A DNA stretch of 64,000 nt from Acidimicrobiales bacterium. Its GTDB lineage: Bacteria; Actinomycetota; Acidimicrobiia; Acidimicrobiales; Acidimicrobilacustridaceae. The translations under genes were made by a program, and so were the position numbers. Positions 1-64,000 of this stretch are shown here, piece by piece. The notes under the pieces were generated by a model. The model had not been told where the DNA came from. It did not search any database and saw only the letters and a list, made by a program, of their open reading frames with translations. The stretch's first letter is position 1, and every line of letters begins with the position of its first letter. The stretch lies in assembly GCA_025455885.1 (NCBI GenBank), contig JALOLR010000004.1:1-64000 (forward strand), written 5' to 3'.

Positions 1-1
1 A

Positions 2-88
2 GGACTCTCCAAGAAGGAGATCATCCGCTGCCTCAAGCGCTACATCGCCCGAGAGATCTACAACGACTTGCGCAACCTCAATCAATAG
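2..88 (+). CDS. IS110-family transposase, C-terminal tail (cut by window edge)
   Basis: The frame is open from the window edge to a TAG at 86-88 and encodes 28 residues. The motif EIIRCLKRYIAREIY is the basic C-terminal signature I associate with IS110-type (DEDD/serine) transposases, which end shortly after such an RCLKRY segment. Only the tail is visible, so intactness, copy number and the other end of the element cannot be judged. IS110 elements usually lack terminal inverted repeats, and none is evident here. Following genes run divergently and appear chromosomal. The family call is from memory of the tail motif; another transposase family is possible. Confidence 0.65.
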   Translation, partial: GLSKKEIIRCLKRYIAREIYNDLRNLNQ

Positions 89-299
89 GAGCATCAGTCG
101 AGCCAGGGTGGTGGGCGTTCGGGTGGGGCGGGCCCGTGCCCGAACCTGCCGTCGGGATGTGTGCTGGCCTCGGACCTGAACGAGGGGCCGATCGCGGCGT
201 CGACCCCGGTCCGCTCCCGTTGACCTGTCGACTGGTCGATTCGGTTGCGACCAGGGGCCGGCCGAGGTGACCGCTCGTGGCCGCTTCCGAACCCCGGGC
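89..299. other. Intergenic stretch after transposase, with possible terminator hairpin
   Basis: No convincing gene is seen. An inverted repeat GTTCGGG (117-123) / CCCGAAC (139-145) encloses a 15-nt GC-rich loop and could terminate the transposase transcript. The right end of the insertion element presumably lies here but cannot be delimited without its other end or an empty site. Confidence 0.35.
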
Positions 300-812
300 T
301 CAGGCCTGGGCGTGGCGGACGGCCCACCGGAACAACGGGAGCTGCATCGGCAGCCGCAGCCAGGTGAACGCCGCCACCGGGTTCGTGGGTGGGCCGGCGT
401 CGAGGGCGGCCTTGATGTTGGCGGGGTAGACGGCGACGATCGTCGCCGCAGCCGCCACTCCGCCCACCCGCTCGGTCGACCGGCTGGCCAGCAGCGCCCC
501 GCAGGCGATCTCCACGATGCCGCTGGCGATGGTCCAGAACCGAGGGCGCCCGAGGGGTCGGGGGATGATCTGGTCGAACGCCTTCGGCACGACGAAGTGC
601 AGGACCCCGGCGCCGATCATCAGCGCGGCCAGGCCGAGGCGGCTGCGCCGGTGGGCGGGCGACTCGGCCAGCGCAGTGGCGATCGCCTCGTCCACCGTCA
701 CGGTGGGTTCCGGACGGTCTGCGGGTCGTGCCGCGGGGCCGGCGGACGGTCCGGGCCTCGGGTCGTCGGCCCGCTCCTCGTGCCCCGCTACGGGGGTGCT
801 GGGGTCGCTCAC
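300..812 (-). CDS. DoxX-like small integral membrane protein
   Basis: The protein has 170 residues from a GTG at 810-812. An acidic/proline-rich cytoplasmic N-terminus of about 60 residues precedes a four-helix-type membrane region. The region carries the DoxX-family pattern GAGVLHFVVPKAFDQIIP, then a small-residue helix around SGIVEIACGALL and the segment VAVYPANIKAAL. DoxX-like proteins are often linked to respiratory or redox membrane complexes, but nothing local assigns a specific role. A TACGGT hexamer (819-824) ends 6 nt before the GTG, suggesting a leaderless transcript; this is why I prefer this start over an ATG much further upstream. It is divergent from the lipocalin-like gene. Confidence 0.8.
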   Translation of the reverse strand: MSDPSTPVAGHEERADDPRPGPSAGPAARPADRPEPTVTVDEAIATALAESPAHRRSRLGLAALMIGAGVLHFVVPKAFDQIIPRPLGRPRFWTIASGIVEIACGALLASRSTERVGGVAAAATIVAVYPANIKAALDAGPPTNPVAAFTWLRLPMQLPLFRWAVRHAQA

Positions 813-916
813 GGCGGCACCGTAGCGTGCCCGCCCCCGGGCGCCCCACCCGCCGCGGTGTGGTTGACTCCACGGTCGCCGGCGCCGGTCGGCCAGCCGA
901 GACCAGGGGGACCGTC

Positions 917-2074
917 GTGACCAACCCGATCGGAGCACTCACCGCCGCCGACGAGTGGTTCAGCCACCAGATCGCCGACACCTTCGCGGTGGTCGGGACA
1001 AGCGACCCCGCCTGGACCGAGAAGGTGTGCGCCATGGCCGCCGCTCGCGACGGCAGCCTCCAGCTCGGCTTCGGGATGGGCAAGTACACCAACCGCAACG
1101 TCACCGACGGCTACGGGGGCGTCTCCCGAGGTGTCGAGCAGATCACGGTGCGGGCCAGCCGCCGGCTGTCCGACGACCTGGTCACGATCGGCGCCGGCCC
1201 GCTGCACTACGAGATCGTCGATCCCTTGCGCCAGATCCGTTTCCTGCTGGAGCCCAACGACACTCAGCCCGTCGCCTTCGACTGGCTCTTCACCGCCTCG
1301 CTGCCGGCCACGCTCGAGGACCGCACCCACAACCGCCAGGGGTTCCGGGTGTCGGCGGACCTGGTGCGCTACCACCAGATCGGTACGGCCTCGGGATGGG
1401 TGGAGATCGACGGCGTGCGCACGGAGATCACCCCCGAGAACTGGGTTTCGACCCGTGACCACTCGTGGGGGGTGCGCTACGACGTCGGTGAACCGGCGAA
1501 CGACCTCGAGCCGTCACGTGGCCTCGACGGCGGGACCTTCCAGTTCGTCTGGAGCCCCATCCTGATGGAGCGCGCCGACGGGAGCGTCTATGGGCTGTTC
1601 CTGAACGTGTCGAAGATGGCCTTCCCGGGGTTCGAGCAGAAGACCACGATGGCCATGGTCGAGCACCCCGACGGGCGCACCGAGCGCATCGTGGACCTCG
1701 AACCCGAGCTCACCTACGACCCCATGAACCGCCGCCTCCGGGGTGGCACCCTGCACGCCACCCTCGCCGACAGCTCCACCCGGGCCCTCGGCGTCGAGGT
1801 CGTCTCGGACACCGGGTTCCACCTCGGTGCCGGCCTCTACTTCGGCTTCAACGGCCACCACCACGGCGAGTGGAGGGGCGAGCTCCACGTGGAAGGCGAG
1901 CGCATCGACGACTGCACGACACCCGAGAACGCCAGACGGCTCCACCAGATCCGCGACACGGTGGTCCGCGTCACCGACCCGGTCGGCGGGGGCGTGGGCT
2001 ACGGCAACATGCAGCCCATCGTCACCGGCGCCTTCCCCGACCTCGGCCTCGACGCCGACTCCTCGTTCATCTGA
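917..2074 (+). CDS. Lipocalin-like DUF7064/DUF7065-type protein
   Basis: The protein has 385 residues from a GTG at 917, preceded by an AGGGGGA ribosome-binding site. It is rich in beta-strand sequence. The motif TRDHSWGVR near residue 180 is the hallmark I recall for the actinobacterial DUF7064/7065 group, whose two beta-barrel halves resemble AttH/CrtC-type lipocalin-like enzymes. No signal peptide or membrane helix is apparent, so it is probably cytosolic. Homologues tend to sit among lipid or steroid catabolic genes, which fits the rest of the window, but no substrate can be named. A longer reading frame extends upstream; the in-frame upstream part has shadow-like Arg/Pro composition and was discarded. 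Confidence 0.6.
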   Translation: MTNPIGALTAADEWFSHQIADTFAVVGTSDPAWTEKVCAMAAARDGSLQLGFGMGKYTNRNVTDGYGGVSRGVEQITVRASRRLSDDLVTIGAGPLHYEIVDPLRQIRFLLEPNDTQPVAFDWLFTASLPATLEDRTHNRQGFRVSADLVRYHQIGTASGWVEIDGVRTEITPENWVSTRDHSWGVRYDVGEPANDLEPSRGLDGGTFQFVWSPILMERADGSVYGLFLNVSKMAFPGFEQKTTMAMVEHPDGRTERIVDLEPELTYDPMNRRLRGGTLHATLADSSTRALGVEVVSDTGFHLGAGLYFGFNGHHHGEWRGELHVEGERIDDCTTPENARRLHQIRDTVVRVTDPVGGGVGYGNMQPIVTGAFPDLGLDADSSFI

Positions 2075-2178
2075 ACCGGCGGGCCCGACCACCCGCGACG
2101 GACGCGATGACGAAGCTTCTGGTCGATCGGGGGGCCTCCTCGTTACGCTCGTAGGGACACGAGCAGGGGGAGGGGCCC

Positions 2179-3879
2179 ATGACCGTGGAACACGATGCCT
2201 TGCCGGCCATCGTCGTGCTGAGCAGCGATGCGCGCACCCGTGCGGTGCTGGGCGACGAAGTGGCCAAGCGGTACGGCGCCGACTACCGGATCCTGGTGCT
2301 CGACGATCCCGATGAGGCACTCGGGCGTCTCGGGCGCATGCGCGACCAGGGGGAGGCGGTGGCGCTGGTCCTCGCCGGGCACGCGTCGGCTGAACCCGGT
2401 GGTTTGGCGTTCCTCGCCGCCAGCCGTTCCCTGCACCCCGCAGCCAGACGGGCGGTGGTGGTCACCTGGGGAGAGTTCGACCTGGCACGGGAGCTCTTCG
2501 CTGCCGTGGGTCGGGGCGACGCCGACTTCTACATGATCCGGCCCGAGAACGAGCGGGACGAGGAGTTCCACCGTGGCGTGACCGAGGCGCTCGAGGACTG
2601 GAACGCCGCCAACGGCGGGGGCTACGAAGCGGTGCAGATCATCGGCGAGTCGGCGTCGGCCCGCGGTTTCGAGCTCCGAGACACCTTCAGCCGCAACCAC
2701 ATCCCCGTCGCCTTCCGCGACGCTGCATCCGACGAGGGCCGGGCCCGCCTCCGAGATCTCGGCCTCGACGACCCGCAGCTCCCCGTCGTCGTGTTGCGCT
2801 TCACCCCGGAGAGCACGGTCCTGGAGGACCCCTCGGACCTCGAGATCGCCGACGCCTTCGGGATCATGGAGCCGCTGTCGTCCGACGAGCGCTTCGACGT
2901 CACGGTGATCGGGGCGGGCCCCGCCGGGTTGGCAGCGGCCGTGTACGCGGCGTCGGAGGGCCTGTCGACTCTCGTCATCGAGGCCCAGGCGGTGGGCGGC
3001 CAGGCGGGGACCAGCTCGCTCATCCGCAACTACCCGGGCTTCGAACGGGGGGTGAGCGGCCACAAGCTGAGCTTCAGCACGTTCCATCAGGCCTGGTCGC
3101 TCGGCGCCCGGTTCCACTTCATGCGCTACGCCACCGGGCTGTCCGCCGACGGCCATGACCGTATCGTGGACCTCTCCGACGGCGGACAGGCGCGCAGCCG
3201 CAGCGTCATCCTGGCCACCGGGGTCACCTATCGGCGACTGGGCGTGGAGTCCCTGGAGGACCTGATCGGGCGGAGGGTGTACTACGGCGCCGCCGTGTCG
3301 GAGGCGCCCGCCATGGCGGGTCGCTCCTGCATCGTGGTCGGGGGCGGGAACTCGGCCGGCCAGGCGGCGGTCCACCTGGGCCGGTACGCCGACGACGTCA
3401 CCGTCCTCGTGCGGAGCGAGAGCCTCGCCACCAGCATGTCGGACTACCTGATCCGCGAGATCGACGCCGCCCCCAACGTCGAGGTCCGCTACGGCGCCGA
3501 GGTGGTCGGCGGCGGTGGCCCCGGTCGGCTGGACCACCTCGTCGTGCGGGACCGGGCGACCGGACAGGAGGCTCGGGTGGGTACCGATGCCCTGTTCGTG
3601 CTCATCGGCTCGTACCCGGGCACCGAGTGGCTGGCGCCTGCCCTGGCTCGCGACGAGTGGGGTTTCGTCTGCACGGGCCAGGACCTGCCTGCCTGGGACA
3701 ACCGGGACCGGGCTCCCCTCCCACTCGAGACCAGTCTGTCCGGAGTCTTCGCGGCCGGCGACGTGCGACGCGGCTCGGTGAAGCGGGTGGCGTCGGCGGT
3801 GGGCGAGGGGGCCATCGCCGTGCAGTTCCTGCACGGGTACCTCGACGAGCTCCGCCGGGCGAGGGCGGGCACGACGTGA
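2179..3879 (+). CDS. Receiver-like / thioredoxin-reductase-like FAD oxidoreductase fusion
   Basis: The protein has 566 residues, with ATG at 2179 after a strong GGGGGAGGGG ribosome-binding site. Residues 1-120 form a response-regulator-like alpha/beta domain (IVVLSSDARTRAVL, then VLDDPDEAL). A thioredoxin/glutaredoxin-like linker follows, then from about residue 235 a pyridine-nucleotide-disulfide-oxidoreductase core with FAD motif VIGAGPAGLAAAVYA and NAD(P)H motif VVGGGNSAGQAAVHL. The classical TrxR active-site CxxC is absent: the equivalent stretch reads RRVYYGAAVSEAP. This matches a known branch of fused regulator/TrxR-like proteins that lack the dithiol, so thioredoxin reduction is unlikely. 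The stop overlaps the start of the following membrane-protein gene, implying coupled expression. The electron acceptor is unknown. Confidence 0.85.
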   Translation: MTVEHDALPAIVVLSSDARTRAVLGDEVAKRYGADYRILVLDDPDEALGRLGRMRDQGEAVALVLAGHASAEPGGLAFLAASRSLHPAARRAVVVTWGEFDLARELFAAVGRGDADFYMIRPENERDEEFHRGVTEALEDWNAANGGGYEAVQIIGESASARGFELRDTFSRNHIPVAFRDAASDEGRARLRDLGLDDPQLPVVVLRFTPESTVLEDPSDLEIADAFGIMEPLSSDERFDVTVIGAGPAGLAAAVYAASEGLSTLVIEAQAVGGQAGTSSLIRNYPGFERGVSGHKLSFSTFHQAWSLGARFHFMRYATGLSADGHDRIVDLSDGGQARSRSVILATGVTYRRLGVESLEDLIGRRVYYGAAVSEAPAMAGRSCIVVGGGNSAGQAAVHLGRYADDVTVLVRSESLATSMSDYLIREIDAAPNVEVRYGAEVVGGGGPGRLDHLVVRDRATGQEARVGTDALFVLIGSYPGTEWLAPALARDEWGFVCTGQDLPAWDNRDRAPLPLETSLSGVFAAGDVRRGSVKRVASAVGEGAIAVQFLHGYLDELRRARAGTT

Positions 3880-4724
3880 TCCGCACGGTGCACCCGGGGT
3901 GGCGGCTGGTCTTCCCACCCTTCCTGGTCCTCACCGCCCTGTCCACCGTGATCCTCTACGTCAGCGCCACCGACACCGACGAGATCTTCGCCTGGACGGT
4001 ACGGCCGCCGGTGTCGGCCGCCTTCCTCGGTGCCGGCTACGCCTCGGGGTTCGTCCTGATGGCGCTGACCGTGCGCGAGCGCGTCTGGGCCAACGCCCGG
4101 GTCGCCCTGGTGACCGTCCTGGTCTTCACGTTGTGCACCCTGGGAGCGACGCTCGCCCACGTCGGCAACTTCCACTTCGATCGCACCGGCCTGCCCCGGT
4201 TCGCGGCATGGTTCTGGCTCGCCGTCTACGTGGCGGTGCCGCTCACCATGTCGGTCGTGCTGGTCCTCCAGCTGCGGATGCCGGGAGGGGACCCGGAGGT
4301 CCGTCGACCGTTGCCGCCGGTGCTTCGCATCGTGCTGGCGGCGCAGGCGCTGGTGCTGGGCGTGGTCGGTGCCGCCCTTCTCCTGGACCCGACCCGGATG
4401 CAGTCCCTCTGGCCCTGGGAGCTCACCCCGCTCACCGCCCGAGCCATCGGTGCGTGGGCGTTCGCGCTCGGGGTGGCGGCCGCCATGGTCGTCGCCGAGC
4501 GCGATGCGTGGCGCCTCCGGGCCGCGGCGGTCACCTTCGTCATGCTCGGTGTGCTGCACCTCGGTGCGCTGGTGCGCTTCGACGACGACATCCGCTGGGG
4601 TGAACCCCAGACGTGGATCTACCTCGTCGTGGTGGCGAGCATGGTCGTCACCGGTCTGTGGGGGCGGATCCTGAGCCTCGGGACCCCGGCCGAGCCCCGT
4701 CCTCAGCTGTCGGGGACGAAGTAG
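3876..4724 (+). CDS. Uncharacterised multi-spanning membrane protein
   Basis: The protein has 282 residues, starting at a GTG (3876-3878) that overlaps the TGA of the flavoprotein gene as GTGA, which fixes the start and suggests translational coupling. I count about seven hydrophobic segments, the first at LVFPPFLVLTALSTVILYV and the last at WIYLVVVASMVVTGLWG. No catalytic or transport motif was recognised. The coupling suggests it anchors, or exchanges electrons with, the TrxR-like flavoprotein; that is inference. Its last 22 bp overlap the convergent SnoaL-like gene. Confidence 0.7.
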   Translation: MIRTVHPGWRLVFPPFLVLTALSTVILYVSATDTDEIFAWTVRPPVSAAFLGAGYASGFVLMALTVRERVWANARVALVTVLVFTLCTLGATLAHVGNFHFDRTGLPRFAAWFWLAVYVAVPLTMSVVLVLQLRMPGGDPEVRRPLPPVLRIVLAAQALVLGVVGAALLLDPTRMQSLWPWELTPLTARAIGAWAFALGVAAAMVVAERDAWRLRAAAVTFVMLGVLHLGALVRFDDDIRWGEPQTWIYLVVVASMVVTGLWGRILSLGTPAEPRPQLSGTK

Positions 4725-5107
4725 GGGTTCAGCTCGACCTCGGTGGGCTGTTCGAAGAAGGCCCGCACCGAGACGACCTTGCCGTCGTCACGGACCTTCC
4801 AGATCTCGATGCTGTTCACCACCGCGTGCTCCCCGTGCACCTCCCCCTCGTTGCGCATGAGCACCACGGCCTCGTCGCCCCCGGTCACGATGCGCTCGGG
4901 GTGCAGCGTCCACACGCGGCCCTCCGTGAACGAGTTGTCCCACGAGCCCTCGGCGGCGGCCCGCCCGAGCTTCGGGGCCTTGCCGACCGGGTCCTCGAAG
5001 ACGATCTCGTCGGCGAACAGCTCGAGCCACGCCGAGCGGTCCCGGGCGTTCCAGCGGGCCGCGTGCTGCTCGACGGCGGTGCGGGCCGGGTGCGAGGCGG
5101 CGGTCAC
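4703..5107 (-). CDS. SnoaL/NTF2-like protein
   Basis: The protein has 134 residues with the compact alpha+beta NTF2-like pattern: N-terminal helix with WNARDRSAWLELFADEIVFEDP, then beta strands ending RAFFEQPTEVELN. Such proteins act as small-molecule isomerases or hydrolases, or as accessory subunits; the substrate cannot be read from sequence. The GTG start overlaps the TGA of the upstream LIV fusion gene (5104-5107), making it the last gene of the transporter operon. Two further SnoaL-like proteins occur in this window, at 29738 and 37686, each beside CoA-metabolic or dehydrogenase genes. Confidence 0.8.
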   Translation of the reverse strand: MTAASHPARTAVEQHAARWNARDRSAWLELFADEIVFEDPVGKAPKLGRAAAEGSWDNSFTEGRVWTLHPERIVTGGDEAVVLMRNEGEVHGEHAVVNSIEIWKVRDDGKVVSVRAFFEQPTEVELNPYFVPDS

Positions 5108-7947
5108 TGCCCCAACCTCGTCGGCGCCGGCTCGGCCTGGTCGGACCGGTCGATGGCCCGCTGGTCGGTGCCCAGGTAGGAGGCGACGACGAGCGGGTTC
5201 TCGCGCACCTCGACCGGGGAGCCCTCGGCGATCACCTGACCGACCTCCAGGCAGTAGATGCGGTCGGAGATGGACATCACCATGGGCATGTCGTGCTCGA
5301 TGATGAGGATCGAGGCGCCGAGCTCGGCCCGGATGCTGCGGATGAGCGGCCCGAAGGCCTCGGTCTCACGCTGGGCCACGCCGGCGGTGGGCTCGTCGAG
5401 GAGCATGAGCCGGCAGTCGAGGGCCAACAGCGCGCCGAGCTCGACGATGCGGCGGGTGCCCGTCGAGAGGTCGGCCATGAGCGAGTCGGCGTAGCGACCG
5501 AGCCCGAGGTGGTTGATGATCTCGTCGGCCTCGGTGCGCTTGCGTCGCTCCGCCCGTGGTGACGGGGGCAGGTACAGCATCGACGGGACGATCAGGCTGT
5601 GCTGGCGCGCCTCGAGCGCCACCATGAGGGTCTCGCGCACGGTCAGCGATGCGAACAGGCGGGCGTTCTGGAAGGCCCGCCCGATGCCGAGCCGGGCCCG
5701 GCGGTACGACGCCAGGTCGCCGACCTCCTTGCCGGCGATCCGGATCGAGCCGGTCGACGGCACGAACCCCGAGACGGCGTTCATCAGGGTCGACTTGCCT
5801 GCGCCGTTGGTGCCGATGAGCCCGACGATCTCGCCCGGCCGGACGTTCAACGACACCCGGTCGACCGCCCGGCGGACACCGAACTGGACCGACACCTCGT
5901 CGACGACGAGCGGGTCGACGTCGGTCTCGTCGTGGCGGGTGGCCACCGCGGCGAGGTGGCTGATGCCGGCCTTCTGGGCCTTGGCCGGCGGTGTCCAGCC
6001 CGTGCGCTTGGTGATGTAGCCGAGCAACAGGTCGCGCCCGGAGTGGACGATCGAGATCAGGCCACCGGGGAAGTAGAGCAGCACGATCAGCATGCCGATG
6101 CTGCTCGTGAGCAGGCGCACCTGGTCGGTGCCGTCGAAGATGATCGGCACGGCGACGATGAGCAGGGTGCCGAGCACCGCGCCGGTGATCGACGAGATGC
6201 CGCCGACCACGGCGATGGAGATGATCCGCAGCGACTCCTCGACGTCGAAGGTGAGCGGGTTCAGCGTGAACTGCCCGTTGGAGGCGGCGAGCGGGAGCAG
6301 GCCGCCGGCGAGGGCGGCCAGCCCGCCCGACACGGCGAAGGCGAGGATCTTGGTCTTGGTGGCCGCCACCGTGTAGGCGGAGGCGGTGGCCTCGTTGTCG
6401 CGCACCGCGATGATCGAGCGCCCGACGCCGGTCTTGCGGATCCGCCAGACCAGCACGAGCGCGACGATCGCCACCAGGAGCGAGAAGTAGTAGATCCCCT
6501 CGAAGTCGTTGCCCTTCACCTCCCAGAAGAGCAGCTGCAGCCCGGACCGACGGTTCACCTCCAGCTGGGCACCGCCCCCTCCCTCGGGCGCGAGCGTGTC
6601 GTTGAGGATCACGAAGTTGCGCACCGCCAGCGCGAAGCCGAGGGTGACCACCGCGAGGAAGAGCCCCTTGATGCGCAGGGCGGGGATCCCGATGACGAGC
6701 GCCACGAGCACGCCGACGAGGGCGCCGAGGGCCAGGGAGGCCAGGTAGGGCAGGTCCTGGGAGAAGTAGACGGTGGCATACCCGCCGATCGCCGCGAACC
6801 CGAACTGCCCGAGGGACAGCTGGCCCCCCCACCCGGTGAGCACCGTCGCCGACAGGGCCACGATGAGGTAGATGGGGATCGCCGAGAAGCGCAGGAAGTC
6901 GGTCGGCTTGTCGAGGAAGGTGGGCAGCAGCAGCGCTCCGACGACGAGGACGCCCACCCCGACGACCGTCGAGGCCTTGTAGAGCGGGTGGGCCCTCAGC
7001 TCCTCGCTGGCCGCCTTCAGCTTCGGGGTGAGCGACCAGTCGTCGCTGCCCATCCCGGCGCTGCGCCCGGCCAGCAGCATCAGCACGAGGAGCAGCACGA
7101 ACACCGCGAACACGTTGGTGCCCGTGGGCACGTCGCCGGCCTGGGCCCAGGTGACGAACAGGGCGTCGAGGACGCCGACGACGATGCCGCCGACCACCGT
7201 GAGCCCGAAGGACCGCATCCGTCCGAACATCGCCGCGGTGAGCGCCAGGAGGAGCAGCTTGGGGCCGAGGGCCGTCTGGACGACGCCGATGTTGCCGCCC
7301 TGGAGCGGGGCGATGAGCAGCGCGCTGAACGCGGCGAGCAGGCCGGCGAGGGCCCACACCTTGGTCGACACGGCCCGCACGCTGATCCCGGCCAGCGCCG
7401 CTGACGGCGCGTTGTCGGCGGTGGCCCGGACCTGCTTGCCGAAGTGGCTGTTGGTGAGCAGCCAGCCGAGGAAGAGCATGAGCACCGGGACGGCGACGGC
7501 CACCGTGAGCTGCGGCCCGGTGATCGTGATCCCGAGGACCTCCCACGATCCGCTCAGCAGCACCGGGTAGCCGACCGACGTGGCCTGCTCCTCGGGGATG
7601 GGCAGGCGGAGCTGGAGGAGCTGGATGAGCTGGGTGATGCCCAGCGTCGCCACGAACAGCAGCAGCCGGGGCTGGGTGAACAACCGTCGCAGGATGAGCT
7701 CGGCGGCCACTCCGAGCGCCACGCCCGAGGCCAGCGCCAGGGGCACCGACAGTCCGTAGGGCACGTCGTAGCGGACGTAGAGCAGGGCCATCGCGTAGCC
7801 GCCGAAGGCGCCGATCTGGCCCTGCGCGAAGTTGATGACCCCTGTGGCCCGGTAGATGAGCACGAGGCCGAAGGCGACCAGGGCGTAGACGAGGCCCTGG
7901 AGGAGCCCGTCGAAGAGGATGTCGGCGCTGATGGTGAGGGCGAACAT
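5104..7947 (-). CDS. LivH-LivM-LivG triple-fusion ABC transporter protein
   Basis: The protein has 947 residues and combines three normally separate LIV-transporter subunits. Residues 1-300 are a LivH-type permease (GLVYALVAFGLVLIYRATGV, NFAQGQIGAFGGY). Residues about 330-650 are a LivM-type permease (GWGGQLSLGQFGFAAIGGY). Residues 678-947 are a LivG-type ATPase with Walker A GTNGAGKST at 712-720, signature LSTGTRR near 828, Walker B LMLLDEPTAG near 848 and a switch His in LIIEHDM. It would form the translocation pore plus one ATPase for import of branched-chain amino acids or other hydrophobic/amide compounds. It lies 4 bp downstream of the MFS-LivF fusion, which supplies the second ATPase. 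No frameshift or stop separates the modules. The true ligand is unknown. Confidence 0.93.
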   Translation of the reverse strand: MFALTISADILFDGLLQGLVYALVAFGLVLIYRATGVINFAQGQIGAFGGYAMALLYVRYDVPYGLSVPLALASGVALGVAAELILRRLFTQPRLLLFVATLGITQLIQLLQLRLPIPEEQATSVGYPVLLSGSWEVLGITITGPQLTVAVAVPVLMLFLGWLLTNSHFGKQVRATADNAPSAALAGISVRAVSTKVWALAGLLAAFSALLIAPLQGGNIGVVQTALGPKLLLLALTAAMFGRMRSFGLTVVGGIVVGVLDALFVTWAQAGDVPTGTNVFAVFVLLLVLMLLAGRSAGMGSDDWSLTPKLKAASEELRAHPLYKASTVVGVGVLVVGALLLPTFLDKPTDFLRFSAIPIYLIVALSATVLTGWGGQLSLGQFGFAAIGGYATVYFSQDLPYLASLALGALVGVLVALVIGIPALRIKGLFLAVVTLGFALAVRNFVILNDTLAPEGGGGAQLEVNRRSGLQLLFWEVKGNDFEGIYYFSLLVAIVALVLVWRIRKTGVGRSIIAVRDNEATASAYTVAATKTKILAFAVSGGLAALAGGLLPLAASNGQFTLNPLTFDVEESLRIISIAVVGGISSITGAVLGTLLIVAVPIIFDGTDQVRLLTSSIGMLIVLLYFPGGLISIVHSGRDLLLGYITKRTGWTPPAKAQKAGISHLAAVATRHDETDVDPLVVDEVSVQFGVRRAVDRVSLNVRPGEIVGLIGTNGAGKSTLMNAVSGFVPSTGSIRIAGKEVGDLASYRRARLGIGRAFQNARLFASLTVRETLMVALEARQHSLIVPSMLYLPPSPRAERRKRTEADEIINHLGLGRYADSLMADLSTGTRRIVELGALLALDCRLMLLDEPTAGVAQRETEAFGPLIRSIRAELGASILIIEHDMPMVMSISDRIYCLEVGQVIAEGSPVEVRENPLVVASYLGTDQRAIDRSDQAEPAPTRLGQ

Positions 7948-7951
7948 CGGC

Positions 7952-10225
7952 TCAGGCCCCTTCCCCGGAGAGGAACACCGCTCGGAGCAGATCGCCCCGC
8001 TCGAGCAGCTCCTGGGCGGGGCCTTCGAAGCGCACCCGGCCCCGTTCCATGAACACGGCCCGGTCGGCGACCGAGAGGGCCACGTTCACCGACTGCTCGA
8101 CGATCACCATGGTCACCCCTTGCTGCTTCAGGCGCTCGACGACGCCGAGCAGCTCCTGGACGACGACCGGGGCGAGGCCCAGGGAGAGCTCGTCGATGAG
8201 GAGCAGCTCGGGCTCGAGCATCAGGGCCTTGCCGAGGGCGAGCATCTGTTGCTGACCGCCCGACAGCGAACCGGCGCGGTCGGCCATGCGGCTCTCGAGC
8301 TGCGGGAAGGTCTCGAAGACCCGGGCGACTGCGCCCGGTCGGTCGGCGTGGTCGGGGATCTGCCAGCTCCAGACGTCGAGGTTCTCCTTGACCGTCATCG
8401 ACGAGAAGAGGGCCTCACCGCCCGGGATCTGCAACATGCCCAGCCCGACCCGGTACTGAGGATCGACGAGGGTGATGGTGCGCCCGTTCATGCGCACCAC
8501 GCCCCGATCGGGCATCAACAGGCCGCTGACGGCGCGCAGGAGGGTGGACTTGCCGGCGCCGTTGGTGCCGAGCAGGGCGAGGGTCTCGCCCCGCTTGACC
8601 TCGAAGCTCACGTCGAACAGCACCTGCAGGTTGCCGTAGCTGGCGTCGACGTTGCGGACCTGGAGGACGGGGATGTTCTCGGGGTCGGCGGCCATGCGCT
8701 GCTGCTCGACCTGCATCTCGCGCAGCTCGTCGACCATCAGCGAGATGTCACGCTTCATGTACCGCGACCCGTAGATCACCAGCAGGCCGCCGACGAGCGC
8801 CGCGGGCGGCACCACGACGGTGAGGGCGGTGCGCTCGCCGAAGGCGTCGGAGAGCGCACCGGCGATCAGCCCGCCGAAGAAGCCGCCCATCAGGAAGATG
8901 TACACCCCGATCATGGCGAAGGCCTGGGCGCGCATCTGGTACGGGATGATCGCCGACACCGTCGGGCCGACCTGGGTGAAGGCCGCGCCCTGGCAGGCGT
9001 TGGCGATCGTGAAGAAGGCGATCAGGATCGCCGGCTGCTCGAATCGCAGCCCGATGGTGACGGCCGCGCCGTAGCAGAGGATGGCGATGCCCATGGCGGT
9101 GAGGGCCGAGCGGGGGTTGCGGCGGAACAGGCGGTCGCCGTAGCGACCGGCGAGGGGGATGGCCAAGAGCGCACCGGCCCAGGTGATCGAGCCGATCCAG
9201 CCGCGGGTGAAGGCGTCGTAGCCGTAGGAGTCCTCGAGGAGGAGGTTGAAGGCGCTCGGGACGGCGATGAGCGCGAAGCCGAGCACGCCGATCCCGGTGA
9301 CGAGGAAGTAGAACGTGCGGACCTTCTTGAGGCGCTGGAAGGCGGCCGAGAGCCGGACCGGCCCGTCGGCGACGACCTGGGTGGTGTCGCTGCCGAACAC
9401 CGCTTCGCGCTCGTTGCGTCCCCGTTCGGGTTCCTTCTCGCGGAGCAACAGGAGCACGAGGAGGCCGGCCGGGACGGCCAGCACCCAGAACGCCCACCGC
9501 CAGTCGTCGGCGGCGTTGCCGGCCAGCAGCACGACGAGGCCGGCGAGGAACGGGCCGATGACCTGTCCCGCCGGTCGGCCCCACGCCTCGGCGGCGAACA
9601 CCCGGGTGCGGACGCCGATCGGGTACTTGTCGGCCACCAGCGAGGGGGAGATGGGGATCCGGGCCGCGCCGCCGAGGCCGGCCCCCACCCGGGCGATGCC
9701 CATCTGGAAGGAGTTGGCCACGGCGCCGGTGACCACCGCGAACACGCCCCAGAGGCCGGTGGCGGCGGCCAGGACCCTGGTGCGGCTGTAGCGGTCGGCC
9801 AGCCACGCGAACCACAGCGTCGACAGCACGAGGGCCACGCCGCCCAGGCTCTGGAGGCCGATCAGGACGGTGTCGGAGACGTTGAGCGAGTCCTGGATGT
9901 CCGGCCCGAGGACCTGGAGGGCGACCCGGTCGAACTCCTCGACGAGGTTCAGGAGCAGGAGCAACACGACCAGGCTCATGCCCGATCGGCCCACGCCCTC
10001 GCGCAGCGACATCGCCTCGGTCCCGACCCCGGGGAGCTGTTCGTCCGGGAGGACGTCGATGTCGTGCTCGGCGGCCCGCCGCGCCTCCTCCTCGTCGAAG
10101 ATGACCGACGTCAGCGCCGAGAGGTCGACGCCCTCCCCGCTGTCGCCGCTGCCGGCGTCGTCGGTGCCGGCGTCGGCGTCGGTCGTCGCGTCCTCCACTC
10201 GTCCCCCAGTTCGGTTCGAACTCAC
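7952..10225 (-). CDS. MFS permease-LivF ATPase fusion protein
   Basis: The protein has 757 residues from a GTG at 10223-10225. Residues 1-80 are acidic and probably cytosolic. Residues about 80-500 form a 12-helix major-facilitator permease with the loop-2 motif AWLADRYSRTRVL and a duplicate GRYGDRLFRRNPR in the second half. Residues 519-757 are a LivF-type ABC ATPase: Walker A GTNGAGKST at 553, signature SLSGGQQQ near 654, Walker B LLLIDELSLGLAP near 674. LivF normally is a free cytoplasmic subunit; fusing it to a secondary transporter is odd. It is co-transcribed with the LivH-LivM-LivG fusion, so the two together hold exactly one LivH, LivM, LivG and LivF plus an extra permease. Whether the MFS part transports, docks the ATPase or senses ligand cannot be told. 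Confidence 0.92.
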   Translation of the reverse strand: MSSNRTGGRVEDATTDADAGTDDAGSGDSGEGVDLSALTSVIFDEEEARRAAEHDIDVLPDEQLPGVGTEAMSLREGVGRSGMSLVVLLLLLNLVEEFDRVALQVLGPDIQDSLNVSDTVLIGLQSLGGVALVLSTLWFAWLADRYSRTRVLAAATGLWGVFAVVTGAVANSFQMGIARVGAGLGGAARIPISPSLVADKYPIGVRTRVFAAEAWGRPAGQVIGPFLAGLVVLLAGNAADDWRWAFWVLAVPAGLLVLLLLREKEPERGRNEREAVFGSDTTQVVADGPVRLSAAFQRLKKVRTFYFLVTGIGVLGFALIAVPSAFNLLLEDSYGYDAFTRGWIGSITWAGALLAIPLAGRYGDRLFRRNPRSALTAMGIAILCYGAAVTIGLRFEQPAILIAFFTIANACQGAAFTQVGPTVSAIIPYQMRAQAFAMIGVYIFLMGGFFGGLIAGALSDAFGERTALTVVVPPAALVGGLLVIYGSRYMKRDISLMVDELREMQVEQQRMAADPENIPVLQVRNVDASYGNLQVLFDVSFEVKRGETLALLGTNGAGKSTLLRAVSGLLMPDRGVVRMNGRTITLVDPQYRVGLGMLQIPGGEALFSSMTVKENLDVWSWQIPDHADRPGAVARVFETFPQLESRMADRAGSLSGGQQQMLALGKALMLEPELLLIDELSLGLAPVVVQELLGVVERLKQQGVTMVIVEQSVNVALSVADRAVFMERGRVRFEGPAQELLERGDLLRAVFLSGEGA

Positions 10226-10391
10226 GGCCCGTGGTCCGGGCCTCTCGCGGTGATGGTCGGCGACGATAACCCGCAGCCGGATTGACGTGATCCAGGCCTG
10301 TGACCGGTGCCACCCGCCCGCGAACTACAGTAGGTGACTCGGGTCACACCTCGCGCCGCCCGGCGCGGGCCCGTCACCTTCAGGGGGACAC
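10226..10391. promoter_or_regulatory. Divergent promoter region, transporter fusions / binding lipoproteins
   Basis: This is a 166-bp non-coding gap between the minus-strand transporter operon and the plus-strand binding-protein genes. It must hold both promoters. The first lipoprotein has a clear AGGGGGA ribosome-binding site just before its ATG. A possible minus-strand -10 TATCGT lies at 10262-10267. I found no convincing operator palindrome. Confidence 0.5.
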
Positions 10392-11819
10392 ATGAGTCGG
10401 TACCGGTGGAGGGCGCTCGTCGCCCTGGTGATGGCGCTCGGACTGATCGCCGCAGCCTGTAGCAGCGACGACGAGGGTTCGAGCTCGGACACGACCGAGG
10501 CCCAGGAGCTCACCGCCTCCGACATCGGGGTGACGGCCGAGACCATCAAGATCGGCGTCGGCGTCGCCGACCTCGACGGCTTGCGGGCCAGTGGCATCTC
10601 CCTCCCCGCCGCGCTCACCACCGCCAACCTGTCGAAGCGCGTGACGTCGTACTTCGACGACTGGAACGCCGCGAACGGCATCAACGGCCGGATGATCGAG
10701 CCGGTCGTGCTCACGTGGGACCCCACCAAGCCGGCCACCCAGGACCAGTTCTGCGCGGAGGCCACCGTCGACAACGAGCTCTTCGCGGTCACCGTGTCGA
10801 GCGGCCTGAACAACAAGACCGTCGACTGCCTGCTCGACGCCGGGATGCTCACCTACTTCGGCGAGTTCGCCGCCCAGGCCTCCCACGACACCGGCCTGCT
10901 GATCACCATCCCGCCGCCCGTCGAGACCGCCGCCAGCGCGGGGGCGAACGCCGCCGTGGAGTCCGGCATCGTCACCGAGGGCGACGTCGTCGGCATCCTG
11001 GCCGGCAACGGCCCCGACCAGATCGCCGCGTCGGCAGCCGCCAAGCAGATCTTCGAGGACGCCGGCTACACCGTCGAAGCCGTCGAGGTGAACACCCTCC
11101 AGGGCGACGTCGGGGCCATCAACCAGGAGACCGGCGCCGCCGTCGGGACGTTCAAGGCCGCCGGGGTCACCAATGTGATGATCGTGCTGCCCTTCACCAA
11201 CCAGGGTGGCTTCTATGACGCCGCCGGCACCGACTTCGAGATCACGGTGCTCGACACTGCGTCGGCCAACTGCACGCCCTTCGGCGCCAGCCGTGCCGCC
11301 GCGGGCGCTCTCGGCGCCACCTGCATCACCGTGTGGGACAACCAGAACACCGCCGACGGCGCGGTCCGCGAGGAAACCGAGTTCGAGCAGGAGTGCCGGG
11401 CGCACTTCGACGAGGTCTTCGCCGCAGAGTTCCCGACCGCCTCGTCGCCGGGTGTCCCCTCCGGTCAGGTCATCGACCTGCCCGACGGGACGCAGCTGAG
11501 CTCCGACTACGACGGGTTCGCCTGCACGCTGGCCAACATCATGAAGGGCTCGCTGGAGGGCGCCGGTGCCGACCTCACCCGTGAGTCGGCCTACGACGCC
11601 GCGCTGGCGCTCGGTGACGTGCCGATCGCGCTGGCCTCCGACGGCCAGGGCACGCTCGAGGAGGGCAAGACCTTCGCCTCGAACTTCGTGCACTCGGTCG
11701 TGCTGACCGCCGCCACGGTGGACACGCCGAAGACCGCGGGAGGCACGTTCGGGGGCTGCCCCGCCCCTGTCAACTGCTGGGTGCCGACGTCCGACCAGTG
11801 GTTCACCATCCCCCGCTAG
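10392..11819 (+). CDS. LivK-type substrate-binding lipoprotein (paralogue 1)
   Basis: The protein has 475 residues. Its N-terminus MSRYRWR, hydrophobic stretch and lipobox ending in Cys23 (LIAAACSSDD) mark it as an exported lipoprotein. The mature part is a periplasmic-binding-protein type I fold of the LivK family: TAETIKIGVGVADLDG, a central NELFAV segment, and lobe-crossing NTLQGDVGAINQE. It would deliver ligand to the fused LIV permease encoded divergently 166 bp away. A second, strongly similar gene follows at 11977. The ligand is not known; related proteins bind branched-chain amino acids, amides or hydrophobic acids. Confidence 0.9.
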   Translation: MSRYRWRALVALVMALGLIAAACSSDDEGSSSDTTEAQELTASDIGVTAETIKIGVGVADLDGLRASGISLPAALTTANLSKRVTSYFDDWNAANGINGRMIEPVVLTWDPTKPATQDQFCAEATVDNELFAVTVSSGLNNKTVDCLLDAGMLTYFGEFAAQASHDTGLLITIPPPVETAASAGANAAVESGIVTEGDVVGILAGNGPDQIAASAAAKQIFEDAGYTVEAVEVNTLQGDVGAINQETGAAVGTFKAAGVTNVMIVLPFTNQGGFYDAAGTDFEITVLDTASANCTPFGASRAAAGALGATCITVWDNQNTADGAVREETEFEQECRAHFDEVFAAEFPTASSPGVPSGQVIDLPDGTQLSSDYDGFACTLANIMKGSLEGAGADLTRESAYDAALALGDVPIALASDGQGTLEEGKTFASNFVHSVVLTAATVDTPKTAGGTFGGCPAPVNCWVPTSDQWFTIPR

Positions 11820-11848
11820 GGCGAGCCACCGCAGGACCCGAACCGACG

Positions 11849-11875
11849 GGAGCCCCGGCCGTGCGCCGGGGCTCC
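11849..11875 (+). terminator. GC-rich hairpin between tandem lipoprotein genes
   Basis: A perfect 11-bp stem GGAGCCCCGGC (11849-11859) / GCCGGGGCTCC (11865-11875) with a 5-nt loop lies 29 bp after the first lipoprotein stop. There is no U-tract, as is common in high-GC actinobacteria. It may end or attenuate read-through into the second copy. Confidence 0.65.
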
Positions 11876-11976
11876 TGCGCGTCACCGGCCGGTCACCGGG
11901 CATCCCTGCCCGCTCGTCGTTAGGGTTGAGGACGACGCCGAAGCTCGGGCGTCCGGCTCTCGGGGGGGAGATCGAC

Positions 11977-13407
11977 ATGGGTGGACGACGAGGTAGCGGC
12001 TTCGCCGTGCTCGCCGCGACGGTGCTCGTCATGGCGGCGTGCAGCAGCGACGACGGCGGTGGCGGGACGACGGCGACGGAGACGGCGAGCGAGGCGCGGA
12101 CCGCGTCCGACGTCGGGGTCACCGCCGACACGATCAGGATCGGTGTCGGGGTGAGCGATCTCGACGGCTTGCGCGCCGGTGGCATCTCGCTCCCCGCCGC
12201 CTTGACGACTCGCAACATGTCGATGCGCGTCACCTCCTACATCGACGAGTGGAACGCTGCCGGGGGCATCAACGACCGGATGATCGAACCGGTGGTGCTC
12301 ACGTGGGACCCCACGAAGCCCGACACCCAGGACCGCTTCTGCGCCGAGGCCACCGTCGACAACGAGCTCTTCGCGGTGATCGTGCCGATCGGGCTGAACA
12401 ACCGCACGGTCGACTGCCTCCTCGACGCCGGGATGCTCACCTACTTCGGGGACTTCGCGGCGCAGGCCTCCCATGACACCGGCCTGTTGCTCACCGTGGC
12501 ACCGCCGGTCGAGATCGGTGCGGCGGCCGGCACAAGCGCCGTCGTGGAGTCGGGCACCATCCCCGACGGCGACACCGTCGGCGTGCTGGCCGGGAACGGT
12601 CCGGCCGACGCTGCCGGTGCCGCCGCGACCCGCGAGATCCTCGAGGGGGCCGGCTACAACGTGGAGCTCGTGGAGCTGAACACCCTCCAGGGCGACGTCG
12701 GCGCCATCAACCAGGAGTCGGCCGCGGCGGTGGGCACGTTCCGGGCGGCCGGTGTGGGGCACGTGCTCATGCTCTTGAACTTCACGAACCAGTCGGGCTT
12801 CTACGATGCCGCCGGCACCGACTTCACGGTCACCGTGATCGACATCTCGCCGTCGAACTGCACCCCGTTCGGAGCGAGCCGCACCCCTCCGGCGGCCATG
12901 GGCACGACGTGCATCGCGGCGTGGGACAACTCCAACACCGCGGAGGGCGGGCTGCGGGCGGACAACCAGTTCGAGGCCGAGTGCCGTGCCCACTTCGACG
13001 AGGTGTTCGCCTCGGAGTTCCCGACCCCGTCGTCGCCCGGGGTCCCGTCCGGGCAGGTCATCACCCTCCCCGACGGCACCCAGCTCAGTTCGGACTACGC
13101 CTGGATGGACTGCACCATGACCAACGTGATGGAGCAGTCCCTGCGAGGCGCCGGGATCAACCCCACCCGGCAGTCCGCCCACGACGCCGCGCTGGCGCTC
13201 GGCGAGATGCCCGTGGCCAACGCCTCCGACGGTCAGGGGACGTACGGCCCGGGCAAGACGTTCCTGGCGGACTGGGTGCACCCCCTGGAGCTGACCCCGG
13301 CGTCGCTCGACACCCCGAAGAACGCCCAGGGCACCTACAACGGCTGCCCCGCCCCGGTGAACTGCTGGGTGCCGACGTCCGACCAGTGGTTCCCGATCGA
13401 GCCCTGA
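11977..13407 (+). CDS. LivK-type substrate-binding lipoprotein (paralogue 2)
   Basis: The protein has 476 residues, taking the ATG at 11977 that follows a GGGGGGAG ribosome-binding site; an in-frame ATG 51 bp earlier lacks such a site. The lipobox ends at Cys22 (VMAACSSDD). It aligns end to end with the preceding protein, sharing SGISLPAALTT-like, DPTKP, TVDNELFAV and the identical tail CPAPVNCWVPTSDQWF, so it is a tandem duplicate. Differences cluster around the ligand-contact middle segments (SSGLNNKT versus PIGLNNRT), consistent with divergence in ligand range. Both copies probably feed the same fused permease. Confidence 0.9.
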   Translation: MGGRRGSGFAVLAATVLVMAACSSDDGGGGTTATETASEARTASDVGVTADTIRIGVGVSDLDGLRAGGISLPAALTTRNMSMRVTSYIDEWNAAGGINDRMIEPVVLTWDPTKPDTQDRFCAEATVDNELFAVIVPIGLNNRTVDCLLDAGMLTYFGDFAAQASHDTGLLLTVAPPVEIGAAAGTSAVVESGTIPDGDTVGVLAGNGPADAAGAAATREILEGAGYNVELVELNTLQGDVGAINQESAAAVGTFRAAGVGHVLMLLNFTNQSGFYDAAGTDFTVTVIDISPSNCTPFGASRTPPAAMGTTCIAAWDNSNTAEGGLRADNQFEAECRAHFDEVFASEFPTPSSPGVPSGQVITLPDGTQLSSDYAWMDCTMTNVMEQSLRGAGINPTRQSAHDAALALGEMPVANASDGQGTYGPGKTFLADWVHPLELTPASLDTPKNAQGTYNGCPAPVNCWVPTSDQWFPIEP

Positions 13408-13412
13408 GCAGG

Positions 13413-13446
13413 GGCGCCGGCGGGGCGCCGGGAACGCCGGTTCCGG
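13413..13446. terminator. Inverted repeats between convergent genes
   Basis: The short gap between the convergent lipoprotein and CaiB genes holds GGCGCC-GGCGG-GGCGCC (13413-13429) and an imperfect CCGGgAAC/GTTCCGG hairpin reaching into 13445. Either could act as a bidirectional terminator. No U-tract is present. Confidence 0.4.
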
Positions 13447-14694
13447 TCAGGCGATGACGCCGCGGTCGCGCAGGTCGGCCAGACGGGCGGCGTCGAGGCC
13501 GAGCTCGTCGCCCAGCACGGCGTCGGTGTGCTCGCCGAGCCACGGCATCCGCTCCTCGGGCCCGTCGGCCATCTTCGACAGCTTCACGGGGTTGCCGGGT
13601 GTGAGCACGGGATCGCCCCCGTCGGGGCGGGGGATCTCCACGAGCATGTTCCGCGCCGCGACGTGGGGGTCGTCGATCACCTGGGGGGCGGTGAGGCACG
13701 GCCCGGCGGCCACCCCCGCGTCGGCCAGCGCCCGACAGGCCTCGATGTTGGTCTTGTCGGCCGCCCAGGCGTCGATGCCGGGGCGCAGCACGTCGTCCAT
13801 GTGCGCGCGCCACCCGGCCCGGGTGGCCAGCCGCTCGTCGGTCAGCCAGTCGGGCCGGCCCACCAGGTTGGCGAGCCGCTCGAACTCGTGCTCGCGCCCG
13901 ACCTGCACGATGAACCAGCCGTTCGAGGCCTGGAACCCGTCGAGGATCATGGCGAGGCCCTGGCCCGGCTCGGGCCGCAGGCCCATCGACCAGAAGTTCG
14001 TGACGAGATCGGTCATGGCCACCATGGCGTCGAACATGGCCACGTCGAGGTACTGGCCCTCGCCGGTGCGGTCGCGGTGGCGCAGGGCGGCGAGCAGGCC
14101 GATCGTCGCGAACAGCGCCGTGCCGATGTCGCCGAGCGCCCCGACCGGCGACACCACCGGCGGCCGCCCCGGCTCGCGCTTGTAGTCGTAGATCCCGCTC
14201 ATGGCCTCGGCGACGGCCGCGTAGGCCGGCCAGCCGTCATAGGGCGTCTCGACGGTGTTGCCGAACCCGGACACGGACACGTAGACGACCGCCGGGTGCA
14301 CGACGGCGACGTCGTCGTAGCCGAGGCCCATCCGCCGGAGCGCCCCGCCCTTGAAGTTCTCCGCGACCACGTCGAACCTCGGGGCCAGGTCGAGGACGAG
14401 CTGGCGGCCCTCCGGGGCCTTGAGGTCGACGCAGATCGACCGCTTGCCCAGGTTGTTGCGCAGGAAGGTGGCCCCCACCGTGCGTCCGTCGGGGTCGGTG
14501 ACCGACGGCTGGGACCCACGGCCGAGGTCACCGCCCTTCGTGCTCTCGACCTTGACGACGTCGGCGCCGAGGCGGGCCAGCAGCTGGGTGGCGTAGGGGA
14601 GGGCCTGCATCTGCTCGAGAGCCAGGACGCGAACCCCGTCGAGGGGGCGACCGAAGGGCAGGGCGTCAGCGTTGCCGATCTCTCCGAGTTGCAT
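13447..14694 (-). CDS. CaiB/BaiF family III CoA-transferase
   Basis: The protein has 415 residues from the ATG at 14692-14694. Family hallmarks are LDGVRVLALEQMQALPYATQLLARLGADVVKVE at the start, RNNLGKRSICVDLK near residue 90, and GDIGTALFATIGLLAAL, which holds the catalytic Asp. It moves CoA between carboxylic acids. A TAGGGT box (14702-14707) ends 7 nt before the ATG, indicating a leaderless transcript and supporting this start; the much longer upstream frame is antisense-like. It lies downstream of the molybdopterin and F420-type oxidoreductases on the same strand but has its own promoter signature. Confidence 0.92.
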   Translation of the reverse strand: MQLGEIGNADALPFGRPLDGVRVLALEQMQALPYATQLLARLGADVVKVESTKGGDLGRGSQPSVTDPDGRTVGATFLRNNLGKRSICVDLKAPEGRQLVLDLAPRFDVVAENFKGGALRRMGLGYDDVAVVHPAVVYVSVSGFGNTVETPYDGWPAYAAVAEAMSGIYDYKREPGRPPVVSPVGALGDIGTALFATIGLLAALRHRDRTGEGQYLDVAMFDAMVAMTDLVTNFWSMGLRPEPGQGLAMILDGFQASNGWFIVQVGREHEFERLANLVGRPDWLTDERLATRAGWRAHMDDVLRPGIDAWAADKTNIEACRALADAGVAAGPCLTAPQVIDDPHVAARNMLVEIPRPDGGDPVLTPGNPVKLSKMADGPEERMPWLGEHTDAVLGDELGLDAARLADLRDRGVIA

Positions 14695-14729
14695 GGCGGC
14701 GACCCTACCGGCGACCGCCGGCCCGGTGG

Positions 14730-16814
14730 TCAGACCGCCTCGACCTCGACGGGGATGCCGGTGAGCTGCGACATCGTGCTCGTCGGGTCGAAGGACCCGG
14801 GGCCGGTGGGGGAGAGCGCGTTGACGTTCACCCCCGGGAACCGCTGGGCGACCGGCATGCCGCTCGTGGCGGCGTTGCCGAACCCGTGGGTCATGGCCAC
14901 GACCCCCGGGCGGAGGGTGTCGTCGACCTTGGCGAGCGCCTCCACGGAACCGAAGGCGTTCGACACCCGGACCCGGACCCCGTCGGTGACGGCGAGGCGC
15001 TCGGCGTCGACCGGGCTCAGGAACAGGGGGTTGTCGGCGCCGATGCCCTTCTTCAGCCGCTCGACGTTCTGCATGGCGGAGTTGATCGTGCGCGACGTGC
15101 GCCGGGTGATCAGCTTGAGCTGGTCGGCCGGCTCGGCGAGGAGCTCGTCGAACATGGTGACGGCCCGCTCGCGGGCGGGGGCCAGCATGGCGGGGGCGCC
15201 GTCGAGGGTGCCGGTGGGCGTCATCCGGTCGAGGAACCCACCCGTCCCGAGCGGGCCGAGCACGGCGATGCCCGCGTCCGCGGCGCGCAGCTCGGCCATC
15301 GACAGGCCATGGGCGGCGAGGGCCCCGTCGTGCAGCATCGCCAGCACGTCGGCCTCGGGTCCGAAGATCGGAGGGTGGCCGAGGCGCGCGCCGAGGGCGG
15401 CGAAGACGTCGCGCTCGGCCCGCCGTTCCCCGCGTGGCGCGACCAGCGGGCCCGTCCACTGCACGTACGGCTCGGGCTGGGTGCCCTGCACGAAGGTGTT
15501 CATGTCCTCGCGCTCGAACCAGTCGGACATGGGCAGCACGTAGTCGGCCACCTCGCCGGTGGCGTTGCGGTAGTAGTCGAGCGTCACGAGCAGGTCGAGC
15601 CCGGCGAGGGCCTCGGTCAGCTCGTCACCGCCGCCGATGCTGAGCGCGGGGTTGCCGGCCACGCTGACGAGCGCCCGGATCGGTTGCTCGGGGTCGCGGA
15701 GCATCTCGACGAGCAGTGCGCCGGGCTGTCCGCCCGAGGTCGGGCGGTAGGCCCCCCACGGCGTGTCGGTGTAGCCCTCCGGGCCCGCCTCGACCGAGCG
15801 CGGCGGCGGATCGGTGGCTCTCGCCACACCGACGTTGCCGCCGGGTCGGTCGAGGTTGCCCGTGAGCAGGACGAGCATCTGCAGGAGCCAGTAGGCGAGC
15901 GCGCCGTGGCGGCCCATGTTCACGCCGGTGGAGAGGTGGGCCGACGCGGTGGGAGCCGCGGCGAAGTCGTGGGCCATCGTGGCGATGACCGAGGCGTCCA
16001 CGCCGACGACGTCGGCCACCCTCTCGGGTGCGAACCCGCTGACGAAGGACCGCAGCTCGTCGAGGTCGGTGACCCGGGCCGCGCCGTCGGGGTCGAAGCC
16101 GACCGTCCGGTCGATCTCGCAGAGCATCGCGGCGAGCAGGTAGACGTCGGTGTCGGGGCGGATCTGGATCGTCTCGCCGACGTTCGGCTCGCCGTGGCGA
16201 GGGTCGACGAAGCGCACGACCCCGCCCCGGGCCTCGATGGCGGCGAGACGGCCGACCGGGTCGGGCACGGAGAGGAACGAGCCCTTGCTGACCCGGGGGT
16301 TGGTGCCGAGCAGGAGCAGGTGGTCGGTCCGGTCGAGGTCGGGGATCAGGTGGACCTGGGCCGACCCCCACAGCAGCTCGGCGACGGCGAACTTGTTGGC
16401 GCAGTCCTGGGAGGCGGCGGTGAAGAGGCGGTCGGAGCCGAGCTGGAGCAGGAACAGCCCGGCGGCCGGCCCGGCGGTGGCGTTGAACGCCGTGGGGTTG
16501 CCCAGGTACAGCGCCACCGCCGACGGTCCGTGCTCCTCGACGATCGCGCCCAGGCGGGCGGCGATGTCGTCGAGAGCCCCGTCCCAGTCGACCTCGGTGA
16601 CGGTCCCGTCGGCGGCGCGGCGCTGCGGGCGGTCGACCCGTGCGGGGTCGTCGTGGATCTCGGCGGCGAGGAGTCCCTTGTTGCACGCGAAGCCGGAGGT
16701 GACCGGGTGGTCGCGGTCGGGCCGCAGGCGGGTGACACGACCGGCCTCGACCTCGGCGACGAGGCCACACCCCACCTCGCAGAGCCGGCAGTAGGTGCGG
16801 TGGCGGGAGCTCAC
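14730..16814 (-). CDS. Molybdopterin-dependent [4Fe-4S] oxidoreductase
   Basis: The protein has 694 residues. The N-terminal cluster motif Cys9-x2-Cys12-x3-Cys16-x27-Cys44 binds a [4Fe-4S] centre as in formate dehydrogenase/DMSO-reductase relatives. The molybdopterin core follows, with LLLLGTNPRVSKGS, VRFVDPRHGEP and ADYVLPMSDWFEREDMN. A C-terminal dinucleotide-binding barrel starts near residue 580 (NPLFLSPVDAERLAV). No Tat signal is visible, so it should be cytosolic. The start GTG overlaps the TGA of the upstream F420-type oxidoreductase as GTGA, fixing the start and implying coupling. The substrate is unknown; the partners suggest an unusual CoA-linked or carboxylic substrate. Confidence 0.9.
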   Translation of the reverse strand: MSSRHRTYCRLCEVGCGLVAEVEAGRVTRLRPDRDHPVTSGFACNKGLLAAEIHDDPARVDRPQRRAADGTVTEVDWDGALDDIAARLGAIVEEHGPSAVALYLGNPTAFNATAGPAAGLFLLQLGSDRLFTAASQDCANKFAVAELLWGSAQVHLIPDLDRTDHLLLLGTNPRVSKGSFLSVPDPVGRLAAIEARGGVVRFVDPRHGEPNVGETIQIRPDTDVYLLAAMLCEIDRTVGFDPDGAARVTDLDELRSFVSGFAPERVADVVGVDASVIATMAHDFAAAPTASAHLSTGVNMGRHGALAYWLLQMLVLLTGNLDRPGGNVGVARATDPPPRSVEAGPEGYTDTPWGAYRPTSGGQPGALLVEMLRDPEQPIRALVSVAGNPALSIGGGDELTEALAGLDLLVTLDYYRNATGEVADYVLPMSDWFEREDMNTFVQGTQPEPYVQWTGPLVAPRGERRAERDVFAALGARLGHPPIFGPEADVLAMLHDGALAAHGLSMAELRAADAGIAVLGPLGTGGFLDRMTPTGTLDGAPAMLAPARERAVTMFDELLAEPADQLKLITRRTSRTINSAMQNVERLKKGIGADNPLFLSPVDAERLAVTDGVRVRVSNAFGSVEALAKVDDTLRPGVVAMTHGFGNAATSGMPVAQRFPGVNVNALSPTGPGSFDPTSTMSQLTGIPVEVEAV

Positions 16815-17857
16815 CCGACGGCCTCGCGGTACGCGGCCGCCACCGGGGCCAGTTCGGCGGGGGTGGCGCCGTGCATGATGACGCCGTCGCACCCGAGGTC
16901 GAACTGGTTGCGGACCGCGGCGACGCAGTCGGTCGGCGAGCCCGTCGCCGACGGGGCGAGCCATTCGTCGGGGATGAGGGTGGCGACGTGCTCGAGCTGC
17001 TCGGTGGTGCCCACGACGTCGAGTCCCCGCACGCTCGACACCACGGGGTCGGCGAGGAACCGCTCGAGCACGGCGGGGTCCCAGCCGTTCGTGCGCACGA
17101 GCAGTGCTCCGTAGCCCTGGAGGTAGGTGCCGAGGCGCCCGACCAGCTTCATGAGCCGTTGATCCTCGGGGACGAGGTCGGTGACGGTGGCGAAGCACGA
17201 CCACACCTGCACGTCGGCTGGGTCGCGGCCGGCCTGCTCGGCGGCCTCCTTCACCGTGCGCACGCATCGCGCCGTGGTCTCGTCCGTGAAGAACGTGTGC
17301 AGGACGACCTCGTCGAAGCACCGACCGGCGAGCTTCAGGGTCTCCGGGCCGAAGGCCACCATCCCCATCGGCAGGTGCTCGTCGAGCTCGGCGTCGAGGT
17401 GCAGCACCGGGTAGCTGCCTGCCGGTCCGTCGTGGCCGATGATCACCTCGCCGCGGAACAGCCGGCGCATGAGGCCGGCGAAGTCCTCCATCTGGGCGGT
17501 GGTGATGCGACCGATCCCGAACGCGTCCTGCATCATCGCGATGCCCCGTCCGAGGCCGAGGGTGAACCGGCCACCGGTCAGGCTCTGCATCGTCCGGGCG
17601 AAGCCGGCGGTGACCATGGGGTGGCGGGTGTTGTGGTTCGTCGCCGCCGTCGAGATCCGGATCCGCTCGCTCACCGCCCCGGCGGCCCCGCACAGGGTGG
17701 CCGCTTCCTTCTTGTTGTAGCGCTCGGAGACGAAGGCGGTGCCGAGCCCGAGGCGCTCGCCCTCCACGACCTCGGTCACGAGGTCCCGTGACGACGACGG
17801 CTGGCCGGCCAGCACGTAGAACCCCAACTCGTCGAGCACGCGTGGCGTGTCGGTCAT
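16811..17857 (-). CDS. LLM-class F420-dependent oxidoreductase (MSMEG_2249-like)
   Basis: The protein has 348 residues with a luciferase-like TIM barrel. Diagnostic stretches are LGFYVLAGQPSSSRDL, AFVSERYNKKEAATLCG, AATNHNTRHPMVTAGFA and LGLGRGIAMMQDAFGI, matching the TIGR03857 (MSMEG_2249) group of probable coenzyme-F420 enzymes. It would reduce or oxidise an organic substrate with F420H2/F420. Its stop overlaps the start of the molybdopterin oxidoreductase gene, so the two are probably co-produced and may act consecutively. It is divergent from the HMG-CoA-synthase-like gene; the TTTCTGACG palindrome lies in the shared 108-bp gap. Confidence 0.9.
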   Translation of the reverse strand: MTDTPRVLDELGFYVLAGQPSSSRDLVTEVVEGERLGLGTAFVSERYNKKEAATLCGAAGAVSERIRISTAATNHNTRHPMVTAGFARTMQSLTGGRFTLGLGRGIAMMQDAFGIGRITTAQMEDFAGLMRRLFRGEVIIGHDGPAGSYPVLHLDAELDEHLPMGMVAFGPETLKLAGRCFDEVVLHTFFTDETTARCVRTVKEAAEQAGRDPADVQVWSCFATVTDLVPEDQRLMKLVGRLGTYLQGYGALLVRTNGWDPAVLERFLADPVVSSVRGLDVVGTTEQLEHVATLIPDEWLAPSATGSPTDCVAAVRNQFDLGCDGVIMHGATPAELAPVAAAYREAVG

Positions 17858-17933
17858 GTTCGCCCCCCTCGGAGGTCGATCATGGCACAGCGCCCCACCG
17901 GGTCGTGCTGGTGGGCGGGACGGCGCCCGCTGG

Positions 17934-17953
17934 TTTCTGACGGACCATCAGAT
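17934..17953 (+). promoter_or_regulatory. TTTCTGACG-type operator, site 1
   Basis: TTTCTGACGGACCATCAG at 17934-17951 is a near-palindrome (CTGAcGG-A-CCaTCAG; six of seven arm positions pair). It directly precedes a TAGGGT -10-like box (17953-17958), with the start codon at 17966. The same TTTCTGACG upstream half recurs at two other promoters in the window, both beside the TetR-containing lipid locus. Confidence 0.6.
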
Positions 17954-17965
17954 AGGGTCGCCGCC

Positions 17966-19354
17966 ATGCGCGGCATCCTCTCGTGGGGGGCGTACCTCCC
18001 CTATCGGCGACTCGACCGGACCCAGATCGCACCGTTCATCGGGCAGGGCGGTGGCAAGGGCACACGCACCGTCGCGTCGTTCGACGAGGACACCACCACC
18101 ATGGCCGTCGAGGCCTCCCGGCTGGCGCTGAGGGCCGTCGCCGCCCGACCCGACACCCTCCTGTTCGCCACCGCGGCGCCGGCCTACGCCGACAAGACCA
18201 ACGCCACCGCCGTGCACGCTGCACTGCGCCTCGACCCGTCCGCCACCGCCCTCGACCTCGGCGCCTCGGTGCGCTCGGCGGTCGGCGGGCTGCGCCTCGC
18301 CCTCCAGGGCACCGGCACCACCCTGGTCGCCACGGGCGACCTCCGCACCGGCCTCGCCGGCTCGGCCGACGAGGCCGCCGGTGGTGACGCCGCCGCCGCC
18401 GTGCTCATCGGCGACGGTGACGGCGTGGTGGCCGAGTATCTCGGCGGCGCCTCCGCCACCGTCGAGTTCGTCGACCGGTGGCGGGCGCCCGGCGACGTCC
18501 GGTCCAAGGTCTGGGACGACAAGTTCTCCGAGCTCACCTACGTGGGCCTGGCCCGCGACGCGTGGGCCGAGGCCCTGGCCGCCGCAGGGGTGGCGGCCGA
18601 CGAGGTGACCGTCGCCGTCGCCGCCCCCACCGCCCGCATCGGCAAGGCCGTCGCCGGTCGGCTGGGTGCGGCGTCCGTCGTCGGCGACCTCACCGACACC
18701 GTCGGCGCCACCGGGGCGGCCCAGCCGGGCCTGCTGCTGGCCTCGTTGCTCGAGCAGTCCGACGCCGGCGCGGTCCTCGCCCTCGTCACGGTGGGCGACG
18801 GCGCCGAGGTGCTGGTCTTCAGGACCACCCCGGCGATCGCGTCCTTCACGCCCGCTCGCACGGTCGCCGACCAGATCGCCACCGGCGCCCCCGTCGGCTA
18901 CGGCCGCTTCCTGTCGTGGCGCGGGATGGTGGCCGTCGAGCCTCCCCGCCGTCCCGAGCCGGCCCGGCCGTCGGGCACCGCCGCGGCCCGCTCGGCCGAG
19001 TGGAAGTTCGGGTTCGTGGGCTCGCGTGACCGTGAGTCGGGCACGGTGTTCCTCCCGCCGTCGCGGGTGTCGATGGACGGGGAACGCACCGACGAGATGG
19101 AGCCCGTGCCGATGGCTGACGTGCAGGGCACCATCGCCACGTTCACCGTCGACCGCATCGCCTACTCGCCCAGTCCGCCCATCGTCTTCGCCGTCGTCGA
19201 CTTCGACGGCGGCGGTCGCCTGCCCATCGAGCTCACCGACACCGACGTCGAGGAGGTGGAGATCGGCAAGCGGGTCGAGATGACCTTCCGTCGCCTCTTC
19301 ACGGCCGACGGCATCCACAACTACTTCTGGAAGGGACGGTTGGTCCGTGGCTAG
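17966..19354 (+). CDS. HMG-CoA-synthase-like thiolase-fold protein fused to OB-fold domain
   Basis: The protein has 462 residues. Residues 1-320 resemble the HMG-CoA synthase/KAS III half of the thiolase superfamily (GILSWGAYLPYRRLDR, FDEDTTTMAVEASRLAL). Residues about 330-462 are a DUF35-type OB fold (MADVQGTIATFTVDRIAYSP). The position expected to carry the nucleophilic Cys reads LGASVRSAVGG (around residue 101), so Cys is missing, and the OB part lacks the usual Cys zinc ribbon. It is therefore likely a non-catalytic or scaffolding partner. The next gene, a thiolase, overlaps it by 8 bp. A leaderless start is indicated by TAGGGT 7 nt upstream, and the TTTCTGACG operator precedes it. Confidence 0.8.
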   Translation: MRGILSWGAYLPYRRLDRTQIAPFIGQGGGKGTRTVASFDEDTTTMAVEASRLALRAVAARPDTLLFATAAPAYADKTNATAVHAALRLDPSATALDLGASVRSAVGGLRLALQGTGTTLVATGDLRTGLAGSADEAAGGDAAAAVLIGDGDGVVAEYLGGASATVEFVDRWRAPGDVRSKVWDDKFSELTYVGLARDAWAEALAAAGVAADEVTVAVAAPTARIGKAVAGRLGAASVVGDLTDTVGATGAAQPGLLLASLLEQSDAGAVLALVTVGDGAEVLVFRTTPAIASFTPARTVADQIATGAPVGYGRFLSWRGMVAVEPPRRPEPARPSGTAAARSAEWKFGFVGSRDRESGTVFLPPSRVSMDGERTDEMEPVPMADVQGTIATFTVDRIAYSPSPPIVFAVVDFDGGGRLPIELTDTDVEEVEIGKRVEMTFRRLFTADGIHNYFWKGRLVRG

Positions 19355-20546
19355 TCATGGCATCCGCGACCGCGTCGCCATCGTCGGGATGGGGTGCACC
19401 AACTTCATCGAGAACTGGGGCAAGGGCCTCGACGACCTGATGATCGACGCCGCCGCCGACGCCTACGCGTCGGCCGGCGTCACCAAGGACGACGTCGACG
19501 CCTACTGGTTCGGAACCGCCCAGAGCGGGATGAGCGGCATCACCCTGGCCCGGCCGCTCCAGCTCCAGAACAAGCCCGTCACCCGGGTCGAGAACTACTG
19601 CGCCACGGGTTCCGAGGCCCTCCGCCAAGCGGCCTACGCGGTCGCGTCGGGCGCCTACGACCTCGTGATGGTGGTGGGCGCCGAGAAGGTGAAGGACACC
19701 GGCTACCAGGGCCTCAACGCCTTCCCGATCCCGAGCGACGGGACGGGGCGTACCCTCACCGCGGCGGCCATGTTCTCGATGATCGTGCCCGCCTACGGCA
19801 ACAAGTACGGCGTCGACGACGAGACGATGCGGGCCGTGCTGACCCACATCGCTCGCAAGAACCACTTCAACGGGGCCCGCAACGAACGCGCCCAGTTCCG
19901 CAAGGAGATCAGCGTCGAGCAGGTCGAGCGGGCACCCAAGATGGCAGGCACCCTCGGGGTGTTCGACTGCGCCGGTGTGGCCGACGGGGCGGCGGCCGCC
20001 ATCGTGTGTCGGGCCGAGGACGCCCACCGCTACACCGACACCCCGGTCTTCGTGAAGGCCCTGTCGTTCGTGGCCGGCAACGGATCCGGGCTCATCAACC
20101 CGTCCTACGACTACACGACCTTCCCGGAGATCGCCGCCTGCGCCGAGGACGCCTACGCGCAGGCCGGGGTGAAGGACGCCCGGGCCGAGATCGCGCTCGC
20201 CGAGGTGCACGACTGCTTCACGCCCACCGAGCTGGTGCTGATGGAGGACCTGCAGTTCTCCGAGCGGGGCACGGCCTGGCGTGACGTGCTCGACGGCGTG
20301 TTCGACCTCGACGGCGAGCTGCCCGTCAACCCCGACGGGGGCTTGAAGAGCTTCGGCCACCCGGTCGGGGCGTCGGGGCTGCGGATGATGTTCGAGGCGT
20401 GGTTGCAGCTCCGGGGAGAGGCGCCCGAGGAGCGCACCGTCTCGAGCCTGGCCGCGGGCCGCAAGCTGGCCCTCACCCACAACCTCGGCGGCTACCCCGG
20501 CGAGATGGTCAGCTTCGTGTCGCTGCTCGGCGCAGAGGTGGGCTGA
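19347..20546 (+). CDS. SCP-x/Ltp-type thiolase (acetyl-CoA acetyltransferase family)
   Basis: The protein has 399 residues from a GTG that overlaps the previous stop (GTGGCTAG). It carries the thiolase nucleophile Cys85 in VENYCATGSEAL, the VHDCFTPTE loop and the GLKSFGHPVGASG His motif, so all catalytic residues are present. It should cleave or form C-C bonds on acyl-CoA thioesters. Overlap with the OB-fold/HMGCS-like gene suggests a physical complex, as in thiolase-DUF35 pairs of steroid side-chain degradation. Both share the TTTCTGACG-controlled promoter. Substrate chain length is not inferable. Confidence 0.9.
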   Translation: MASHGIRDRVAIVGMGCTNFIENWGKGLDDLMIDAAADAYASAGVTKDDVDAYWFGTAQSGMSGITLARPLQLQNKPVTRVENYCATGSEALRQAAYAVASGAYDLVMVVGAEKVKDTGYQGLNAFPIPSDGTGRTLTAAAMFSMIVPAYGNKYGVDDETMRAVLTHIARKNHFNGARNERAQFRKEISVEQVERAPKMAGTLGVFDCAGVADGAAAAIVCRAEDAHRYTDTPVFVKALSFVAGNGSGLINPSYDYTTFPEIAACAEDAYAQAGVKDARAEIALAEVHDCFTPTELVLMEDLQFSERGTAWRDVLDGVFDLDGELPVNPDGGLKSFGHPVGASGLRMMFEAWLQLRGEAPEERTVSSLAAGRKLALTHNLGGYPGEMVSFVSLLGAEVG

Positions 20547-20553
20547 GCACCGC

Positions 20554-21135
20554 TCAGCCCCCGCCACCCCCGGTCCGGCGGTCGGCCAGCCGGGTGAGCA
20601 GATCGACGTGGGCGGCGAGGGGCGCCACCTCCAGCCCGTCGACCTTGCCGAGGTCGTCCCAGCGACGCAGGGCAACGGCGTCCGCGGCCACCGCGCCGGC
20701 GGCGAAGGCCGCCGCCTCCGCGGCCGAGAGCGGTCCGCCCTGTACCTCCAGGCTGCGCGTCGACGCCGGGGACAGAGCGGCGAGGTAGTCGGGGTCGGTG
20801 GCCGCCAGGTGGCGCTTGGCGCGCACGTGAGCCGCGATCGGGCCGGTGACCGACGACGGGAACAGGGGGGTGAGCCACGCCGCACCCGCGGTCTCGTGGT
20901 GGTCGTCGACGCCGGCGCGGAACGGACGGTCCTCGGCGAGGGCCAGGAGGTGGCCCACGTCGTGGAGGAGCGCCGCGGCCACCAGGTCGTCGGACGCACC
21001 GGCCCGCCGGGCCAGGGCGGCGCACTGGAGGGCGTGGTCGAGCTGGCTGACCTCCTCGTCGTACCGGTCGGCGCCGAAGGTGGTGAGCAGGTCGAGCACC
21101 TCGGCCACCGAGGCGGCGTGCGCCGCCGGCTTCAT
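20554..21135 (-). CDS. phnZ: PhnZ-like HD-domain mixed-valent diiron oxygenase
   Basis: The protein has 193 residues, close to the ~190 of PhnZ. By my recollection of PhnZ, ligands His34, His58-Asp59, His80, His104 and Asp161 are met here by His34, His58-Asp59, His80, His103 and Asp160. The gating Tyr24/Glu27 pair corresponds to Tyr25/Glu28 in DRYDEEVSQLDHALQCA. HVRAKRHL, VQGGP and RRWDDLGK are further matches. PhnZ cleaves the C-P bond of 1-hydroxy-2-aminoethylphosphonate to glycine and phosphate with O2. The ATG overlaps the stop of the PhnY-like gene (ATGA), which fixes the start. A TmpB-type specificity (trimethylated substrate) is possible. Confidence 0.85.
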   Translation of the reverse strand: MKPAAHAASVAEVLDLLTTFGADRYDEEVSQLDHALQCAALARRAGASDDLVAAALLHDVGHLLALAEDRPFRAGVDDHHETAGAAWLTPLFPSSVTGPIAAHVRAKRHLAATDPDYLAALSPASTRSLEVQGGPLSAAEAAAFAAGAVAADAVALRRWDDLGKVDGLEVAPLAAHVDLLTRLADRRTGGGGG

Positions 21136-21920
21136 CGCAGCACGCGGCCCTGGAAGTCGCCGATCAGCGACACCGGCACCCGGTCGTCGCCCGACGCCGC
21201 GGCGGCCGCGAACTCCTCGAGCTTGCGCCGGTAGTACGCGGCGCGCAGGTCGCCCTCGCGGGCGGCGTTGTAGGTCGGGTACAGCGCCCGTCGCCACGAC
21301 GTCGAGCGGTTGGGCCCGGAGCGGTGCGGGGTGCGCGAGTGGAACCACAGCACCTTGCCGGCGTGCACCTCGACGGGCTGCCAGTCGAGCGTCTCGACGA
21401 CATCGGCCCGGATGCACCCGGTGTCGTCGGTGGGCAACAGCTCGTGGTGGGCGCCGGCCACCACCTCGAGGCAGCCGTTGTCGAGGGTGGCGTCGTCGAC
21501 GGCCACCATGCACGAGACGTGCACCTCGACGAAGCGGTAGGCGGGGGCGTCCTGGTGGGGCGAGTAGCCGGCGCCTCCCGGCGCCTTGTGGTTGATCTTC
21601 TCCTTGTAGAGCACCGCCGGCTCGCCGAGGAGGGCCGAGGCGATCGCGAGGAGGGGTCCCGAGGTGAGCAGCTCACGGAGGTCGGTGTGGAAGGGGACGA
21701 AGTTCTCGCTGCGGCACAGCCGGGGACCGTCGTCGGTGGCCTCGCGGTAGTGCAGCCAGCGGCCCGCGCCGTCGGGCCATGCCGACACCTCGTCGACCCA
21801 GCCGGCCAGCGCGTCGACCGACGCGCCGTCGAGCGGCTCGGTGAGCAACCACCCGGTGGTCGCGAAGTGGTCGAGGGCCTCGGGTCCGAGGGAGGCCGGA
21901 GTGGGGCCGAGCGCGTCCAT
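21132..21920 (-). CDS. phnY: PhnY-like 2-oxoglutarate/Fe(II) dioxygenase (PhyH family)
   Basis: The protein has 262 residues with a PhyH-family jelly roll. The iron triad is His122-x-Asp124 (YSPHQDAPAY) and His199 (SRTPHRSGPNRS), with Arg205 or Arg210 a candidate 2-oxoglutarate ligand. YKEKINHKAPGGAGYSPHQD resembles PhnY/TmpA proteins, which hydroxylate the alpha carbon of 2-aminoethylphosphonate or its trimethyl derivative. It is translationally coupled to the PhnZ-like oxygenase, the enzyme that uses its product. A TAACGT box (21927-21932) ends 6 nt before the ATG, indicating a leaderless start. It is divergent from the phosphonate-ester hydrolase gene. Without the partner it would only be called phytanoyl-CoA dioxygenase-like. 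Confidence 0.82.
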   Translation of the reverse strand: MDALGPTPASLGPEALDHFATTGWLLTEPLDGASVDALAGWVDEVSAWPDGAGRWLHYREATDDGPRLCRSENFVPFHTDLRELLTSGPLLAIASALLGEPAVLYKEKINHKAPGGAGYSPHQDAPAYRFVEVHVSCMVAVDDATLDNGCLEVVAGAHHELLPTDDTGCIRADVVETLDWQPVEVHAGKVLWFHSRTPHRSGPNRSTSWRRALYPTYNAAREGDLRAAYYRRKLEEFAAAAASGDDRVPVSLIGDFQGRVLR

Positions 21921-21989
21921 GCCCCGACGTTACGCGGCGGGGGATCGGATCCCGCCGGGACCGGGGCCGGGCCTACCCTGCTGGCCACC
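21921..21989. promoter_or_regulatory. Divergent promoters of the phosphonate cluster
   Basis: This 69-bp gap separates the PhnY-like and esterase genes. It contains the minus-strand TAACGT box (21927-21932) and plus-strand TACCCT (21974-21979, 10 nt before the GTG). GGCGGGGGATCGGATCCCGCC at 21935-21955 is an inverted repeat with GGATC/GATCC core, a candidate shared operator. Confidence 0.5.
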
Positions 21990-23417
21990 GTGAACGTGCT
22001 GCTCATCACGCTCGACCAGTTCCGCGGCGACTGCCTCTCGGCCGCCGGGCACCCGGTCCTGCGCACCCCCGGTCTCGACGCGTTGGCCGCCGGGGGTGTC
22101 CGCCTCGCCCGGCACTACAGCCAGGCGGCGCCGTGCGCCCCGGGGCGGGCGGCGCTCTACACGGGCACCTACCAGATGAACAACCGGGTGGTGGCCAACG
22201 GCACCCCGCTCGACGACCGCTTCGACAACGTCGCCCGGGTGGCCCGGCGGGCCGGACGCGACCCGACGCTGTTCGGCTACACCGACCAGGCCGTCGACCC
22301 GCGCACGGTCGACGACGCGGCCGATCCTCGCCTGTCCACCTACGAGGGGGTGCTGCCCGGCTTCGCCGTGGGTCTCGACCTGACGGGTTCGCAGGCCGCC
22401 TGGCGGGAGTGGGTGGCCGGCCGGGGCGGTGACGTGCCGGGCGACGCCGCGGGCGCGCTGGCCACCGAGCCCCGCCGGCCGGCGGAGCTCGGCATCAGTG
22501 CCTTCCTCACCGACCGTTTCCTGGCGTGGCACGCCGAGCGCGACGGTCCCTGGTTCGCCCACCTCAGCTACCTGCGCCCCCACCCGCCGTACGCCGCGGC
22601 GGGGGAGTGGTCGACGGCGTACGCGCCCGACGACGTCGACCTCCCGATTCCCGTCGCCCCCGCCGAGGACCTGCACCGCCTGCACCGGATGCTGCTCGAC
22701 CTCCCATTCGCGGCGGCTCCGACCGACGAGAGCGCGGTCCGTCGGATGCGGGCGCAGTACTACGGGATGATCGGCGACGTCGACCACCAGATCGAGCGGC
22801 TGGGAGCGGCGTTGCGCGCGCGGGGCCAGTGGGACGACACCGTGGTCGTCGTCACCAGCGACCACGGCGACCAGCTCGGCGACCACGGGCTGGTGGACAA
22901 GTTCGGGTGGTTCGAGTCGAGCTACCACGTGCTCGGGATCGTGCGCGATCCGAGCCGCCCGGCGGCCCATGGCACGGTGGTGGACCGCTTCACCGAGAAC
23001 GTGGACGTGCTGCCCACCATCTGCGACGTGCTCGGGATCGACGTCCCCCGCCAGTGCGACGGCGCGTCGCTGGCGGCGTTCCTCGACGGCGGGGAGCCGC
23101 CGCGGTGGCGCCAGGCCGCGCACTGGGAGTTCGACTGGCGGGTCTTCGGGCTGATGTCCGGGCAGAGGTCGGGTTGGCCGTCGGATCGGCGGGCCGAGCG
23201 GCGGCAGGTGACCGTGCTGCGGGGCGAGGACCGGGCGTACGCGCAGTTCGCCGGCGGCGACGCGCTCACCTACGACCTGGGTGTCGACCCGACGTGGCGT
23301 ACGCCCGTCACCGACCCCGAAGCGGCCTGGGCCGACGCCCGGGCCCTGCTGGCCTGGCGAGCCGAGCACGCCGACCGCACCCTCACCGACACCCTGCTCG
23401 GCCCCCCGATGTCCTGA
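21990..23417 (+). CDS. Phosphonate monoester hydrolase/sulfatase-like enzyme
   Basis: The protein has 475 residues of the alkaline-phosphatase superfamily. The start VNVLLITLDQFRGD supplies the metal-binding Asp. Cys49-A-Pro51-G-Arg53 is the CxPxR motif converted to formylglycine. VVVTSDHGDQLGDHG carries the second metal site. TYQMNNRVVANGTPLDDRF, YTDQAVDPRT and the C-terminal AWRAEHADRTLT track the Rhizobium/Burkholderia phosphonate monoester hydrolases rather than typical arylsulfatases, as I recall them. It lies 69 bp from, and divergent to, the PhnY/PhnZ pair, which supports a phosphonate-ester substrate. Promiscuous sulfatase activity remains likely. Activation needs a formylglycine-generating enzyme encoded elsewhere. 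Confidence 0.82.
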   Translation: MNVLLITLDQFRGDCLSAAGHPVLRTPGLDALAAGGVRLARHYSQAAPCAPGRAALYTGTYQMNNRVVANGTPLDDRFDNVARVARRAGRDPTLFGYTDQAVDPRTVDDAADPRLSTYEGVLPGFAVGLDLTGSQAAWREWVAGRGGDVPGDAAGALATEPRRPAELGISAFLTDRFLAWHAERDGPWFAHLSYLRPHPPYAAAGEWSTAYAPDDVDLPIPVAPAEDLHRLHRMLLDLPFAAAPTDESAVRRMRAQYYGMIGDVDHQIERLGAALRARGQWDDTVVVVTSDHGDQLGDHGLVDKFGWFESSYHVLGIVRDPSRPAAHGTVVDRFTENVDVLPTICDVLGIDVPRQCDGASLAAFLDGGEPPRWRQAAHWEFDWRVFGLMSGQRSGWPSDRRAERRQVTVLRGEDRAYAQFAGGDALTYDLGVDPTWRTPVTDPEAAWADARALLAWRAEHADRTLTDTLLGPPMS

Positions 23418-23637
23418 CCGGGCTTTGCGCCGCGCTGGGCCCAGCCCAGCGGCCGAGCCACACCGGCGGCGCTCCGCCCAGGGGGTGCACCTGCTGAGCG
23501 AGTGGGAGCAGGCGGGCGGGGGAAAGCGCCAGCGGCCCCGCCCGCATCGCGGCGCTCTGCGCCGCCAGCAGCACAGCGCCAGCGACCGAGCCACACCAGC
23601 GTCCCGACGAGGCGTCAGTCGAGGAGGGCGCCAGACA
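23418..23637. repeat. Intergenic repeat copy A (GTCGCTGGCG family, inverted)
   Basis: This non-coding convergent gap contains, on the minus strand, TGGCGCCCTCCTCG, CTCGTCGGGACGC and GGCTCGGTCGCTGGCGCT in the same order as in the 38.16-38.31 kb region. Further partial units (CCGCTGGCGCTTTCCCCC) lie around 23510-23545. Shared runs of 13-18 bp in order indicate a dispersed intergenic repeat. No gene is supported. Confidence 0.65.
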
Positions 23638-24786
23638 TCAGAGCCGTTCGATGATGGTGACGTTGGCCTGACCGCCGCCCTCGCACATGGTCTGCAGGCC
23701 GTAGCGGCCGCCGGTGCGCTCGAGCTCGCAGAGCAGGGTGGTCATGAGTCGGGCGCCGGTCGCGCCGAGCGGGTGGCCGAGGGCGATGGCACCGCCGTTG
23801 ACGTTGACCTTGGCGAGGTCGGCCCCGGTCTCCTTGGCCCACGCCAGCACCACCGAGGCGAAGGCTTCGTTGATCTCGACGAGGTCGATGTCGTCGAGGG
23901 TCAGGCCGGTCTTGTCGAGGGCGTGGCGGGTGGCGGGGATCGGCGCGGTGAGCATCCACACCGGGTCGTCGGCGCGCACCGACAGGTGGTGGATGCGGGC
24001 CCGCGGCGTGAGGTGGTGGTCCTTCAGGGCCTGCTCGCTCGCGATGAGGATCGACGCCGAGGCGTCGGAGATCTGGCTGGCGCAGGCGGCGGTGAGCCGT
24101 CCGCCTTCGGTGAGGGTGGGCAGCGAGCGGATCTTCTCCCAGTTCGGCTCGCGGGGGCCCTCGTCGGCGGTCACGTCGCCCACGGGGACGATCTGGGTCT
24201 CGAAACGTCCCTCGGCGCGGGCCCGGATGGCCCGCTCGTGCGACTCGACGGCGAAGGCCTCCATCTCGTCGCGGCTGCAGTCCCACTTCTCGGCGATCAT
24301 CTCGGCGGCGCGGAACTGGCTGACCTCCTGATCGCCGTAGCGGGCCTGCCAGCCAGGTGACCCCGAGAACGGGGTGTCGTGGCCGTAGGCCTCACCGGCG
24401 GTCATGGCCGCCGAGATGGGGATCATCGACATGTTCTGCACGCCGCCGGCGACGACGAGGTCCTGCGTGCCGCTCATCACGCCCTGGGCGGCGAAGTGCA
24501 CGGCCTGCTGGCTCGACCCGCACTGGCGGTCGACGGTGGTGCCGGGCACGTGCTCGGGCATGCCGGCCACCAGCCACGCGGTGCGGGCGATGTCGCCGGC
24601 CTGCGGCCCGATCGAGTCGACGTTGCCGAACACGACGTCGTCGACCGCGCCCGGGTCGATGTTGGTGCGGTCGACGAGCGCCCTGATGCTGGCGGCGCCG
24701 AGGTCGGCGGGGTGCAGGGTGGACAGTCCGCCGCCGCGACGCCCCACGGGGGTCCGGACGGCATCGACGATGTAGGCCTCGGCCAT
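23638..24786 (-). CDS. Acetyl-CoA C-acyltransferase (degradative thiolase, FadA-like)
   Basis: The protein has 382 residues from the ATG at 24784-24786, after an AAAGG ribosome-binding site. All thiolase residues are present: Cys89 in VDRQCGSSQQAVH, the His of ALGHPLGATGARL and the second Cys of TMCEGGGQANVTI. It catalyses the last, thiolytic step of beta-oxidation or a side-chain degradation step. It follows the Ltp-like and DUF35 genes on the same strand with a 17-bp gap, so it is the last gene of an operon behind the TTTCTGACG-type promoter at 26.46 kb. Confidence 0.93.
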   Translation of the reverse strand: MAEAYIVDAVRTPVGRRGGGLSTLHPADLGAASIRALVDRTNIDPGAVDDVVFGNVDSIGPQAGDIARTAWLVAGMPEHVPGTTVDRQCGSSQQAVHFAAQGVMSGTQDLVVAGGVQNMSMIPISAAMTAGEAYGHDTPFSGSPGWQARYGDQEVSQFRAAEMIAEKWDCSRDEMEAFAVESHERAIRARAEGRFETQIVPVGDVTADEGPREPNWEKIRSLPTLTEGGRLTAACASQISDASASILIASEQALKDHHLTPRARIHHLSVRADDPVWMLTAPIPATRHALDKTGLTLDDIDLVEINEAFASVVLAWAKETGADLAKVNVNGGAIALGHPLGATGARLMTTLLCELERTGGRYGLQTMCEGGGQANVTIIERL

Positions 24787-24803
24787 GGTGGTGGAACCTT
24801 TCG

Positions 24804-26006
24804 CTACCGGGCGACGATGGTGCAGGAGCCGTGCCCGAACAGCCCCTGGTTGATGGCGAGCCCGACGGTGGCGCCCTCGACCTGGTGGCCGTCGGCGCGT
24901 CCCTGGAGCTGCCAGGTGAGCTCGCAGACCTGGGCGATGGCCTGGGCGGGGATGGCCTCGCCGAAGCTGGCGAGGCCGCCGGAGGGGTTGACCGGGAGGC
25001 GGCCGCCGAGGGCGGTCACCCCGTCGCGGACCAGCGTGGCGCCCTCGCCCTCGGCACAGAACCCGAGGTTCTCGTACCAGTCGAGCTCGAGGGCGGTGGA
25101 CAGGTCGTAGACCTCGGCGCAGTGGATGTCCTCGGGGCCGAGCCCCGCCTGCTCGTAGGCGTTGTGGGCGATGCTGTCCTTGAACCCGAGCTCGGGGGGC
25201 GCCACCACGGCGCTCGAGTCGGTGGCGATGTCGGGCAGCTCCAGGCGCACCTGCGGGTAGGTCGGCGTGGTGTTGGCCACCGCCTTGATGCGCACGGTCC
25301 CGTCGAGGGTGCCGAGCTTGCGCCGGGCGTACTCGGGGGTGCACACCACGAGCGCGGCGGCGCCGTCGGAGGTGGCGCAGATGTCGAGCAGGCGCAGCGG
25401 GTCGCTCACGATGGGCGAAGAGGCGAAGTCCTCGAGGCCGAACTCCTTGCGGAACCGGGCGTAGGGGTTGGCCACCCCGGCCCGGGAGTTCTTCACCTTC
25501 ACGAGGGCGAAGTCCTCGGGGGTGTCGCCGAAGACGTCGATGCGCCGCCGGGCGTTGAGCGCGAAGAACGACGGGTTCGTGGCGCCGAGGAGGTGGAACC
25601 GCTGCCAGTCGGGGTCCTCCTTGCGTTCGCCGCCCACCGGCGCGAAGAAGCCCTTCGGGGTGGTGTCGGCGCCGATCACCAGGGCGACGTCGGCGAACCC
25701 GGCCAGCAGCTGGGCGCGGGCCGACTGGATCGCCTGGGCCCCCGAGGCGCAGGCCGCGTACGACGACGAGATCTGCGCGCCGGTCCACCCGAGCGCCTGA
25801 CTGAAGGTGGAGGCCGCCACGAAGCCCGGGTAGCCGTTGCGGATGGTGTCGGCGCCGGCCACGAACTCGATGTCGCGCCACGCCACGCCGGCGTCGGCGA
25901 GGGCCGCCCTCGCCGCGACGAGCCCGTACTCCACGAAGTTGCGGCCCCACTTGCCCCACGGGTGCATGCCGGCACCGAGGATCACCAGGTCGCGCTCGGT
26001 GCTCAT
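24804..26006 (-). CDS. Ltp2-like thiolase-fold protein (probable retro-aldolase subunit)
   Basis: The protein has 400 residues. The thiolase N-half is kept, with Cys86 in SSYAACASGAQA, but the catalytic loops are altered: VHDCFT-like becomes AEVYDLSTALE and the GHP His motif becomes GGLASFGEAIPAQA. Such lipid-transfer-protein thiolases do not act as thiolases. With a DUF35 partner they can form an acyl-CoA aldolase, as in Ltp2-ChsH2 of cholesterol side-chain cleavage. The ATG overlaps the stop of the DUF35 gene just upstream (ATGA), the expected stoichiometric pairing. The aldolase role is inference from context and family knowledge. Confidence 0.85.
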   Translation of the reverse strand: MSTERDLVILGAGMHPWGKWGRNFVEYGLVAARAALADAGVAWRDIEFVAGADTIRNGYPGFVAASTFSQALGWTGAQISSSYAACASGAQAIQSARAQLLAGFADVALVIGADTTPKGFFAPVGGERKEDPDWQRFHLLGATNPSFFALNARRRIDVFGDTPEDFALVKVKNSRAGVANPYARFRKEFGLEDFASSPIVSDPLRLLDICATSDGAAALVVCTPEYARRKLGTLDGTVRIKAVANTTPTYPQVRLELPDIATDSSAVVAPPELGFKDSIAHNAYEQAGLGPEDIHCAEVYDLSTALELDWYENLGFCAEGEGATLVRDGVTALGGRLPVNPSGGLASFGEAIPAQAIAQVCELTWQLQGRADGHQVEGATVGLAINQGLFGHGSCTIVAR

Positions 26007-26455
26007 CCGGCCGCCTCCGCGTCGACGGTGGGCGCCCACGTCCACACCCACTTCTCGGTGCCGTCCTCGTCGGTGAACAGCACCTGGAGGTCGACCTCGA
26101 CGGGCATGCCGATCTCGAGGTCGGCGGCCATCACGCCCCTGGCGACCTGGCCGAGGATGACCAGGCCCTCCTCCTCGAGCTCGACGGCGGCGAGGGCGTA
26201 GGGCTCGAACGGGTCGGGGGCGACGAACGGCGGCGGGGGGGCGTAGTGGTTCTCGGTGTAGGACCAGATCCGGCCGTGCCGTGACAGTTCGGCGGACTCG
26301 AGCTCGGTGGCTTCGCAACCGGGGTTCGGGCAGGCACCGGAGCGGGGTGGGAAGACGCAGGTGCCGCACGAGGGGCACCGGCCGCCGATCAGGGTGTAGG
26401 GCTCGGTGGTGGTGAACCACCCTTCGACGGCGGGTACTCGTTCTCGGGTCGTCAC
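26003..26455 (-). CDS. DUF35 zinc-ribbon/OB-fold protein (Ltp partner)
   Basis: The protein has 150 residues. An N-terminal zinc ribbon CPSC-x11-CPNPGC (around residues 27-47) precedes an OB fold (YALAAVELEEEGLVILGQV). This is the DUF35 layout found as acyl-CoA-binding partner of Ltp-like aldolases and thiolases. The stop overlaps the ATG of the Ltp-like gene by four bases. The start is the GTG at 26453-26455, placed 6 nt after a TAGATT -10 box (minus strand, 26462-26467), so the message is probably leaderless. The TTTCTGACG-type operator overlaps that box. Confidence 0.88.
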   Translation of the reverse strand: MTTRERVPAVEGWFTTTEPYTLIGGRCPSCGTCVFPPRSGACPNPGCEATELESAELSRHGRIWSYTENHYAPPPPFVAPDPFEPYALAAVELEEEGLVILGQVARGVMAADLEIGMPVEVDLQVLFTDEDGTEKWVWTWAPTVDAEAAG

Positions 26456-26463
26456 GGGGTCAA

Positions 26464-26482
26464 TCTAACGGGACGTCAGAAA
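26464..26482 (-). promoter_or_regulatory. TTTCTGACG-type operator, site 2
   Basis: Minus-strand TTTCTGACGTCCCGTTAG (26465-26482) has arms CTGACG/CGTTAG around a 3-nt centre, with two arm mismatches. It overlaps the -10 box of the DUF35-Ltp-thiolase operon by 3 nt, where a repressor would block transcription. Orientation relative to the gene is the same as in sites 1 and 3. Confidence 0.6.
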
Positions 26483-26529
26483 CCACGGCGAAACGGCCCC
26501 ACCCGGTCGGCACGCCGGTCGCCGAGCCG

Positions 26530-26549
26530 TTTCTGACGAACCGTCAGAG
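26530..26549 (+). promoter_or_regulatory. TTTCTGACG-type operator, site 3
   Basis: TTTCTGACGAACCGTCAG (26530-26547) pairs CTGACG with CGTCAG perfectly across a 3-nt AAC spacer; it is the best palindrome of the three. A TAGTGT -10-like box follows at 26553-26558, then the start codon at 26566. Sites 2 and 3 lie 48 bp apart in the divergent gap. Confidence 0.65.
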
Positions 26550-26565
26550 GACTAGTGTCGCCGCC

Positions 26566-28080
26566 ATGGCTGTGCCCGCGGAGCCCGTGACCGGCGCCTT
26601 CGAGACCGTGCCCGACCTCTTCGACGCCGTCGTCGACGTGGCCGGGGACGCCGAGGCGTTCGTCGACGGCGACCGCCGCCTCACGTTCGCCGGATGGGCC
26701 CGCGCCGCCGACGGCGTCGCCACCCGTCTCGCCGCGGCGGGGGTCGGGCCCGACGACGTGGTGGGGATCTCCCTTCCGTCCTCGATCGACTACGCCATCG
26801 CCTACCAGGCCGTCCTGCGTCTCGGCGCAGTGGCCAGCGGCATGAACCCCCGCCTCGGGCCGTCGGAGACCGCGCACGTCCTCGAGCGCAGCGACCCCCG
26901 CATCGTCGTGAGCGACGTCCCCGTGGACGGCCGGCCCACCCTCGGCCTCGCCGAGCTGGCCGAGGCGACCCGCGACCCGGCGTTCACCGGCCGCCCCGCC
27001 CGTGTCGGCACCGACCCCGTGGCGATCGTGTGGACCAGCGGAACCACCGGCCGGCCGAAGGGCGCGGTGTTCGACCACGCCTGCCTCGCGGCGATGGCCC
27101 GGGCCGCCGGCCCGCTGTCGCGCATGGGCGACCGCCGGCTCTCGCCGCTGCCCTTCGCCCACGTGGGCTACATGACCCGGGTGTGGGACGAGCTGGCCCA
27201 CGTCATCACCACGGTCGTCATCCCCACCCCGTGGTCGGCGGCCGAGGCCCTGGCCCTCATCGAGCGGGAGCGGGTCACGGTGGGCCAGGGCGTGCCGGCC
27301 CAGTGGCAGATGATGCTCGCCCACCCCGACCTGGCCACCACCGACACGTCGAGCCTGCGCATCGTCAGCACCGGGGCCGCCCGGGTGCCGCCCGAGCTGG
27401 TGCGCGCCATGCGCACCACGTTCGGCTGCCCCGTGGTGGTGCGCTACACCTCCACCGAGGCGTGCGTGTCGACGGGTACCGCCGTCGACGACCCCGACGA
27501 CGTGGTGGCCGAGACCGTGGGCACCCCCGGTGAGGGCGTGGAGATGGAGATCCGCGCCGAGGAGGGCCGCGGCGAGGTCGTGGCGACCGGGGAGGTCGGC
27601 ACCGTGTGCCTGCGCAGCCGGGCGATGTTCCGCCGCTACTGGCGCGAGCCGGAGCTCACCGCCGCCGCCGTCGACCGCAACGGTTGGCTGCTCACCGGTG
27701 ACCTGGGGCGGGTCGACGTCGACGGCAACCTCCGCCTCGCCGGGCGCAGCACCGAGATGTACATCCGCGGGGGCTACAACGTGTACCCCGTCGAGGTGGA
27801 GAACCACCTCGGCCAGCACCCTTGCGTGGATCGGGTGGCGGTGGTGGGTACGGAGGCCCCCGTGCTGGGGGAGATCGGCGTGGCGTTCGTCGTCGCCGCC
27901 CCGGGCGCCACCCCCGACCTCGCCGAGCTGCGGGCGTGGTGCAAGGAGCGTCTCGCCGACTACAAGGCGCCCGACTGCCTGGTGGTGGTCGACGACCTGC
28001 CGCTCACCCCGATGAGCAAGATCGACAAGCGGGCGCTGGCCCCCGCGGCCGCCGAGGCCGAGCGGGCCTGGGAACGATGA
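26566..28080 (+). CDS. Acyl-CoA synthetase (AMP-forming, FadD-like)
   Basis: The protein has 504 residues. The adenylate-forming superfamily motifs are in order: IVWTSGTTGRPKGA (P-loop) near residue 155, YTSTEACVSTG in place of the usual YG-TE, TGDLGRVDVDGNL hinge, and the C-terminal Lys in PMSKIDKRAL. It activates a carboxylic acid to its CoA ester, feeding the thiolase and Ltp genes transcribed divergently. A leaderless promoter (TAGTGT, 7 nt before ATG) and the best TTTCTGACG palindrome precede it. Downstream, an SDR and the TetR regulator follow closely on the same strand. Confidence 0.92.
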   Translation: MAVPAEPVTGAFETVPDLFDAVVDVAGDAEAFVDGDRRLTFAGWARAADGVATRLAAAGVGPDDVVGISLPSSIDYAIAYQAVLRLGAVASGMNPRLGPSETAHVLERSDPRIVVSDVPVDGRPTLGLAELAEATRDPAFTGRPARVGTDPVAIVWTSGTTGRPKGAVFDHACLAAMARAAGPLSRMGDRRLSPLPFAHVGYMTRVWDELAHVITTVVIPTPWSAAEALALIERERVTVGQGVPAQWQMMLAHPDLATTDTSSLRIVSTGAARVPPELVRAMRTTFGCPVVVRYTSTEACVSTGTAVDDPDDVVAETVGTPGEGVEMEIRAEEGRGEVVATGEVGTVCLRSRAMFRRYWREPELTAAAVDRNGWLLTGDLGRVDVDGNLRLAGRSTEMYIRGGYNVYPVEVENHLGQHPCVDRVAVVGTEAPVLGEIGVAFVVAAPGATPDLAELRAWCKERLADYKAPDCLVVVDDLPLTPMSKIDKRALAPAAAEAERAWER

Positions 28081-28108
28081 CCGACACCGACGAGGAGGAC
28101 GTGGACTG

Positions 28109-29014
28109 ATGGGTATCTGTGACGGACGGGTCGTGGCGATCACCGGAGCGGGACGTGGCCTCGGCCGGGCCCACGCCCTCGCCTTCGCGGCCGAGGGCGC
28201 CATGGTCGTGGTGAACGACCTCGGGGCCTCGCTGCAGGGCGAGGGCGTCGACATGAGCCCCGCCCAGGAGGTCGTCGCCGAGATCGAGGCGATGGGCGGT
28301 GCGGCGATCGTCAACGGTGACGACATCAGCGACTGGGACGGCGCCGGCAACCTGGTGAACTCCGCGATCGAGGTCTTCGGCGGCCTCGACGTGGTCGTCA
28401 CCAACGCCGGCATCGTGCGCGACCGCATGTTCGTCAACATGACCGTCGACGACTGGGACGCGGTGATGCGGGTGCACCTCAGGGGCACCTTCTGTCCCGT
28501 GAAGCGGGCCGTCGAGTACTGGCGGGCCGAGTCGAAGGCCGAGCGCCAGCGGGCGGCCCGGGTCATCACCACCTCCTCCGGGGCCGGGCTCATGGGGAGC
28601 ATCGCTCAGGCCAACTACTCCGCCGCCAAGGCCGGCATCGCCACCTTCACCATCAACATCGCCGCCGAGCTGGGCCGGATCGGCGTGACCGCCAACTCCA
28701 TCGCCCCGTCGGCGCGCAGCCGGATGACCGAGGACGCCTTCGCCGAGATGATGGCCCGGCCCGAGTCGGGCTTCGACGCCATGGACCCCGCCAACATCAG
28801 CCCGATCGTCGTGTGGCTGGGCAGCGAGCAGAGCGGCCACGTCACGGGCCGCATGTTCGAGTGCGCCGGTGGCGAGCTGAGCGTCGCCGACGGGTGGCAG
28901 CACGGCACCCCGGTCGACAAGGGGGACCGGTGGGACCCCGCCGAGCTCGGCCCGGTCGTCGACCAGCTCCTCGCCGCCGCCCCCCCGCCCGCTCCCGTCT
29001 ACGGCACCCAGTAG
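28109..29014 (+). CDS. Short-chain dehydrogenase (multifunctional-enzyme type 2 / HSD17B4-like)
   Basis: The protein has 301 residues with a classical SDR fold: TGAGRGLGRAHALAF cofactor loop, VVVNDLG (acidic residue favouring NAD), NAGIV, Ser in TTSSGAGLMG and YSAAKAG as the YxxxK. The N-terminal sequence resembles the dehydrogenase part of peroxisomal multifunctional enzyme type 2, so it probably oxidises a 3-hydroxyacyl-CoA. It is coupled to the upstream synthetase through a 10-codon acidic micro-ORF (28077-28109) whose TGA overlaps this ATG; a GAGGAGG ribosome-binding site lies inside the micro-ORF. The TetR gene follows after 18 bp. Confidence 0.88.
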   Translation: MGICDGRVVAITGAGRGLGRAHALAFAAEGAMVVVNDLGASLQGEGVDMSPAQEVVAEIEAMGGAAIVNGDDISDWDGAGNLVNSAIEVFGGLDVVVTNAGIVRDRMFVNMTVDDWDAVMRVHLRGTFCPVKRAVEYWRAESKAERQRAARVITTSSGAGLMGSIAQANYSAAKAGIATFTINIAAELGRIGVTANSIAPSARSRMTEDAFAEMMARPESGFDAMDPANISPIVVWLGSEQSGHVTGRMFECAGGELSVADGWQHGTPVDKGDRWDPAELGPVVDQLLAAAPPPAPVYGTQ

Positions 29015-29032
29015 CCGACGGGAGGCGAGGCC

Positions 29033-29695
29033 GTGACAGGCGGGATCGACGACGGGCAGTCGACGGTCGACGGCGTCGTCGCCACCGACGGTCGGGTCAT
29101 CGGCCGGCGAGCCATCCAGACGCGGCGGCGCATCCTCGACGCCACGGCGGCGCTCCTGCGCACCCACGGTGCGCTCGACCTGAAGGTCATCGACGTGGCC
29201 CGAGAGGTGGGCGCGTCGCCGGGGACCTTCTACCAGTACTTCGCCGACGTCGAGGACGCCATCCTGGCCCTCGCCACGGAGGCGGTGGCGGGGGTCGAGG
29301 CCTTCTCCGAGCGCTTCGCGACGGATTGGACGGGGCCCGACGGGCTCGACCAGGCGCGCACGTTGGTCAGCGCGTACATGGACTTCTGGGGCGAGCGCCA
29401 GGCGGTGCTGCGGATCATGCACCTGCGGGCCGACGAGGGCGACCCCCGGTTCCGCGCCGTGCGGCGGTCGTACAACGAGCCGTTGCTGGCGGCCATGGTG
29501 GCCAAGGTGACCGAGGCGCAGGCCGCCGGTCGGCTGCCGCTCGACCTCGAGCCCTTCGCGACCGCCGGCGCGATGCTCGCCGCCCTCGACCGCCTCACCA
29601 GCTTCCGCCAGACCTTCGAGCGTCGCGGCACCAGCCGCGAGGCGATGGTGACCACGATGGGACGCATCCTGCACACCGCGCTCACCGGTCCCTGA
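29033..29695 (+). CDS. TetR-family transcriptional regulator
   Basis: The protein has 220 residues from a GTG with GGGAGGCGAGG upstream. The HTH is RRRILDATAALLRTHGALDLKVIDVAREVGASPGTFYQYFADVEDAILAL (residues about 32-80), typical of TetR/KstR-like regulators; the C-terminal ligand domain is helical. It is the last gene of the synthetase-SDR-TetR unit, behind operator site 3. I infer that it autoregulates by binding the TTTCTGACG palindromes, with an acyl-CoA as effector. No direct evidence for the pairing exists in the sequence beyond proximity. Confidence 0.9.
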   Translation: MTGGIDDGQSTVDGVVATDGRVIGRRAIQTRRRILDATAALLRTHGALDLKVIDVAREVGASPGTFYQYFADVEDAILALATEAVAGVEAFSERFATDWTGPDGLDQARTLVSAYMDFWGERQAVLRIMHLRADEGDPRFRAVRRSYNEPLLAAMVAKVTEAQAAGRLPLDLEPFATAGAMLAALDRLTSFRQTFERRGTSREAMVTTMGRILHTALTGP

Positions 29696-29737
29696 TCCGC
29701 CTCGGCCGGGCGGCGGGGCACACCCCTGTCGCGCCGG

Positions 29738-30211
29738 TCAGTCCTCGGGCAGCACGATGTCGCGACGCAGCCGGCTGAGGCGGAGGTGGGCGATCCGCCA
29801 CTGCCCACCGAGCTTCACGTAGCGCTCGTGGTAGTGGCCGAACCCCTGCATCGACACGATCGGCGAGCCGGGCGGCCACTCGAGGCGGTCCTCCATGGCC
29901 CAGATGCCGGTCGCCTCGGTGGGTGACTCGAGGGTGATCTCGGGCATGTGGCCGTGGTGCACGGTGACGACGCCGTCGATCGAACCCGAGACGAACGCGG
30001 CGATCGCCTCGTTGCCCTGGATCTCCTCGCCGGCCTCGTCGCGCATGTCCATGACGGCGTCGGGGGCGAAGACGTCGGCGAACCCGACCCAGTCCTTGGT
30101 GTCCATGCTGCGGAAGTAGCGGGCCTTGAGCCGTCCGATGGCCTCGACGGCGGCCAGGCGGTCGAGGGCGTCGAGCCGGTCGTCGTGGCTGTCGTTCGTG
30201 GATCCGGCCAT
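29738..30211 (-). CDS. SnoaL-like protein with ring-hydroxylating-subunit-like fold
   Basis: The protein has 157 residues, with ATG at 30209-30211 after a GGAGGAGA ribosome-binding site. The N-terminal helix RLDALDRLAAVEAIGRLKARYFRSMDTKDW followed by FADVFAPDAVMDM, and the tail WRIAHLRLSRLRRDIV, mark the SnoaL_4 type. Members may be isomerases or dehydratases of steroid or polyketide-like substrates. It lies 47 bp downstream of an enoyl-CoA hydratase gene on the same strand and is likely co-transcribed with it. Confidence 0.82.
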   Translation of the reverse strand: MAGSTNDSHDDRLDALDRLAAVEAIGRLKARYFRSMDTKDWVGFADVFAPDAVMDMRDEAGEEIQGNEAIAAFVSGSIDGVVTVHHGHMPEITLESPTEATGIWAMEDRLEWPPGSPIVSMQGFGHYHERYVKLGGQWRIAHLRLSRLRRDIVLPED

Positions 30212-30258
30212 GACGGTCTCCTCCGCGTGGTTCGGGTGGTCGGCGGGCGGCGGCGTCG

Positions 30259-31098
30259 CTACCAACCCCGGTAGCGCACCTCGCGCCGTTCCTTGAAGGC
30301 GGCCACGCCCTCCTGGAAGTCCTGGGTGTACGACGCCATCTCCTGCGCCCAGGCCTCGTCCTCGAAGGCCTGGCCGCGACCCGAGTCGAGGCTGCGGTTC
30401 AACAGCCACTTCGAGAGGCTGACCGCCTTGGTGGGCGACGAGGCCAGCTTGGTCGCCCACTCCTCGGCGGCGGCGCGCAGCTCGGCCTGGGGCACCACCT
30501 TGTTGACCAGGCCGATGCGCTCGGCGTCGGCGGCGCGCACGTCGTCACCGAAGAAGATGAGCTCCTTGGCCTTCTGCATCCCGACGATCCTGGGCAACAG
30601 GTAGGCCCCTCCGCCGTCGGGCGTGATGCCCCGGCGGACGAAGACCTCGATGAACTTGGCGTTGTCGGCGGCGATCACGAGGTCGCTCGCGAAGGCGATG
30701 TGGGCGCCGATCCCCGCGGCGGTGCCGTTCACGGCGCAGATGACCGGCTTCTCGCAGTCGAGGATCGACGAGATCAGCCGCTGGGCCCCTCGCTTGATGT
30801 TGCGGCCCACGTCGCCGAGGGCCTTGTCAGGGGCGTCGTCGGGGCCCGGGTTGACGGGGATCGTCGAGACCCGGAGGTCGGCACCGGTGCAGAAGTGGCG
30901 CTCGCCGGCGGCGGTCAGGACGACCACGCGCACGTTGAGGTCGCTGCTGGCGGCGTCGAGGAGCTCGATCGTGCGGTTGCGCTGGTCGGGGGTGATGGCG
31001 TTCGCGGCGTCGGGGCGGTTCAGCGTGAGCCAGGCCACCCCGTCGTCGCCCACCTCCCAGAGCAGGTCGTCGTCGGGGGCGGAGGGGGTGTCGCTCAT
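30259..31098 (-). CDS. Enoyl-CoA hydratase/isomerase (crotonase family)
   Basis: The protein has 279 residues. Crotonase features are VAWLTLNRPDAANAI, the oxyanion-hole turn ERHFCTGADLR, and NGTAAGIGAHIAFASDLVIA. The second catalytic region FVRRGITPDGGGAYLLPRIVG has Asp at the position corresponding to the second catalytic Glu of hydratases, so isomerase, hydratase or another crotonase activity is open. ATG at 31096-31098 has a GCGAGGA ribosome-binding site. It probably forms an operon with the SnoaL-like gene and belongs to the acyl-CoA degradation theme of the region. Confidence 0.88.
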   Translation of the reverse strand: MSDTPSAPDDDLLWEVGDDGVAWLTLNRPDAANAITPDQRNRTIELLDAASSDLNVRVVVLTAAGERHFCTGADLRVSTIPVNPGPDDAPDKALGDVGRNIKRGAQRLISSILDCEKPVICAVNGTAAGIGAHIAFASDLVIAADNAKFIEVFVRRGITPDGGGAYLLPRIVGMQKAKELIFFGDDVRAADAERIGLVNKVVPQAELRAAAEEWATKLASSPTKAVSLSKWLLNRSLDSGRGQAFEDEAWAQEMASYTQDFQEGVAAFKERREVRYRGW

Positions 31099-31214
31099 CG
31101 GTGTGGTCCTCGCGAGGCGGTTCGGCGCAGCAGGGCTCCCCTTCCTAGCACCCGGGCCCGGGAGGAGCCCCCGCCGCCCCGGCCGGCGTGCCGCGGGCTG
31201 GGTAGCGTGGCGGG

Positions 31215-31598
31215 GTGGACGACGACCGGCGCCCGGAGCAGCGCGACGCCAACGGCGATCCGCTCGAACCGGGGATCGACGGACGCTATGGCGACGAGTC
31301 CGCCGACGACGTGATGTTCGACGACCCCCGCTTCGACGAGCTGCGCTTCGACGACGACTACCTGGCCAGCCGCCCGACCGTGCACGCCGTCATCGCCCAT
31401 CCGGAACCGGGGTTCCCGGGCTTCCGCCACAACCAGTGGACGGTCGAGGGGGAGATCGAGCGTTTCGGGGCCTTCGGGCGGGCGGCGGCATCGGCCACCG
31501 GGTGGAAGCGGACCGTGGCCTGGGTCATGGTGGTCCTGCTCCTGGCTCCCATCGCCCTGGCCGTCGTGATGCAGGCCCGGGTCATCCTCGGTCGGTGA
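31215..31598 (+). CDS. Acidic hypothetical protein with one C-terminal membrane helix
   Basis: The protein has 127 residues. An acidic hydrophilic part of about 95 residues is followed by VAWVMVVLLLAPIALAVVMQ as a single membrane anchor near the C-terminus. No domain was recognised. The GTG start is 6 nt after TAGCGT (31203-31208), a leaderless pattern. The 3' end overlaps the convergent Nudix gene by 17 bp. Function is unknown. Confidence 0.65.
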   Translation: MDDDRRPEQRDANGDPLEPGIDGRYGDESADDVMFDDPRFDELRFDDDYLASRPTVHAVIAHPEPGFPGFRHNQWTVEGEIERFGAFGRAAASATGWKRTVAWVMVVLLLAPIALAVVMQARVILGR

Positions 31599-32352
31599 CC
31601 GAGCGCTCGTAGCGCCAGCCGTCGGCCACCATCCAGAGGCGGTGCCGGGGCCCGTCCCGCGTCGGGTCCTCGTCGGCGTAGCCGGCGTCGCCGTGGTACA
31701 TCGCCACCGCCCCGTCCTCGACGCGGGCGAAACGGGTGGTGAAGTGCTCGGGGGGCGCGGCCGTGAGGTGGCGGAGCGTGGCGTCGACGTCACGGTGACC
31801 CTGCAACTGCTCCAACGTGATCCAGGTCGGCGGGGCGAGCTCGATCTCGCCGGCGTTGCGGCGTCGCATGGCCTCGGCGGGCTCGAACCACCCCACGTCG
31901 TGGATCTCGCCGCCGTCGGCGGCGAGCCGGGAGAGGTCTCGGGGCGCCGGCGCGGCGAAGAACCACGTCGCGAACCGCTTCGGGGTCACCGGTGGTGGCG
32001 TCCAGTGCGAGAACCACACGAGGGAGGCTTCGTCGACGTCGAGGCCCGTCTCCTCTGACGCCTCGCGGACCGCGGCGCGTCGGGCGGCGACCAGCACGGC
32101 GTCGGGGTCCTCGGGGACCGCTCTCCCGTCCGGGTAGTCGATCGGGTCGATGCGGCCGCCGGGGAAGACCCACATGCCTCCGGCGAACTCGAGCCGGGAG
32201 TTGCGCCGGACCATCAACACCTCGACCCGTTCGTCGGCGTCACGCAACAGGACGGTGGTGGCCGCAGGGACAGTCGGTGCCACCACCGCGGGCGCCTCGA
32301 AGGCCGGCTCGGTCCCCGTGACCCGTCGCGGTTCCCGTTCGTCCTCCCCCAT
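31582..32352 (-). CDS. Nudix hydrolase with enlarged Nudix-box insertion
   Basis: The protein has 256 residues. The N-terminal strand VLLRDADERVEVLMVRRN and WVFPGGRID open a Nudix fold. The box is interrupted: about 25 residues separate GGRID from AVREASEETGL, as in the NUDT19-like/RNPP branch of coenzyme-A or acyl-CoA diphosphatases. Catalytic REASEE is present. In a lipid-metabolising genome it could recycle CoA esters; this is inference. TAGGGT (32361-32366, minus strand) ends 8 nt before the ATG. Confidence 0.85.
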   Translation of the reverse strand: MGEDEREPRRVTGTEPAFEAPAVVAPTVPAATTVLLRDADERVEVLMVRRNSRLEFAGGMWVFPGGRIDPIDYPDGRAVPEDPDAVLVAARRAAVREASEETGLDVDEASLVWFSHWTPPPVTPKRFATWFFAAPAPRDLSRLAADGGEIHDVGWFEPAEAMRRRNAGEIELAPPTWITLEQLQGHRDVDATLRHLTAAPPEHFTTRFARVEDGAVAMYHGDAGYADEDPTRDGPRHRLWMVADGWRYERSVTDRG

Positions 32353-32424
32353 GGCGGGCCACCCTAGGTCCCGCCCACGGCCGCCTCCCCCGACTCGCCG
32401 GTCGGCCGGGGCGGGACGGTCGGT

Positions 32425-33306
32425 TCAGACGAGGCCGAGCCGGCGCAGCATCGCCTCGGGGACCGAGTCGTCGCCGGCGGCCAGGCGCAGCGCGCGTTCG
32501 CAGTTCACCGCGTCGAGGTCGCGCCCCGACCAGTCGTCCCACGGCCCGTCGGGGATGCGACGGGGGTCGCCTTCGGCGTCGACGACCGCGTAGAGGTAGG
32601 CCTGCAGCACGAGCATCGAGCCGGCGTCACCCACCGGACCCACCCCGGGTACGACGACCGGTGCCTGCTCGCCGAGCTCGCCCAGCGCGTCGGCCCACGC
32701 CTCCGGGTCGCCGTCGTAGGCGTTGGGCGTCGTCTCGAACACGGCGACAGAACCGGCGAAGAGCACCCCCGCCGACGGGACGAGCACGACGAGGCTCTCG
32801 GATTGCGGGCCCGTGGTCGGCACGACGCACACCTTCTCGGTGAGCCAAGCCGCGCCGGTGATGGTGTGCGACACCGGACGGGTGGCGAAGGTCTCGTCGA
32901 ACTCGTCGGCGTAGGCCGGGACGAGTCGCCGGTAGGCATCGATCGGGACGGGCTGGTCGAGGAGGGCACTGGTCTGCGCGCGTCCGTAGCGGGCCGCCAT
33001 CCAGAACACCGACGAGCCGCCCACCGCGTCGACGTGGCTCGACGTGTACACCACCCGCCGGACCGGGACCCGGAACCCCTTGAGCTGCTCGTTGAGGGCT
33101 CGGGCGGCCGAGGGCGCGGCGACGGTGTCGACGAGGGTGATCCCGTCGTCCTCGACGATCACCCCGGCGTTCGGTCCCGGGCCGCCCGATCCGTCGGTCC
33201 CCCGCCACACGAAGACCCCCGGGGAGAGGGGCTCGAGCCGGCCCGCGTCGGGGGCCACCGGCCCGACGTCGGGCGTCGGGGGCATCGGGCCGAGCAGGTC
33301 GGACAT
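32425..33306 (-). CDS. Degenerate metallo-beta-lactamase-fold protein
   Basis: The protein has 293 residues. The fold's early strands are kept (NAGVIVEDDGITLVDT, then RVVYTSSHVDAVGGSSVF). The zinc motif HxHxDH has become SSHVDA: two of the three zinc His residues are lost, while one His and the Asp remain. Later metal positions are not obvious. It is probably not a classical zinc hydrolase and may be a binding or single-metal derivative. TAGGCT (33313-33318) ends 6 nt before the ATG. It is divergent from the WS/DGAT gene. Confidence 0.6.
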   Translation of the reverse strand: MSDLLGPMPPTPDVGPVAPDAGRLEPLSPGVFVWRGTDGSGGPGPNAGVIVEDDGITLVDTVAAPSAARALNEQLKGFRVPVRRVVYTSSHVDAVGGSSVFWMAARYGRAQTSALLDQPVPIDAYRRLVPAYADEFDETFATRPVSHTITGAAWLTEKVCVVPTTGPQSESLVVLVPSAGVLFAGSVAVFETTPNAYDGDPEAWADALGELGEQAPVVVPGVGPVGDAGSMLVLQAYLYAVVDAEGDPRRIPDGPWDDWSGRDLDAVNCERALRLAAGDDSVPEAMLRRLGLV

Positions 33307-33372
33307 GTCCGAAGCCTACGGTCGGGGAGTACCGTCTCGGTCCGGGCACCCTGCCCGGGGGAGAGCTTCGTG

Positions 33373-34782
33373 ATGGACGACGACGACAACGACGCAGGCC
33401 GCCCGATCGGGGTCGGGGGTCGGGCGTCGGCGCCCCGCACCCACGACCCACTCGACCCGTCCGACGCCGTGCTGTGGGACATCGAGCAGGATCCCGTGCT
33501 GCGCTCGACGATCGTGGCGGTGAGCGAGCTCGAGACCGCCCCCGACTGGGACCGCCTGGTCGCCCGGATGGACCGGGTCAGCCGGCTCATCCCCCGCCTG
33601 CGGGAGCGGATCGTCGACGCACCGCTCGGGATCGGTCCGCCGCGTTGGGTCGTCGACGAGCACTTCGACCTCGCCTTCCATCTGCGCAGGGTCCGCTGCC
33701 CGGCACCGGGCGACCTGCGGGCCGTGCTCGACATGGCCCAGCCGGCGGCGATGGCCGGGTTCGACCGGTGCCGACCGCTCTGGGAGTTCACCCTGGTCGA
33801 AGGCCTCGCCGACGGTCGGGCGGCGCTGATCCAGAAGATCCACCACTCCCTCACCGACGGGATCGGCGGTGTCGAGCTGGCCCTGTTGATCCTCGACGAC
33901 CGGGCCGACGTCGTCGAGGGCGAGCTGCCCGTCGCGCCGGTGCCGCAGTCGGCGTCGTCACCGCTCGAGCTGGCCCTCTACGCCACCGGCGAGCGCGCCG
34001 CGGCGGCCGCCGACCTGCTCAGGGCCCTCCCCGAGTTCGCCCGCACCACCGTGCCCCGTCTCGGCGAGCTGGCCCCCTCCATCGGTCGGCTGCTGCGCCC
34101 GGTCAGCGCCCCGTCCTCGCCCCTGATGCGCGGCCGGAGCCTGACCCGTCGCCTCCACGTGCTCCGCGTGCCCTTCACCGACCTGCGTGCTGCGGGACGT
34201 TCGGTGGGGGGGACGGCGAACGACGCCTACCTGTCGGCGGTGATCGGCGGGTTGGCCGCGTACCACGCTCACCATGCCGTGGCCGTCGATCGCCTCCGCG
34301 TCACGATGCCGGTGAGCGTGCGCAACGGCGCCGATCCGATCGCCGGCAACCGCTTCAGCCCTGCCCGCTTCGCCGTGCCGGCCGACATCGACGATCCGGC
34401 GGAACGGATGCGCGTCCTCGGCGACCGCGCCCGGGCGGGGCGGGCCGAGCCGGCCAACGACTACACCGACGCCCTCGCCGGCGCGCTGGGCGCCCTGCCC
34501 CGCACCGTCACGACCGCGGTCTTCGGTTCGATGCTGCGCAACATCGACCTCGTCTGCACCAACGTTCCCGGCATCCCCCAACGCTGCTGGTTGGCGGGCG
34601 CGGAGGTGCTGAGCTGGTACCCCTTCGCGCCGACCGGTGGCTCGGCGCTCTCCGTGGCGCTCATGTCGTGCCTCGACGACGCGTGCATCGGCGTGTGCAC
34701 CGACTCGGCAGCCGTCCCCGATCCCGAGCTGCTCACCCGCTGCCTCGAGGACGAGTTCGCCGCCGTGCTGGCCCTCGCCTGA
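33373..34782 (+). CDS. Wax-ester synthase/diacylglycerol acyltransferase (WS/DGAT)
   Basis: The protein has 469 residues. The active-site motif HHSLTDG at 157-163 (HHxxxDG) defines the family. SPLMRGRSLTRRL, GGTANDAYLSAVIGGL, and NIDLVCTNVPGIPQ are other conserved WS/DGAT blocks. It esterifies acyl-CoA to diacylglycerol or fatty alcohol, making storage triacylglycerol or wax. An acyl-CoA synthetase gene converges 3 bp after its stop. A GGGGAG ribosome-binding site precedes both a GTG at 33370 and the chosen ATG at 33373; either may be used. Confidence 0.92.
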   Translation: MDDDDNDAGRPIGVGGRASAPRTHDPLDPSDAVLWDIEQDPVLRSTIVAVSELETAPDWDRLVARMDRVSRLIPRLRERIVDAPLGIGPPRWVVDEHFDLAFHLRRVRCPAPGDLRAVLDMAQPAAMAGFDRCRPLWEFTLVEGLADGRAALIQKIHHSLTDGIGGVELALLILDDRADVVEGELPVAPVPQSASSPLELALYATGERAAAAADLLRALPEFARTTVPRLGELAPSIGRLLRPVSAPSSPLMRGRSLTRRLHVLRVPFTDLRAAGRSVGGTANDAYLSAVIGGLAAYHAHHAVAVDRLRVTMPVSVRNGADPIAGNRFSPARFAVPADIDDPAERMRVLGDRARAGRAEPANDYTDALAGALGALPRTVTTAVFGSMLRNIDLVCTNVPGIPQRCWLAGAEVLSWYPFAPTGGSALSVALMSCLDDACIGVCTDSAAVPDPELLTRCLEDEFAAVLALA

Positions 34783-34785
34783 CGG

Positions 34786-36603
34786 TCAGCCGGCGTACAT
34801 CGCCTCGATCTCGTCGGCCCAGCGCGACGCCACCACCTGGCGCTTCACCTTCAGCGTCGGGGTCAGCTCGCCGCTGTCGATGGTGAGGTCGCGTGGCAGG
34901 ACGTGCCACCGCTTGATGCCCTCGACACGGGCGTGCTCGGCGTTGACCCGCTCGACGCTCTCGGCGATCTCGGCGAGCACGGCCGGATCGGTGGCCATGG
35001 CCTCGGGGTCGACTGTGACCCCCTGGCGCCCGTGGTGGGCGGCCCACTCCCGGACCATCTCCGGGTCGAGGGTCAACAGCGCGGTGAGGTACGGGCGGCC
35101 GTCGCCGACGACCACCGCTTGGGAGACGAGCGGCTCGAACCGGAGCCGGGTCTCGATCTCCTGGGGCGAGATGTTCTTGCCGGAGGAGTTGATGATGAGG
35201 TCCTTCTTGCGGCCGGTGATGGTGAGGTAGCCGTCGTCGTCGAGCGCGCCGAGGTCGCCGGTGTGCATCCACCCGTCGGCGTCGAGCAGCTCGGCGGTGG
35301 CCGCCGGCTCGGCGTAGTAGCCCGGGCTCACGTTCGCGCCGCGGACCAGGATCTCGTCGTCGTCGGCGACGCGCACCTCCACCCCGGGCACCGCCGGTCC
35401 GACGGTGCCGACGCGGACCGCCCCGGGGGGGTTGAGGGTCGTCACCCCGCAGTCCTCGGTCTGGCCGTAGACCTCGGCCACCGTGAGCCCCATGCCGTCG
35501 AACCAGCGCAGCAGGTCGGGGTGCACGGGCGCTGCGCCGGAGACGAGGAAGCGGGCCTTGTCGAGCCCGAGCCCGGCCCGGACCGAACGGCCGACCACGG
35601 CGTCGAGCGCCGCGAAGCGGACGGTGCCCCACGTGTCGAGGGCGTCGCCGGAGCCGGTCACGCCGCCGCGACGCGCGGCGAGGTCGAGGTAGGCCTCGGC
35701 GAGCACTCGTTGCGGCCGCGGCGAGGTCTCCACCTTCTCGCGGATGCCCTCGCGGAACTTCTCCCAGACGCGGGGCACGGCGAAGAAGATCGTCGGCCGG
35801 GCGTCGAGCAGGTCCTCCGGCACGGACGCCAGGCTCTGCGCGAACCAGGTCTCCCCGCCCGACAGCACCTGCCCGAAGTGGCTCACCGTCCGCTCGGCGA
35901 TGTGGGAGAGCGGCAGGAAGGACAGGAACCGGTCGTCCGGTCCGATCGGCACCACCGCGGTGACGTGCTCGATGTTGGCGGCGACGTTGCCGTGGGTGAG
36001 CATCGCCCCCTTCGGGCGCCCTGTCGTCCCCGACGTGTAGACGAGGGTGGCCAGGTCGTCGAGTCGCAGCGCGGCGGTGCGCTCCTCGACCACCGTCGGG
36101 TGGCGGCGCAGCTCGTCGTCACCCTCGTCGGCCAGCTCGTCGAGGTCTCCGACCAGCTCGTGGTCGAGTCCGGCCGGCCGGTCGATGACGATGATCCGCT
36201 CCAGGTCGGGCAGCTCGTCGCGCCGCAGCAGCACCTTGGCCAGCTGGTCGATGTCCTCGACGACGACCGCCCGGCACCCGGAGTGCGACAGCACGTAGGC
36301 CACCTGGCTCGAGGAGTTCGTCGGGTACACGGGGACGGTCACCGCGCCGGCGCTCAACACGGCCATGTCGCTCTGGTGCCACTCGGCGCGGTTCCCCGAG
36401 AGGATCCCGACCCGGTCGCCGGCGTCGAGCCCCAGGCCCACCAGGCCGGCGGCCATCCGCCGCACGGAGCGGGCGTAGTCCTCCCAGGTGAGCACCGACC
36501 AGCCCTCGGTACCCCGGGTCCGCAACGCCGGGCGGGGGCCGTAGCGGGCCGCATTGCTCCAGAAGACGTCGACGATCGTGGTGCCCCGCGGATGATCGGC
36601 CAC
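34786..36603 (-). CDS. Long-chain acyl-CoA synthetase (FadD15-like)
   Basis: The protein has 605 residues from the GTG at 36601-36603. TLVYTSGTTGRPKGAMLTHGN, FLPLSHIAERTV, YGQTEDCGV and TGRKKDLIINSSGKNISP are the motifs of long/very-long-chain acyl-CoA synthetases. I choose this start because TAGGTT (minus strand, 36611-36616) ends 7 nt before it, matching the leaderless pattern elsewhere; an ATG 18 bp upstream (36621) is the alternative. It converges with the WS/DGAT gene, and the pair could channel fatty acids into storage lipids. Confidence 0.9.
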   Translation of the reverse strand: MADHPRGTTIVDVFWSNAARYGPRPALRTRGTEGWSVLTWEDYARSVRRMAAGLVGLGLDAGDRVGILSGNRAEWHQSDMAVLSAGAVTVPVYPTNSSSQVAYVLSHSGCRAVVVEDIDQLAKVLLRRDELPDLERIIVIDRPAGLDHELVGDLDELADEGDDELRRHPTVVEERTAALRLDDLATLVYTSGTTGRPKGAMLTHGNVAANIEHVTAVVPIGPDDRFLSFLPLSHIAERTVSHFGQVLSGGETWFAQSLASVPEDLLDARPTIFFAVPRVWEKFREGIREKVETSPRPQRVLAEAYLDLAARRGGVTGSGDALDTWGTVRFAALDAVVGRSVRAGLGLDKARFLVSGAAPVHPDLLRWFDGMGLTVAEVYGQTEDCGVTTLNPPGAVRVGTVGPAVPGVEVRVADDDEILVRGANVSPGYYAEPAATAELLDADGWMHTGDLGALDDDGYLTITGRKKDLIINSSGKNISPQEIETRLRFEPLVSQAVVVGDGRPYLTALLTLDPEMVREWAAHHGRQGVTVDPEAMATDPAVLAEIAESVERVNAEHARVEGIKRWHVLPRDLTIDSGELTPTLKVKRQVVASRWADEIEAMYAG

Positions 36604-36684
36604 GCTTCCGAACCTACCCATCGCGCCGCCGGCCGCGTAGGGCCGTTCGTCCCTCGTCGGCACCCCGGGCTACCGTCACCGACC

Positions 36685-36900
36685 GTGGCGAACCACAAGA
36701 AGACCGCCAAGCCCCGCAAGCCGCGTGCCCCTCTGCCGAAGGTGGGCACACCGGCCGACGACCACTACCGCCTCGAGCACAGCCGCCACGACGTGGTCGA
36801 CTTCGGGCGAACCCGCCGTGGCGGGGTGATGTGGTTCGTGGGCCTCGCCGTCGTGGCGGTGCTGGTCCTCGGCGTGGTGGGACTCGCGCTGTTCACCTGA
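36685..36900 (+). CDS. Small single-pass membrane protein
   Basis: The protein has 71 residues. A strongly basic N-terminus (NHKKTAKPRKPRAPLPK) and a polar middle precede MWFVGLAVVAVLVLGVVGLALF as a C-terminal membrane helix. Small basic one-helix proteins of this type are common in actinobacteria and uncharacterised. The GTG start is 8 nt after TACCGT (36671-36676), giving a leaderless message. It is divergent from the acyl-CoA synthetase and converges on the SDR gene with a 12-bp gap. Function is unknown. Confidence 0.7.
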   Translation: MANHKKTAKPRKPRAPLPKVGTPADDHYRLEHSRHDVVDFGRTRRGGVMWFVGLAVVAVLVLGVVGLALFT

Positions 36901-36912
36901 CCGGGGACGGGA

Positions 36913-37689
36913 TCAGACGGTGGTGCTGAGGCCGCCGTCGACCGGGATCACCGCGCCGGTCAGGTAGCGACCCGCGTGCGACGACAGGAAGATCGCCGTC
37001 CCTGCGACGTCGGACGGCTCGCCGATGCGTCCGAGCGGGACCGAGCGGCGGATCTCCTCGCCGAAGGCCTGGAGGGTGGCCGCCATCATCTTGGACTCGA
37101 AGGGCCCGGGGGCGATGGCGTTGACGGTGATCAGCTCGGGGGCCAGCCGGGCGGCGAGGACCCGGGTGAGGTGGTGCACGGCGGCCTTCGACGACGAGTA
37201 CGAGTAGGTCTCGAGCAGCGGGACGTGCAGGCCGTCGACGGACCCGATGTTGATGACCCGGGACGGGTCCTCGGGCGTGGCGGCCGCGGCGAGGGCGTCG
37301 CGCAGGAACCGGGTGAGGTGGAAGACGCCCTTCACGTTCAGGTCGAGCACCCGGTCCCAGGCGGCGTCGTCGAAGTCGTCCATCGGCGCGCCCCAGGTGG
37401 CGCCGGCGTTGTTGACCAGGATGTCGAGTGAGCCGCCCTCGGCCTCGATCACCTGCGCGGCGAGGCGACGGCACTCGCTCTCCGTCGAGAGGTCGGCGGG
37501 CATCGACCGGCACTCCCCGATCGTCGAGAGCTCGGCGGCGACCGCGTCGCACACCTCGGCCTTGCGCGACGACACGGTGACCCGGACCCCGGCCTCCACG
37601 AAGCCCCGGGCGATCATGAGCCCGATGCCGCGGCTGCCGCCGGTGACGAGCGCCCGCTTGCCGGCGACGTCGAAGAGCCCGGCGGTCAT
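36913..37689 (-). CDS. Short-chain dehydrogenase/reductase (FabG-like)
   Basis: The protein has 258 residues with TGGSRGIGLMIARGF, NNAGATWGAP, Ser in NIGSVDG, YSSSKAAVHHLT (YxxxK) and the C-terminal LTGAVIPVDGG. RVTVSSRKAEV suggests NADPH. It is most like glucose/ribitol-type or 3-oxoacyl reductases. The ATG overlaps the stop of the upstream SnoaL-like gene (ATGA at 37686-37689), so both are made from one leaderless message. Confidence 0.9.
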   Translation of the reverse strand: MTAGLFDVAGKRALVTGGSRGIGLMIARGFVEAGVRVTVSSRKAEVCDAVAAELSTIGECRSMPADLSTESECRRLAAQVIEAEGGSLDILVNNAGATWGAPMDDFDDAAWDRVLDLNVKGVFHLTRFLRDALAAAATPEDPSRVINIGSVDGLHVPLLETYSYSSSKAAVHHLTRVLAARLAPELITVNAIAPGPFESKMMAATLQAFGEEIRRSVPLGRIGEPSDVAGTAIFLSSHAGRYLTGAVIPVDGGLSTTV

Positions 37690-38144
37690 CCCTGGTCCCC
37701 CGCCCGGTGGGCTTCGATCAGGAGGTGCTGGGAGAGGTCGCCGTAGAGGGCGGGCTTCATCACCCGTTCGGCGAAGCGCCACGTGCCGTCGACGCGGGCG
37801 AACCGGTCGGCGTAGTCGCCGGCGATGATGGGCTGGAGGGGGAGCGCGTCGGTCGCCTGGTAGACGGTGAAGCGCGACCGCACGTCGGCCGTGTCCCCGT
37901 CGACCTCGACGACGACGTTGGTGACCATGTGACGGGTCTTGGGCGTGCCGTCGTCGGGGTAGCGCCGGGTGGTGGCCGTGTAGAGCGCCGCCACCCCGTC
38001 GGCCCCGTGGGCGATCGTCGTCCCGTCGGGTCCGCAGATCCGGCCGTGGGCGAACAGCTCGCCCACGGCGCCGAAGTCGCCGGCGTCGATGGCCTCGGCG
38101 TAGCGGTGCAGCAGGGTCTCGATCTCGCTGCGGTCGTCGCTCAT
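37686..38144 (-). CDS. SnoaL-like protein, aromatic-dioxygenase-beta-like fold
   Basis: The protein has 152 residues. EIETLLHRYAEAIDAGDFGAVGELFAHGRI, the strand-rich core TRHMVTNVVVEVDGDTADVRSRFTVYQ and the C-terminal FAERVMKPALYGDLSQHL match SnoaL_4/bile-acid 7-alpha-dehydratase-like small proteins. It is coupled to an SDR, a frequent pairing in steroid or terpenoid metabolism. TACTCT (38151-38156, minus strand) ends 6 nt before the ATG, so translation is likely leaderless. Confidence 0.82.
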   Translation of the reverse strand: MSDDRSEIETLLHRYAEAIDAGDFGAVGELFAHGRICGPDGTTIAHGADGVAALYTATTRRYPDDGTPKTRHMVTNVVVEVDGDTADVRSRFTVYQATDALPLQPIIAGDYADRFARVDGTWRFAERVMKPALYGDLSQHLLIEAHRAGDQG

Positions 38145-38158
38145 CGCCGGAGAGTACC

Positions 38159-38311
38159 TCTGGCGCCCTCCTCGCCGTGTCGCTGGCGCTTCCCCTCGCC
38201 GTGTCGCTGGCGCCCTCCTCGCGGGGCTCGTCGGGACGCGGTGCGGCTCGGTCGCTGGCGCTTCCCCTCGCCGTGTCGCTGGCGCCCTCGCGGTGTCGCT
38301 GGCTGCCGTGA
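38159..38311. repeat. Intergenic repeat copy B (GTCGCTGGCG family) in divergent gap
   Basis: The 324-bp gap 38145-38468 carries no gene. It contains repeated units built on CCGTGTCGCTGGCG followed alternately by CTTCCCCTCG or CCCTCCTCG, at about 38176, 38199, 38255 and 38278, plus CTCGTCGGGACGC (about 38228) and GGCTCGGTCGCTGGCG. The same modules occur inverted at 23.42-23.64 kb. The rest of the gap (38312-38468) should hold the promoter of the diguanylate cyclase; no clear -10 is assigned. Confidence 0.65.
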
Positions 38312-38468
38312 GGCCGCGTCGGGGCCGGGAGCGGCGAGTGGGCCGAACGGACCGAATCCGGGTGAACGTATGGTCACGGAGCGTGGTCGTCGCGTAGGGT
38401 CGGCGGAGGCCGTCCGGCGTGGTCGTCGACGCGCCCGGTCCGGCGGTGCCGGGTCCCGGAGGTCCCAG

Positions 38469-39815
38469 ATGGAGCACGAGCAGGGTCGGTTCGGACACGC
38501 CGGGGGTGGCTCCGCCCCCCTCGTCACCGCGCCCGCCCGGCCGTGGGACCCCGCGGCGTTCGACCTGCTCCCCGTCGGGGTCGCCCTGTGGGACGGCGAC
38601 GCCCGCCTCGAGCACGCCAACCCGGTGCTGTGCGACCTCCTCGGCGCGCCCCTCGACCGCCTCCGGCGCACCGACCTCCTCGACCTCGTCCTGGCCGAGG
38701 ACCGCTCCGCAGCCGCCGTGGCCGTGGCCGAGCTCCTCGCAGGGGAGCTCAACGCCACCCACTGCCGTCTCAGGGGCGCCGGGTTCGAGGACCACCGCCG
38801 TGTCGTGCCGTGGCCGTTGCGGATGGACCTCACCGTGTTCTACGGCGCCGACGGACGCCCCGCCGGCCTGCTCGGCCAGGTCTTCGACTTCACCGCCGCC
38901 CAGACCGGCCCGATGCTCCCGCTCGGGCTGGCCCAGGTCCTCGAGGACGGCGCCGACTTCCTGCTCGTCATCGAGGCCAACGGCCAGGTCTCCTACGGCA
39001 ACCGCGCCGCCCGCGACGCGTTCGGCATCGGCGCGCACGCCCGGGTCCCGACGGCCCTCGTCGACCTCCTCGAACCGGACGGGTTGGCCGTCTTCCAGGA
39101 CCAGATCGAGCCTGCCTTGCTGGCCGTGGGGGTCTGGCAGGGCGAGCTGTCGTTCCGCAACCGTGAGCTCCAGCCGGTGCCGGTCTCGGCGCGGTTCGTG
39201 GCCCACGGGGTCCAGCCCGAGGCCGACGCGGCCGGAGCGCTCGGCACGGTGTCGGTGTTCGCTCGCGACATCACCGAGCTCAAGCACGCCGAGCAGCGCC
39301 TCCGCCAGCTCGCCACCCACGACTACCTCACCGGGCTCCCCAACCGCCTCCTGCTCTACGACCGCCTGGAGCTGGCCCTCAACCGCTTCACGCGCTACGC
39401 CAGCCCGGTCGCCCTGCTCTTCTGCGATCTCGACGGCTTCAAGCCGGTGAACGACGAGTACGGCCACCAGGTCGGCGATGCCGTCCTCGTCCAGGTCGCC
39501 GACCGCATCCACTCCATCGTCCGTGACACCGACACCGCCGCCCGGGTGGGGGGCGACGAGTTCGCGCTCCTGATCGAGGGCGTGGACGACATCGGGCTGC
39601 TCACCGGCGTCGCCGACCGCCTCGTCGCCCGCGTGGCCGAGCCGATCGTCGTCGGGCGGGTGACGGCCCAGGTCGGGGTGTCGATCGGCCTGGTCGTGGC
39701 CTCCGAGCGGTGCCACCAGGTCGACACGCTCGTGGCCCTCGCCGACTCGGCGATGTACCAGGCCAAGGCCTCCGGTCGGGGGCGGTACGTGGTGATCACC
39801 GGCGACGACCTCTGA
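38469..39815 (+). CDS. PAS-PAS-GGDEF diguanylate cyclase
   Basis: The protein has 448 residues. Two PAS-like domains (residues about 25-140 and 150-275; second with ADFLLVIEANGQVSYGN) precede a GGDEF domain from about 285 (THDYLTGLPNRLLLYDRLE). The active site VGGDEFALL is intact, and the inhibitory RxxD site (RDTD) lies exactly five residues before GGDEF, so product inhibition by cyclic di-GMP is expected. There is no membrane segment or EAL domain, so it is a soluble sensor. The ATG at 38469 is the first Met in a plausible coding context; upstream in-frame sequence looks like shadow of the repeats. The signal sensed by the PAS domains is unknown. Confidence 0.93.
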   Translation: MEHEQGRFGHAGGGSAPLVTAPARPWDPAAFDLLPVGVALWDGDARLEHANPVLCDLLGAPLDRLRRTDLLDLVLAEDRSAAAVAVAELLAGELNATHCRLRGAGFEDHRRVVPWPLRMDLTVFYGADGRPAGLLGQVFDFTAAQTGPMLPLGLAQVLEDGADFLLVIEANGQVSYGNRAARDAFGIGAHARVPTALVDLLEPDGLAVFQDQIEPALLAVGVWQGELSFRNRELQPVPVSARFVAHGVQPEADAAGALGTVSVFARDITELKHAEQRLRQLATHDYLTGLPNRLLLYDRLELALNRFTRYASPVALLFCDLDGFKPVNDEYGHQVGDAVLVQVADRIHSIVRDTDTAARVGGDEFALLIEGVDDIGLLTGVADRLVARVAEPIVVGRVTAQVGVSIGLVVASERCHQVDTLVALADSAMYQAKASGRGRYVVITGDDL

Positions 39816-39840
39816 CCGGCCGGTCGCCTCCGGCCGGGTC
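39814..39840. terminator. Hairpin between convergent genes
   Basis: CCGGCCGG (39816-39823) and CCGGCCGG (39830-39837) form an 8-bp stem with a 6-nt loop immediately after the diguanylate-cyclase stop, in the gap shared with the convergent enoyl-CoA hydratase gene. It is a likely bidirectional terminator; no U-tract. Confidence 0.55.
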
Positions 39841-39875
39841 TGCTGGTCCGGCCTCCGGTGATCGGCGTCCGGTCG

Positions 39876-40535
39876 TCAGTGTCCGGGGTCGAGGACAGCC
39901 AGGGCGTCACGGTGGATCAGGCGCTTGTGGATGCCGACCGTCGCACGGTGCTTGCCGGACAGACTGCGAGCCAGCTCGATCGCCGTCGTCAGCACCTCGT
40001 CGGCCGGGACGGCCCGGTCGGCGAAGCCGGCCGCCACCGCGTCGGGACCCCCGTACCGGCGGGCTGTGACGAGGGCCTCGGTGAGGGTCCGGCGCGGGAG
40101 CCGGCTGAGCAGGAGCGACAGGATCCGGTCGTCGACGGGGAGGCCGAGGTCGACCTCCGGCATGCACCAGTAGCCCCGGTCGACCCGCATCACCGCGTGG
40201 TCGCAGACCGTGCACAGCATGGCCCCGGCCCCGAAGGCGTGGCCGTTGACGGCGGCGACGGTCGGGGCGTCGAAGCGCAGGATGCGGGCATAGGCCCGGA
40301 ACATCTCGTCGAGGAACGGTCGGGCGGCGTCGGGGTTGGCCATCAGCCAGTCGAGGTCGAAGCCGTTGCTGAAGAACTTGCCCGTGCCCGTGACCACCAG
40401 CCCGCACGGGCCCTCCCGGGCCTCGGCCTCGTCGAGTGCGGCGTGCAGCGCGGAGATGCCGGGGCCGCTCCACCGGTTCTCGCCGTCGTCCATGGTCACC
40501 ACGGCGATCTCGCCGTCCCAGGTCAGGTCGATCAT
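39876..40535 (-). CDS. Small enoyl-CoA hydratase/isomerase-like protein (ECI type)
   Basis: The protein has 219 residues, shorter than typical crotonases (about 260). VVTGTGKFFSNGFDLDWL supplies the CoA-binding turn and NGHAFGAGAMLCTVCDHAVM the oxyanion hole; MPEVDLGLPVDD carries one acidic residue. Length and motif resemble plant/peroxisomal delta3,delta2-enoyl-CoA isomerases. No clear ribosome-binding site or leaderless box precedes the ATG at 40533-40535. It is divergent from the acyl-CoA dehydrogenase gene, with which it could share substrates. Confidence 0.85.
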   Translation of the reverse strand: MIDLTWDGEIAVVTMDDGENRWSGPGISALHAALDEAEAREGPCGLVVTGTGKFFSNGFDLDWLMANPDAARPFLDEMFRAYARILRFDAPTVAAVNGHAFGAGAMLCTVCDHAVMRVDRGYWCMPEVDLGLPVDDRILSLLLSRLPRRTLTEALVTARRYGGPDAVAAGFADRAVPADEVLTTAIELARSLSGKHRATVGIHKRLIHRDALAVLDPGH

Positions 40536-40573
40536 GGCGCGATGGTGCCAGAGGGCCGGTCGGGCCGCCCGGG

Positions 40574-40599
40574 TGACGACCCCGTCAGCGGGTTAGCCT
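40574..40599 (+). promoter_or_regulatory. Promoter with TGACG/CGTCA palindrome, acyl-CoA dehydrogenase
   Basis: TAGCCT (40594-40599) ends 6 nt before the GTG start. Upstream, TGACGACCCCGTCA (40574-40587) has perfect 5-bp arms around a 4-nt spacer. It resembles the TTTCTGACG operators but lacks the TTTC flank and has a spacer one base longer, so membership is doubtful. Confidence 0.4.
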
Positions 40600-40605
40600 C
40601 GCCCC

Positions 40606-42408
40606 GTGGCTGACTACCGACCCCCTCTCCGCGACATCGACTTCGTGCTCGACCACCTCACCGACGTGGCCGGCCTGTGCGCCCTCCCGGCGTTCGAGCA
40701 CCTCGACCCCGACACGATCAAGGGCGTCATCGAGGAGAACGGCCGCTTCACCGCGGAGGTCATCGCCCCGTTGAACCGGTCGGGCGACGTGGAGACCAGC
40801 CGCCACGACCCCGCCAGCGCCACCGTCACCACACCGGCGGGCTTCGTCGACGCCTACCACCGCTACGTGGCCGGCGGCTGGGGCGGGGTGCCGTTCCCCG
40901 AGGTCTACGGAGGGGGCGGGTTCCCGTGGCTCATCGGCATCGTCCTCCAGGAGTTCATCTCCTCGGCGAACATGGCCTTCTCGATGGCTCCGCTGCTCAC
41001 CCAGGGCGCGATCGACCTGTTGATGCACCACGGCAGCGAGGCCCAGAAGGAGACCTACCTCACGAAGATGGTCACCGGTGAGTGGACCGGGACGATGAAC
41101 CTCACCGAGCCCCAGGCCGGCTCCGACGTCGGGGCGGTGCGCACGAAGGCCGTGCCGGCGGGCGACGGGAGCTGGCGCATCAGCGGCACCAAGATCTACA
41201 TCTCCTTCGGCGAGCACGACATGGCCGACAACATCGTGCACCTCGTCCTGGCCCGCACCCCCGACGCCCCGCCCGGCACGAAGGGCATCTCGTGCTTCAT
41301 CGTCCCCAAGTACCTGGTGGGCGACGACGGCACCCTCGGGGAGCGCAACGACGTCACCTGCGTCTCCATCGAGCACAAGATGGGCATCAAGGCCAGCCCC
41401 ACCTGCGTCATGAGCTACGGGGAGGGCGACGGTGCGGTGGGGTACCTCATCGGTGAGGAGAACCAGGGCATGCGCTACATGTTCACGATGATGAACAATG
41501 CCCGGCTCTCCGTGGGCCTCGAAGGCCTCGCCCTCGCCGAGCGGGCCTACCAGGACGCGCTGCAGTACGCCCAGGAGCGCCGCCAGGGGCGGGCCCCCGG
41601 CGCGCCTCCGGGGGAGACGTCGCTCATCGTCGACCTCCCCGACGTGCGCCGCATGCTGCTCACCATGAAGTCGCTCATCGACGCCATGCGGGCCATCGTC
41701 TACACGAACGCCGAGGCCATCGACCTCGCCGCCCACCACACCGACGAGGAGGTGCGTCGGCGCAACGCCGAGCTCGTCGAGCTGTTGATCCCGGTCTCGA
41801 AGGGCTTCGGCACGGACATGGGCATCGAGGTCACCTCGCTCGCTATCCAGGTGTACGGCGGCATGGGCTACATCGAGGAGTCGGGCGTCCCGCAGCACTA
41901 CCGCGACGCCCGGATCACGACGATCTACGAGGGCACGAACGGCATCCAGGCCATGGACCTCGTCGGGCGCAAGCTGCCCATGCGGGGCGGAGGGGTCATG
42001 GCCGACTTCCTCGCCGCCGTCGAGGCCGTCGAGGACCGTCTTGCCGAGGCCGGCGAGGAGCTCGCCCCGGTGGCCGCCCGGCTCGAGGAGGCCCGGACCG
42101 TCGTGTCCGAGACCGTTGCCTGGCTCATGGAGCACGGCGTGGCCGACGTCCGCGACGCCCTGGCCGGCGCCACGCCGTTCCTGCGCATGTTCGGGCTCCT
42201 CGTCGGCGGTCGCTACCTCGCCGAGGCGGCCCTGGCCGCCGCCGGGGCGCTCGGCACGGGCGGTGACGACGAGCACCTCCGGGCCCGCATCACGGTCGCA
42301 CGGTTCTACGCCGAGAACCTCCTGCCGGCGGTCACCGGGCTGGCCCCGGCCGTCACCGCCGGGCACGCCGACCTCTACGCGGTGGGTCCCGAGGCCCTGG
42401 CCGGCTGA
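40606..42408 (+). CDS. Acyl-CoA dehydrogenase with N- and C-terminal extension domains
   Basis: The protein has 600 residues. A short N-terminal AcylCoA_DH_N segment (YRPPLRDIDFVLDHL) precedes the dehydrogenase core: MNLTEPQAGSDVGAVRT flavin-binding strand, MNNARLSVGLEGL, VYGGMGYIEESG and the catalytic Glu in TIYEGTNGIQAMDL. A roughly 130-residue helical C-terminal domain follows (AVEDRLAEAGEELAPV onward). It introduces a C2-C3 double bond using FAD. The GTG start has a leaderless TAGCCT box. The lgt gene follows after 8 bp, possibly by read-through. Confidence 0.94.
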   Translation: MADYRPPLRDIDFVLDHLTDVAGLCALPAFEHLDPDTIKGVIEENGRFTAEVIAPLNRSGDVETSRHDPASATVTTPAGFVDAYHRYVAGGWGGVPFPEVYGGGGFPWLIGIVLQEFISSANMAFSMAPLLTQGAIDLLMHHGSEAQKETYLTKMVTGEWTGTMNLTEPQAGSDVGAVRTKAVPAGDGSWRISGTKIYISFGEHDMADNIVHLVLARTPDAPPGTKGISCFIVPKYLVGDDGTLGERNDVTCVSIEHKMGIKASPTCVMSYGEGDGAVGYLIGEENQGMRYMFTMMNNARLSVGLEGLALAERAYQDALQYAQERRQGRAPGAPPGETSLIVDLPDVRRMLLTMKSLIDAMRAIVYTNAEAIDLAAHHTDEEVRRRNAELVELLIPVSKGFGTDMGIEVTSLAIQVYGGMGYIEESGVPQHYRDARITTIYEGTNGIQAMDLVGRKLPMRGGGVMADFLAAVEAVEDRLAEAGEELAPVAARLEEARTVVSETVAWLMEHGVADVRDALAGATPFLRMFGLLVGGRYLAEAALAAAGALGTGGDDEHLRARITVARFYAENLLPAVTGLAPAVTAGHADLYAVGPEALAG

Positions 42409-42416
42409 TCCGTCCC

Positions 42417-43382
42417 GTGTCCGGCGTCCTCACCTCCGTCCTCACGGGGTCGATCCCCAGCCCGAGCAGCGGCACCGTGGGCCCGCTGCACATGTACGGG
42501 CTGATGATCGCCCTCGGCGTGCTCGCCGCCGTCGAGGTGGCGCGCCTCCGCTGGCGCGACCGCGGTGGCAACCCCGACGACGTCTATGCGATCGCCCTGT
42601 GGGCCGTGCCCGCCGGCCTCATCGGGGCGCGTCTCTATCACCTGGCCACCGACTGGCGCAGCTACGAGGGCCGCTGGGGCGACGCGGTGAAGATCTGGGA
42701 GGGCGGCCTCGGGATCCCCGGTGGGGTGGCGCTCGGAGTGGCCGTCGGGGTGTGGGTCGCCCACCGGCGGGGCATGCGCATCTCCGTCGGACTCGACGCC
42801 ATCATCCCGGGCATCCCGCTCGCGCAGGCCATCGGGCGCCTCGGCAACTGGTGGAACCAGGAGCTGTTCGGGCGCCCCACCGATCTGCCGTGGGCGGTCG
42901 AGATCTCCCCGGCGAAGGCCGCGGCCGCCGGGTACCCGGGGGTGGCGACGTTCCATCCGACGTTCGCCTACGAGATGCTCTGGAACCTCGGCCTGTTCGC
43001 CGTGCTCGTGCTCGTCGACCGACGGCGCTCGCTGCGCCCGGGCACGCTGCTGCCGCTCTACGTCGGCGGCTACTTCCTCGGCCGCCTCTGGATCGAGGCG
43101 CTGCGGGTCGACACCGCCAGCACCGTCCTCGGTCTGCGCATCAACATCTGGCTGTCGATCATCGGGATCGTCGGGGCCCTGGTGGTGGTGCTCGTCCGTG
43201 GTCTGAAGCTGCGCGCCGACGACGAGGTGGGACCGTACCGCGACGGGCACCGGTGGGAGCCGCCGTCCGACGGCGCCGGCCCGGCGGACGACGAGGCCGA
43301 GGTCCCCGTCGGCGCCGCCGGTGAGTCGGACGCCGAGGACGGGCTCAGCGAGGAGCCAGGGGAGCCCAGACCGCCGGGCTGA
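42417..43382 (+). CDS. lgt: Prolipoprotein diacylglyceryl transferase
   Basis: The protein has 321 residues with about seven membrane helices. Lgt hallmarks are GLIGARLYHL near residue 68, the signature GRLGNWWNQELFGRPT (140-155) with essential Arg and Asn, and HPTFAYEMLWNLGLF. It transfers diacylglycerol from phosphatidylglycerol to the lipobox Cys of lipoproteins such as the two LivK-like proteins here. The C-terminal 50 residues are acidic and disordered, a frequent actinobacterial extension. Start GTG at 42417, 8 bp after the dehydrogenase stop. Its end overlaps the convergent phosphotransferase gene by 38 bp. Confidence 0.95.
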   Translation: MSGVLTSVLTGSIPSPSSGTVGPLHMYGLMIALGVLAAVEVARLRWRDRGGNPDDVYAIALWAVPAGLIGARLYHLATDWRSYEGRWGDAVKIWEGGLGIPGGVALGVAVGVWVAHRRGMRISVGLDAIIPGIPLAQAIGRLGNWWNQELFGRPTDLPWAVEISPAKAAAAGYPGVATFHPTFAYEMLWNLGLFAVLVLVDRRRSLRPGTLLPLYVGGYFLGRLWIEALRVDTASTVLGLRINIWLSIIGIVGALVVVLVRGLKLRADDEVGPYRDGHRWEPPSDGAGPADDEAEVPVGAAGESDAEDGLSEEPGEPRPPG

Positions 43383-44379
43383 AGTCCCACGGGAGCTCGG
43401 GGTCGAGCCCGTCGGCCAGCCGGTCGAGGTGGCTCGTTCCCCGCACGGCTCGCTCGAGGCGGTTCACGGCGTGGTGCGGCGAGAGGCTCTTCGCGGCCGC
43501 CTGGGGTGGGAACGCCACGATCTGGCGCACGTCGAAGGCGATGCAGAACAGCCGCATCCGATCGAGCTGGCGGGGGTGGGCGAAGAGCTCGGGGTAGTCC
43601 TCGGCCAGCCAGTAGGGGACCGGGGCGTAGTCCGACGAGAGTGTCTCGGCCTCGTAGTCCTCGGCCACGTGCAGGAAGGGGTAGGCACAGAATCGCAGGA
43701 GCACGTCGAGGTCGAGGTCGGCGGGACCGCCCCGGGCCCACTCGAAGTCGAGCAGCGCGGAGATGGCGGTCCCGTCCCAGAGGACGTTCTCGAAGGTCAC
43801 GTCGCCGTGCACGAGGTGGCCGGTGTCGAAGGGCTCGAGGCACGCGGCCGTGTCCCGCACGATCGTCAGCGCCTCCTCGACGAGGTCGGTCTCGACGAAC
43901 GGGACGCCGCGGAGGCCCTCGAGGGCGTCGAGGAGGGGCCGGGTGACCCCGAACTCGTGGTCGGCGAGCAGCTGCGGAGCGGCGTCGATCGCCGGCAGGT
44001 CGACAGGGCGCTCGACGGCGTGGAGGTTGCGCAGGATCGTGGCCAGCTGTCGGGTGGCGCTGCGACGTTCGCCGGTCGACATCGACGGCCAGCAGCGGGC
44101 CAGCACCTCGCCGGGCCGGCGGCGCACGATGAGCCAGTCGGCGCCGAGCTGGCCCCCGTAGCCGACCACCTCCGGGTAGTGGACGGCCGGTGGCAGCAGC
44201 GGGCCGAGGAACGCTTCGCGACGGAGCCGCTGGTTGGGCTTGCGGTTCACGCGGATGGCGTAGTCGTCGGTGAGCCAGACCTCGTTGGTGACGCTGCTGG
44301 CCCTCGTGAGGGGGATTGCGTAGTCGAGACCGGCGTCGGCGAGCGCCTTGCGGGCCCGGGCCTCCGCGAAGTCGCTCAT
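43345..44379 (-). CDS. Aminoglycoside-phosphotransferase-like kinase (APH family)
   Basis: The protein has 344 residues. The kinase-like loop GHLVHGDVTFENVLWDG (Brenner motif HGDxxxxN) and metal-binding ALLDFEWARGGP are intact. The N-lobe carries AIRVNRKPNQRLRREAFLGPLL. Such proteins phosphorylate small molecules; an antibiotic target is not implied by sequence. The ATG at 44377-44379 has GGGGGGAC upstream and is chosen over an upstream ATG whose added residues look non-coding. Confidence 0.88.
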   Translation of the reverse strand: MSDFAEARARKALADAGLDYAIPLTRASSVTNEVWLTDDYAIRVNRKPNQRLRREAFLGPLLPPAVHYPEVVGYGGQLGADWLIVRRRPGEVLARCWPSMSTGERRSATRQLATILRNLHAVERPVDLPAIDAAPQLLADHEFGVTRPLLDALEGLRGVPFVETDLVEEALTIVRDTAACLEPFDTGHLVHGDVTFENVLWDGTAISALLDFEWARGGPADLDLDVLLRFCAYPFLHVAEDYEAETLSSDYAPVPYWLAEDYPELFAHPRQLDRMRLFCIAFDVRQIVAFPPQAAAKSLSPHHAVNRLERAVRGTSHLDRLADGLDPELPWDFSPAVWAPLAPR

Positions 44380-44581
44380 CGTCCCCCCGCGACGGATCCC
44401 CGCAGAGCGGTGGTGGCGGCGGTCGTCGGGCACATGGTCCCGTCCCATGTCGGCAGCCACCATGCCGGTCTTGACCGGTCGGACCCCGAATTCGCGCCGT
44501 GTCCGGGGAATGGGCACCCCGGCCCGGACGTTGACGGGTCGGAGCCGGCACCGTGCCGGTCCCCGCGCAAGGAGGCACCTC

Positions 44582-45067
44582 GTGTCGCTCTACGACCAGG
44601 CCATCAACAACCTCGACGGCACCCCTGCCGACCTGTCGGCACTCTCGGACAAGGCCGTGCTCGTCGTCAACGTGGCCTCGAAGTGCGGCCTCACGCCTCA
44701 ATACGAGGGCCTCGAGCGCCTCCAGAAGACCTACGGCGACCGCGGGTTCACCGTGCTCGGCGTCCCGTGCAACCAGTTCCTGGGCCAGGAGCCCGGCACC
44801 GCCGAGGAGATCCAGACCTTCTGCTCGACCACCTACGGCGTCACCTTCCCGCTGACCGAGAAGGTCGACGTCAACGGCGATGACCGCCACCCGCTCTACG
44901 CCGAGCTCACCGCCGTGCCCGACGCGGCCGGTGAGGCCGGGGACATCCAGTGGAACTTCGAGAAGTTCCTCGTGGCCCCCGGGGGCGCCTCCATCACCCG
45001 CTTCCGCCCGGCCGTCGAGCCGGAGGCCCCCGAGGTCGTGGCCGCCATCGAGGGCGTCCTGGCCTGA
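44582..45067 (+). CDS. Glutathione-peroxidase-family thiol peroxidase
   Basis: The protein has 161 residues from a GTG with an excellent AAGGAGG ribosome-binding site. The catalytic motif is NVASKCGLTPQY with peroxidatic Cys35 (no selenocysteine). FTVLGVPCNQFLGQEPG gives the conserved Gln, and IQWNFEKFLV the Trp-Asn pair. Actinobacteria usually lack glutathione, so thioredoxin or mycothiol-linked reduction is expected. Monocistronic by appearance. Confidence 0.94.
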   Translation: MSLYDQAINNLDGTPADLSALSDKAVLVVNVASKCGLTPQYEGLERLQKTYGDRGFTVLGVPCNQFLGQEPGTAEEIQTFCSTTYGVTFPLTEKVDVNGDDRHPLYAELTAVPDAAGEAGDIQWNFEKFLVAPGGASITRFRPAVEPEAPEVVAAIEGVLA

Positions 45068-45119
45068 GCCGTCGACGGGGCGCGGCGCCGGCATGAACGG
45101 TGCTGCCGCCCCGGCCCGG

Positions 45120-45248
45120 TAGCCTGAGCGGGACTCGTGGTGGCCGACCGGCCGCCCGGCGGCGCCGACAGCGTCGCTCCCCCCGTGTCGACACCCGCCG
45201 TCGGTGGGCAGTGCGTCGGCACCCAGACCCTCCGAGGCCCGCACGATC
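45120..45248 (+). promoter_or_regulatory. Promoter and long 5' leader of DEAD-box helicase gene
   Basis: TAGCCT at 45120-45125 is a -10-like box with no start codon at leaderless distance, predicting a 5' leader of about 115 nt before the helicase ATG at 45249. Long leaders are typical for autoregulated cold-shock helicases. No known leader motif was recognised. Confidence 0.35.
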
Positions 45249-46418
45249 ATGACCACGTTCTCCGACCTGGGCGTCTCGCCCGACTATGCCGCCGCGCTCG
45301 CCGAGCGCGGCATCGCATCCCCGTTCCCGATCCAGGAGCTCACCATCCCCGACGCCCTCGCCGGGCGCGACGTGTGCGGCAAGGCGAAGACCGGCTCCGG
45401 GAAGACCCTGGCCTTCGGGCTCCCCGTCCTCGAACGGGTGAAAGCCGCCGAGCCCCGCCGCCCGCGGGCCCTCATCCTGGTCCCCACCCGTGAGCTGGCC
45501 GTCCAGGTGTGCGACGAGCTCGTCGCCATCGGCGCCACCCGCGACGTCACGGTGGGCGCCGTCTACGGCGGGGCCAGCATGGAGAACCAGATCAAGAAGC
45601 TGAACAAGGGCGTCGAGGTGGTCGTCGCCACGCCCGGTCGGATGATCGACCTGATCGACCGCAAGGAGGTCTTCCTCGACGATGTGGCCCAGGTCGTCCT
45701 CGACGAGGCCGACCGGATGGCCGACATGGGGTTCCTGCCCCAGGTGGAGTGGATCCTGCGCCACATCCCCGGCCAGCACCAGACCCTGCTCTTCTCGGCC
45801 ACCCTCGACGGCGTGGTGGACACCCTGATCAAGCGCTACCAGACCGATCCGGCCATGCACGAGGTCGCCTCGTCGCAGGTCACCGTCGAGGAGATGCACC
45901 ACCGGTTCCTGCACGTCCACGAGATGGACCGCGTCAAGGTCGCGGCGGCCATCGTGCGCAACTCGCACCGCACCATCGTCTTCGTGCGCACCAAGCGGGC
46001 CGCCGACCGGGTCGCCTCGGACCTGCGGCGCGAGGGGGTCGAGGCGGCCTCCATCCACGGCGACCTCCGCCAGAGCCATCGCGAGAAGGCCCTCGCCGAC
46101 TTCTCGGCCGACAAGCTCCACGTGCTGGTGGCCACCGACGTCGCCGCCCGGGGCATCCACGTCGACGACGTCGACGTGGTCATCCACTTCGACCCGCCCG
46201 AGGACGCGAAGGCGTACCTGCACCGCTCGGGGCGCACCGCCCGCGCCGGTGAGTCCGGCGTGGTCGTCACCCTCGTGCTGTGGAACGAGGAGCTCGAGAT
46301 CAAGCGGCTCCAGAAGCGGCTGAAGCTCGAGCAGCCCATCGTCGAGGTCTTCTCGAACGACCCCCGCCTCGCCGACCTGGTGGCCTGGGACCCGTCGACC
46401 GACCCGGTGGGCGGCTGA
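45249..46418 (+). CDS. DEAD-box ATP-dependent RNA helicase
   Basis: The protein has 389 residues. Motifs in order: Q motif FSDLG...PFPIQ, I AKTGSGKT (46-53), Ia PTRELA, Ib TPGR, II DEAD, III SAT, IV-V in the second RecA lobe (IVFVRTKRAADR, ATDVAARGIHV), VI HRSGRTARAG. It has almost no C-terminal tail beyond the core, unlike many actinobacterial helicases with Arg-rich extensions. The ATG at 45249 places the Q motif at the N-terminus as expected. The methylase gene follows closely. Confidence 0.95.
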   Translation: MTTFSDLGVSPDYAAALAERGIASPFPIQELTIPDALAGRDVCGKAKTGSGKTLAFGLPVLERVKAAEPRRPRALILVPTRELAVQVCDELVAIGATRDVTVGAVYGGASMENQIKKLNKGVEVVVATPGRMIDLIDRKEVFLDDVAQVVLDEADRMADMGFLPQVEWILRHIPGQHQTLLFSATLDGVVDTLIKRYQTDPAMHEVASSQVTVEEMHHRFLHVHEMDRVKVAAAIVRNSHRTIVFVRTKRAADRVASDLRREGVEAASIHGDLRQSHREKALADFSADKLHVLVATDVAARGIHVDDVDVVIHFDPPEDAKAYLHRSGRTARAGESGVVVTLVLWNEELEIKRLQKRLKLEQPIVEVFSNDPRLADLVAWDPSTDPVGG

Positions 46419-46498
46419 AGCTGCGCGCGGCTCCGCCGTCGGCCGTTGCGGCGGCTGCACGGGCGGCCGGTCTCGACCCCGAGGCCACGCTGCGGGCG

Positions 46499-48331
46499 GT
46501 GGTCGCCGAGGCCGCCGACGAGCTCGGCGTCCACCCGACCCGCCTGGGGCCGCTGGGGAGCGGGTCGGCGGGCGCCGACCGGCGTCGCCTCCAGGAGGCG
46601 TTGGCCGAGGGGGAGGCCGGTCCGGTGGTGGCGCGGCGCGCCGCCGGGCGTGACGGGGGGGTCGCCGACCTCCCCGACCGGCTGGGCGCCGTGCACCAGG
46701 TGCTCGTGGCCGACGGGGAGCGTCGTGCGCGGGGCGTGCACTACACCCCGGGTCGGGCCGCCGACGAGATCGTGGCGCTGGCCCTCGCCCGGTGGTTCGA
46801 GTCGGACGCCGCGGTCCTGCCGGAGGTGTGCGACCCGTCCTGCGGGGGCGGCGCGTTCTTGTTGGCCGCGGCGCGCGCCCTGGTGGGTCGGGGCCATCCC
46901 GTCGAGGCGGTCGTGCCGCGCCTCCACGGCATCGAGGTGGACCCCCTCGCCGCGCTGGTCGCGGTGGCCGCGGTCGGCGCGTGGGTGGCGACCGTTCGCC
47001 CCGGGGGCGCCGAGGTCGGCCTGCCCGACGTGTGCACCGGCGATGCCCTGGGCGACGACCCGTGGGCTCGTCTCGGCCGGCGGCCCGATGTCGTCGTCGG
47101 CAACCCGCCCTTCGGGGGCCAGCTGACGCGGCGCACCGCACGTCGCGGTGACGAGGTCGTCGACGCGGGCCGCCGCCTGGGCCGCCCGGCCGGCTACGCC
47201 GACACCGCCGCGCTGTTCCTGGCCCGAGCCCTCGACGAGGTCGCCACCCCCGGGGTCGTCGCCCTCCTGCAGCCCCTCTCCCTGCTGGCCACCCGCGACG
47301 CCGGGGTGGTGCGCGACCGGGTCGGGGTCGGGCGACTCCGCGACCTGTGGGTCCCGTCCGGGCGCCTCTTCGACGCCGCGGTGGCGGTGTGCGCCCCGAT
47401 CGTGACCACGACGGACCGGCCGCCAGGGGCCCACGACGGCCCCGACGCCTCCGGCGCGGTCGCCGTCGTGGGCGACGGTCGCCGTTCCCTGGCCGTGCCC
47501 CGACACCGCCTCGCCGGTCGATCCACCTGGTCGCCGCTCTGGGCCGCCGTCGCCGGCGTACCCGAGGTCGATCTGGACCCCGCGGTGACGGTGGGCGACT
47601 GGTGTCGCGCCACCGCCGGGTTCCGCGACGAGTTCTACGCAGTGGCGGCCCTGGTCGCCGAGGACCCGGCCCCGGACCTCATCGGCCCGCCGTCGCCCGG
47701 CCGTTCACGGGTGCTCACCGCCGGGCTCGTCGACCCGGGAGCCACCGGCTGGGGCCGTCGTCCCGCCCGTCTGGGCGGTCGTCGCTTCGCGGCGCCCGTC
47801 CTCGACGTGGCCGCGGCGGCGGCGTCGCCCGAGCGCCGCCTCGCCGCCGCCGTCGCCGCCCGGTGCGCACCGAAGGTGGTGGTGGCCACCCAGACCCGTG
47901 TGGTGGAGGCGGTCGTCGACGACGACGGGCGCTACTGGCCGTCCGTCCCGCTCGTGAGCATCACCCTGCGGATCGGTCGCGACGACGCGCACCACCGATG
48001 GTCGGTGGCCGCCGCGTTGATGGCGCCCCCGGTCACCGCGTGGGTGCTCCACGAGGTCGGCGGCGCGGCCCGGTCACCCGGCGCGGTGAAGGTGAGCGCC
48101 CGCCAGGTGCTCACCGTCCCGCTGCCCGTCGACCACGGGGCGTGGCGCGAGGGCACCAACCTCCTGCGCCGCGCCGAGCCCTCGCCGCCGGCCCGTCGGG
48201 CGGCGTTGGTCGAGGCCGCGGGGGCGCTGACGGCCGCCTACGGGGTCACCGGACGCGACGCCGCGCAACTGATCGACTGGTGGGGCTCCCGCCTCGTGGG
48301 TCGAGGTGGCACTGCCGACGGCGGACGGTAG
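46499..48331 (+). CDS. Orphan N6-adenine DNA methyltransferase (type IIG-like)
   Basis: The protein has 610 residues from the first plausible GTG. SAM-binding motif I is VCDPSCGGGAFLLAAA and the catalytic NPPF motif is in VVVGNPPFGGQLTRR, as in adenine-N6 methylases with C-terminal target-recognition regions. RARGVHYTPGRAADEIV is the entry motif. The start is uncertain: coding-like sequence continues back to about 46415, where CTG overlaps the helicase TGA (CTGA), which would give 638 residues with a rare CTG start. No endonuclease gene is adjacent, so it may modify without restricting. Confidence 0.82.
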   Translation: MVAEAADELGVHPTRLGPLGSGSAGADRRRLQEALAEGEAGPVVARRAAGRDGGVADLPDRLGAVHQVLVADGERRARGVHYTPGRAADEIVALALARWFESDAAVLPEVCDPSCGGGAFLLAAARALVGRGHPVEAVVPRLHGIEVDPLAALVAVAAVGAWVATVRPGGAEVGLPDVCTGDALGDDPWARLGRRPDVVVGNPPFGGQLTRRTARRGDEVVDAGRRLGRPAGYADTAALFLARALDEVATPGVVALLQPLSLLATRDAGVVRDRVGVGRLRDLWVPSGRLFDAAVAVCAPIVTTTDRPPGAHDGPDASGAVAVVGDGRRSLAVPRHRLAGRSTWSPLWAAVAGVPEVDLDPAVTVGDWCRATAGFRDEFYAVAALVAEDPAPDLIGPPSPGRSRVLTAGLVDPGATGWGRRPARLGGRRFAAPVLDVAAAAASPERRLAAAVAARCAPKVVVATQTRVVEAVVDDDGRYWPSVPLVSITLRIGRDDAHHRWSVAAALMAPPVTAWVLHEVGGAARSPGAVKVSARQVLTVPLPVDHGAWREGTNLLRRAEPSPPARRAALVEAAGALTAAYGVTGRDAAQLIDWWGSRLVGRGGTADGGR

Positions 48332-48342
48332 TTTTCCCGTTC

Positions 48343-49470
48343 GTGTTCCTGGCCGGCCGAGAGATCAGACGGGCGAAGCTCCGGTTCGGTCTCCTCGCCG
48401 GGGCCGTCGGGCTCCTCGTGTTCCTCATCATGTTCCAGCAGGCCCTGCTCGGCTCGCTGCTGAAGAGCTTCACGGGGGCCATCGAGAACCAGTCGGCCAC
48501 CGTGCTCGTCTACAACGCCGAGGCCCGCAAGAACGTGGCCGGCAGCGTGATCCCGCCGCCGGTGCAGCAACAGGTCGAGGCCGTCGACGGCGTCGGGGCG
48601 TCCGCGCCCCTCGGCGAGGCCACGCTCACCCTCGAGGCGGGCGGCGAGCTCACCGACGCGTCGGTGTTCGGCTTCACCCCCGGAGGGCCCGGCGACCCCA
48701 CGAGGCTGGTCGAGGGACGGCTGCCCGAGACCGCCACCGAGGCCGCGGCCAGCGGTGAGGACGCCGACGCCGGCTTCGGGCTCGGCGACACCGTCACGAG
48801 CGTCAACGGCGACGTCCGCCTGACCATCGTGGGCCTCACCGAGGAGAGCCGGTTCTCGGTCGCACCGACGATCTGGGTCACCTTCGACGGCTACACGGCG
48901 CTGCGCAAGGCCGCCAACCCCGACGCCCCGGCGGTGCTGCCGTCGCTCATCGCCATCACACCGGCCGACGGGGTCACCCCCGACGAGCTCGCCGCCCGGA
49001 TCGGCGCCCAGGTGGAGGGCGTCGACGCCCTCACCCGCACGCAGGCCGTCGCCGAGGCTCCCGGCGTGGCCGAGGTGAACCAGTCCTTCCAGCTCATCCT
49101 CGGCCTCGCCTTCGTGGTCGTCGCCGTCGTGATCGGCTTCTTCTTCCTCATCCTCACCGTCCAGAAGCTCGCTTCGCTGACGCTGCTCCGCGCCGTCGGG
49201 GCGTCCACCGGCTACCTGGTGCGGTCGCTCCTCGTGCAGATCGCCTTCGTCGTGGTCGGCGGCCTCGTCGTGGGCGTCGTGCTGACCGTGCTCGCCGTAC
49301 AGGGTGCGTCGGCGGGCCTGCCGATCGCCATCTCCCCGACCACGCTCGCCGCCAGCGCGCTGGGTGTGATCGTGCTGGCGCTGCTCGGGTCCACCATCAC
49401 GCTGCTACGGGTGCGGCGGATCGACCCTGCGTCGGTGGTCAGCCGACCGAGCCTCGGGGGGCTGGCGTGA
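48343..49470 (+). CDS. ABC exporter permease (MacB/FtsX type), subunit 1
   Basis: The protein has 375 residues. One N-terminal helix (FGLLAGAVGLLVFLIMFQQ), a roughly 230-residue extracytoplasmic domain, and three C-terminal helices (first: LILGLAFVVVAVVIGFFFLIL) form the MacB/FtsX layout, ending with the RVRRIDPASVV motif. The GTG start lies 8 nt after TAGTTT, where the TAG is the methylase stop codon itself. It is coupled to the second permease by a GTGA overlap. Confidence 0.9.
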   Translation: MFLAGREIRRAKLRFGLLAGAVGLLVFLIMFQQALLGSLLKSFTGAIENQSATVLVYNAEARKNVAGSVIPPPVQQQVEAVDGVGASAPLGEATLTLEAGGELTDASVFGFTPGGPGDPTRLVEGRLPETATEAAASGEDADAGFGLGDTVTSVNGDVRLTIVGLTEESRFSVAPTIWVTFDGYTALRKAANPDAPAVLPSLIAITPADGVTPDELAARIGAQVEGVDALTRTQAVAEAPGVAEVNQSFQLILGLAFVVVAVVIGFFFLILTVQKLASLTLLRAVGASTGYLVRSLLVQIAFVVVGGLVVGVVLTVLAVQGASAGLPIAISPTTLAASALGVIVLALLGSTITLLRVRRIDPASVVSRPSLGGLA

Positions 49471-50570
49471 AGCTCGGACTCGTCGAGCTCCTCCGCAAGC
49501 CGCTGCGCTTCGGCGTGGCCGGTTCCGCCCTCGTCCTGCTCACCGTCCTGCTCCTCTTCCTCGGGGGGCTGCTCGACGGGCTCTACCTCAGCTCCACCGG
49601 GGTGCTGCGGGCCCAACCCGCGGAGCTCGTGGTGTTCTCCGCCGACGCCCGCGAGTCGCTCATCCGGTCGCGCATCGACCCCGACGTCCGGGCCCGGGTC
49701 GAGGCGGTGCCGGGCGTCGAGCAGGCCGCCGGCCTCGGCATCGCCCTGGTCGGGGGACGTGTGCCCGGCGAGGACGACATCGCCAACCTCGCCGTCGTCG
49801 GCTTCGAGCAACCGGTTCGATCGATGCCCGACACCGTCGACCTCGCCGCCGACGAGGCTCTCGCCGATCGCAGCCTGCAGGACGCCGGGGTGGCCCTCGG
49901 CGACGCCGTCGAGGTGGGCACGGCCCGCACGCCCATCACCGTGGTGGGGTGGGTGGAGGACACCGACTTCCTCCAGCAGAGCGGGTTCTGGGTGCGTCCC
50001 GACACGTGGCGCACCATCCTCGCCGACTCCCGGCCCGACGCCACGCTGCCGGCCGGCACGTTCCAGGCGCTCGTGGTGAGCACCGCTCCCGGTGCGAACG
50101 TTGCCCAGGTGGCGGCCGACATCGACGCCGCCACCGGCGGGGAGACCACCACGCTCACTCGCGAGGAGGCGGTGCTGTCGCTGCCCGGCATCCGCGAGCA
50201 GAACTCCACCTTCTCCTCCATCATCTACGTGACCCTCTTCGTGGCCGGCCTGGTCGTCGCGCTCTTCTTCGCACTGCTCACCCTGGAGCGAACGGGCCTC
50301 TACGCCGTGCTGAAGGCGATCGGGGCGTCGACCCGGCAGATCTTCGCCGGCGTGGTCGCCCAGGCGGTGGTCGTCGCGGCGGCGTCGTTCCTCCTCGGCG
50401 CGCTGATCATCCTCGGGGTGGCTGCCGTCCTGCCCACCGGCATCCCCCTCGCCGTCGAACCCGCCCGGATCGTCCAGATCGGCGTGGGTCTCGTCGTCAT
50501 GTCCGTCCTCGGTGCCGCCATCTCGCTGCGCCGCGTCGTCCGGGTCGACCCTGCGTCGGCCATCGGCTAG
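49467..50570 (+). CDS. ABC exporter permease (MacB/FtsX type), subunit 2
   Basis: The protein has 367 residues with the same four-helix MacB/FtsX architecture as the preceding subunit: N-terminal helix GSALVLLTVLLLFLGGLL, a large external domain and three C-terminal helices with KAIGASTRQIFAGVV, ending RVVRVDPASAIG. The GTG start overlaps the upstream TGA (49467-49470). The two subunits probably form a heterodimer driven by the ATPase encoded next. No substrate is evident. Confidence 0.9.
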   Translation: MKLGLVELLRKPLRFGVAGSALVLLTVLLLFLGGLLDGLYLSSTGVLRAQPAELVVFSADARESLIRSRIDPDVRARVEAVPGVEQAAGLGIALVGGRVPGEDDIANLAVVGFEQPVRSMPDTVDLAADEALADRSLQDAGVALGDAVEVGTARTPITVVGWVEDTDFLQQSGFWVRPDTWRTILADSRPDATLPAGTFQALVVSTAPGANVAQVAADIDAATGGETTTLTREEAVLSLPGIREQNSTFSSIIYVTLFVAGLVVALFFALLTLERTGLYAVLKAIGASTRQIFAGVVAQAVVVAAASFLLGALIILGVAAVLPTGIPLAVEPARIVQIGVGLVVMSVLGAAISLRRVVRVDPASAIG

Positions 50571-50585
50571 CCCAAGGAGCGCTGC

Positions 50586-51260
50586 GTGCCCGCGCTGGAA
50601 CTCACCGACGTCCGCAAGACCTACCGTTCCGGCGACGCCGAGATCGTGGCGCTCGACCACGCCACGCTGTCGGTCGGAGACGACGAGATCGTGGCGCTCG
50701 TGGGCCCGTCGGGATCGGGCAAGACCACCCTCCTGTCGATCTCCGGCGGGCTGCTCACCCCGACCGAGGGCCACGTGGTGGTGGGCGGCAACGACATCTC
50801 CACCTACTCGGCGAAGCAGCTCACCGCGTTCCGCCGTGACGCCGTCGGCTTCGTGTTCCAGGCGGTCAACCTCGTGCCGTTCCTCACCGCCCGCGAGAAC
50901 CTCATGGTCGTGAACGACTTCGGCAACTCCCGCAACCACAAGGTGGCCAGACAGCGCGCCGAGCGCCTGCTCGACGAGCTGGGCCTCAGCCAGCGGATGG
51001 ACAACGTCCCCGGCCAGCTCTCCGGCGGCGAGCGCCAGCGCGTGGCCATCGGCCGGGCCCTCATGAACGAGCCCGAGCTGGTCCTCATCGACGAGCCCAC
51101 CTCGGCGCTCGACACCAAGCTCGGTGAGCAGGTCATGGAGCTGATCGTCTCGGAGGCCAAGAGCCGCAGCACCGCTGCGGTGATCGTCACCCACGACCAG
51201 CGCATGACCCACTACGCCGATCGCAGCGTGGCGATCACCGACGGGCGCCTCGCCGCCTGA
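50586..51260 (+). CDS. ABC exporter ATPase (MacB/LolD type)
   Basis: The protein has 224 residues. Walker A GPSGSGKTT, Q-loop VFQAVNLVPFLTARENL, signature QLSGGERQRVAIGRAL, Walker B LVLIDEPTSALD and switch VTHDQRM are complete and typical of the MacB/LolD family. An AAGGAG ribosome-binding site precedes the GTG at 50586, 15 bp after the second permease gene. Together with the permeases it completes an exporter of the mechanotransmission type. Confidence 0.95.
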   Translation: MPALELTDVRKTYRSGDAEIVALDHATLSVGDDEIVALVGPSGSGKTTLLSISGGLLTPTEGHVVVGGNDISTYSAKQLTAFRRDAVGFVFQAVNLVPFLTARENLMVVNDFGNSRNHKVARQRAERLLDELGLSQRMDNVPGQLSGGERQRVAIGRALMNEPELVLIDEPTSALDTKLGEQVMELIVSEAKSRSTAAVIVTHDQRMTHYADRSVAITDGRLAA

Positions 51261-51314
51261 CCACCGACGTCCGGCGGGTTCCCGATCGGCGCCCCCCCGG
51301 CGCTATCCTCTGCG

Positions 51315-51389
51315 CACGACATCAGGAGAGGCCCGCTGGTCGGGTCCGGCAACCTGGGACGGACACCCAAGGTGCCAACCGACGTCGTG
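51315..51389 (+). promoter_or_regulatory. SAM riboswitch (SAM-I/IV clan), compact
   Basis: Upstream of metX, P1 pairs CACGACATC (51315-51323) with GACGTCGTG (51381-51389), one mismatch. The core reads ATCAGGAGAGG, TCCGGCAACC and AAGGTGCCAACC, the conserved blocks of SAM-I-type aptamers (AAGAGAGG, CGGCAACC, AAGGTGC-AA-CC). The aptamer is only 75 nt, with shortened arms and no obvious P4. A TATCCT -10 box (51304-51309) sits 5 nt before P1. High SAM should lower metX expression. Confidence 0.82.
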
Positions 51390-51410
51390 GGCCGGTCCGC
51401 CGGTCCCACG
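51386..51410 (+). terminator. Expression-platform hairpin of SAM riboswitch
   Basis: GTGGGCCGG (51386-51394) pairs with CCGGTCCCAC (51399-51408) around TCCG, with one bulge. Its 5' arm shares four bases with the 3' strand of P1, so aptamer closure and this hairpin compete partly. There is no U-tract; control may act on transcription or through the leader up to the GGGGAG ribosome-binding site of metX. Confidence 0.55.
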
Positions 51411-51460
51411 GGTCGGGATGTGGCTCGGTTCGCCGAGCAACGAAGTGTCCGGGGAGTGCC

Positions 51461-52657
51461 ATGAACGAACCGAGCCGTCGGGTGCCGTTGAGCGCCGACC
51501 CGCTGCCCGTGACGGGTGCGTGGCGACCGGGCGATCCGGTCGGCGACCGCCGTTTCGTGACCCTCGCCGACGACCGGGCGTTCGTCCTCGAGGGCGGTGG
51601 GCGCCTGCGCGGCCCGACGGTGGCCTACGAGACCTGGGGCGAACCGTCCCCGGACGGCGACAACGCCGTCCTGGTCTGCCACGCCCTCACCGGCGACAGC
51701 CACGCCGCTGGCCGCAGCGGACCCGGTCACCCGACCGACGGCTGGTGGGGCCCGCTCATCGGCCCGGGCCGGGCGCTCGACACCGACCGCTACTTCGTGG
51801 TCTGCGTGAACGTCCTCGGCGGTTGCCAGGGCTCCACCGGGCCGTCGTCGATCGACCCCGCCACGGGCCGACCGTACGGCTCGGCCTTCCCGGTGGTGTC
51901 GATACGCGACATGGTCCGCACCCAGGCCGCAGTCGCCGACGCGCTCGGCATCGAGCGGTGGCTGTGCGTCGTCGGCGGGTCCATGGGAGGGATGCAGGCC
52001 CTCGAATGGGGTGTCATGTTCCCCCGTCGGGTGCGGGCGGTGGCGGCCATCGCCACGACCGCCGCCGCCAGCGCACAGCAGATCGCGCTGTCGAGCATCC
52101 AGCGCAGCACGATCGCGCTCGACCCCCGGTGGCGTAACGGTGACTACTACGACGCCGAGCCCGGCGACGGTCCCCACCAGGGCCTGGCCCTCGCCCGCGA
52201 GCTGGCCCAGCTCAGCTATCGGACCGAAGGGGTGTACGCGGCGCGCTTCGGTCGCAAGCAGCTCGATCCGCTCGAGGACCGGTTCACCCCGTGGCAGCGC
52301 TTCGACGTCGAGGGCTACCTCGACTACCACGGCGCCAAGCTCGTCCGCCGCTTCGACGCCAACTCCTATCTGGTCATCAACCGGGCCATGGACCTGCACG
52401 ACATCGGCCGGGGACGCGGGGGGCTCGAGGGCGCCATGAGCCGCTTCCGGGGCGCGCTCCTGACCGTGGCGATCAGCTCCGACGCGCTCTACCCGCCCTA
52501 CCAGCAGGAGATGCTGCGGGACCTCGCCCGCTCCCTCGGCCGGCGCGTCGACCACGTCGTGGTCGACAGCCCCGACGGCCACGATGCCTTCCTGCTCGAG
52601 ACCCAGCAGGTCGGCGACGCACTCGCCCCGTTCCTCGCCGACCTCGAGAAGAGCTGA
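51461..52657 (+). CDS. metX: Homoserine O-acetyltransferase
   Basis: The protein has 398 residues with an alpha/beta-hydrolase fold. Nucleophile Ser174 lies in VVGGSMGGMQALEW, the acid Asp in AISSDALYPP and the catalytic His in DGHDAFL. NVLGGCQGSTGPSSIDP and HALTGDSHAAG are MetX-family blocks. It acetylates homoserine for methionine synthesis; a succinyl preference cannot be excluded from sequence. The ATG follows GGGGAG and a SAM-type riboswitch. The PLP sulfhydrylase gene begins 1 bp after its stop. Confidence 0.95.
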   Translation: MNEPSRRVPLSADPLPVTGAWRPGDPVGDRRFVTLADDRAFVLEGGGRLRGPTVAYETWGEPSPDGDNAVLVCHALTGDSHAAGRSGPGHPTDGWWGPLIGPGRALDTDRYFVVCVNVLGGCQGSTGPSSIDPATGRPYGSAFPVVSIRDMVRTQAAVADALGIERWLCVVGGSMGGMQALEWGVMFPRRVRAVAAIATTAAASAQQIALSSIQRSTIALDPRWRNGDYYDAEPGDGPHQGLALARELAQLSYRTEGVYAARFGRKQLDPLEDRFTPWQRFDVEGYLDYHGAKLVRRFDANSYLVINRAMDLHDIGRGRGGLEGAMSRFRGALLTVAISSDALYPPYQQEMLRDLARSLGRRVDHVVVDSPDGHDAFLLETQQVGDALAPFLADLEKS

Positions 52658-52658
52658 C

Positions 52659-53846
52659 ATGACCGAGCCCGAACTGCACCGAGAGACCCGGGCCATCCGG
52701 GCGGGGCGGGGCGACAACGACACCGCCCTGGCCCCGATCCTGTGGGCCACCAGCACCTTCGTCACCCCCACCGTCGAGGAGGGGCGACGCATGGCGACCG
52801 CCGTCGGGTCGGCCCGCTTCTACAGCCGGTACGGCAACCCGACCGTGGCCGGGTTCGAGGACGCCATCGCCCAGCTCGAGGGGGCCGAGACGGCCAGGGC
52901 GTTCGCGTCGGGGATGGGGGCGATCAGCGCGGTGATCCTCGGGCTGTGCTCGTCGGGCGACCACATCGTCGCCCAGCGCCAGCTCTACGCGGGCACCCAG
53001 CTGCTCCTCCAGACCGTGTGCCCGCGCTTCGGGATCGACGTCACCTTCGTCGACGCCACCGAGCCGGGTGCGTTCGCGGCCGCGGTCCGGCCGGGAGTGA
53101 CCACGCTGGTCGTCGCCGAGACGCCGGCGAACCCACGACTCGACCTGGTCGACCTCGACGATCTCGGTGCGCTGGCCGGCCCGATCACGGTGGTCGACTC
53201 CACCTTCGCGACACCCCTCGGCCAGCAGCCGCTGAGCCACGGCGTCGACCTCGTCGTCCACTCGGCCACCAAGGCCATCGCCGGACACAACGACGCCACC
53301 CTCGGGGTGGTGGCCGGCAGCGCCGAGCTCGTCGACTGGCTCTACTCCTTCGCCGTGCTCCAGGGCGCCAACGCGTCGCCGTTCGACGCCATGAACGGTC
53401 TGCGGGGACTGCGGACGCTGGGGGTGCGCCTGCGCCAGCAGAGCGCCGGCGCGGCCGAGCTGTCGGCGTTCCTCGAGGGCCATCCCGCGGTGGCCGAGGT
53501 GCGCTGGCCGGGGTCGCCGTCCCACCCCCAACACGAGCTCGCCCGGCGTCAGCTCGACCACTTCGGGGGTCTCGTCACCTTCGACCTCCACGGGGGGATG
53601 GCGGCCGGTACGGCGTTCGTGGAGTCGCTCGAGATCGCCCAGCTGGCCACGTCCCTCGGCGGCCCGGAGACCCTCGTCACCCATCCCGCGTCCACGACCC
53701 ATGTCAACCTGACGCCCGAGGAGCTGGCCGCCAACGGCATCGGGCCCGGCACGGTGCGACTCTCGGTGGGGCTGGAGCACCCGGACGACCTGGTCGTCGA
53801 CTTCGCCCGGGCCCTCGCCGTCGCCGAGCGTGCCGCCGAGGCCTGA
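52659..53846 (+). CDS. PLP-dependent O-acylhomoserine sulfhydrylase/cystathionine synthase
   Basis: The protein has 395 residues of the Cys/Met-metabolism PLP family. The Schiff-base Lys is Lys205 in VVHSATKAIAGH. ARFYSRYGNPTVAGFEDAIAQLEGAE, FASGMGAISAVIL and the C-terminal THVNLTPEELAANGIGPGTVRLSVGLE are diagnostic. It uses O-acetylhomoserine from MetX with sulfide or cysteine to make homocysteine or cystathionine; MetZ/MetB/MetY cannot be separated by eye. It is co-transcribed with metX under the SAM riboswitch. Confidence 0.92.
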   Translation: MTEPELHRETRAIRAGRGDNDTALAPILWATSTFVTPTVEEGRRMATAVGSARFYSRYGNPTVAGFEDAIAQLEGAETARAFASGMGAISAVILGLCSSGDHIVAQRQLYAGTQLLLQTVCPRFGIDVTFVDATEPGAFAAAVRPGVTTLVVAETPANPRLDLVDLDDLGALAGPITVVDSTFATPLGQQPLSHGVDLVVHSATKAIAGHNDATLGVVAGSAELVDWLYSFAVLQGANASPFDAMNGLRGLRTLGVRLRQQSAGAAELSAFLEGHPAVAEVRWPGSPSHPQHELARRQLDHFGGLVTFDLHGGMAAGTAFVESLEIAQLATSLGGPETLVTHPASTTHVNLTPEELAANGIGPGTVRLSVGLEHPDDLVVDFARALAVAERAAEA

Positions 53847-53858
53847 GCGGCCGACGTC

Positions 53859-54641
53859 GTGCCGGAGATGCTGGAGGTGGAGGCCTACCGCCGCCTCGCG
53901 GCAGGCGTCGTCGGCCTGCCCATCGTGGGCGTCGAGGCGCCCGACGCCTGGTTCCTGAAGGGCGGGTTGACCGACGCCGAGGTGGGGGAGGCGCTGGTCG
54001 GGCGGCGGTTCCGGGCCGATCGGCGGATCGGCAAGCTCCTGTTGCTCGACGTCGACGGCGGTCCCACGCTCGGGCTGCGCTTCGGGATGACCGGTGTGCT
54101 CGACGTGGACGGCGTCGACGGCGTCGAGCGCCTTGAGTACGGCGGTTCCCGTCGGGATCCGGCCTGGGACCGGTTCGTGGTGCACTTCGCCGGCGAACGG
54201 TCGATGCGCCTCCGTGACCCCCGGCGGCTCGGTGGGGTCGAGCTCGACCCCGACGAGGCCCGCCTCGGGATCGACGCCTCCAACCTGACGCCGGCCCGTC
54301 TGCGCCGTCGCCTCGGCGATCGTCACCTCCCGCTCAAGGCCCGCCTCATGGACCAGCGGGCCGTGGCCGGCCTCGGCAACCTCCTGACCGACGAGATCCT
54401 GTGGCGGGCGGGCCTCGATCCGATGCGCCCCGCCGGCTCCCTCTCCGACGCCGAGATCCGACGGCTCTCGAACAGCGTCCGTCGGGTCCTCGACGAGCTC
54501 GGGGCACGGGGTGGCTCGCACACCGGTGACCTCCAGGAGGAACGACGTCGGGGAGGGCGGTGCCCCCGGGACGGGGCCGAGCTCGAGCGACGCACCATCG
54601 GTGGTCGCACGACGTACTCGTGTCCGGAGCACCAGCGGTGA
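53859..54641 (+). CDS. Fpg/Nei-family DNA glycosylase with altered zinc finger
   Basis: The protein has 260 residues. The mature N-terminus is PEMLEVEAYRR, retaining catalytic Pro and Glu of Fpg/Nei enzymes. A helix-two-turn-helix region LMDQRAVAGLGNLLTDEILWRAG is intact. The C-terminal zinc finger departs from CxxC...CxxC: it reads CPRD...CPEH, so the second Cys is Asp and the fourth is His. A C-D-C-H site could still bind zinc. GTG start, 12 bp after the sulfhydrylase gene, probably in the same transcript. Confidence 0.88.
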   Translation: MPEMLEVEAYRRLAAGVVGLPIVGVEAPDAWFLKGGLTDAEVGEALVGRRFRADRRIGKLLLLDVDGGPTLGLRFGMTGVLDVDGVDGVERLEYGGSRRDPAWDRFVVHFAGERSMRLRDPRRLGGVELDPDEARLGIDASNLTPARLRRRLGDRHLPLKARLMDQRAVAGLGNLLTDEILWRAGLDPMRPAGSLSDAEIRRLSNSVRRVLDELGARGGSHTGDLQEERRRGGRCPRDGAELERRTIGGRTTYSCPEHQR

Positions 54642-54697
54642 CGGGCGTTAGGATCCGCCGGTCGCCGAGGGGCGACCGACCCGACCGGAAGGGACAC

Positions 54698-55789
54698 GTG
54701 CAGGAGCCCAGCTCACGGACCGGGAGCGTCTCGGGTCCCCTCGCCCGCCCGTCGCGTCGACTGCGGGCGGTGGTGGCGTCCGCGGTGGCGCTGGTCGTGC
54801 TCGGCGTCGGTGGCGTGGCGACCGCCGGGCCGCCTCCCACCGATCCGCCCACGACCGAGACCACCACGACGGCCCCGCCGCCCACGACCCCGCCGCCGAC
54901 GGCCCCGCCGCCCACCACCCCGCCGCCCACGGCTGCGCCCACCTCCCGCCCCCGTCCGACCACCACGAGCCCCCCTCGACCGACGACGACGCGTCCGCCG
55001 GCGTCGACCACGACCGAGGCCCCGGCCACGACCACCACCCGGCCGAGCACCACCACGACCACCGCCGCGCCGGCGGTGGTGATCCCCGGCGACGGCACCA
55101 CGGTCCCCGACGGCGACGACGGTGCCGGCGGCCCGTCGAGCGGCCGCCAGCTGGCCCTCGTGGTCGGCGGTCTGCTCGGTGTGGCGGGAGCCATCTCGGT
55201 GCTCACCGTCCTCTACTGGCGCCGGACCCGACCGGCTCCCTACAACACCGCCCTCGACGCCGTCGGCGACCTCGGTGGCCCTCCTCCGGTGACTGCGTCC
55301 ACGCCCGCGGTGGTCGGTGAACCGACCGTGGTCGGAGCGGGGGACCCCGCAGCACCGCCGCGCAGCGCCGCCGACGCCGCGGTCCTGAGCGCAGCGTTGG
55401 CCGCCGCCGAGCGGGCCCGGTCGACCGATGCAACAGCCGACACCGGCGCGGCCGACACCGGCGCGGCCGACACCGGCACGGCCGACGCCGCCGTCCCGGC
55501 GTCCGGGGCGGGCGGGCCGGGCTTCCGGATCGTGGGGCCGGTCTCGGCGAGCGGGGTCGGTCCGTCGCCCGAGGTCCGGGGCGACGCAGGATCCCCGGCG
55601 GTCTCCGCCGAGGGGCCACCGATCGTCACCGCCGAGGACCTCGCAGTCGAGGGTGCCGCCCCGACCGTCCGGGATCCCCTCACCGAGCTCCTCGCAGCCT
55701 TCGACCCCGACGCTCCCGCGGCGGGGGAGTCCCCGGGTGCGGATCTTGGCGGCGCGCCCCCCGATCCCCCCGACGCCGTCGGGCGCTGA
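54698..55789 (+). CDS. Pro/Thr-rich secreted or surface-anchored protein
   Basis: The protein has 363 residues. An N-terminal basic/hydrophobic segment (RRLRAVVASAVALVVLGVGGVATA) acts as a signal peptide. A stalk of about 85 residues of Pro and Thr (APPPTTPPPT repeats) is followed by a membrane helix QLALVVGGLLGVAGAISVLTVLYW at about residues 150-173. A cytoplasmic Ala/Asp-rich tail with ADTGA repeats ends the protein. The extracellular stalk is a likely O-mannosylation target. No enzymatic domain. GTG start after GGAAGGGA. Confidence 0.75.
   Translation: MQEPSSRTGSVSGPLARPSRRLRAVVASAVALVVLGVGGVATAGPPPTDPPTTETTTTAPPPTTPPPTAPPPTTPPPTAAPTSRPRPTTTSPPRPTTTRPPASTTTEAPATTTTRPSTTTTTAAPAVVIPGDGTTVPDGDDGAGGPSSGRQLALVVGGLLGVAGAISVLTVLYWRRTRPAPYNTALDAVGDLGGPPPVTASTPAVVGEPTVVGAGDPAAPPRSAADAAVLSAALAAAERARSTDATADTGAADTGAADTGTADAAVPASGAGGPGFRIVGPVSASGVGPSPEVRGDAGSPAVSAEGPPIVTAEDLAVEGAAPTVRDPLTELLAAFDPDAPAAGESPGADLGGAPPDPPDAVGR
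54871..54930. repeat. Two 30-bp tandem repeats in Pro/Thr stalk
   Basis: Two consecutive 30-bp units differing at two positions, each encoding APPPTTPPPT. They lie in the extracellular stalk of the surface protein and could vary in number between strains. Confidence 0.85.
55436..55480. repeat. Three 15-bp tandem repeats (GCCGACACCGGCGCG)
   Basis: Three copies of a 15-bp unit, the third with one substitution, encode ADTGA repeats in the cytoplasmic tail of the Pro/Thr-rich protein. A fourth degenerate unit follows. Confidence 0.9.
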
Positions 55790-55842
55790 TCACCGGCGGG
55801 GCCGGGCCTGTCGCCCCTCGGGGGTGGCGGTACGCTGGGCCC

Positions 55843-56094
55843 ATGGCCAGCGCCTTCGACCCCGACGAGATGGTCCGCCGGTTCCGCGATCGTGCCGTGG
55901 CGGTGAAGAACCGGCCTCTCCCTCCGGTCGCGGGGGAGGAGCGGGCGAAGTTCATCGAGCAGGCCCAACGCGACTACCAGGACTTCGCGATCGTCGGTGA
56001 CGCCGAAGCCCACCTCGAGGACGGTGTGCTCACGCTCCGGGTCGACCTCCGGCCGCCCGGGGCGCGTGAGACCGATGCCGTCGGCGATTCCTGA
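55843..56094 (+). CDS. Small hypothetical protein
   Basis: The protein has 83 residues, mostly charged and helical (FDPDEMVRRFRDRAVAVKNRPLPPV), without membrane segments. EERAKFIEQAQRDYQDFAIVGDAEAHLEDGVLTLRVDL shows a helix-strand-strand pattern. No family was recognised. TACGCT (55831-55836) ends 6 nt before the ATG, a leaderless pattern supporting the gene. Its last 20 bp overlap the start of the DUF4202 fusion gene, which suggests co-expression. Confidence 0.7.
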   Translation: MASAFDPDEMVRRFRDRAVAVKNRPLPPVAGEERAKFIEQAQRDYQDFAIVGDAEAHLEDGVLTLRVDLRPPGARETDAVGDS

Positions 56095-57865
56095 TCCCGA
56101 GCGCTTCGCAGCGGCGATCGCGGCGATCGACGAGGCGAACGCGGAGGACCCGAACGTCCTGGTCGTCGACGGGACGCCGCGGCCGAAGGAGCTCGTCCAC
56201 GCCGAGGCCATGACGGAGTGGGTGCGGCGGCTCGATCCCGACGCCGACGAGGTGCAGCTCCTCGCCGCCCGCGCCCATCACTTCCGACGCTGGACCTATC
56301 CCCGTTCGTCCCAGCCCGATGGCCGTCAGGGCTATCTCCGGTGGCGCCTCGAGGCGAAGCGACGCCAGGCCGAGGCCGTGGGGCAGCTGCTCGGCGGGCT
56401 GGGCTACGACGAGGCGACGATCGACGGCGTGCGGGCGCTGGTGACCAAGGAGGGCCTCGGGCGCGGCGACCTCCCGGACGTCGGCGGTCGGGCGCCGGCG
56501 GTGCAGACCCACGAGGACGCCCTCTGCCTCGTCTTCCTCACCACCCAGTTCCATCCCGTGGCCGAGCAGCTCGGCGACGTCAAGATGATCGGGGTCCTCG
56601 AGCGCACGCTCGCCAAGATGGGGGCCCGGGGTCGGGCCGAGGCCCTCGGCCTGCCGCTCGACGACCACGCCGCCGCGCTCGTCCTGGTCGCCGTCGAGCG
56701 TCTCCTCCCCCTCGGGGCGGGGGCGGACGCCGACGAACCGGTCGATGCCGAGGAGTCGGCGCCCCCGACCCCCGAACCCGAGCGACCGCCGATCGCGGTC
56801 GCCGGGGGTGGCGAGGCCGACACCAGCGCAGCGATCGAGGACGACGGTCTCGACGCGCTCCTGGCGCTGCCGATCGAGCAGCTCGAGGAGCCCGACCCCG
56901 AGGAGCGGACCGGGCCCGGCCCGGTGGGTGGGCCGGCAACGGTCGGCGGGCCCGCCTCGCCGCCGTCGTTGTCCCTCGTGCCGCCCGAGCCGGCGCCGGG
57001 GGTCGAGCCGGTTGTGGAGGTCGAGCCGGCGCTGGAGGTGGAGCCGGAGCCCGACACCGGCGTGCCCCGCGCGTCGACGGTGCGCCGGGCGATGATGTGG
57101 GGGGAGCGTCCCCACCCGCCGCCGGTGAACGCCCCGCCGCCCCCGCTGCCGCTCGACGCGCCCCGCCGACCGGTGGCCTCGAACGTCTCGACGATGGCGG
57201 CGGCACCGGTCGCGTTGCCGCGCCTCGACGAGGACCCCGCCGACACCGCCGACACCGTCGTCGGTGACCCCGCGCCGGCGCCGCCGACCAAGGGTCGTCG
57301 CTGGTTCGGACGCGGCACCGCGCCCGAGCCGGCCGAGCCGGCCCCTCCGCCGCCGTTCCTCGAGCCCCCTCCGCCGCCCGCCCCCGTCTTCGAGGAGCGC
57401 CCGGCGACGGCGGACGACGTCGACTACGTGGTCCCGCCCGAGGAGGACCTCGGCGCGCTGGTCGTCGATCCCTACGGGGTGGAGGTCGCCGCGGCGCGGA
57501 TGTCGGCCGGTGCCCGTCGGGCCGGGGCGGTGCCGCTCGGCATCCTCTCGACCATGCTGAGCGAGGGCGAGGTCGTCGAGTCGGTGGTCGCGGGGGAGTA
57601 CCAGCACCATCCGGCGGTGGTCATGTTGACGACGAGGCGGGTCCTGATCGCCAACGAGCGTCGGTGGGCGCCCGACGTGCGCAGCGTCCCGATCGGGCCG
57701 GACGTCGTGGTGCAGGGCTGGCAGGACGACCGGCGGGCCACGCTGCTCTTCGGGTCCGACGGCCGGGGCCTCGTCGTCTCGGGGATCGTCGATCGCCCGT
57801 TGGCCCGCGACCTCGCCCGCCGGTTGCGGGAGCTGGTGGCGTCGGCGGGTGGCCCTCCGCCCTGA
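56075..57865 (+). CDS. DUF4202 domain fused to low-complexity linker and PH-like domain
   Basis: The protein has 596 residues. Residues 1-190 match DUF4202: DPERFAAAIAAIDEANAEDPN, PKELVHAEAMTEWVRRL, LAARAHHFRRWTYPRSS, GYLRWR and the acidic HEDALCLVFL; two His and several acidic residues suggest an HD-like metal site. A linker of about 270 residues rich in Pro, Glu and Ala follows. Residues about 500-590 form a beta-rich domain (GEYQHHPAVVMLTTRRVLIANERR) like bacterial PH/YokE domains. DUF4202 proteins are usually stand-alone of about 190 residues. Function is unknown; the C-terminus may target a membrane or partner. Confidence 0.8.
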   Translation: MPSAIPDPERFAAAIAAIDEANAEDPNVLVVDGTPRPKELVHAEAMTEWVRRLDPDADEVQLLAARAHHFRRWTYPRSSQPDGRQGYLRWRLEAKRRQAEAVGQLLGGLGYDEATIDGVRALVTKEGLGRGDLPDVGGRAPAVQTHEDALCLVFLTTQFHPVAEQLGDVKMIGVLERTLAKMGARGRAEALGLPLDDHAAALVLVAVERLLPLGAGADADEPVDAEESAPPTPEPERPPIAVAGGGEADTSAAIEDDGLDALLALPIEQLEEPDPEERTGPGPVGGPATVGGPASPPSLSLVPPEPAPGVEPVVEVEPALEVEPEPDTGVPRASTVRRAMMWGERPHPPPVNAPPPPLPLDAPRRPVASNVSTMAAAPVALPRLDEDPADTADTVVGDPAPAPPTKGRRWFGRGTAPEPAEPAPPPPFLEPPPPPAPVFEERPATADDVDYVVPPEEDLGALVVDPYGVEVAAARMSAGARRAGAVPLGILSTMLSEGEVVESVVAGEYQHHPAVVMLTTRRVLIANERRWAPDVRSVPIGPDVVVQGWQDDRRATLLFGSDGRGLVVSGIVDRPLARDLARRLRELVASAGGPPP

Positions 57866-57912
57866 GCCGTCTGGCCGGTCCGGCGGACCGCTTGCTATGG
57901 TGCGAGGCCCAC

Positions 57913-57988
57913 GCGGACGTAGCTCAGCTGGTAGAGCATCACCTTGCCAAGGTGAGGGTCGCGAGTTCGAATCTCGTCGTCCGCTCCA
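57913..57988 (+). tRNA. tRNA-Gly (GCC)
   Basis: A 76-nt cloverleaf including encoded CCA: acceptor GCGGACG/CGTCCGC, D-loop AGCTCAGCTGGTAGAG, anticodon stem CACCT/AGGTG with loop TTGCCAA (anticodon GCC), and T-loop GTTCGAATC. A TATGGT -10 box is at 57896-57901. It lies just after the DUF4202 fusion gene, and its 3' end is duplicated imperfectly at 59488-59518. Confidence 0.97.
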
Positions 57989-58000
57989 TGAAATCCCTGG

Positions 58001-58026
58001 TCAGGCGCCTCTCCGGAGGCGCCTGA
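58001..58026 (+). terminator. Terminator hairpin after tRNA-Gly
   Basis: TCAGGCGCCTC (58001-58011) and GAGGCGCCTGA (58016-58026) form a perfect 11-bp stem with loop TCCG, 12 nt after the tRNA CCA. It also faces the convergent glycosyltransferase gene. Confidence 0.85.
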
Positions 58027-58082
58027 TTCGCGACCTGGGCCCGGCCTCCGGGCGGCGCCGAACTGAGTCCCGTGCCCGAGGC

Positions 58083-59420
58083 TCAGTTCGCGGCGCCAGT
58101 CGACGCCGGGGCCGAGGTGCCCGGGGACGATCGACCGCCGCAGAGTGCCCGCCCCGCCGCCAGCACCGCCACCGCCGCGCACACCGCGAGCACCGGGTGG
58201 AGGGCCAGCGCGAACCGCTGGCTGCCGTAGGAGGCGATGGCGGTCACCACGACGGCCGCCACGAGGGCGAGGAGCGGCGTCAACTCGGCGCGACGGCGGA
58301 CGAGCAGCACGGTGCCGGGGACGGCGAGCGCGAGCACCACGATGTGGTAGCCCCAGCCGACGAGCTGCCAATGCTCGTCGCGGGTCTCGACCGACTCCAG
58401 GCGGGCCTGCTCGACGGGCGACCAGAGACCCCAGAGCCGCAGGACCCGTGCGGCAGCCACCGCCGGAAGTCGCGACGGCTCGCGGCGGGCGTAGTCGAGA
58501 CCGATCCCCCGGGCCTCGGCCGCCCACTCGAGCTCGGGCACGGCCAGGTCCCTCGGGCGCGGGCACTCGGCGTCCCATGCCCCCAGCAGCGAGCCGCCGT
58601 ACGTCGAGGCGCAGTTCGCGCCCTCGAGCATCGAGCCCGAGTTGCTCGACACGGCGACGAAGCCCCCCATCCGGGAGCTGCTGTAGGCCGTCCAGGGAGC
58701 GAGCACCACCAGCATCGACGCCACCAACGCGCCACCCAGAGCGAGGCGTCGACCGACGGATCGGCCCGGGATGCGCCACGCGAGGGCGACGGCGAGGAAC
58801 GGGACCAGGAAGAGCGCGTCGGCCCGCGTCAACGCCGCCGCGCCGAGGAGCACGCCGACGGCCGCGAACCGCACCGGTGTGGATCGCTCCAACGCCCGAT
58901 AGGAGGCGAGCATCACCCCGGTGACCAGCGCGACGTAGAGGGACTCCGACATGACCGAGCCGTCCGCCGCGATCAGCATCGGGCCGAGGGCCACGATCAG
59001 CGCCGCCACCAGCCCGACGGCGCGCCCGGCGACACGCCGACCGAGGAGCCCGGTGAGCAGCACGGTCGTCGCTCCCAACAGGGCGCCGACGAGCTGGTAG
59101 TCGGTTCGGTCGTCGAGTCCGAGCAGCCTCGCCGCGGCCAGCAGCGCGGGCCACAGCGGTGGGAACTGGGCCGTCGGCACCCCCTCGAACCTCTCGTAGA
59201 AGGCGACGGGGTCGATGTAGCCCAACCCCGTCGAGATCGTTCCGGCCTGCAGCTGGTACCAGACCGCGTCGAACCCGTCGACGAGATCCACCCCGATGAC
59301 GAGGTCGTAGGCGACGCGTGCGCCGAGGCCGACCACGACGACGAGGGCCAGGCACCGCCCGAACCCCAGCTCCCGTACCGCCGCGGAGACCCGTGCACCG
59401 GTCGACCGCATGTGGCCCAT
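58083..59420 (-). CDS. GT39/GT-C family membrane glycosyltransferase
   Basis: The protein has 445 residues with about 10-11 membrane helices. The first external loop GFDAVWYQLQAGTISTGLGY carries the acidic residue typical of GT-C enzymes of the PMT/ArnT type; VPTAQFPPLWPALLAAARLLG and DGSVMSESLYVALV are further family blocks. It would transfer sugar from a polyprenyl-phosphate donor on the outer face. The start is not certain: ATG at 59418-59420 or at 59409-59411; upstream codons run into the tRNA-derived repeat. The gene is bracketed by tRNA-Gly and a degenerate copy of its 3' end, hinting at acquisition by integration. Confidence 0.82.
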   Translation of the reverse strand: MGHMRSTGARVSAAVRELGFGRCLALVVVVGLGARVAYDLVIGVDLVDGFDAVWYQLQAGTISTGLGYIDPVAFYERFEGVPTAQFPPLWPALLAAARLLGLDDRTDYQLVGALLGATTVLLTGLLGRRVAGRAVGLVAALIVALGPMLIAADGSVMSESLYVALVTGVMLASYRALERSTPVRFAAVGVLLGAAALTRADALFLVPFLAVALAWRIPGRSVGRRLALGGALVASMLVVLAPWTAYSSSRMGGFVAVSSNSGSMLEGANCASTYGGSLLGAWDAECPRPRDLAVPELEWAAEARGIGLDYARREPSRLPAVAAARVLRLWGLWSPVEQARLESVETRDEHWQLVGWGYHIVVLALAVPGTVLLVRRRAELTPLLALVAAVVVTAIASYGSQRFALALHPVLAVCAAVAVLAAGRALCGGRSSPGTSAPASTGAAN

Positions 59421-59487
59421 GCCCCATTCTGGTGTGCGGGGTCGATCGCACCGTGCCGGCGGTGCCGACCTCACGTCGCCGAGGTCA

Positions 59488-59518
59488 GGTCGCGAGGTCG
59501 ACTCCGTCGTCCGCTCCA
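59488..59518 (+). repeat. Degenerate copy of tRNA-Gly 3' end (possible attachment-site scar)
   Basis: Positions 59488-59518 match the last 32 nt of tRNA-Gly (57957-57988) at 29 positions with two substitutions and one deleted base; the final 14 nt CGTCGTCCGCTCCA are identical. The copy is in direct orientation and lacks the rest of the tRNA. This is the arrangement left by tRNA-targeting integration. Confidence 0.75.
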
Positions 59519-59582
59519 CCGCGCGCCGCGCCGGGACTGCTCCGGCGACGTTGGTCCGTGCCTCGGAACGGCCCCGTCGCGA

Positions 59583-60575
59583 TCAGCCCGAGGGCGAGAG
59601 GTCGATGTTCGTCGCCGGGACCAGTTGCACCCGAATGGTCTCGCCGGCGAGGCCGGCGCCGTCGAGCTCCCGGCGCAGGTCCTCGGCCCTCGGTTCCGGT
59701 GGGGCCCCGGCGACGCGCACCTCGACACCGTCGTGACGGCTGATGACCTGCTCGACCTCCCAGTCCGCCGCCGCCGCCCACCGTGTCGCGACCCTCGTGA
59801 CGGTGGCCTCCGTCGTCCGGACGTCCGCGACGCGGACCGACGTGTAGGTGAGGGGCACGGCGATGACCAGGAGTGCGAGGGCGATCAGGGCAGTGGCCCG
59901 GCCGCGGTGCAGCCGCTTCTTCGCGCCGGTCGCCGTGACGGTCTCGCGCTGGCTCACCCGGTAGACGCCCATCACCACCAGCCCGGAGGCGAGGATGGCG
60001 CTCACGTTCGTGACGAACAACAGCAGCGCCCCGAACGCCTGATCGGGTGCGTTCGACTCGAGCGTGAGGCCGACGACGGCGAGGGGGGGGACCAGCGAGA
60101 TGGCGATGGCCACACCGGGGAGGGTGTCGGAGATGTCTTCGCGCGCCAGGGCCACCGAACCCACTGCACCGGTGGCGAGCGCGGCCAGCAGATCGATGAG
60201 CCTCGGCGTGACCCGAGCGCTGACCTGGCTGTTCGTGGCAGCCAGGATCGGCTCCTGGATGATCATCCCCACGATGTAGGCGATGGCGACCACGGCTGCG
60301 GCTCCGGCGGCCACCAGGCCGAGGGATCGAAGGAGGTTGTCGCGGTCGGCGAGGACCACGGCGAGGAGGATCCCGAGGATGGGGGTCATGAGCGGCGCGA
60401 CGATCATCGCCCCGATGACGGTGGCCGTGGAGTCGCCGACCACCCCGGCGGCGGCGATCACCGCCGAGAGGGTCAGGAGCAGCCAGAAGCGGCTCAGCTT
60501 CCGGCCCGTCGCCTCGCCCTCGAAGAACAGCTGCTCGCGCATGCGGACGATGTCCTTGTCCGAGACGAGTGGCAT
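59583..60575 (-). CDS. DUF389 family membrane protein
   Basis: The protein has 330 residues. Helices include FWLLLTLSAVIAAAGVVGDST, VIGAMIVAPLMTPILGI, LLRSLGLVAAGAAAVVAIAY, DTLPGVAIAISLVPPLAVVG and later ones; APLMTPILG and ISLVPPLAVVG are DUF389 signatures. The C-terminal 100 residues form a soluble alpha/beta domain. An AAGGA ribosome-binding site precedes the ATG at 60573-60575. DUF389 proteins are uncharacterised transporters or channels. Confidence 0.9.
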   Translation of the reverse strand: MPLVSDKDIVRMREQLFFEGEATGRKLSRFWLLLTLSAVIAAAGVVGDSTATVIGAMIVAPLMTPILGILLAVVLADRDNLLRSLGLVAAGAAAVVAIAYIVGMIIQEPILAATNSQVSARVTPRLIDLLAALATGAVGSVALAREDISDTLPGVAIAISLVPPLAVVGLTLESNAPDQAFGALLLFVTNVSAILASGLVVMGVYRVSQRETVTATGAKKRLHRGRATALIALALLVIAVPLTYTSVRVADVRTTEATVTRVATRWAAAADWEVEQVISRHDGVEVRVAGAPPEPRAEDLRRELDGAGLAGETIRVQLVPATNIDLSPSG

Positions 60576-60689
60576 GGCATTCCTTGGCGTAGGGCGGCGA
60601 CGGGGTGGGGAAACAGTAGGCAACCCCCTGTTCCGCGCCGCGCATGGGCTCGCCGTGACCGGGTCGCGCCGTGACCGGGTCGCGCCGCG

Positions 60690-62201
60690 TCAGAAGAGGG
60701 CGGCGACGTCGGCCTTCGTGACCTTCCCCATGGCATTGCGGGGAAGGTCGTCGAGGACGAGCCAGCGGGTGGGGACCTTGGCGGCGGCAAGACGCTCCTT
60801 GCCCCATCTCCGCAGCTCCTCGGGATCCGGTGCGGCCCCCCGTGCGGCCCCCCGTGCGGCCCCCGGCGCGGGCACGATCGCGATGGCGACGCGCTGGCCC
60901 CACTCGTCGTCGTCGAGGCCGACCACGGCACAGTCGGCGACGGCGGGGTGGGTGCGGTACACCTCCTCGATCTCGAGGGCCGAGACCTTCTCGCCGCCGG
61001 TCTTCAGGATGTCGACCGAGGCTCGGCCGAGGAGCCGGTACCCCTCGGGCGTGAGCACCGCGACGTCACCGGTGCGGAACCACCCGTCGGTGAAGGCCTC
61101 CGTGGTGGCCTCCGGGCGGTTCCAGTAGCCGGCGAAGAGCTGGGGACCGCGGAGCAGCAGCTCCCCGGGGGATCCGTCGTCGACGTCGAGGCCGTCCTCT
61201 CCCACCACCCGCACCTCGACCCCGGGGAAGGGCACGCCCACGTGCCCCGCCACCCGCCGGTCGAGGGTGTTGCCGAGCGCCATGCCGACCTCGGTCATGC
61301 CGTAACGCTCGAGCAGCACGTGGCCGGCGATCTCCCGCCAGCGCTCCAGGAGCGAGACGGGCAGCGCCGCCGAACCCGAGACCATCAACCGCAGACCTGC
61401 GGCGCCGGCCGACCAACGGGCCCGTACCCCAGGAGCGGCCACGTCCCAGGCCGCGACGAGGCGGCGGTAGATCGTCGGGACGGCCATGAACACGCTCACC
61501 TCGCCCGACGCCAGCCGGTCCCAGGTGTCGACGGCGTCGAACGCCCCCGGGGCCTCGCAGGTGGCCCCCACCCAGAGGGGGCAGAGCGTGACGTTCACCA
61601 GGCCGTGCACGTGGTGCAGCGGGAGGACCAGCACGATCCGGTCGTCGGGCTCCCACCCCCACGCCTCGACCATGCCCTCGATCTGGGCGGCGATCGATCC
61701 GTGGGTGTGCACGGCCCCCTTCGGTCGGCCCGTCGTGCCGCTGGTGTGGACCATCAGCGCGGGGTGCTCCGGGCGGGGGGCGGCGAGCGTGCCGGCGGCA
61801 GCGGCGTCGGCGGCGTGCTCGGTCACCGTGACCAGGCGCCGCCCCTCCCCGGCCAACCCGCGGGCCCGGTCGGTGAGCTCGGCCGAGCACACGACGATCG
61901 AGGCGTCGGCGTCGTCGAGGATCCATCCCAGCTCGGTGTCGGGGTGCGCCGGATGGAGGGGCACCACCATGCCCCCGGCCCACCAGCCGGCGAGCAGGGC
62001 GGTGACGAAGTCCCGTCCGGGGCGGCACAGCAACGCGACCCGCCGCCCGTCGAGGTCCGGGCCGGCGTCGCGCAGCGTGACGGCCAGCGCCCGCGCGCCC
62101 CGGTCGAGGTCCGCGTAGGTCACGGGGCCGTCGGGGTCGACGATGGCGACGCGCCGTCCGTGGCTCCCGACGCGCTCGGGTAGCGAGAGGTGCGGGGTCA
62201 C
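60690..62201 (-). CDS. MatB-like acyl-CoA synthetase (AMP-forming)
   Basis: The protein has 503 residues. VHTSGTTGRPKGAVHTHG, LLERYGMTEVGMALGN, RTGDVAVLTPEGYRLLGR and the catalytic Lys in NAMGKVTKADV are present. RYGMTEVGMALGNTLDRRVAGHVGVPFPGV resembles malonyl-CoA synthetases (MatB/ACSF3), so a malonate or methylmalonate substrate is plausible. A 12-bp triplicated unit (60831-60865) encodes a GAARGAARGAA insertion before the C-terminal domain. GTG start; TAGAAA lies 6 nt upstream. Confidence 0.88.
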   Translation of the reverse strand: MTPHLSLPERVGSHGRRVAIVDPDGPVTYADLDRGARALAVTLRDAGPDLDGRRVALLCRPGRDFVTALLAGWWAGGMVVPLHPAHPDTELGWILDDADASIVVCSAELTDRARGLAGEGRRLVTVTEHAADAAAAGTLAAPRPEHPALMVHTSGTTGRPKGAVHTHGSIAAQIEGMVEAWGWEPDDRIVLVLPLHHVHGLVNVTLCPLWVGATCEAPGAFDAVDTWDRLASGEVSVFMAVPTIYRRLVAAWDVAAPGVRARWSAGAAGLRLMVSGSAALPVSLLERWREIAGHVLLERYGMTEVGMALGNTLDRRVAGHVGVPFPGVEVRVVGEDGLDVDDGSPGELLLRGPQLFAGYWNRPEATTEAFTDGWFRTGDVAVLTPEGYRLLGRASVDILKTGGEKVSALEIEEVYRTHPAVADCAVVGLDDDEWGQRVAIAIVPAPGAARGAARGAAPDPEELRRWGKERLAAAKVPTRWLVLDDLPRNAMGKVTKADVAALF

Positions 62202-62345
62202 TCCCCGTTTCTACCGGCCCTCCGGCCTCCGTGTGGCCGGGGAGCGACGGCTCCGCGAACCACGGGCGAACGCACGGCGATCCGTCGGCGAAATCTCGCC
62301 TCCCGGTGTCTCGGCCCCCGCACGAGCTGGGTACCTTCGCCACAC

Positions 62346-63572
62346 GTGGGCCTCGTGGTTCCCTCTGCACCGCCAGAGGGCACTGCTCTCCCCTCCGGTC
62401 GGCCGATCGCTGTGACGGCGGTCATGCCGGGAGGTCGGGCCAGGGTGTTGTGGGCCACTCGTGTGCTGTCCGCCGCGGTGGTGGCGGCGATGCTCGCCGC
62501 GGCGTTCCGGCTGCGGGGCACGCTGGCCGATGCCGTCACCGCACTCGCGTCGTTGCCGCCGCACACGGTCGTGGCGATCCTCGCGTGCTGGGCAGTCGTC
62601 GTGGTCGCCCGAGGCCTGCTCTACCGGTGGTCGCTCGCCGGCTCCACGCTGACCAGAGGGGTGGTGCTCGACCAGGTCGGGTCGGCCGTCGGCAACTCGG
62701 TGCCCGGTGGGGGGGTGTTGAGCGGGATGCTCCGCTACCGCATCGGCCGGTCGTTCCGGCACGGGCCCGACGAGATGGCCGTGTGCCTGCTCGCCGTCGG
62801 TGAGGCCATGTCGGTGGCCCGCTGGCTGCTCGTCGTCGCGGTGCTCGGCGCGAGCGTCGCCGTCGGGGCGGGCAGCGGGTTCGACGTCGCCGTGCTCGGC
62901 TCGGCGGCGCTCGCCGTGGGCGCCAGCGCCGCCGTGTGGCTCGTGCTCTCCCGTGACACCCGGCTGAGTCGTCGCGCCGTGCGCATGGCCCAGGGCGTCG
63001 TCGATCGGGGTGGACGGCGCATCCCCGCCCTGCGGACCGTGGAGGTGGCCCCCTTCGCAGCCGGGCTGCGCACCGGCGCGGCGTGGATCGTCTCGGCCCG
63101 CATGGTGCGCCTCCTCGGGGCCGCCGCGGTGGTGACCACCGGGGGTGCGGCGATCGTCGTCCTCGGGGTGCAGGCCGTGGGCGGGCCCGACGCCCCGTCG
63201 ACGTTCGACATCGTGCGCGTCTACCTGCTGGCCCGCCTGGCCGCCGGGTTCTCGCCGACGCCGGGTGGGGTGGGGGTCGTCGAGGGGGCCCTCGGCGCGG
63301 GCCTCGTGGCCGCCGGGGCCGATCCCGCCTCGGCGCTCGGCGGGATCCTCGTCTACCGCGGGCTGACCTACGCCCTCCCCATCGCCACGGGGTCGGCCGC
63401 CTACCTGGGCTGGCGCCGGTGGCACCGCCGGTACCGGTTCGACCGCAGCCGTCACCCCGCCGGCCGGGCCCTGGTGCCGGCCGTGGCCACCCCCGGCGCG
63501 ACGCTCACCCTCCTCCCGGCGGTGCCGGTGGGCCAGACTGGCCACCATGGAACCGCAGTTGGCGGTGGGTGA
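62346..63572 (+). CDS. Lysylphosphatidylglycerol-synthase-type flippase-like membrane protein
   Basis: The protein has 408 residues, starting at a GTG 8 nt after TACCTT (62332-62337); alternatives are GTG 62412 and ATG 62424, which lack ribosome-binding sites. About eight membrane helices follow. VGSAVGNSVPGGGVLSGMLRY and AGFSPTPGGVGVVEGALGAGL are the two conserved UPF0104/LPG_synthase_TM motifs. The catalytic lysyltransferase domain is absent, so it is a stand-alone membrane unit of unknown lipid or polymer substrate. It overlaps the next gene by 26 bp. Confidence 0.82.
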   Translation: MGLVVPSAPPEGTALPSGRPIAVTAVMPGGRARVLWATRVLSAAVVAAMLAAAFRLRGTLADAVTALASLPPHTVVAILACWAVVVVARGLLYRWSLAGSTLTRGVVLDQVGSAVGNSVPGGGVLSGMLRYRIGRSFRHGPDEMAVCLLAVGEAMSVARWLLVVAVLGASVAVGAGSGFDVAVLGSAALAVGASAAVWLVLSRDTRLSRRAVRMAQGVVDRGGRRIPALRTVEVAPFAAGLRTGAAWIVSARMVRLLGAAAVVTTGGAAIVVLGVQAVGGPDAPSTFDIVRVYLLARLAAGFSPTPGGVGVVEGALGAGLVAAGADPASALGGILVYRGLTYALPIATGSAAYLGWRRWHRRYRFDRSRHPAGRALVPAVATPGATLTLLPAVPVGQTGHHGTAVGGG

Positions 63573-64000
63573 GGCCGTCGAGGACTGGACCGGCGACGCC
63601 CGGTACTTCGAGTACTCCCGGGCCGCCAACCCGGTCGGATCCGGCCACATCCCGGCGGTCCCCCTGGCCCGGTTCCCGGCCGTCGCCCACTCGGACCTTC
63701 GCACCGGCGTGATCCCGTTCGACAACGCCGAGGCGTTGGGCATCGTCGACGGGCCCGCCACCTCCCCGGCGCTGCTGGCCTCCTTCGTGCGCGTCGCCGC
63801 GGGCGACGAGGTCGTGACCGATCCGGTGGCCACCTCCACGCTGCACCACGTGCTCGTCGGCGAGGGCACCTCGACGTCCGCCGCCGGCACGGTCCCGTGG
63901 GCGGCGGGCGACTTCGTCGTGTTCCCCGCCGTCGGTCCGGTGGACCACCGGGCCACCGCCGACGCGCTGATCTACCGGGTGACCGACGAGCCGCTGCTGC
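63547..64000 (+). CDS. Cupin-domain protein, 5' part (cut by window edge)
   Basis: An open frame from ATG 63547 runs to the window end (151 residues seen). VATSTLHHVLVGEGTSTSAAGTVPWAAGDFVVFPAVGPVDHRATADALIYRV shows a cupin barrel with paired His and later Asp-His, as in one half of gentisate-dioxygenase-like bicupins. Whether a second cupin follows lies beyond the window. CAGACT, 7 nt before the ATG, may be a weak leaderless promoter. Overlap with the upstream gene suggests co-transcription. Confidence 0.72.
   Translation, partial: MEPQLAVGEAVEDWTGDARYFEYSRAANPVGSGHIPAVPLARFPAVAHSDLRTGVIPFDNAEALGIVDGPATSPALLASFVRVAAGDEVVTDPVATSTLHHVLVGEGTSTSAAGTVPWAAGDFVVFPAVGPVDHRATADALIYRVTDEPLL

Follow-up and report, generated by a model that had tools for sequence, protein, structure and literature searches.

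Methylphosphonate is oxidized in Gimesia maris and Prochlorococcus MIT9301 by PhnY and PhnZ1, a PhyH-type hydroxylase and an HD oxygenase, and in MIT9301 the phnY/phnZ1 genes adjoin a phosphite/phosphonate ABC transporter; the passages of these reports available to us name no phosphonate monoester hydrolase (PMH) (PMC6581173, PMC10574752). Both activities are fused in the eukaryotic, fungal PhnY-PhnZ protein PhoF, again with no PMH mentioned in the accessible text (PMC10574752). Related pairs act on other phosphonates: PhnY*/PhnZ of HF130 on 2-aminoethylphosphonate (AEP) and TmpA/TmpB on N-trimethyl-AEP. Known PMHs, according to excerpts of two studies, cleave phosphodiesters besides phosphonate monoesters (PMC5649143, PMC5488252). 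A unit in which a PMH and phnYZ are joined was not described in the literature that we searched, mostly without subscription papers. Ester hydrolysis coupled with oxidative C-P cleavage in one recurrent gene unit would indicate the enzyme concerned, assign a biological function to promiscuous PMHs and provide a possible methane-free sink for phosphonate esters.

The window, the whole stretch of 64,000 nucleotides analyzed here, stems from an Acidimicrobiales bacterium (GCA_025455885.1, contig JALOLR010000004.1) and contains three adjacent genes of this kind, as a first-pass annotation made from the sequence had proposed. The phnZ-like gene (20554..21135, minus strand) encodes an HD-domain di-iron oxygenase of 193 aa, and the phnY-like gene (21132..21920, minus strand) a PhyH-family Fe(II)/2-oxoglutarate dioxygenase of 262 aa. 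The phnY stop and the phnZ start share an ATGA overlap (21132..21135, minus strand), which suggests the translational coupling proposed earlier; all three frames lie at the positions given there. A divergent intergenic region of 69 bp (21921..21989) separates the phnY start from that of a D-type PMH-like gene (21990..23417, plus strand; 475 aa, GTG start), in which the codon of Cys49, the expected formylglycine nucleophile within a C-A-P-G-R motif, lies at 22134..22136 (plus strand). All three proteins look soluble. In 16 relatives with the divergent arrangement, the called PMH and phnY starts are 35-98 bp apart.

The hydrolase matches PF00884 (Sulfatase) with 145 bits and the PehA model NF045661 with 379.5 bits, below the curated cut-off of 900; equivalog cut-offs were missed by all three window proteins. 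Its PDB sequence matches include 4uph (E 1.2e-114) and the PMHs 2vqr and 2w8s (~1e-85). PMHs are marked by Tyr plus Asp/Thr where arylsulfatases have Lys plus His, as laid out in the accessible part of PMC5488252. The window protein carries Tyr97/Asp99 and lacks the Lys/His marks; among 38 aligned rows, window included, Asp is found in all 38 and Tyr in 37, and the Cys of C-x-P-x-R is kept in 38/38. The earlier description of a formylglycine-type hydrolase resembling PMHs thus agrees with its residue pair, its C-A-P-G-R motif and its PDB matches. That an ordinary sulfatase has come to lie here by accident could be argued from the Pfam domain and the C-x-P-x-R motif; rather than a firm sulfatase with no co-occurring partners, we found PMH residues and a recurrent phnYZ neighborhood. 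We therefore reject an ordinary sulfatase identity, and consider the accidental explanation as a whole highly improbable. The hydrolase is predicted from its residues to be a D-type PMH-like enzyme that hydrolyzes phosphonate monoesters, and since it starts directly with the catalytic domain, it is probably cytosolic.

Conservation of the trio was then assessed in related genomes, a check that the first-pass annotation had suggested. Among 22 family genomes in which the HD protein is strongly matched, 18 contain all three genes with the PMH divergent, and three more are cut by contig ends. Because it is conserved across relatives, the trio is not accidental, and its chance origin is very unlikely. 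A PMH lies within 100 bp of phnY or overlaps phnZ at 20 of 80 named phnY loci, some in genomes shared with the former set, in three gene orders (15 PMH<>phnY-phnZ, 4 PMH>phnY>phnZ, 1 phnY> <phnZ<PMH); a fourth, PMH>phnZ>phnY, occurs in two further genomes. At the remaining 60 loci no PMH was found within the available stretch, in some cases owing to contig ends. Across the four gene orders, the PMHs beside phnYZ belong to one PMH clade, and PMH-phnYZ adjacency requires at least six changes on the PhnY tree. Two loci, L140 and L141, combine a PMH of this clade with diverged PhnYZ proteins (39-43% identical to those of the window). At L140 and L249 the PMH and phnZ frames share 4 nt, and frame overlaps with phnY also occur among PMH-phnYZ loci. 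Genome-wide, phnY is present in 16/22 genomes with a trio-clade PMH versus 18/226 without it (Fisher values ignore relatedness). In a phylum sample of 396 genomes, 16 contain phnY at E<=1e-40; the only one outside the class (G367) shows no PMH in 16 kb. No PMH was found with phnYZ on plasmids, for which 10 of 27 HD records were read by annotation and five of these also searched with the PMH; of two plasmid records with a PMH at E<=1e-80, the one examined has no phnYZ annotated. At a Hymenobacter locus (L281) a sulfatase-like gene lies ~5 kb from the HD gene; the available part of this locus yielded no PMH match at 1e-8.

We consider it rather probable that the trio acts in series, PMH to PhnY to PhnZ, as a three-step phosphorus-scavenging unit. 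The PMH, probably cytosolic and presumably carrying formylglycine at Cys49, would split an imported phosphonate monoester into phosphonate and alcohol; the PhnY-like Fe(II)/2-oxoglutarate dioxygenase would hydroxylate the carbon next to phosphorus; and the PhnZ-like di-iron HD oxygenase would use O2 to break the C-P bond, yielding phosphate and a carboxylate. Alternatively, the genes might form a phosphorus-starvation cassette without serial action, in which the PMH is a phosphodiesterase on phosphate diesters, PhnYZ separately use free phosphonate, and shared conditions keep them neighbors. The activity of PMHs on phosphodiesters mentioned above is compatible with such a cassette, as are six of the 22 genomes with a trio-clade PMH that have no phnY; together with the 7/16 genomes having both genes in which they are apart as assembled, these indicate that the PMH has work besides phnYZ too. 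A cassette nevertheless appears unlikely, as one PMH clade pairs with phnYZ through the repeated changes on the PhnY tree, including the diverged pairs of L140/L141, and its frames overlap phnZ or phnY. No PHO-box-like repeat was noticed by eye (visual inspection only) in 17 PMH-phnY intergenic regions, comprising the 69 bp of the window and those of relatives, though the genes may still be regulated together.

For the serial pathway, the nature of the two oxidative enzymes bears on the substrate. Against TIGR03276 (phosphonate degradation HD oxygenase) the HD protein scores 212.6 bits (E 3e-63), 2 bits short of the curated cut-off of 214.6, and it scores nearly equally against the hydroxymethylphosphonate-dioxygenase model (154 bits, cut-off 300) and the TmpB model (148). 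The claimed spacing of PhnZ iron ligands holds: H34, H58, D59, H80, H103 and D160 align to PhnZ H34, H58, D59, H80, H104 and D161, and the di-iron ligands H...HD...H...H...D are kept in 57/57 aligned HD rows, window included. The Tyr/Glu pair attributed to PhnZ is likewise present, but in a lid motif (Y25-x-E27) one residue tighter than the YxxE of PhnZ/TmpB; the tight YxE is found in 52/57 rows, and therefore marks a subclade and not a lone change. Lys107 presumably serves in phosphonate binding. A predicted structure (model pLDDT 92.7) retrieved ten PDB chains below E 1e-3 in a fold search, all PhnZ or TmpB (TM ~0.8) with TmpB as top match, in line with the proposed membership in this group. 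As modeled, the window protein is an HD oxygenase of the PhnZ/TmpB fold, with putative O2-dependent C-P cleavage activity.

The dioxygenase matches PF05721 (PhyH) with 97.5 bits, and among NCBIfam models it scores highest against NF052437, that of methylphosphonate hydroxylase PhnY (259.6 bits, E 3e-77; curated cut-off 500 not reached), suggesting a putative relative of that hydroxylase, not necessarily the same enzyme. As for the HD protein, a predicted fold was obtained for the dioxygenase. H122, D124, H199 and R210, which we take to have the roles of the HxD...H triad and Arg in Fe(II)/2-oxoglutarate PhyH dioxygenases, are invariant in alignments of 23 and 31 rows. Of the "PhnY/TmpA type" assigned earlier, only the PhyH/PhnY half is retained: TmpA is not known to be of PhyH type, no TmpA chain appeared among PDB matches at E<=0.1 (the PDB copy used may contain none), and two TmpB-like plasmid genes adjoin TauD/TfdA-type dioxygenases instead.

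The free phosphonate is most likely methylphosphonate, which would be converted to phosphate and formate with no methane, although it may be AEP or another alkylphosphonate. Serial degradation of AEP esters to glycine, for instance of a glycerol ester left from phosphonolipids, seems less likely. Glu27, an amine contact in PhnZ/TmpB according to the accessible part of PMC8177086, is kept in 53/57 HD rows, and the HD protein scores the two substrate-specific models nearly alike, two observations that would suit AEP; however, PhnY is nearest the methylphosphonate hydroxylase model and matched no AEP-enzyme model (such a model may not exist), HF130 PhnZ, a characterized AEP enzyme, has YxxE versus YxE in the window clade, and the PhnZ proteins of L140/L141, encoded in the same direction as the PMH, are devoid of the lid Tyr.

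Neither PhnJ nor PEP mutase over cut-off was found in the 20 trio genomes, which fits degradation of foreign phosphonates by the PhnYZ route. A convincing phosphonate-binding protein was likewise found in none of the 20; the sole PF12974 match of the window genome (98 bits, C3), considered as a phosphonate ABC transporter component, is an Rv1680-family protein. PF12974 matches of at least 110 bits occur in 7/25 genomes whose phnY lacks a neighboring PMH versus 0/20 trio genomes (Fisher p 0.012, ignoring relatedness), a complementarity between PMH and binding protein that is weak because 16 of the 20 trio genomes are one genus. Regarding PMH maturation, no formylglycine-generating enzyme (FGE) was found in the 20 genomes, with the FGE control positive in 4/14 named genomes; PF03781 matches in two (G000, G081) proved to be EgtB over cut-off, each beside EgtD over cut-off. 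A radical-SAM sulfatase maturase over cut-off is encoded in 9/20, window genome included, and in 2/14 controls, and 10/20 have neither enzyme. The maturase adjoins another sulfatase in L307 and L309, and no such neighbor was seen in L306 (window genome) and L308, so that it may, but need not, serve this PMH. A complete reading, in which aerobic Acidimicrobiia import a methylphosphonate monoester, cleave it by a cytosolic D-type PMH matured by the radical-SAM enzyme and not FGE, and oxidize the product to phosphate and formate without methane, is a possibility that we put forward tentatively. If so, this dedicated route would supply the PMH family with a natural substrate class and would draw on the same pool of esters as the C-P lyase that forms methane.

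Compared with the described systems, the locus shares the PhyH hydroxylase and HD oxygenase with the PhnY/PhnZ1 pathway, whose equivalog cut-offs its proteins do not reach, and adds a PMH. With HF130 PhnZ (38% identity, HF130 sequence partial) the HD protein has the fold, metal ligands, Lys and Glu27 in common; its loop differs from this enzyme and from TmpB, its closest structural match. The hydrolase shares residue signature and sequence family with PMH/PehA of Rhizobium, Burkholderia and Ruegeria. Closest in idea is Sulfitobacter, where, in the portion of PMC5649143 available, a PEH frees phosphonate from esters for a C-P lyase that yields methane, the two being reported to co-occur at the genome level and not as linked genes; here, with PhnJ found in none of 20 trio genomes, the PMH is physically linked to phnYZ.

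The three open reading frames proposed by the first-pass annotation lie at 20554-23417 as described: the phnZ-like (20554-21135) and phnY-like (21132-21920) genes on the minus strand have an ATGA in common, and the PMH-like gene (21990-23417) runs divergently on the plus strand from a GTG start at 21990, 69 bp from the pair. The trio is conserved in related genomes. Strong matches to the HD (phnZ-like) gene were found in 22 of 37 genomes of the window's family, and 18 of these, window included, carry all three genes with PMH divergent from phnYZ. In three others (G001, G008, G019) the contig ends before the full trio, and one genome (G026) carries only the HD gene, even across 19 kb. As the flanking genes, common to the window's genus, differ in a second genus, the conserved entity is the trio rather than the surrounding region.

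An order-wide survey of 248 genomes (PMH E<=1e-60, HD gene E<=1e-12, phnY E<=1e-25) yielded PMH in 47, the HD gene in 66, and phnY in 34 genomes. The PMHs separate by score, with trio-clade PMHs in 22 genomes. phnY is present in 16 of these 22 versus 18 of the 226 others, counts that ignore relatedness, and is absent from G098, G175, G200, G224, G261, and G270; the remaining 25 PMHs display a weaker genome-level link to phnY (8/25). Trio-clade PMH and phnY are adjacent in nine of the 16 genomes and apart, as assembled, in seven, including G217, which has a fragmentary phnY and gave no HD match.

Gene orders were compared in the best 80 of 336 phnY loci, several from genomes already surveyed. 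Among these 80, PMH adjoins phnY/phnZ in 20 loci, with contig ends cutting three of the PMHs: 15 display the divergent order PMH<>phnY-phnZ, four (L197, L234, L240, L245) PMH>phnY>phnZ, and one (L249) phnY> <phnZ<PMH. Two genomes of another family (loci L140, L141) show PMH>phnZ>phnY. The reading frames of PMH and phnZ share 4 nt in L249 and L140, and those of PMH and phnY share 13 nt, as called, in L240. In a rapidly built tree of 93 PhnY sequences (24 with adjacent PMH, 53 without, 16 undecidable), which contains long branches, adjacency changed at least six times, gains and losses being indistinguishable. All 21 adjacent PMHs of the PMH tree fall into one 34-row clade with starred support, which holds unlinked PMHs as well. 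PhnY and PhnZ of L140/L141 are only 39-43% identical to those of the window, their PMH 60-64%. Judged by these identities, one PMH type is paired with two PhnYZ types, and in our view nothing else speaks as strongly for a common pathway.

Record titles among the 80 loci include Acidimicrobiia, Acidimicrobiales, Microthrixaceae, and Ilumatobacteraceae, and trio carriers bear isolate names such as Baikal-deep and Pasture; many of the other sequence sets are presumably lake plankton. Judged by its relatives, the window itself probably belongs to Acidimicrobiia. Eight records titled Bifidobacterium breve (L204, L210, L213, L220, L230, L242, L247, L253), which share 59-67% identity with the window in phnY, group with Acidimicrobiia-titled records and are probably mislabelled MAGs.

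The PhnZ iron-ligand pattern assigned to the HD protein holds throughout an alignment of 57 rows, window included, all of which keep the six ligands and Lys107. With its AlphaFold2 model (32 sequences, pLDDT 92.7), all 10 chains that Foldseek returned below E 1e-3 were TmpB or PhnZ (TM ~0.8), and MIOX was listed at E 0.26. Family scores were 212.6 bits for TIGR03276 (cut-off 214.6), 154 for the Gimesia-type hydroxymethylphosphonate dioxygenase model, and 148 for the TmpB model (both cut-off 300). The annotated Tyr/Glu pair is present, but spaced as Y25-x-E27, unlike the YxxE lid described for PhnZ and TmpB in PMC8177086. Both residues occupy these positions in 52 of 57 rows; L102 has Leu, and four relatives lack the Tyr (L140:8165-8734, L141:8033-8566, L179:4559-5110, L055:8971-9567). 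In the alignment of these Tyr-less proteins, His-Gly replaces His-Glu at the third ligand, and they possibly act on a different substrate.

Among family models, that of methylphosphonate hydroxylase matches the PhyH (phnY-like) protein best (259.6 bits, against a cut-off of 500), and H122, D124, H199, and R210 are invariant in PhnY alignments of 23 and 31 rows. Its model (pLDDT 94.2) resembles PhyH-type 2OG hydroxylases generally (~17-29% identity among the 50 matches listed), and we are sure of this predicted fold.

The closest solved chain to the hydrolase is 4uph (1.2e-114), followed by the PMHs 2vqr and 2w8s (~1e-85). According to PMC5488252, PMHs carry Tyr and Asp/Thr at two active-site positions where new arylsulfatases have Lys and His. 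With Tyr97 and Asp99 at these positions, the window's hydrolase is by signature a D-PMH. Among 38 rows (window plus 37 relatives), Asp and the C-x-P-x-R motif occur in all and Tyr in 37, L082 having His. Residue 10, beside metal ligand Asp9, is Gln in the window and Glu in 12 of 38 rows, all of genus g2 (L038, L043, L045, L052, and other g2 loci). Since the sequence opens directly with the catalytic domain, as does the consensus of 13 relatives, PMH is probably cytosolic, and its substrate would therefore have to enter the cell.

Genome background was searched in 20 trio genomes, 18 of the window's family and two of another. PhnJ was found in none, nor was PEP mutase above cut-off, with one weak match; the Phosphonate-bd domain matched in eight, seven above the Pfam cut-off. 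The strongest match, in the window genome, was rejected as PhnD, being a Rv1680-family protein, and all others were below 35 bits. Because of these results, the 20 genomes give no sign of phosphonate synthesis or C-P lyase use and no recognisable PhnD. A phosphonate transporter does lie next door in some relatives with phnYZ but without an adjoining PMH: PhnD, PhnC, and PhnE by family models (L149), a transporter by similarity (L248, L256), or PhnC and PhnE only (L251); L160 and L162 have PhnD-like matches inside the locus. A PF03781 search of the 20 genomes found no FGE, its matches in two being EgtB beside EgtD. The radical-SAM sulfatase maturase model TIGR03942 exceeded its cut-off in nine, including the window genome (G000:C8:22068-23174, in L306; 463.5 bits), and G006 holds a 234-bit fragment. 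Neither maturase was found in the other ten, among them G035, G010, and G016 (97-100% complete); either another maturase exists, or the Cys functions unmodified, or the genes escaped detection or lie outside the assembled sequence.

Sequence and models thus place the three proteins in the PMH, PhnY, and PhnZ classes, and gene linkage suggests that they act in series: PMH would release a free phosphonate, PhnY would hydroxylate its C1, and PhnZ would cut the C-P bond with O2. Methylphosphonate is tentatively put forward as the single most likely substrate because of the PhnY family match and literature on its ester-bound form (discussion of PMC6581173; section 28 of PMC5649143).

Each enzyme kind is already known. 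No description of the joined unit was found within the literature searched (PhnZ with phosphonate monoester hydrolase, the truncated term Acidimicrobi, or sulfatase plus gene cluster). PMC5649143 proposes a role for PEH-like enzymes upstream of C-P lyase, releasing phosphonates from their esters, and PMC6581173 suggests that Prochlorococcus perhaps evolved to use such esters via phnYZ, naming no ester hydrolase in its discussion. On a Labrenzia plasmid (L284:4778-7361), a TauD-type dioxygenase, an HD gene resembling tmpB, and an 'alkaline phosphatase family protein' overlap by 4 nt, giving another oxidative phosphonate pair with an attached hydrolase. On Rhodococcus (L277) and Dietzia (L278) plasmids, phnY-phnZ is accompanied, in identical order, by genes for a methionine-synthase-II-like protein, a 2OG oxygenase, a YaaH-type transporter, and a MurR/RpiR regulator. 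Finally, single ORFs in L160 (7266-8780, minus strand, 504 aa, by family scan) and L161 (7397-8800, plus strand, 467 aa) unite PhnY and PhnZ parts, as does the fungal PhoF fusion.
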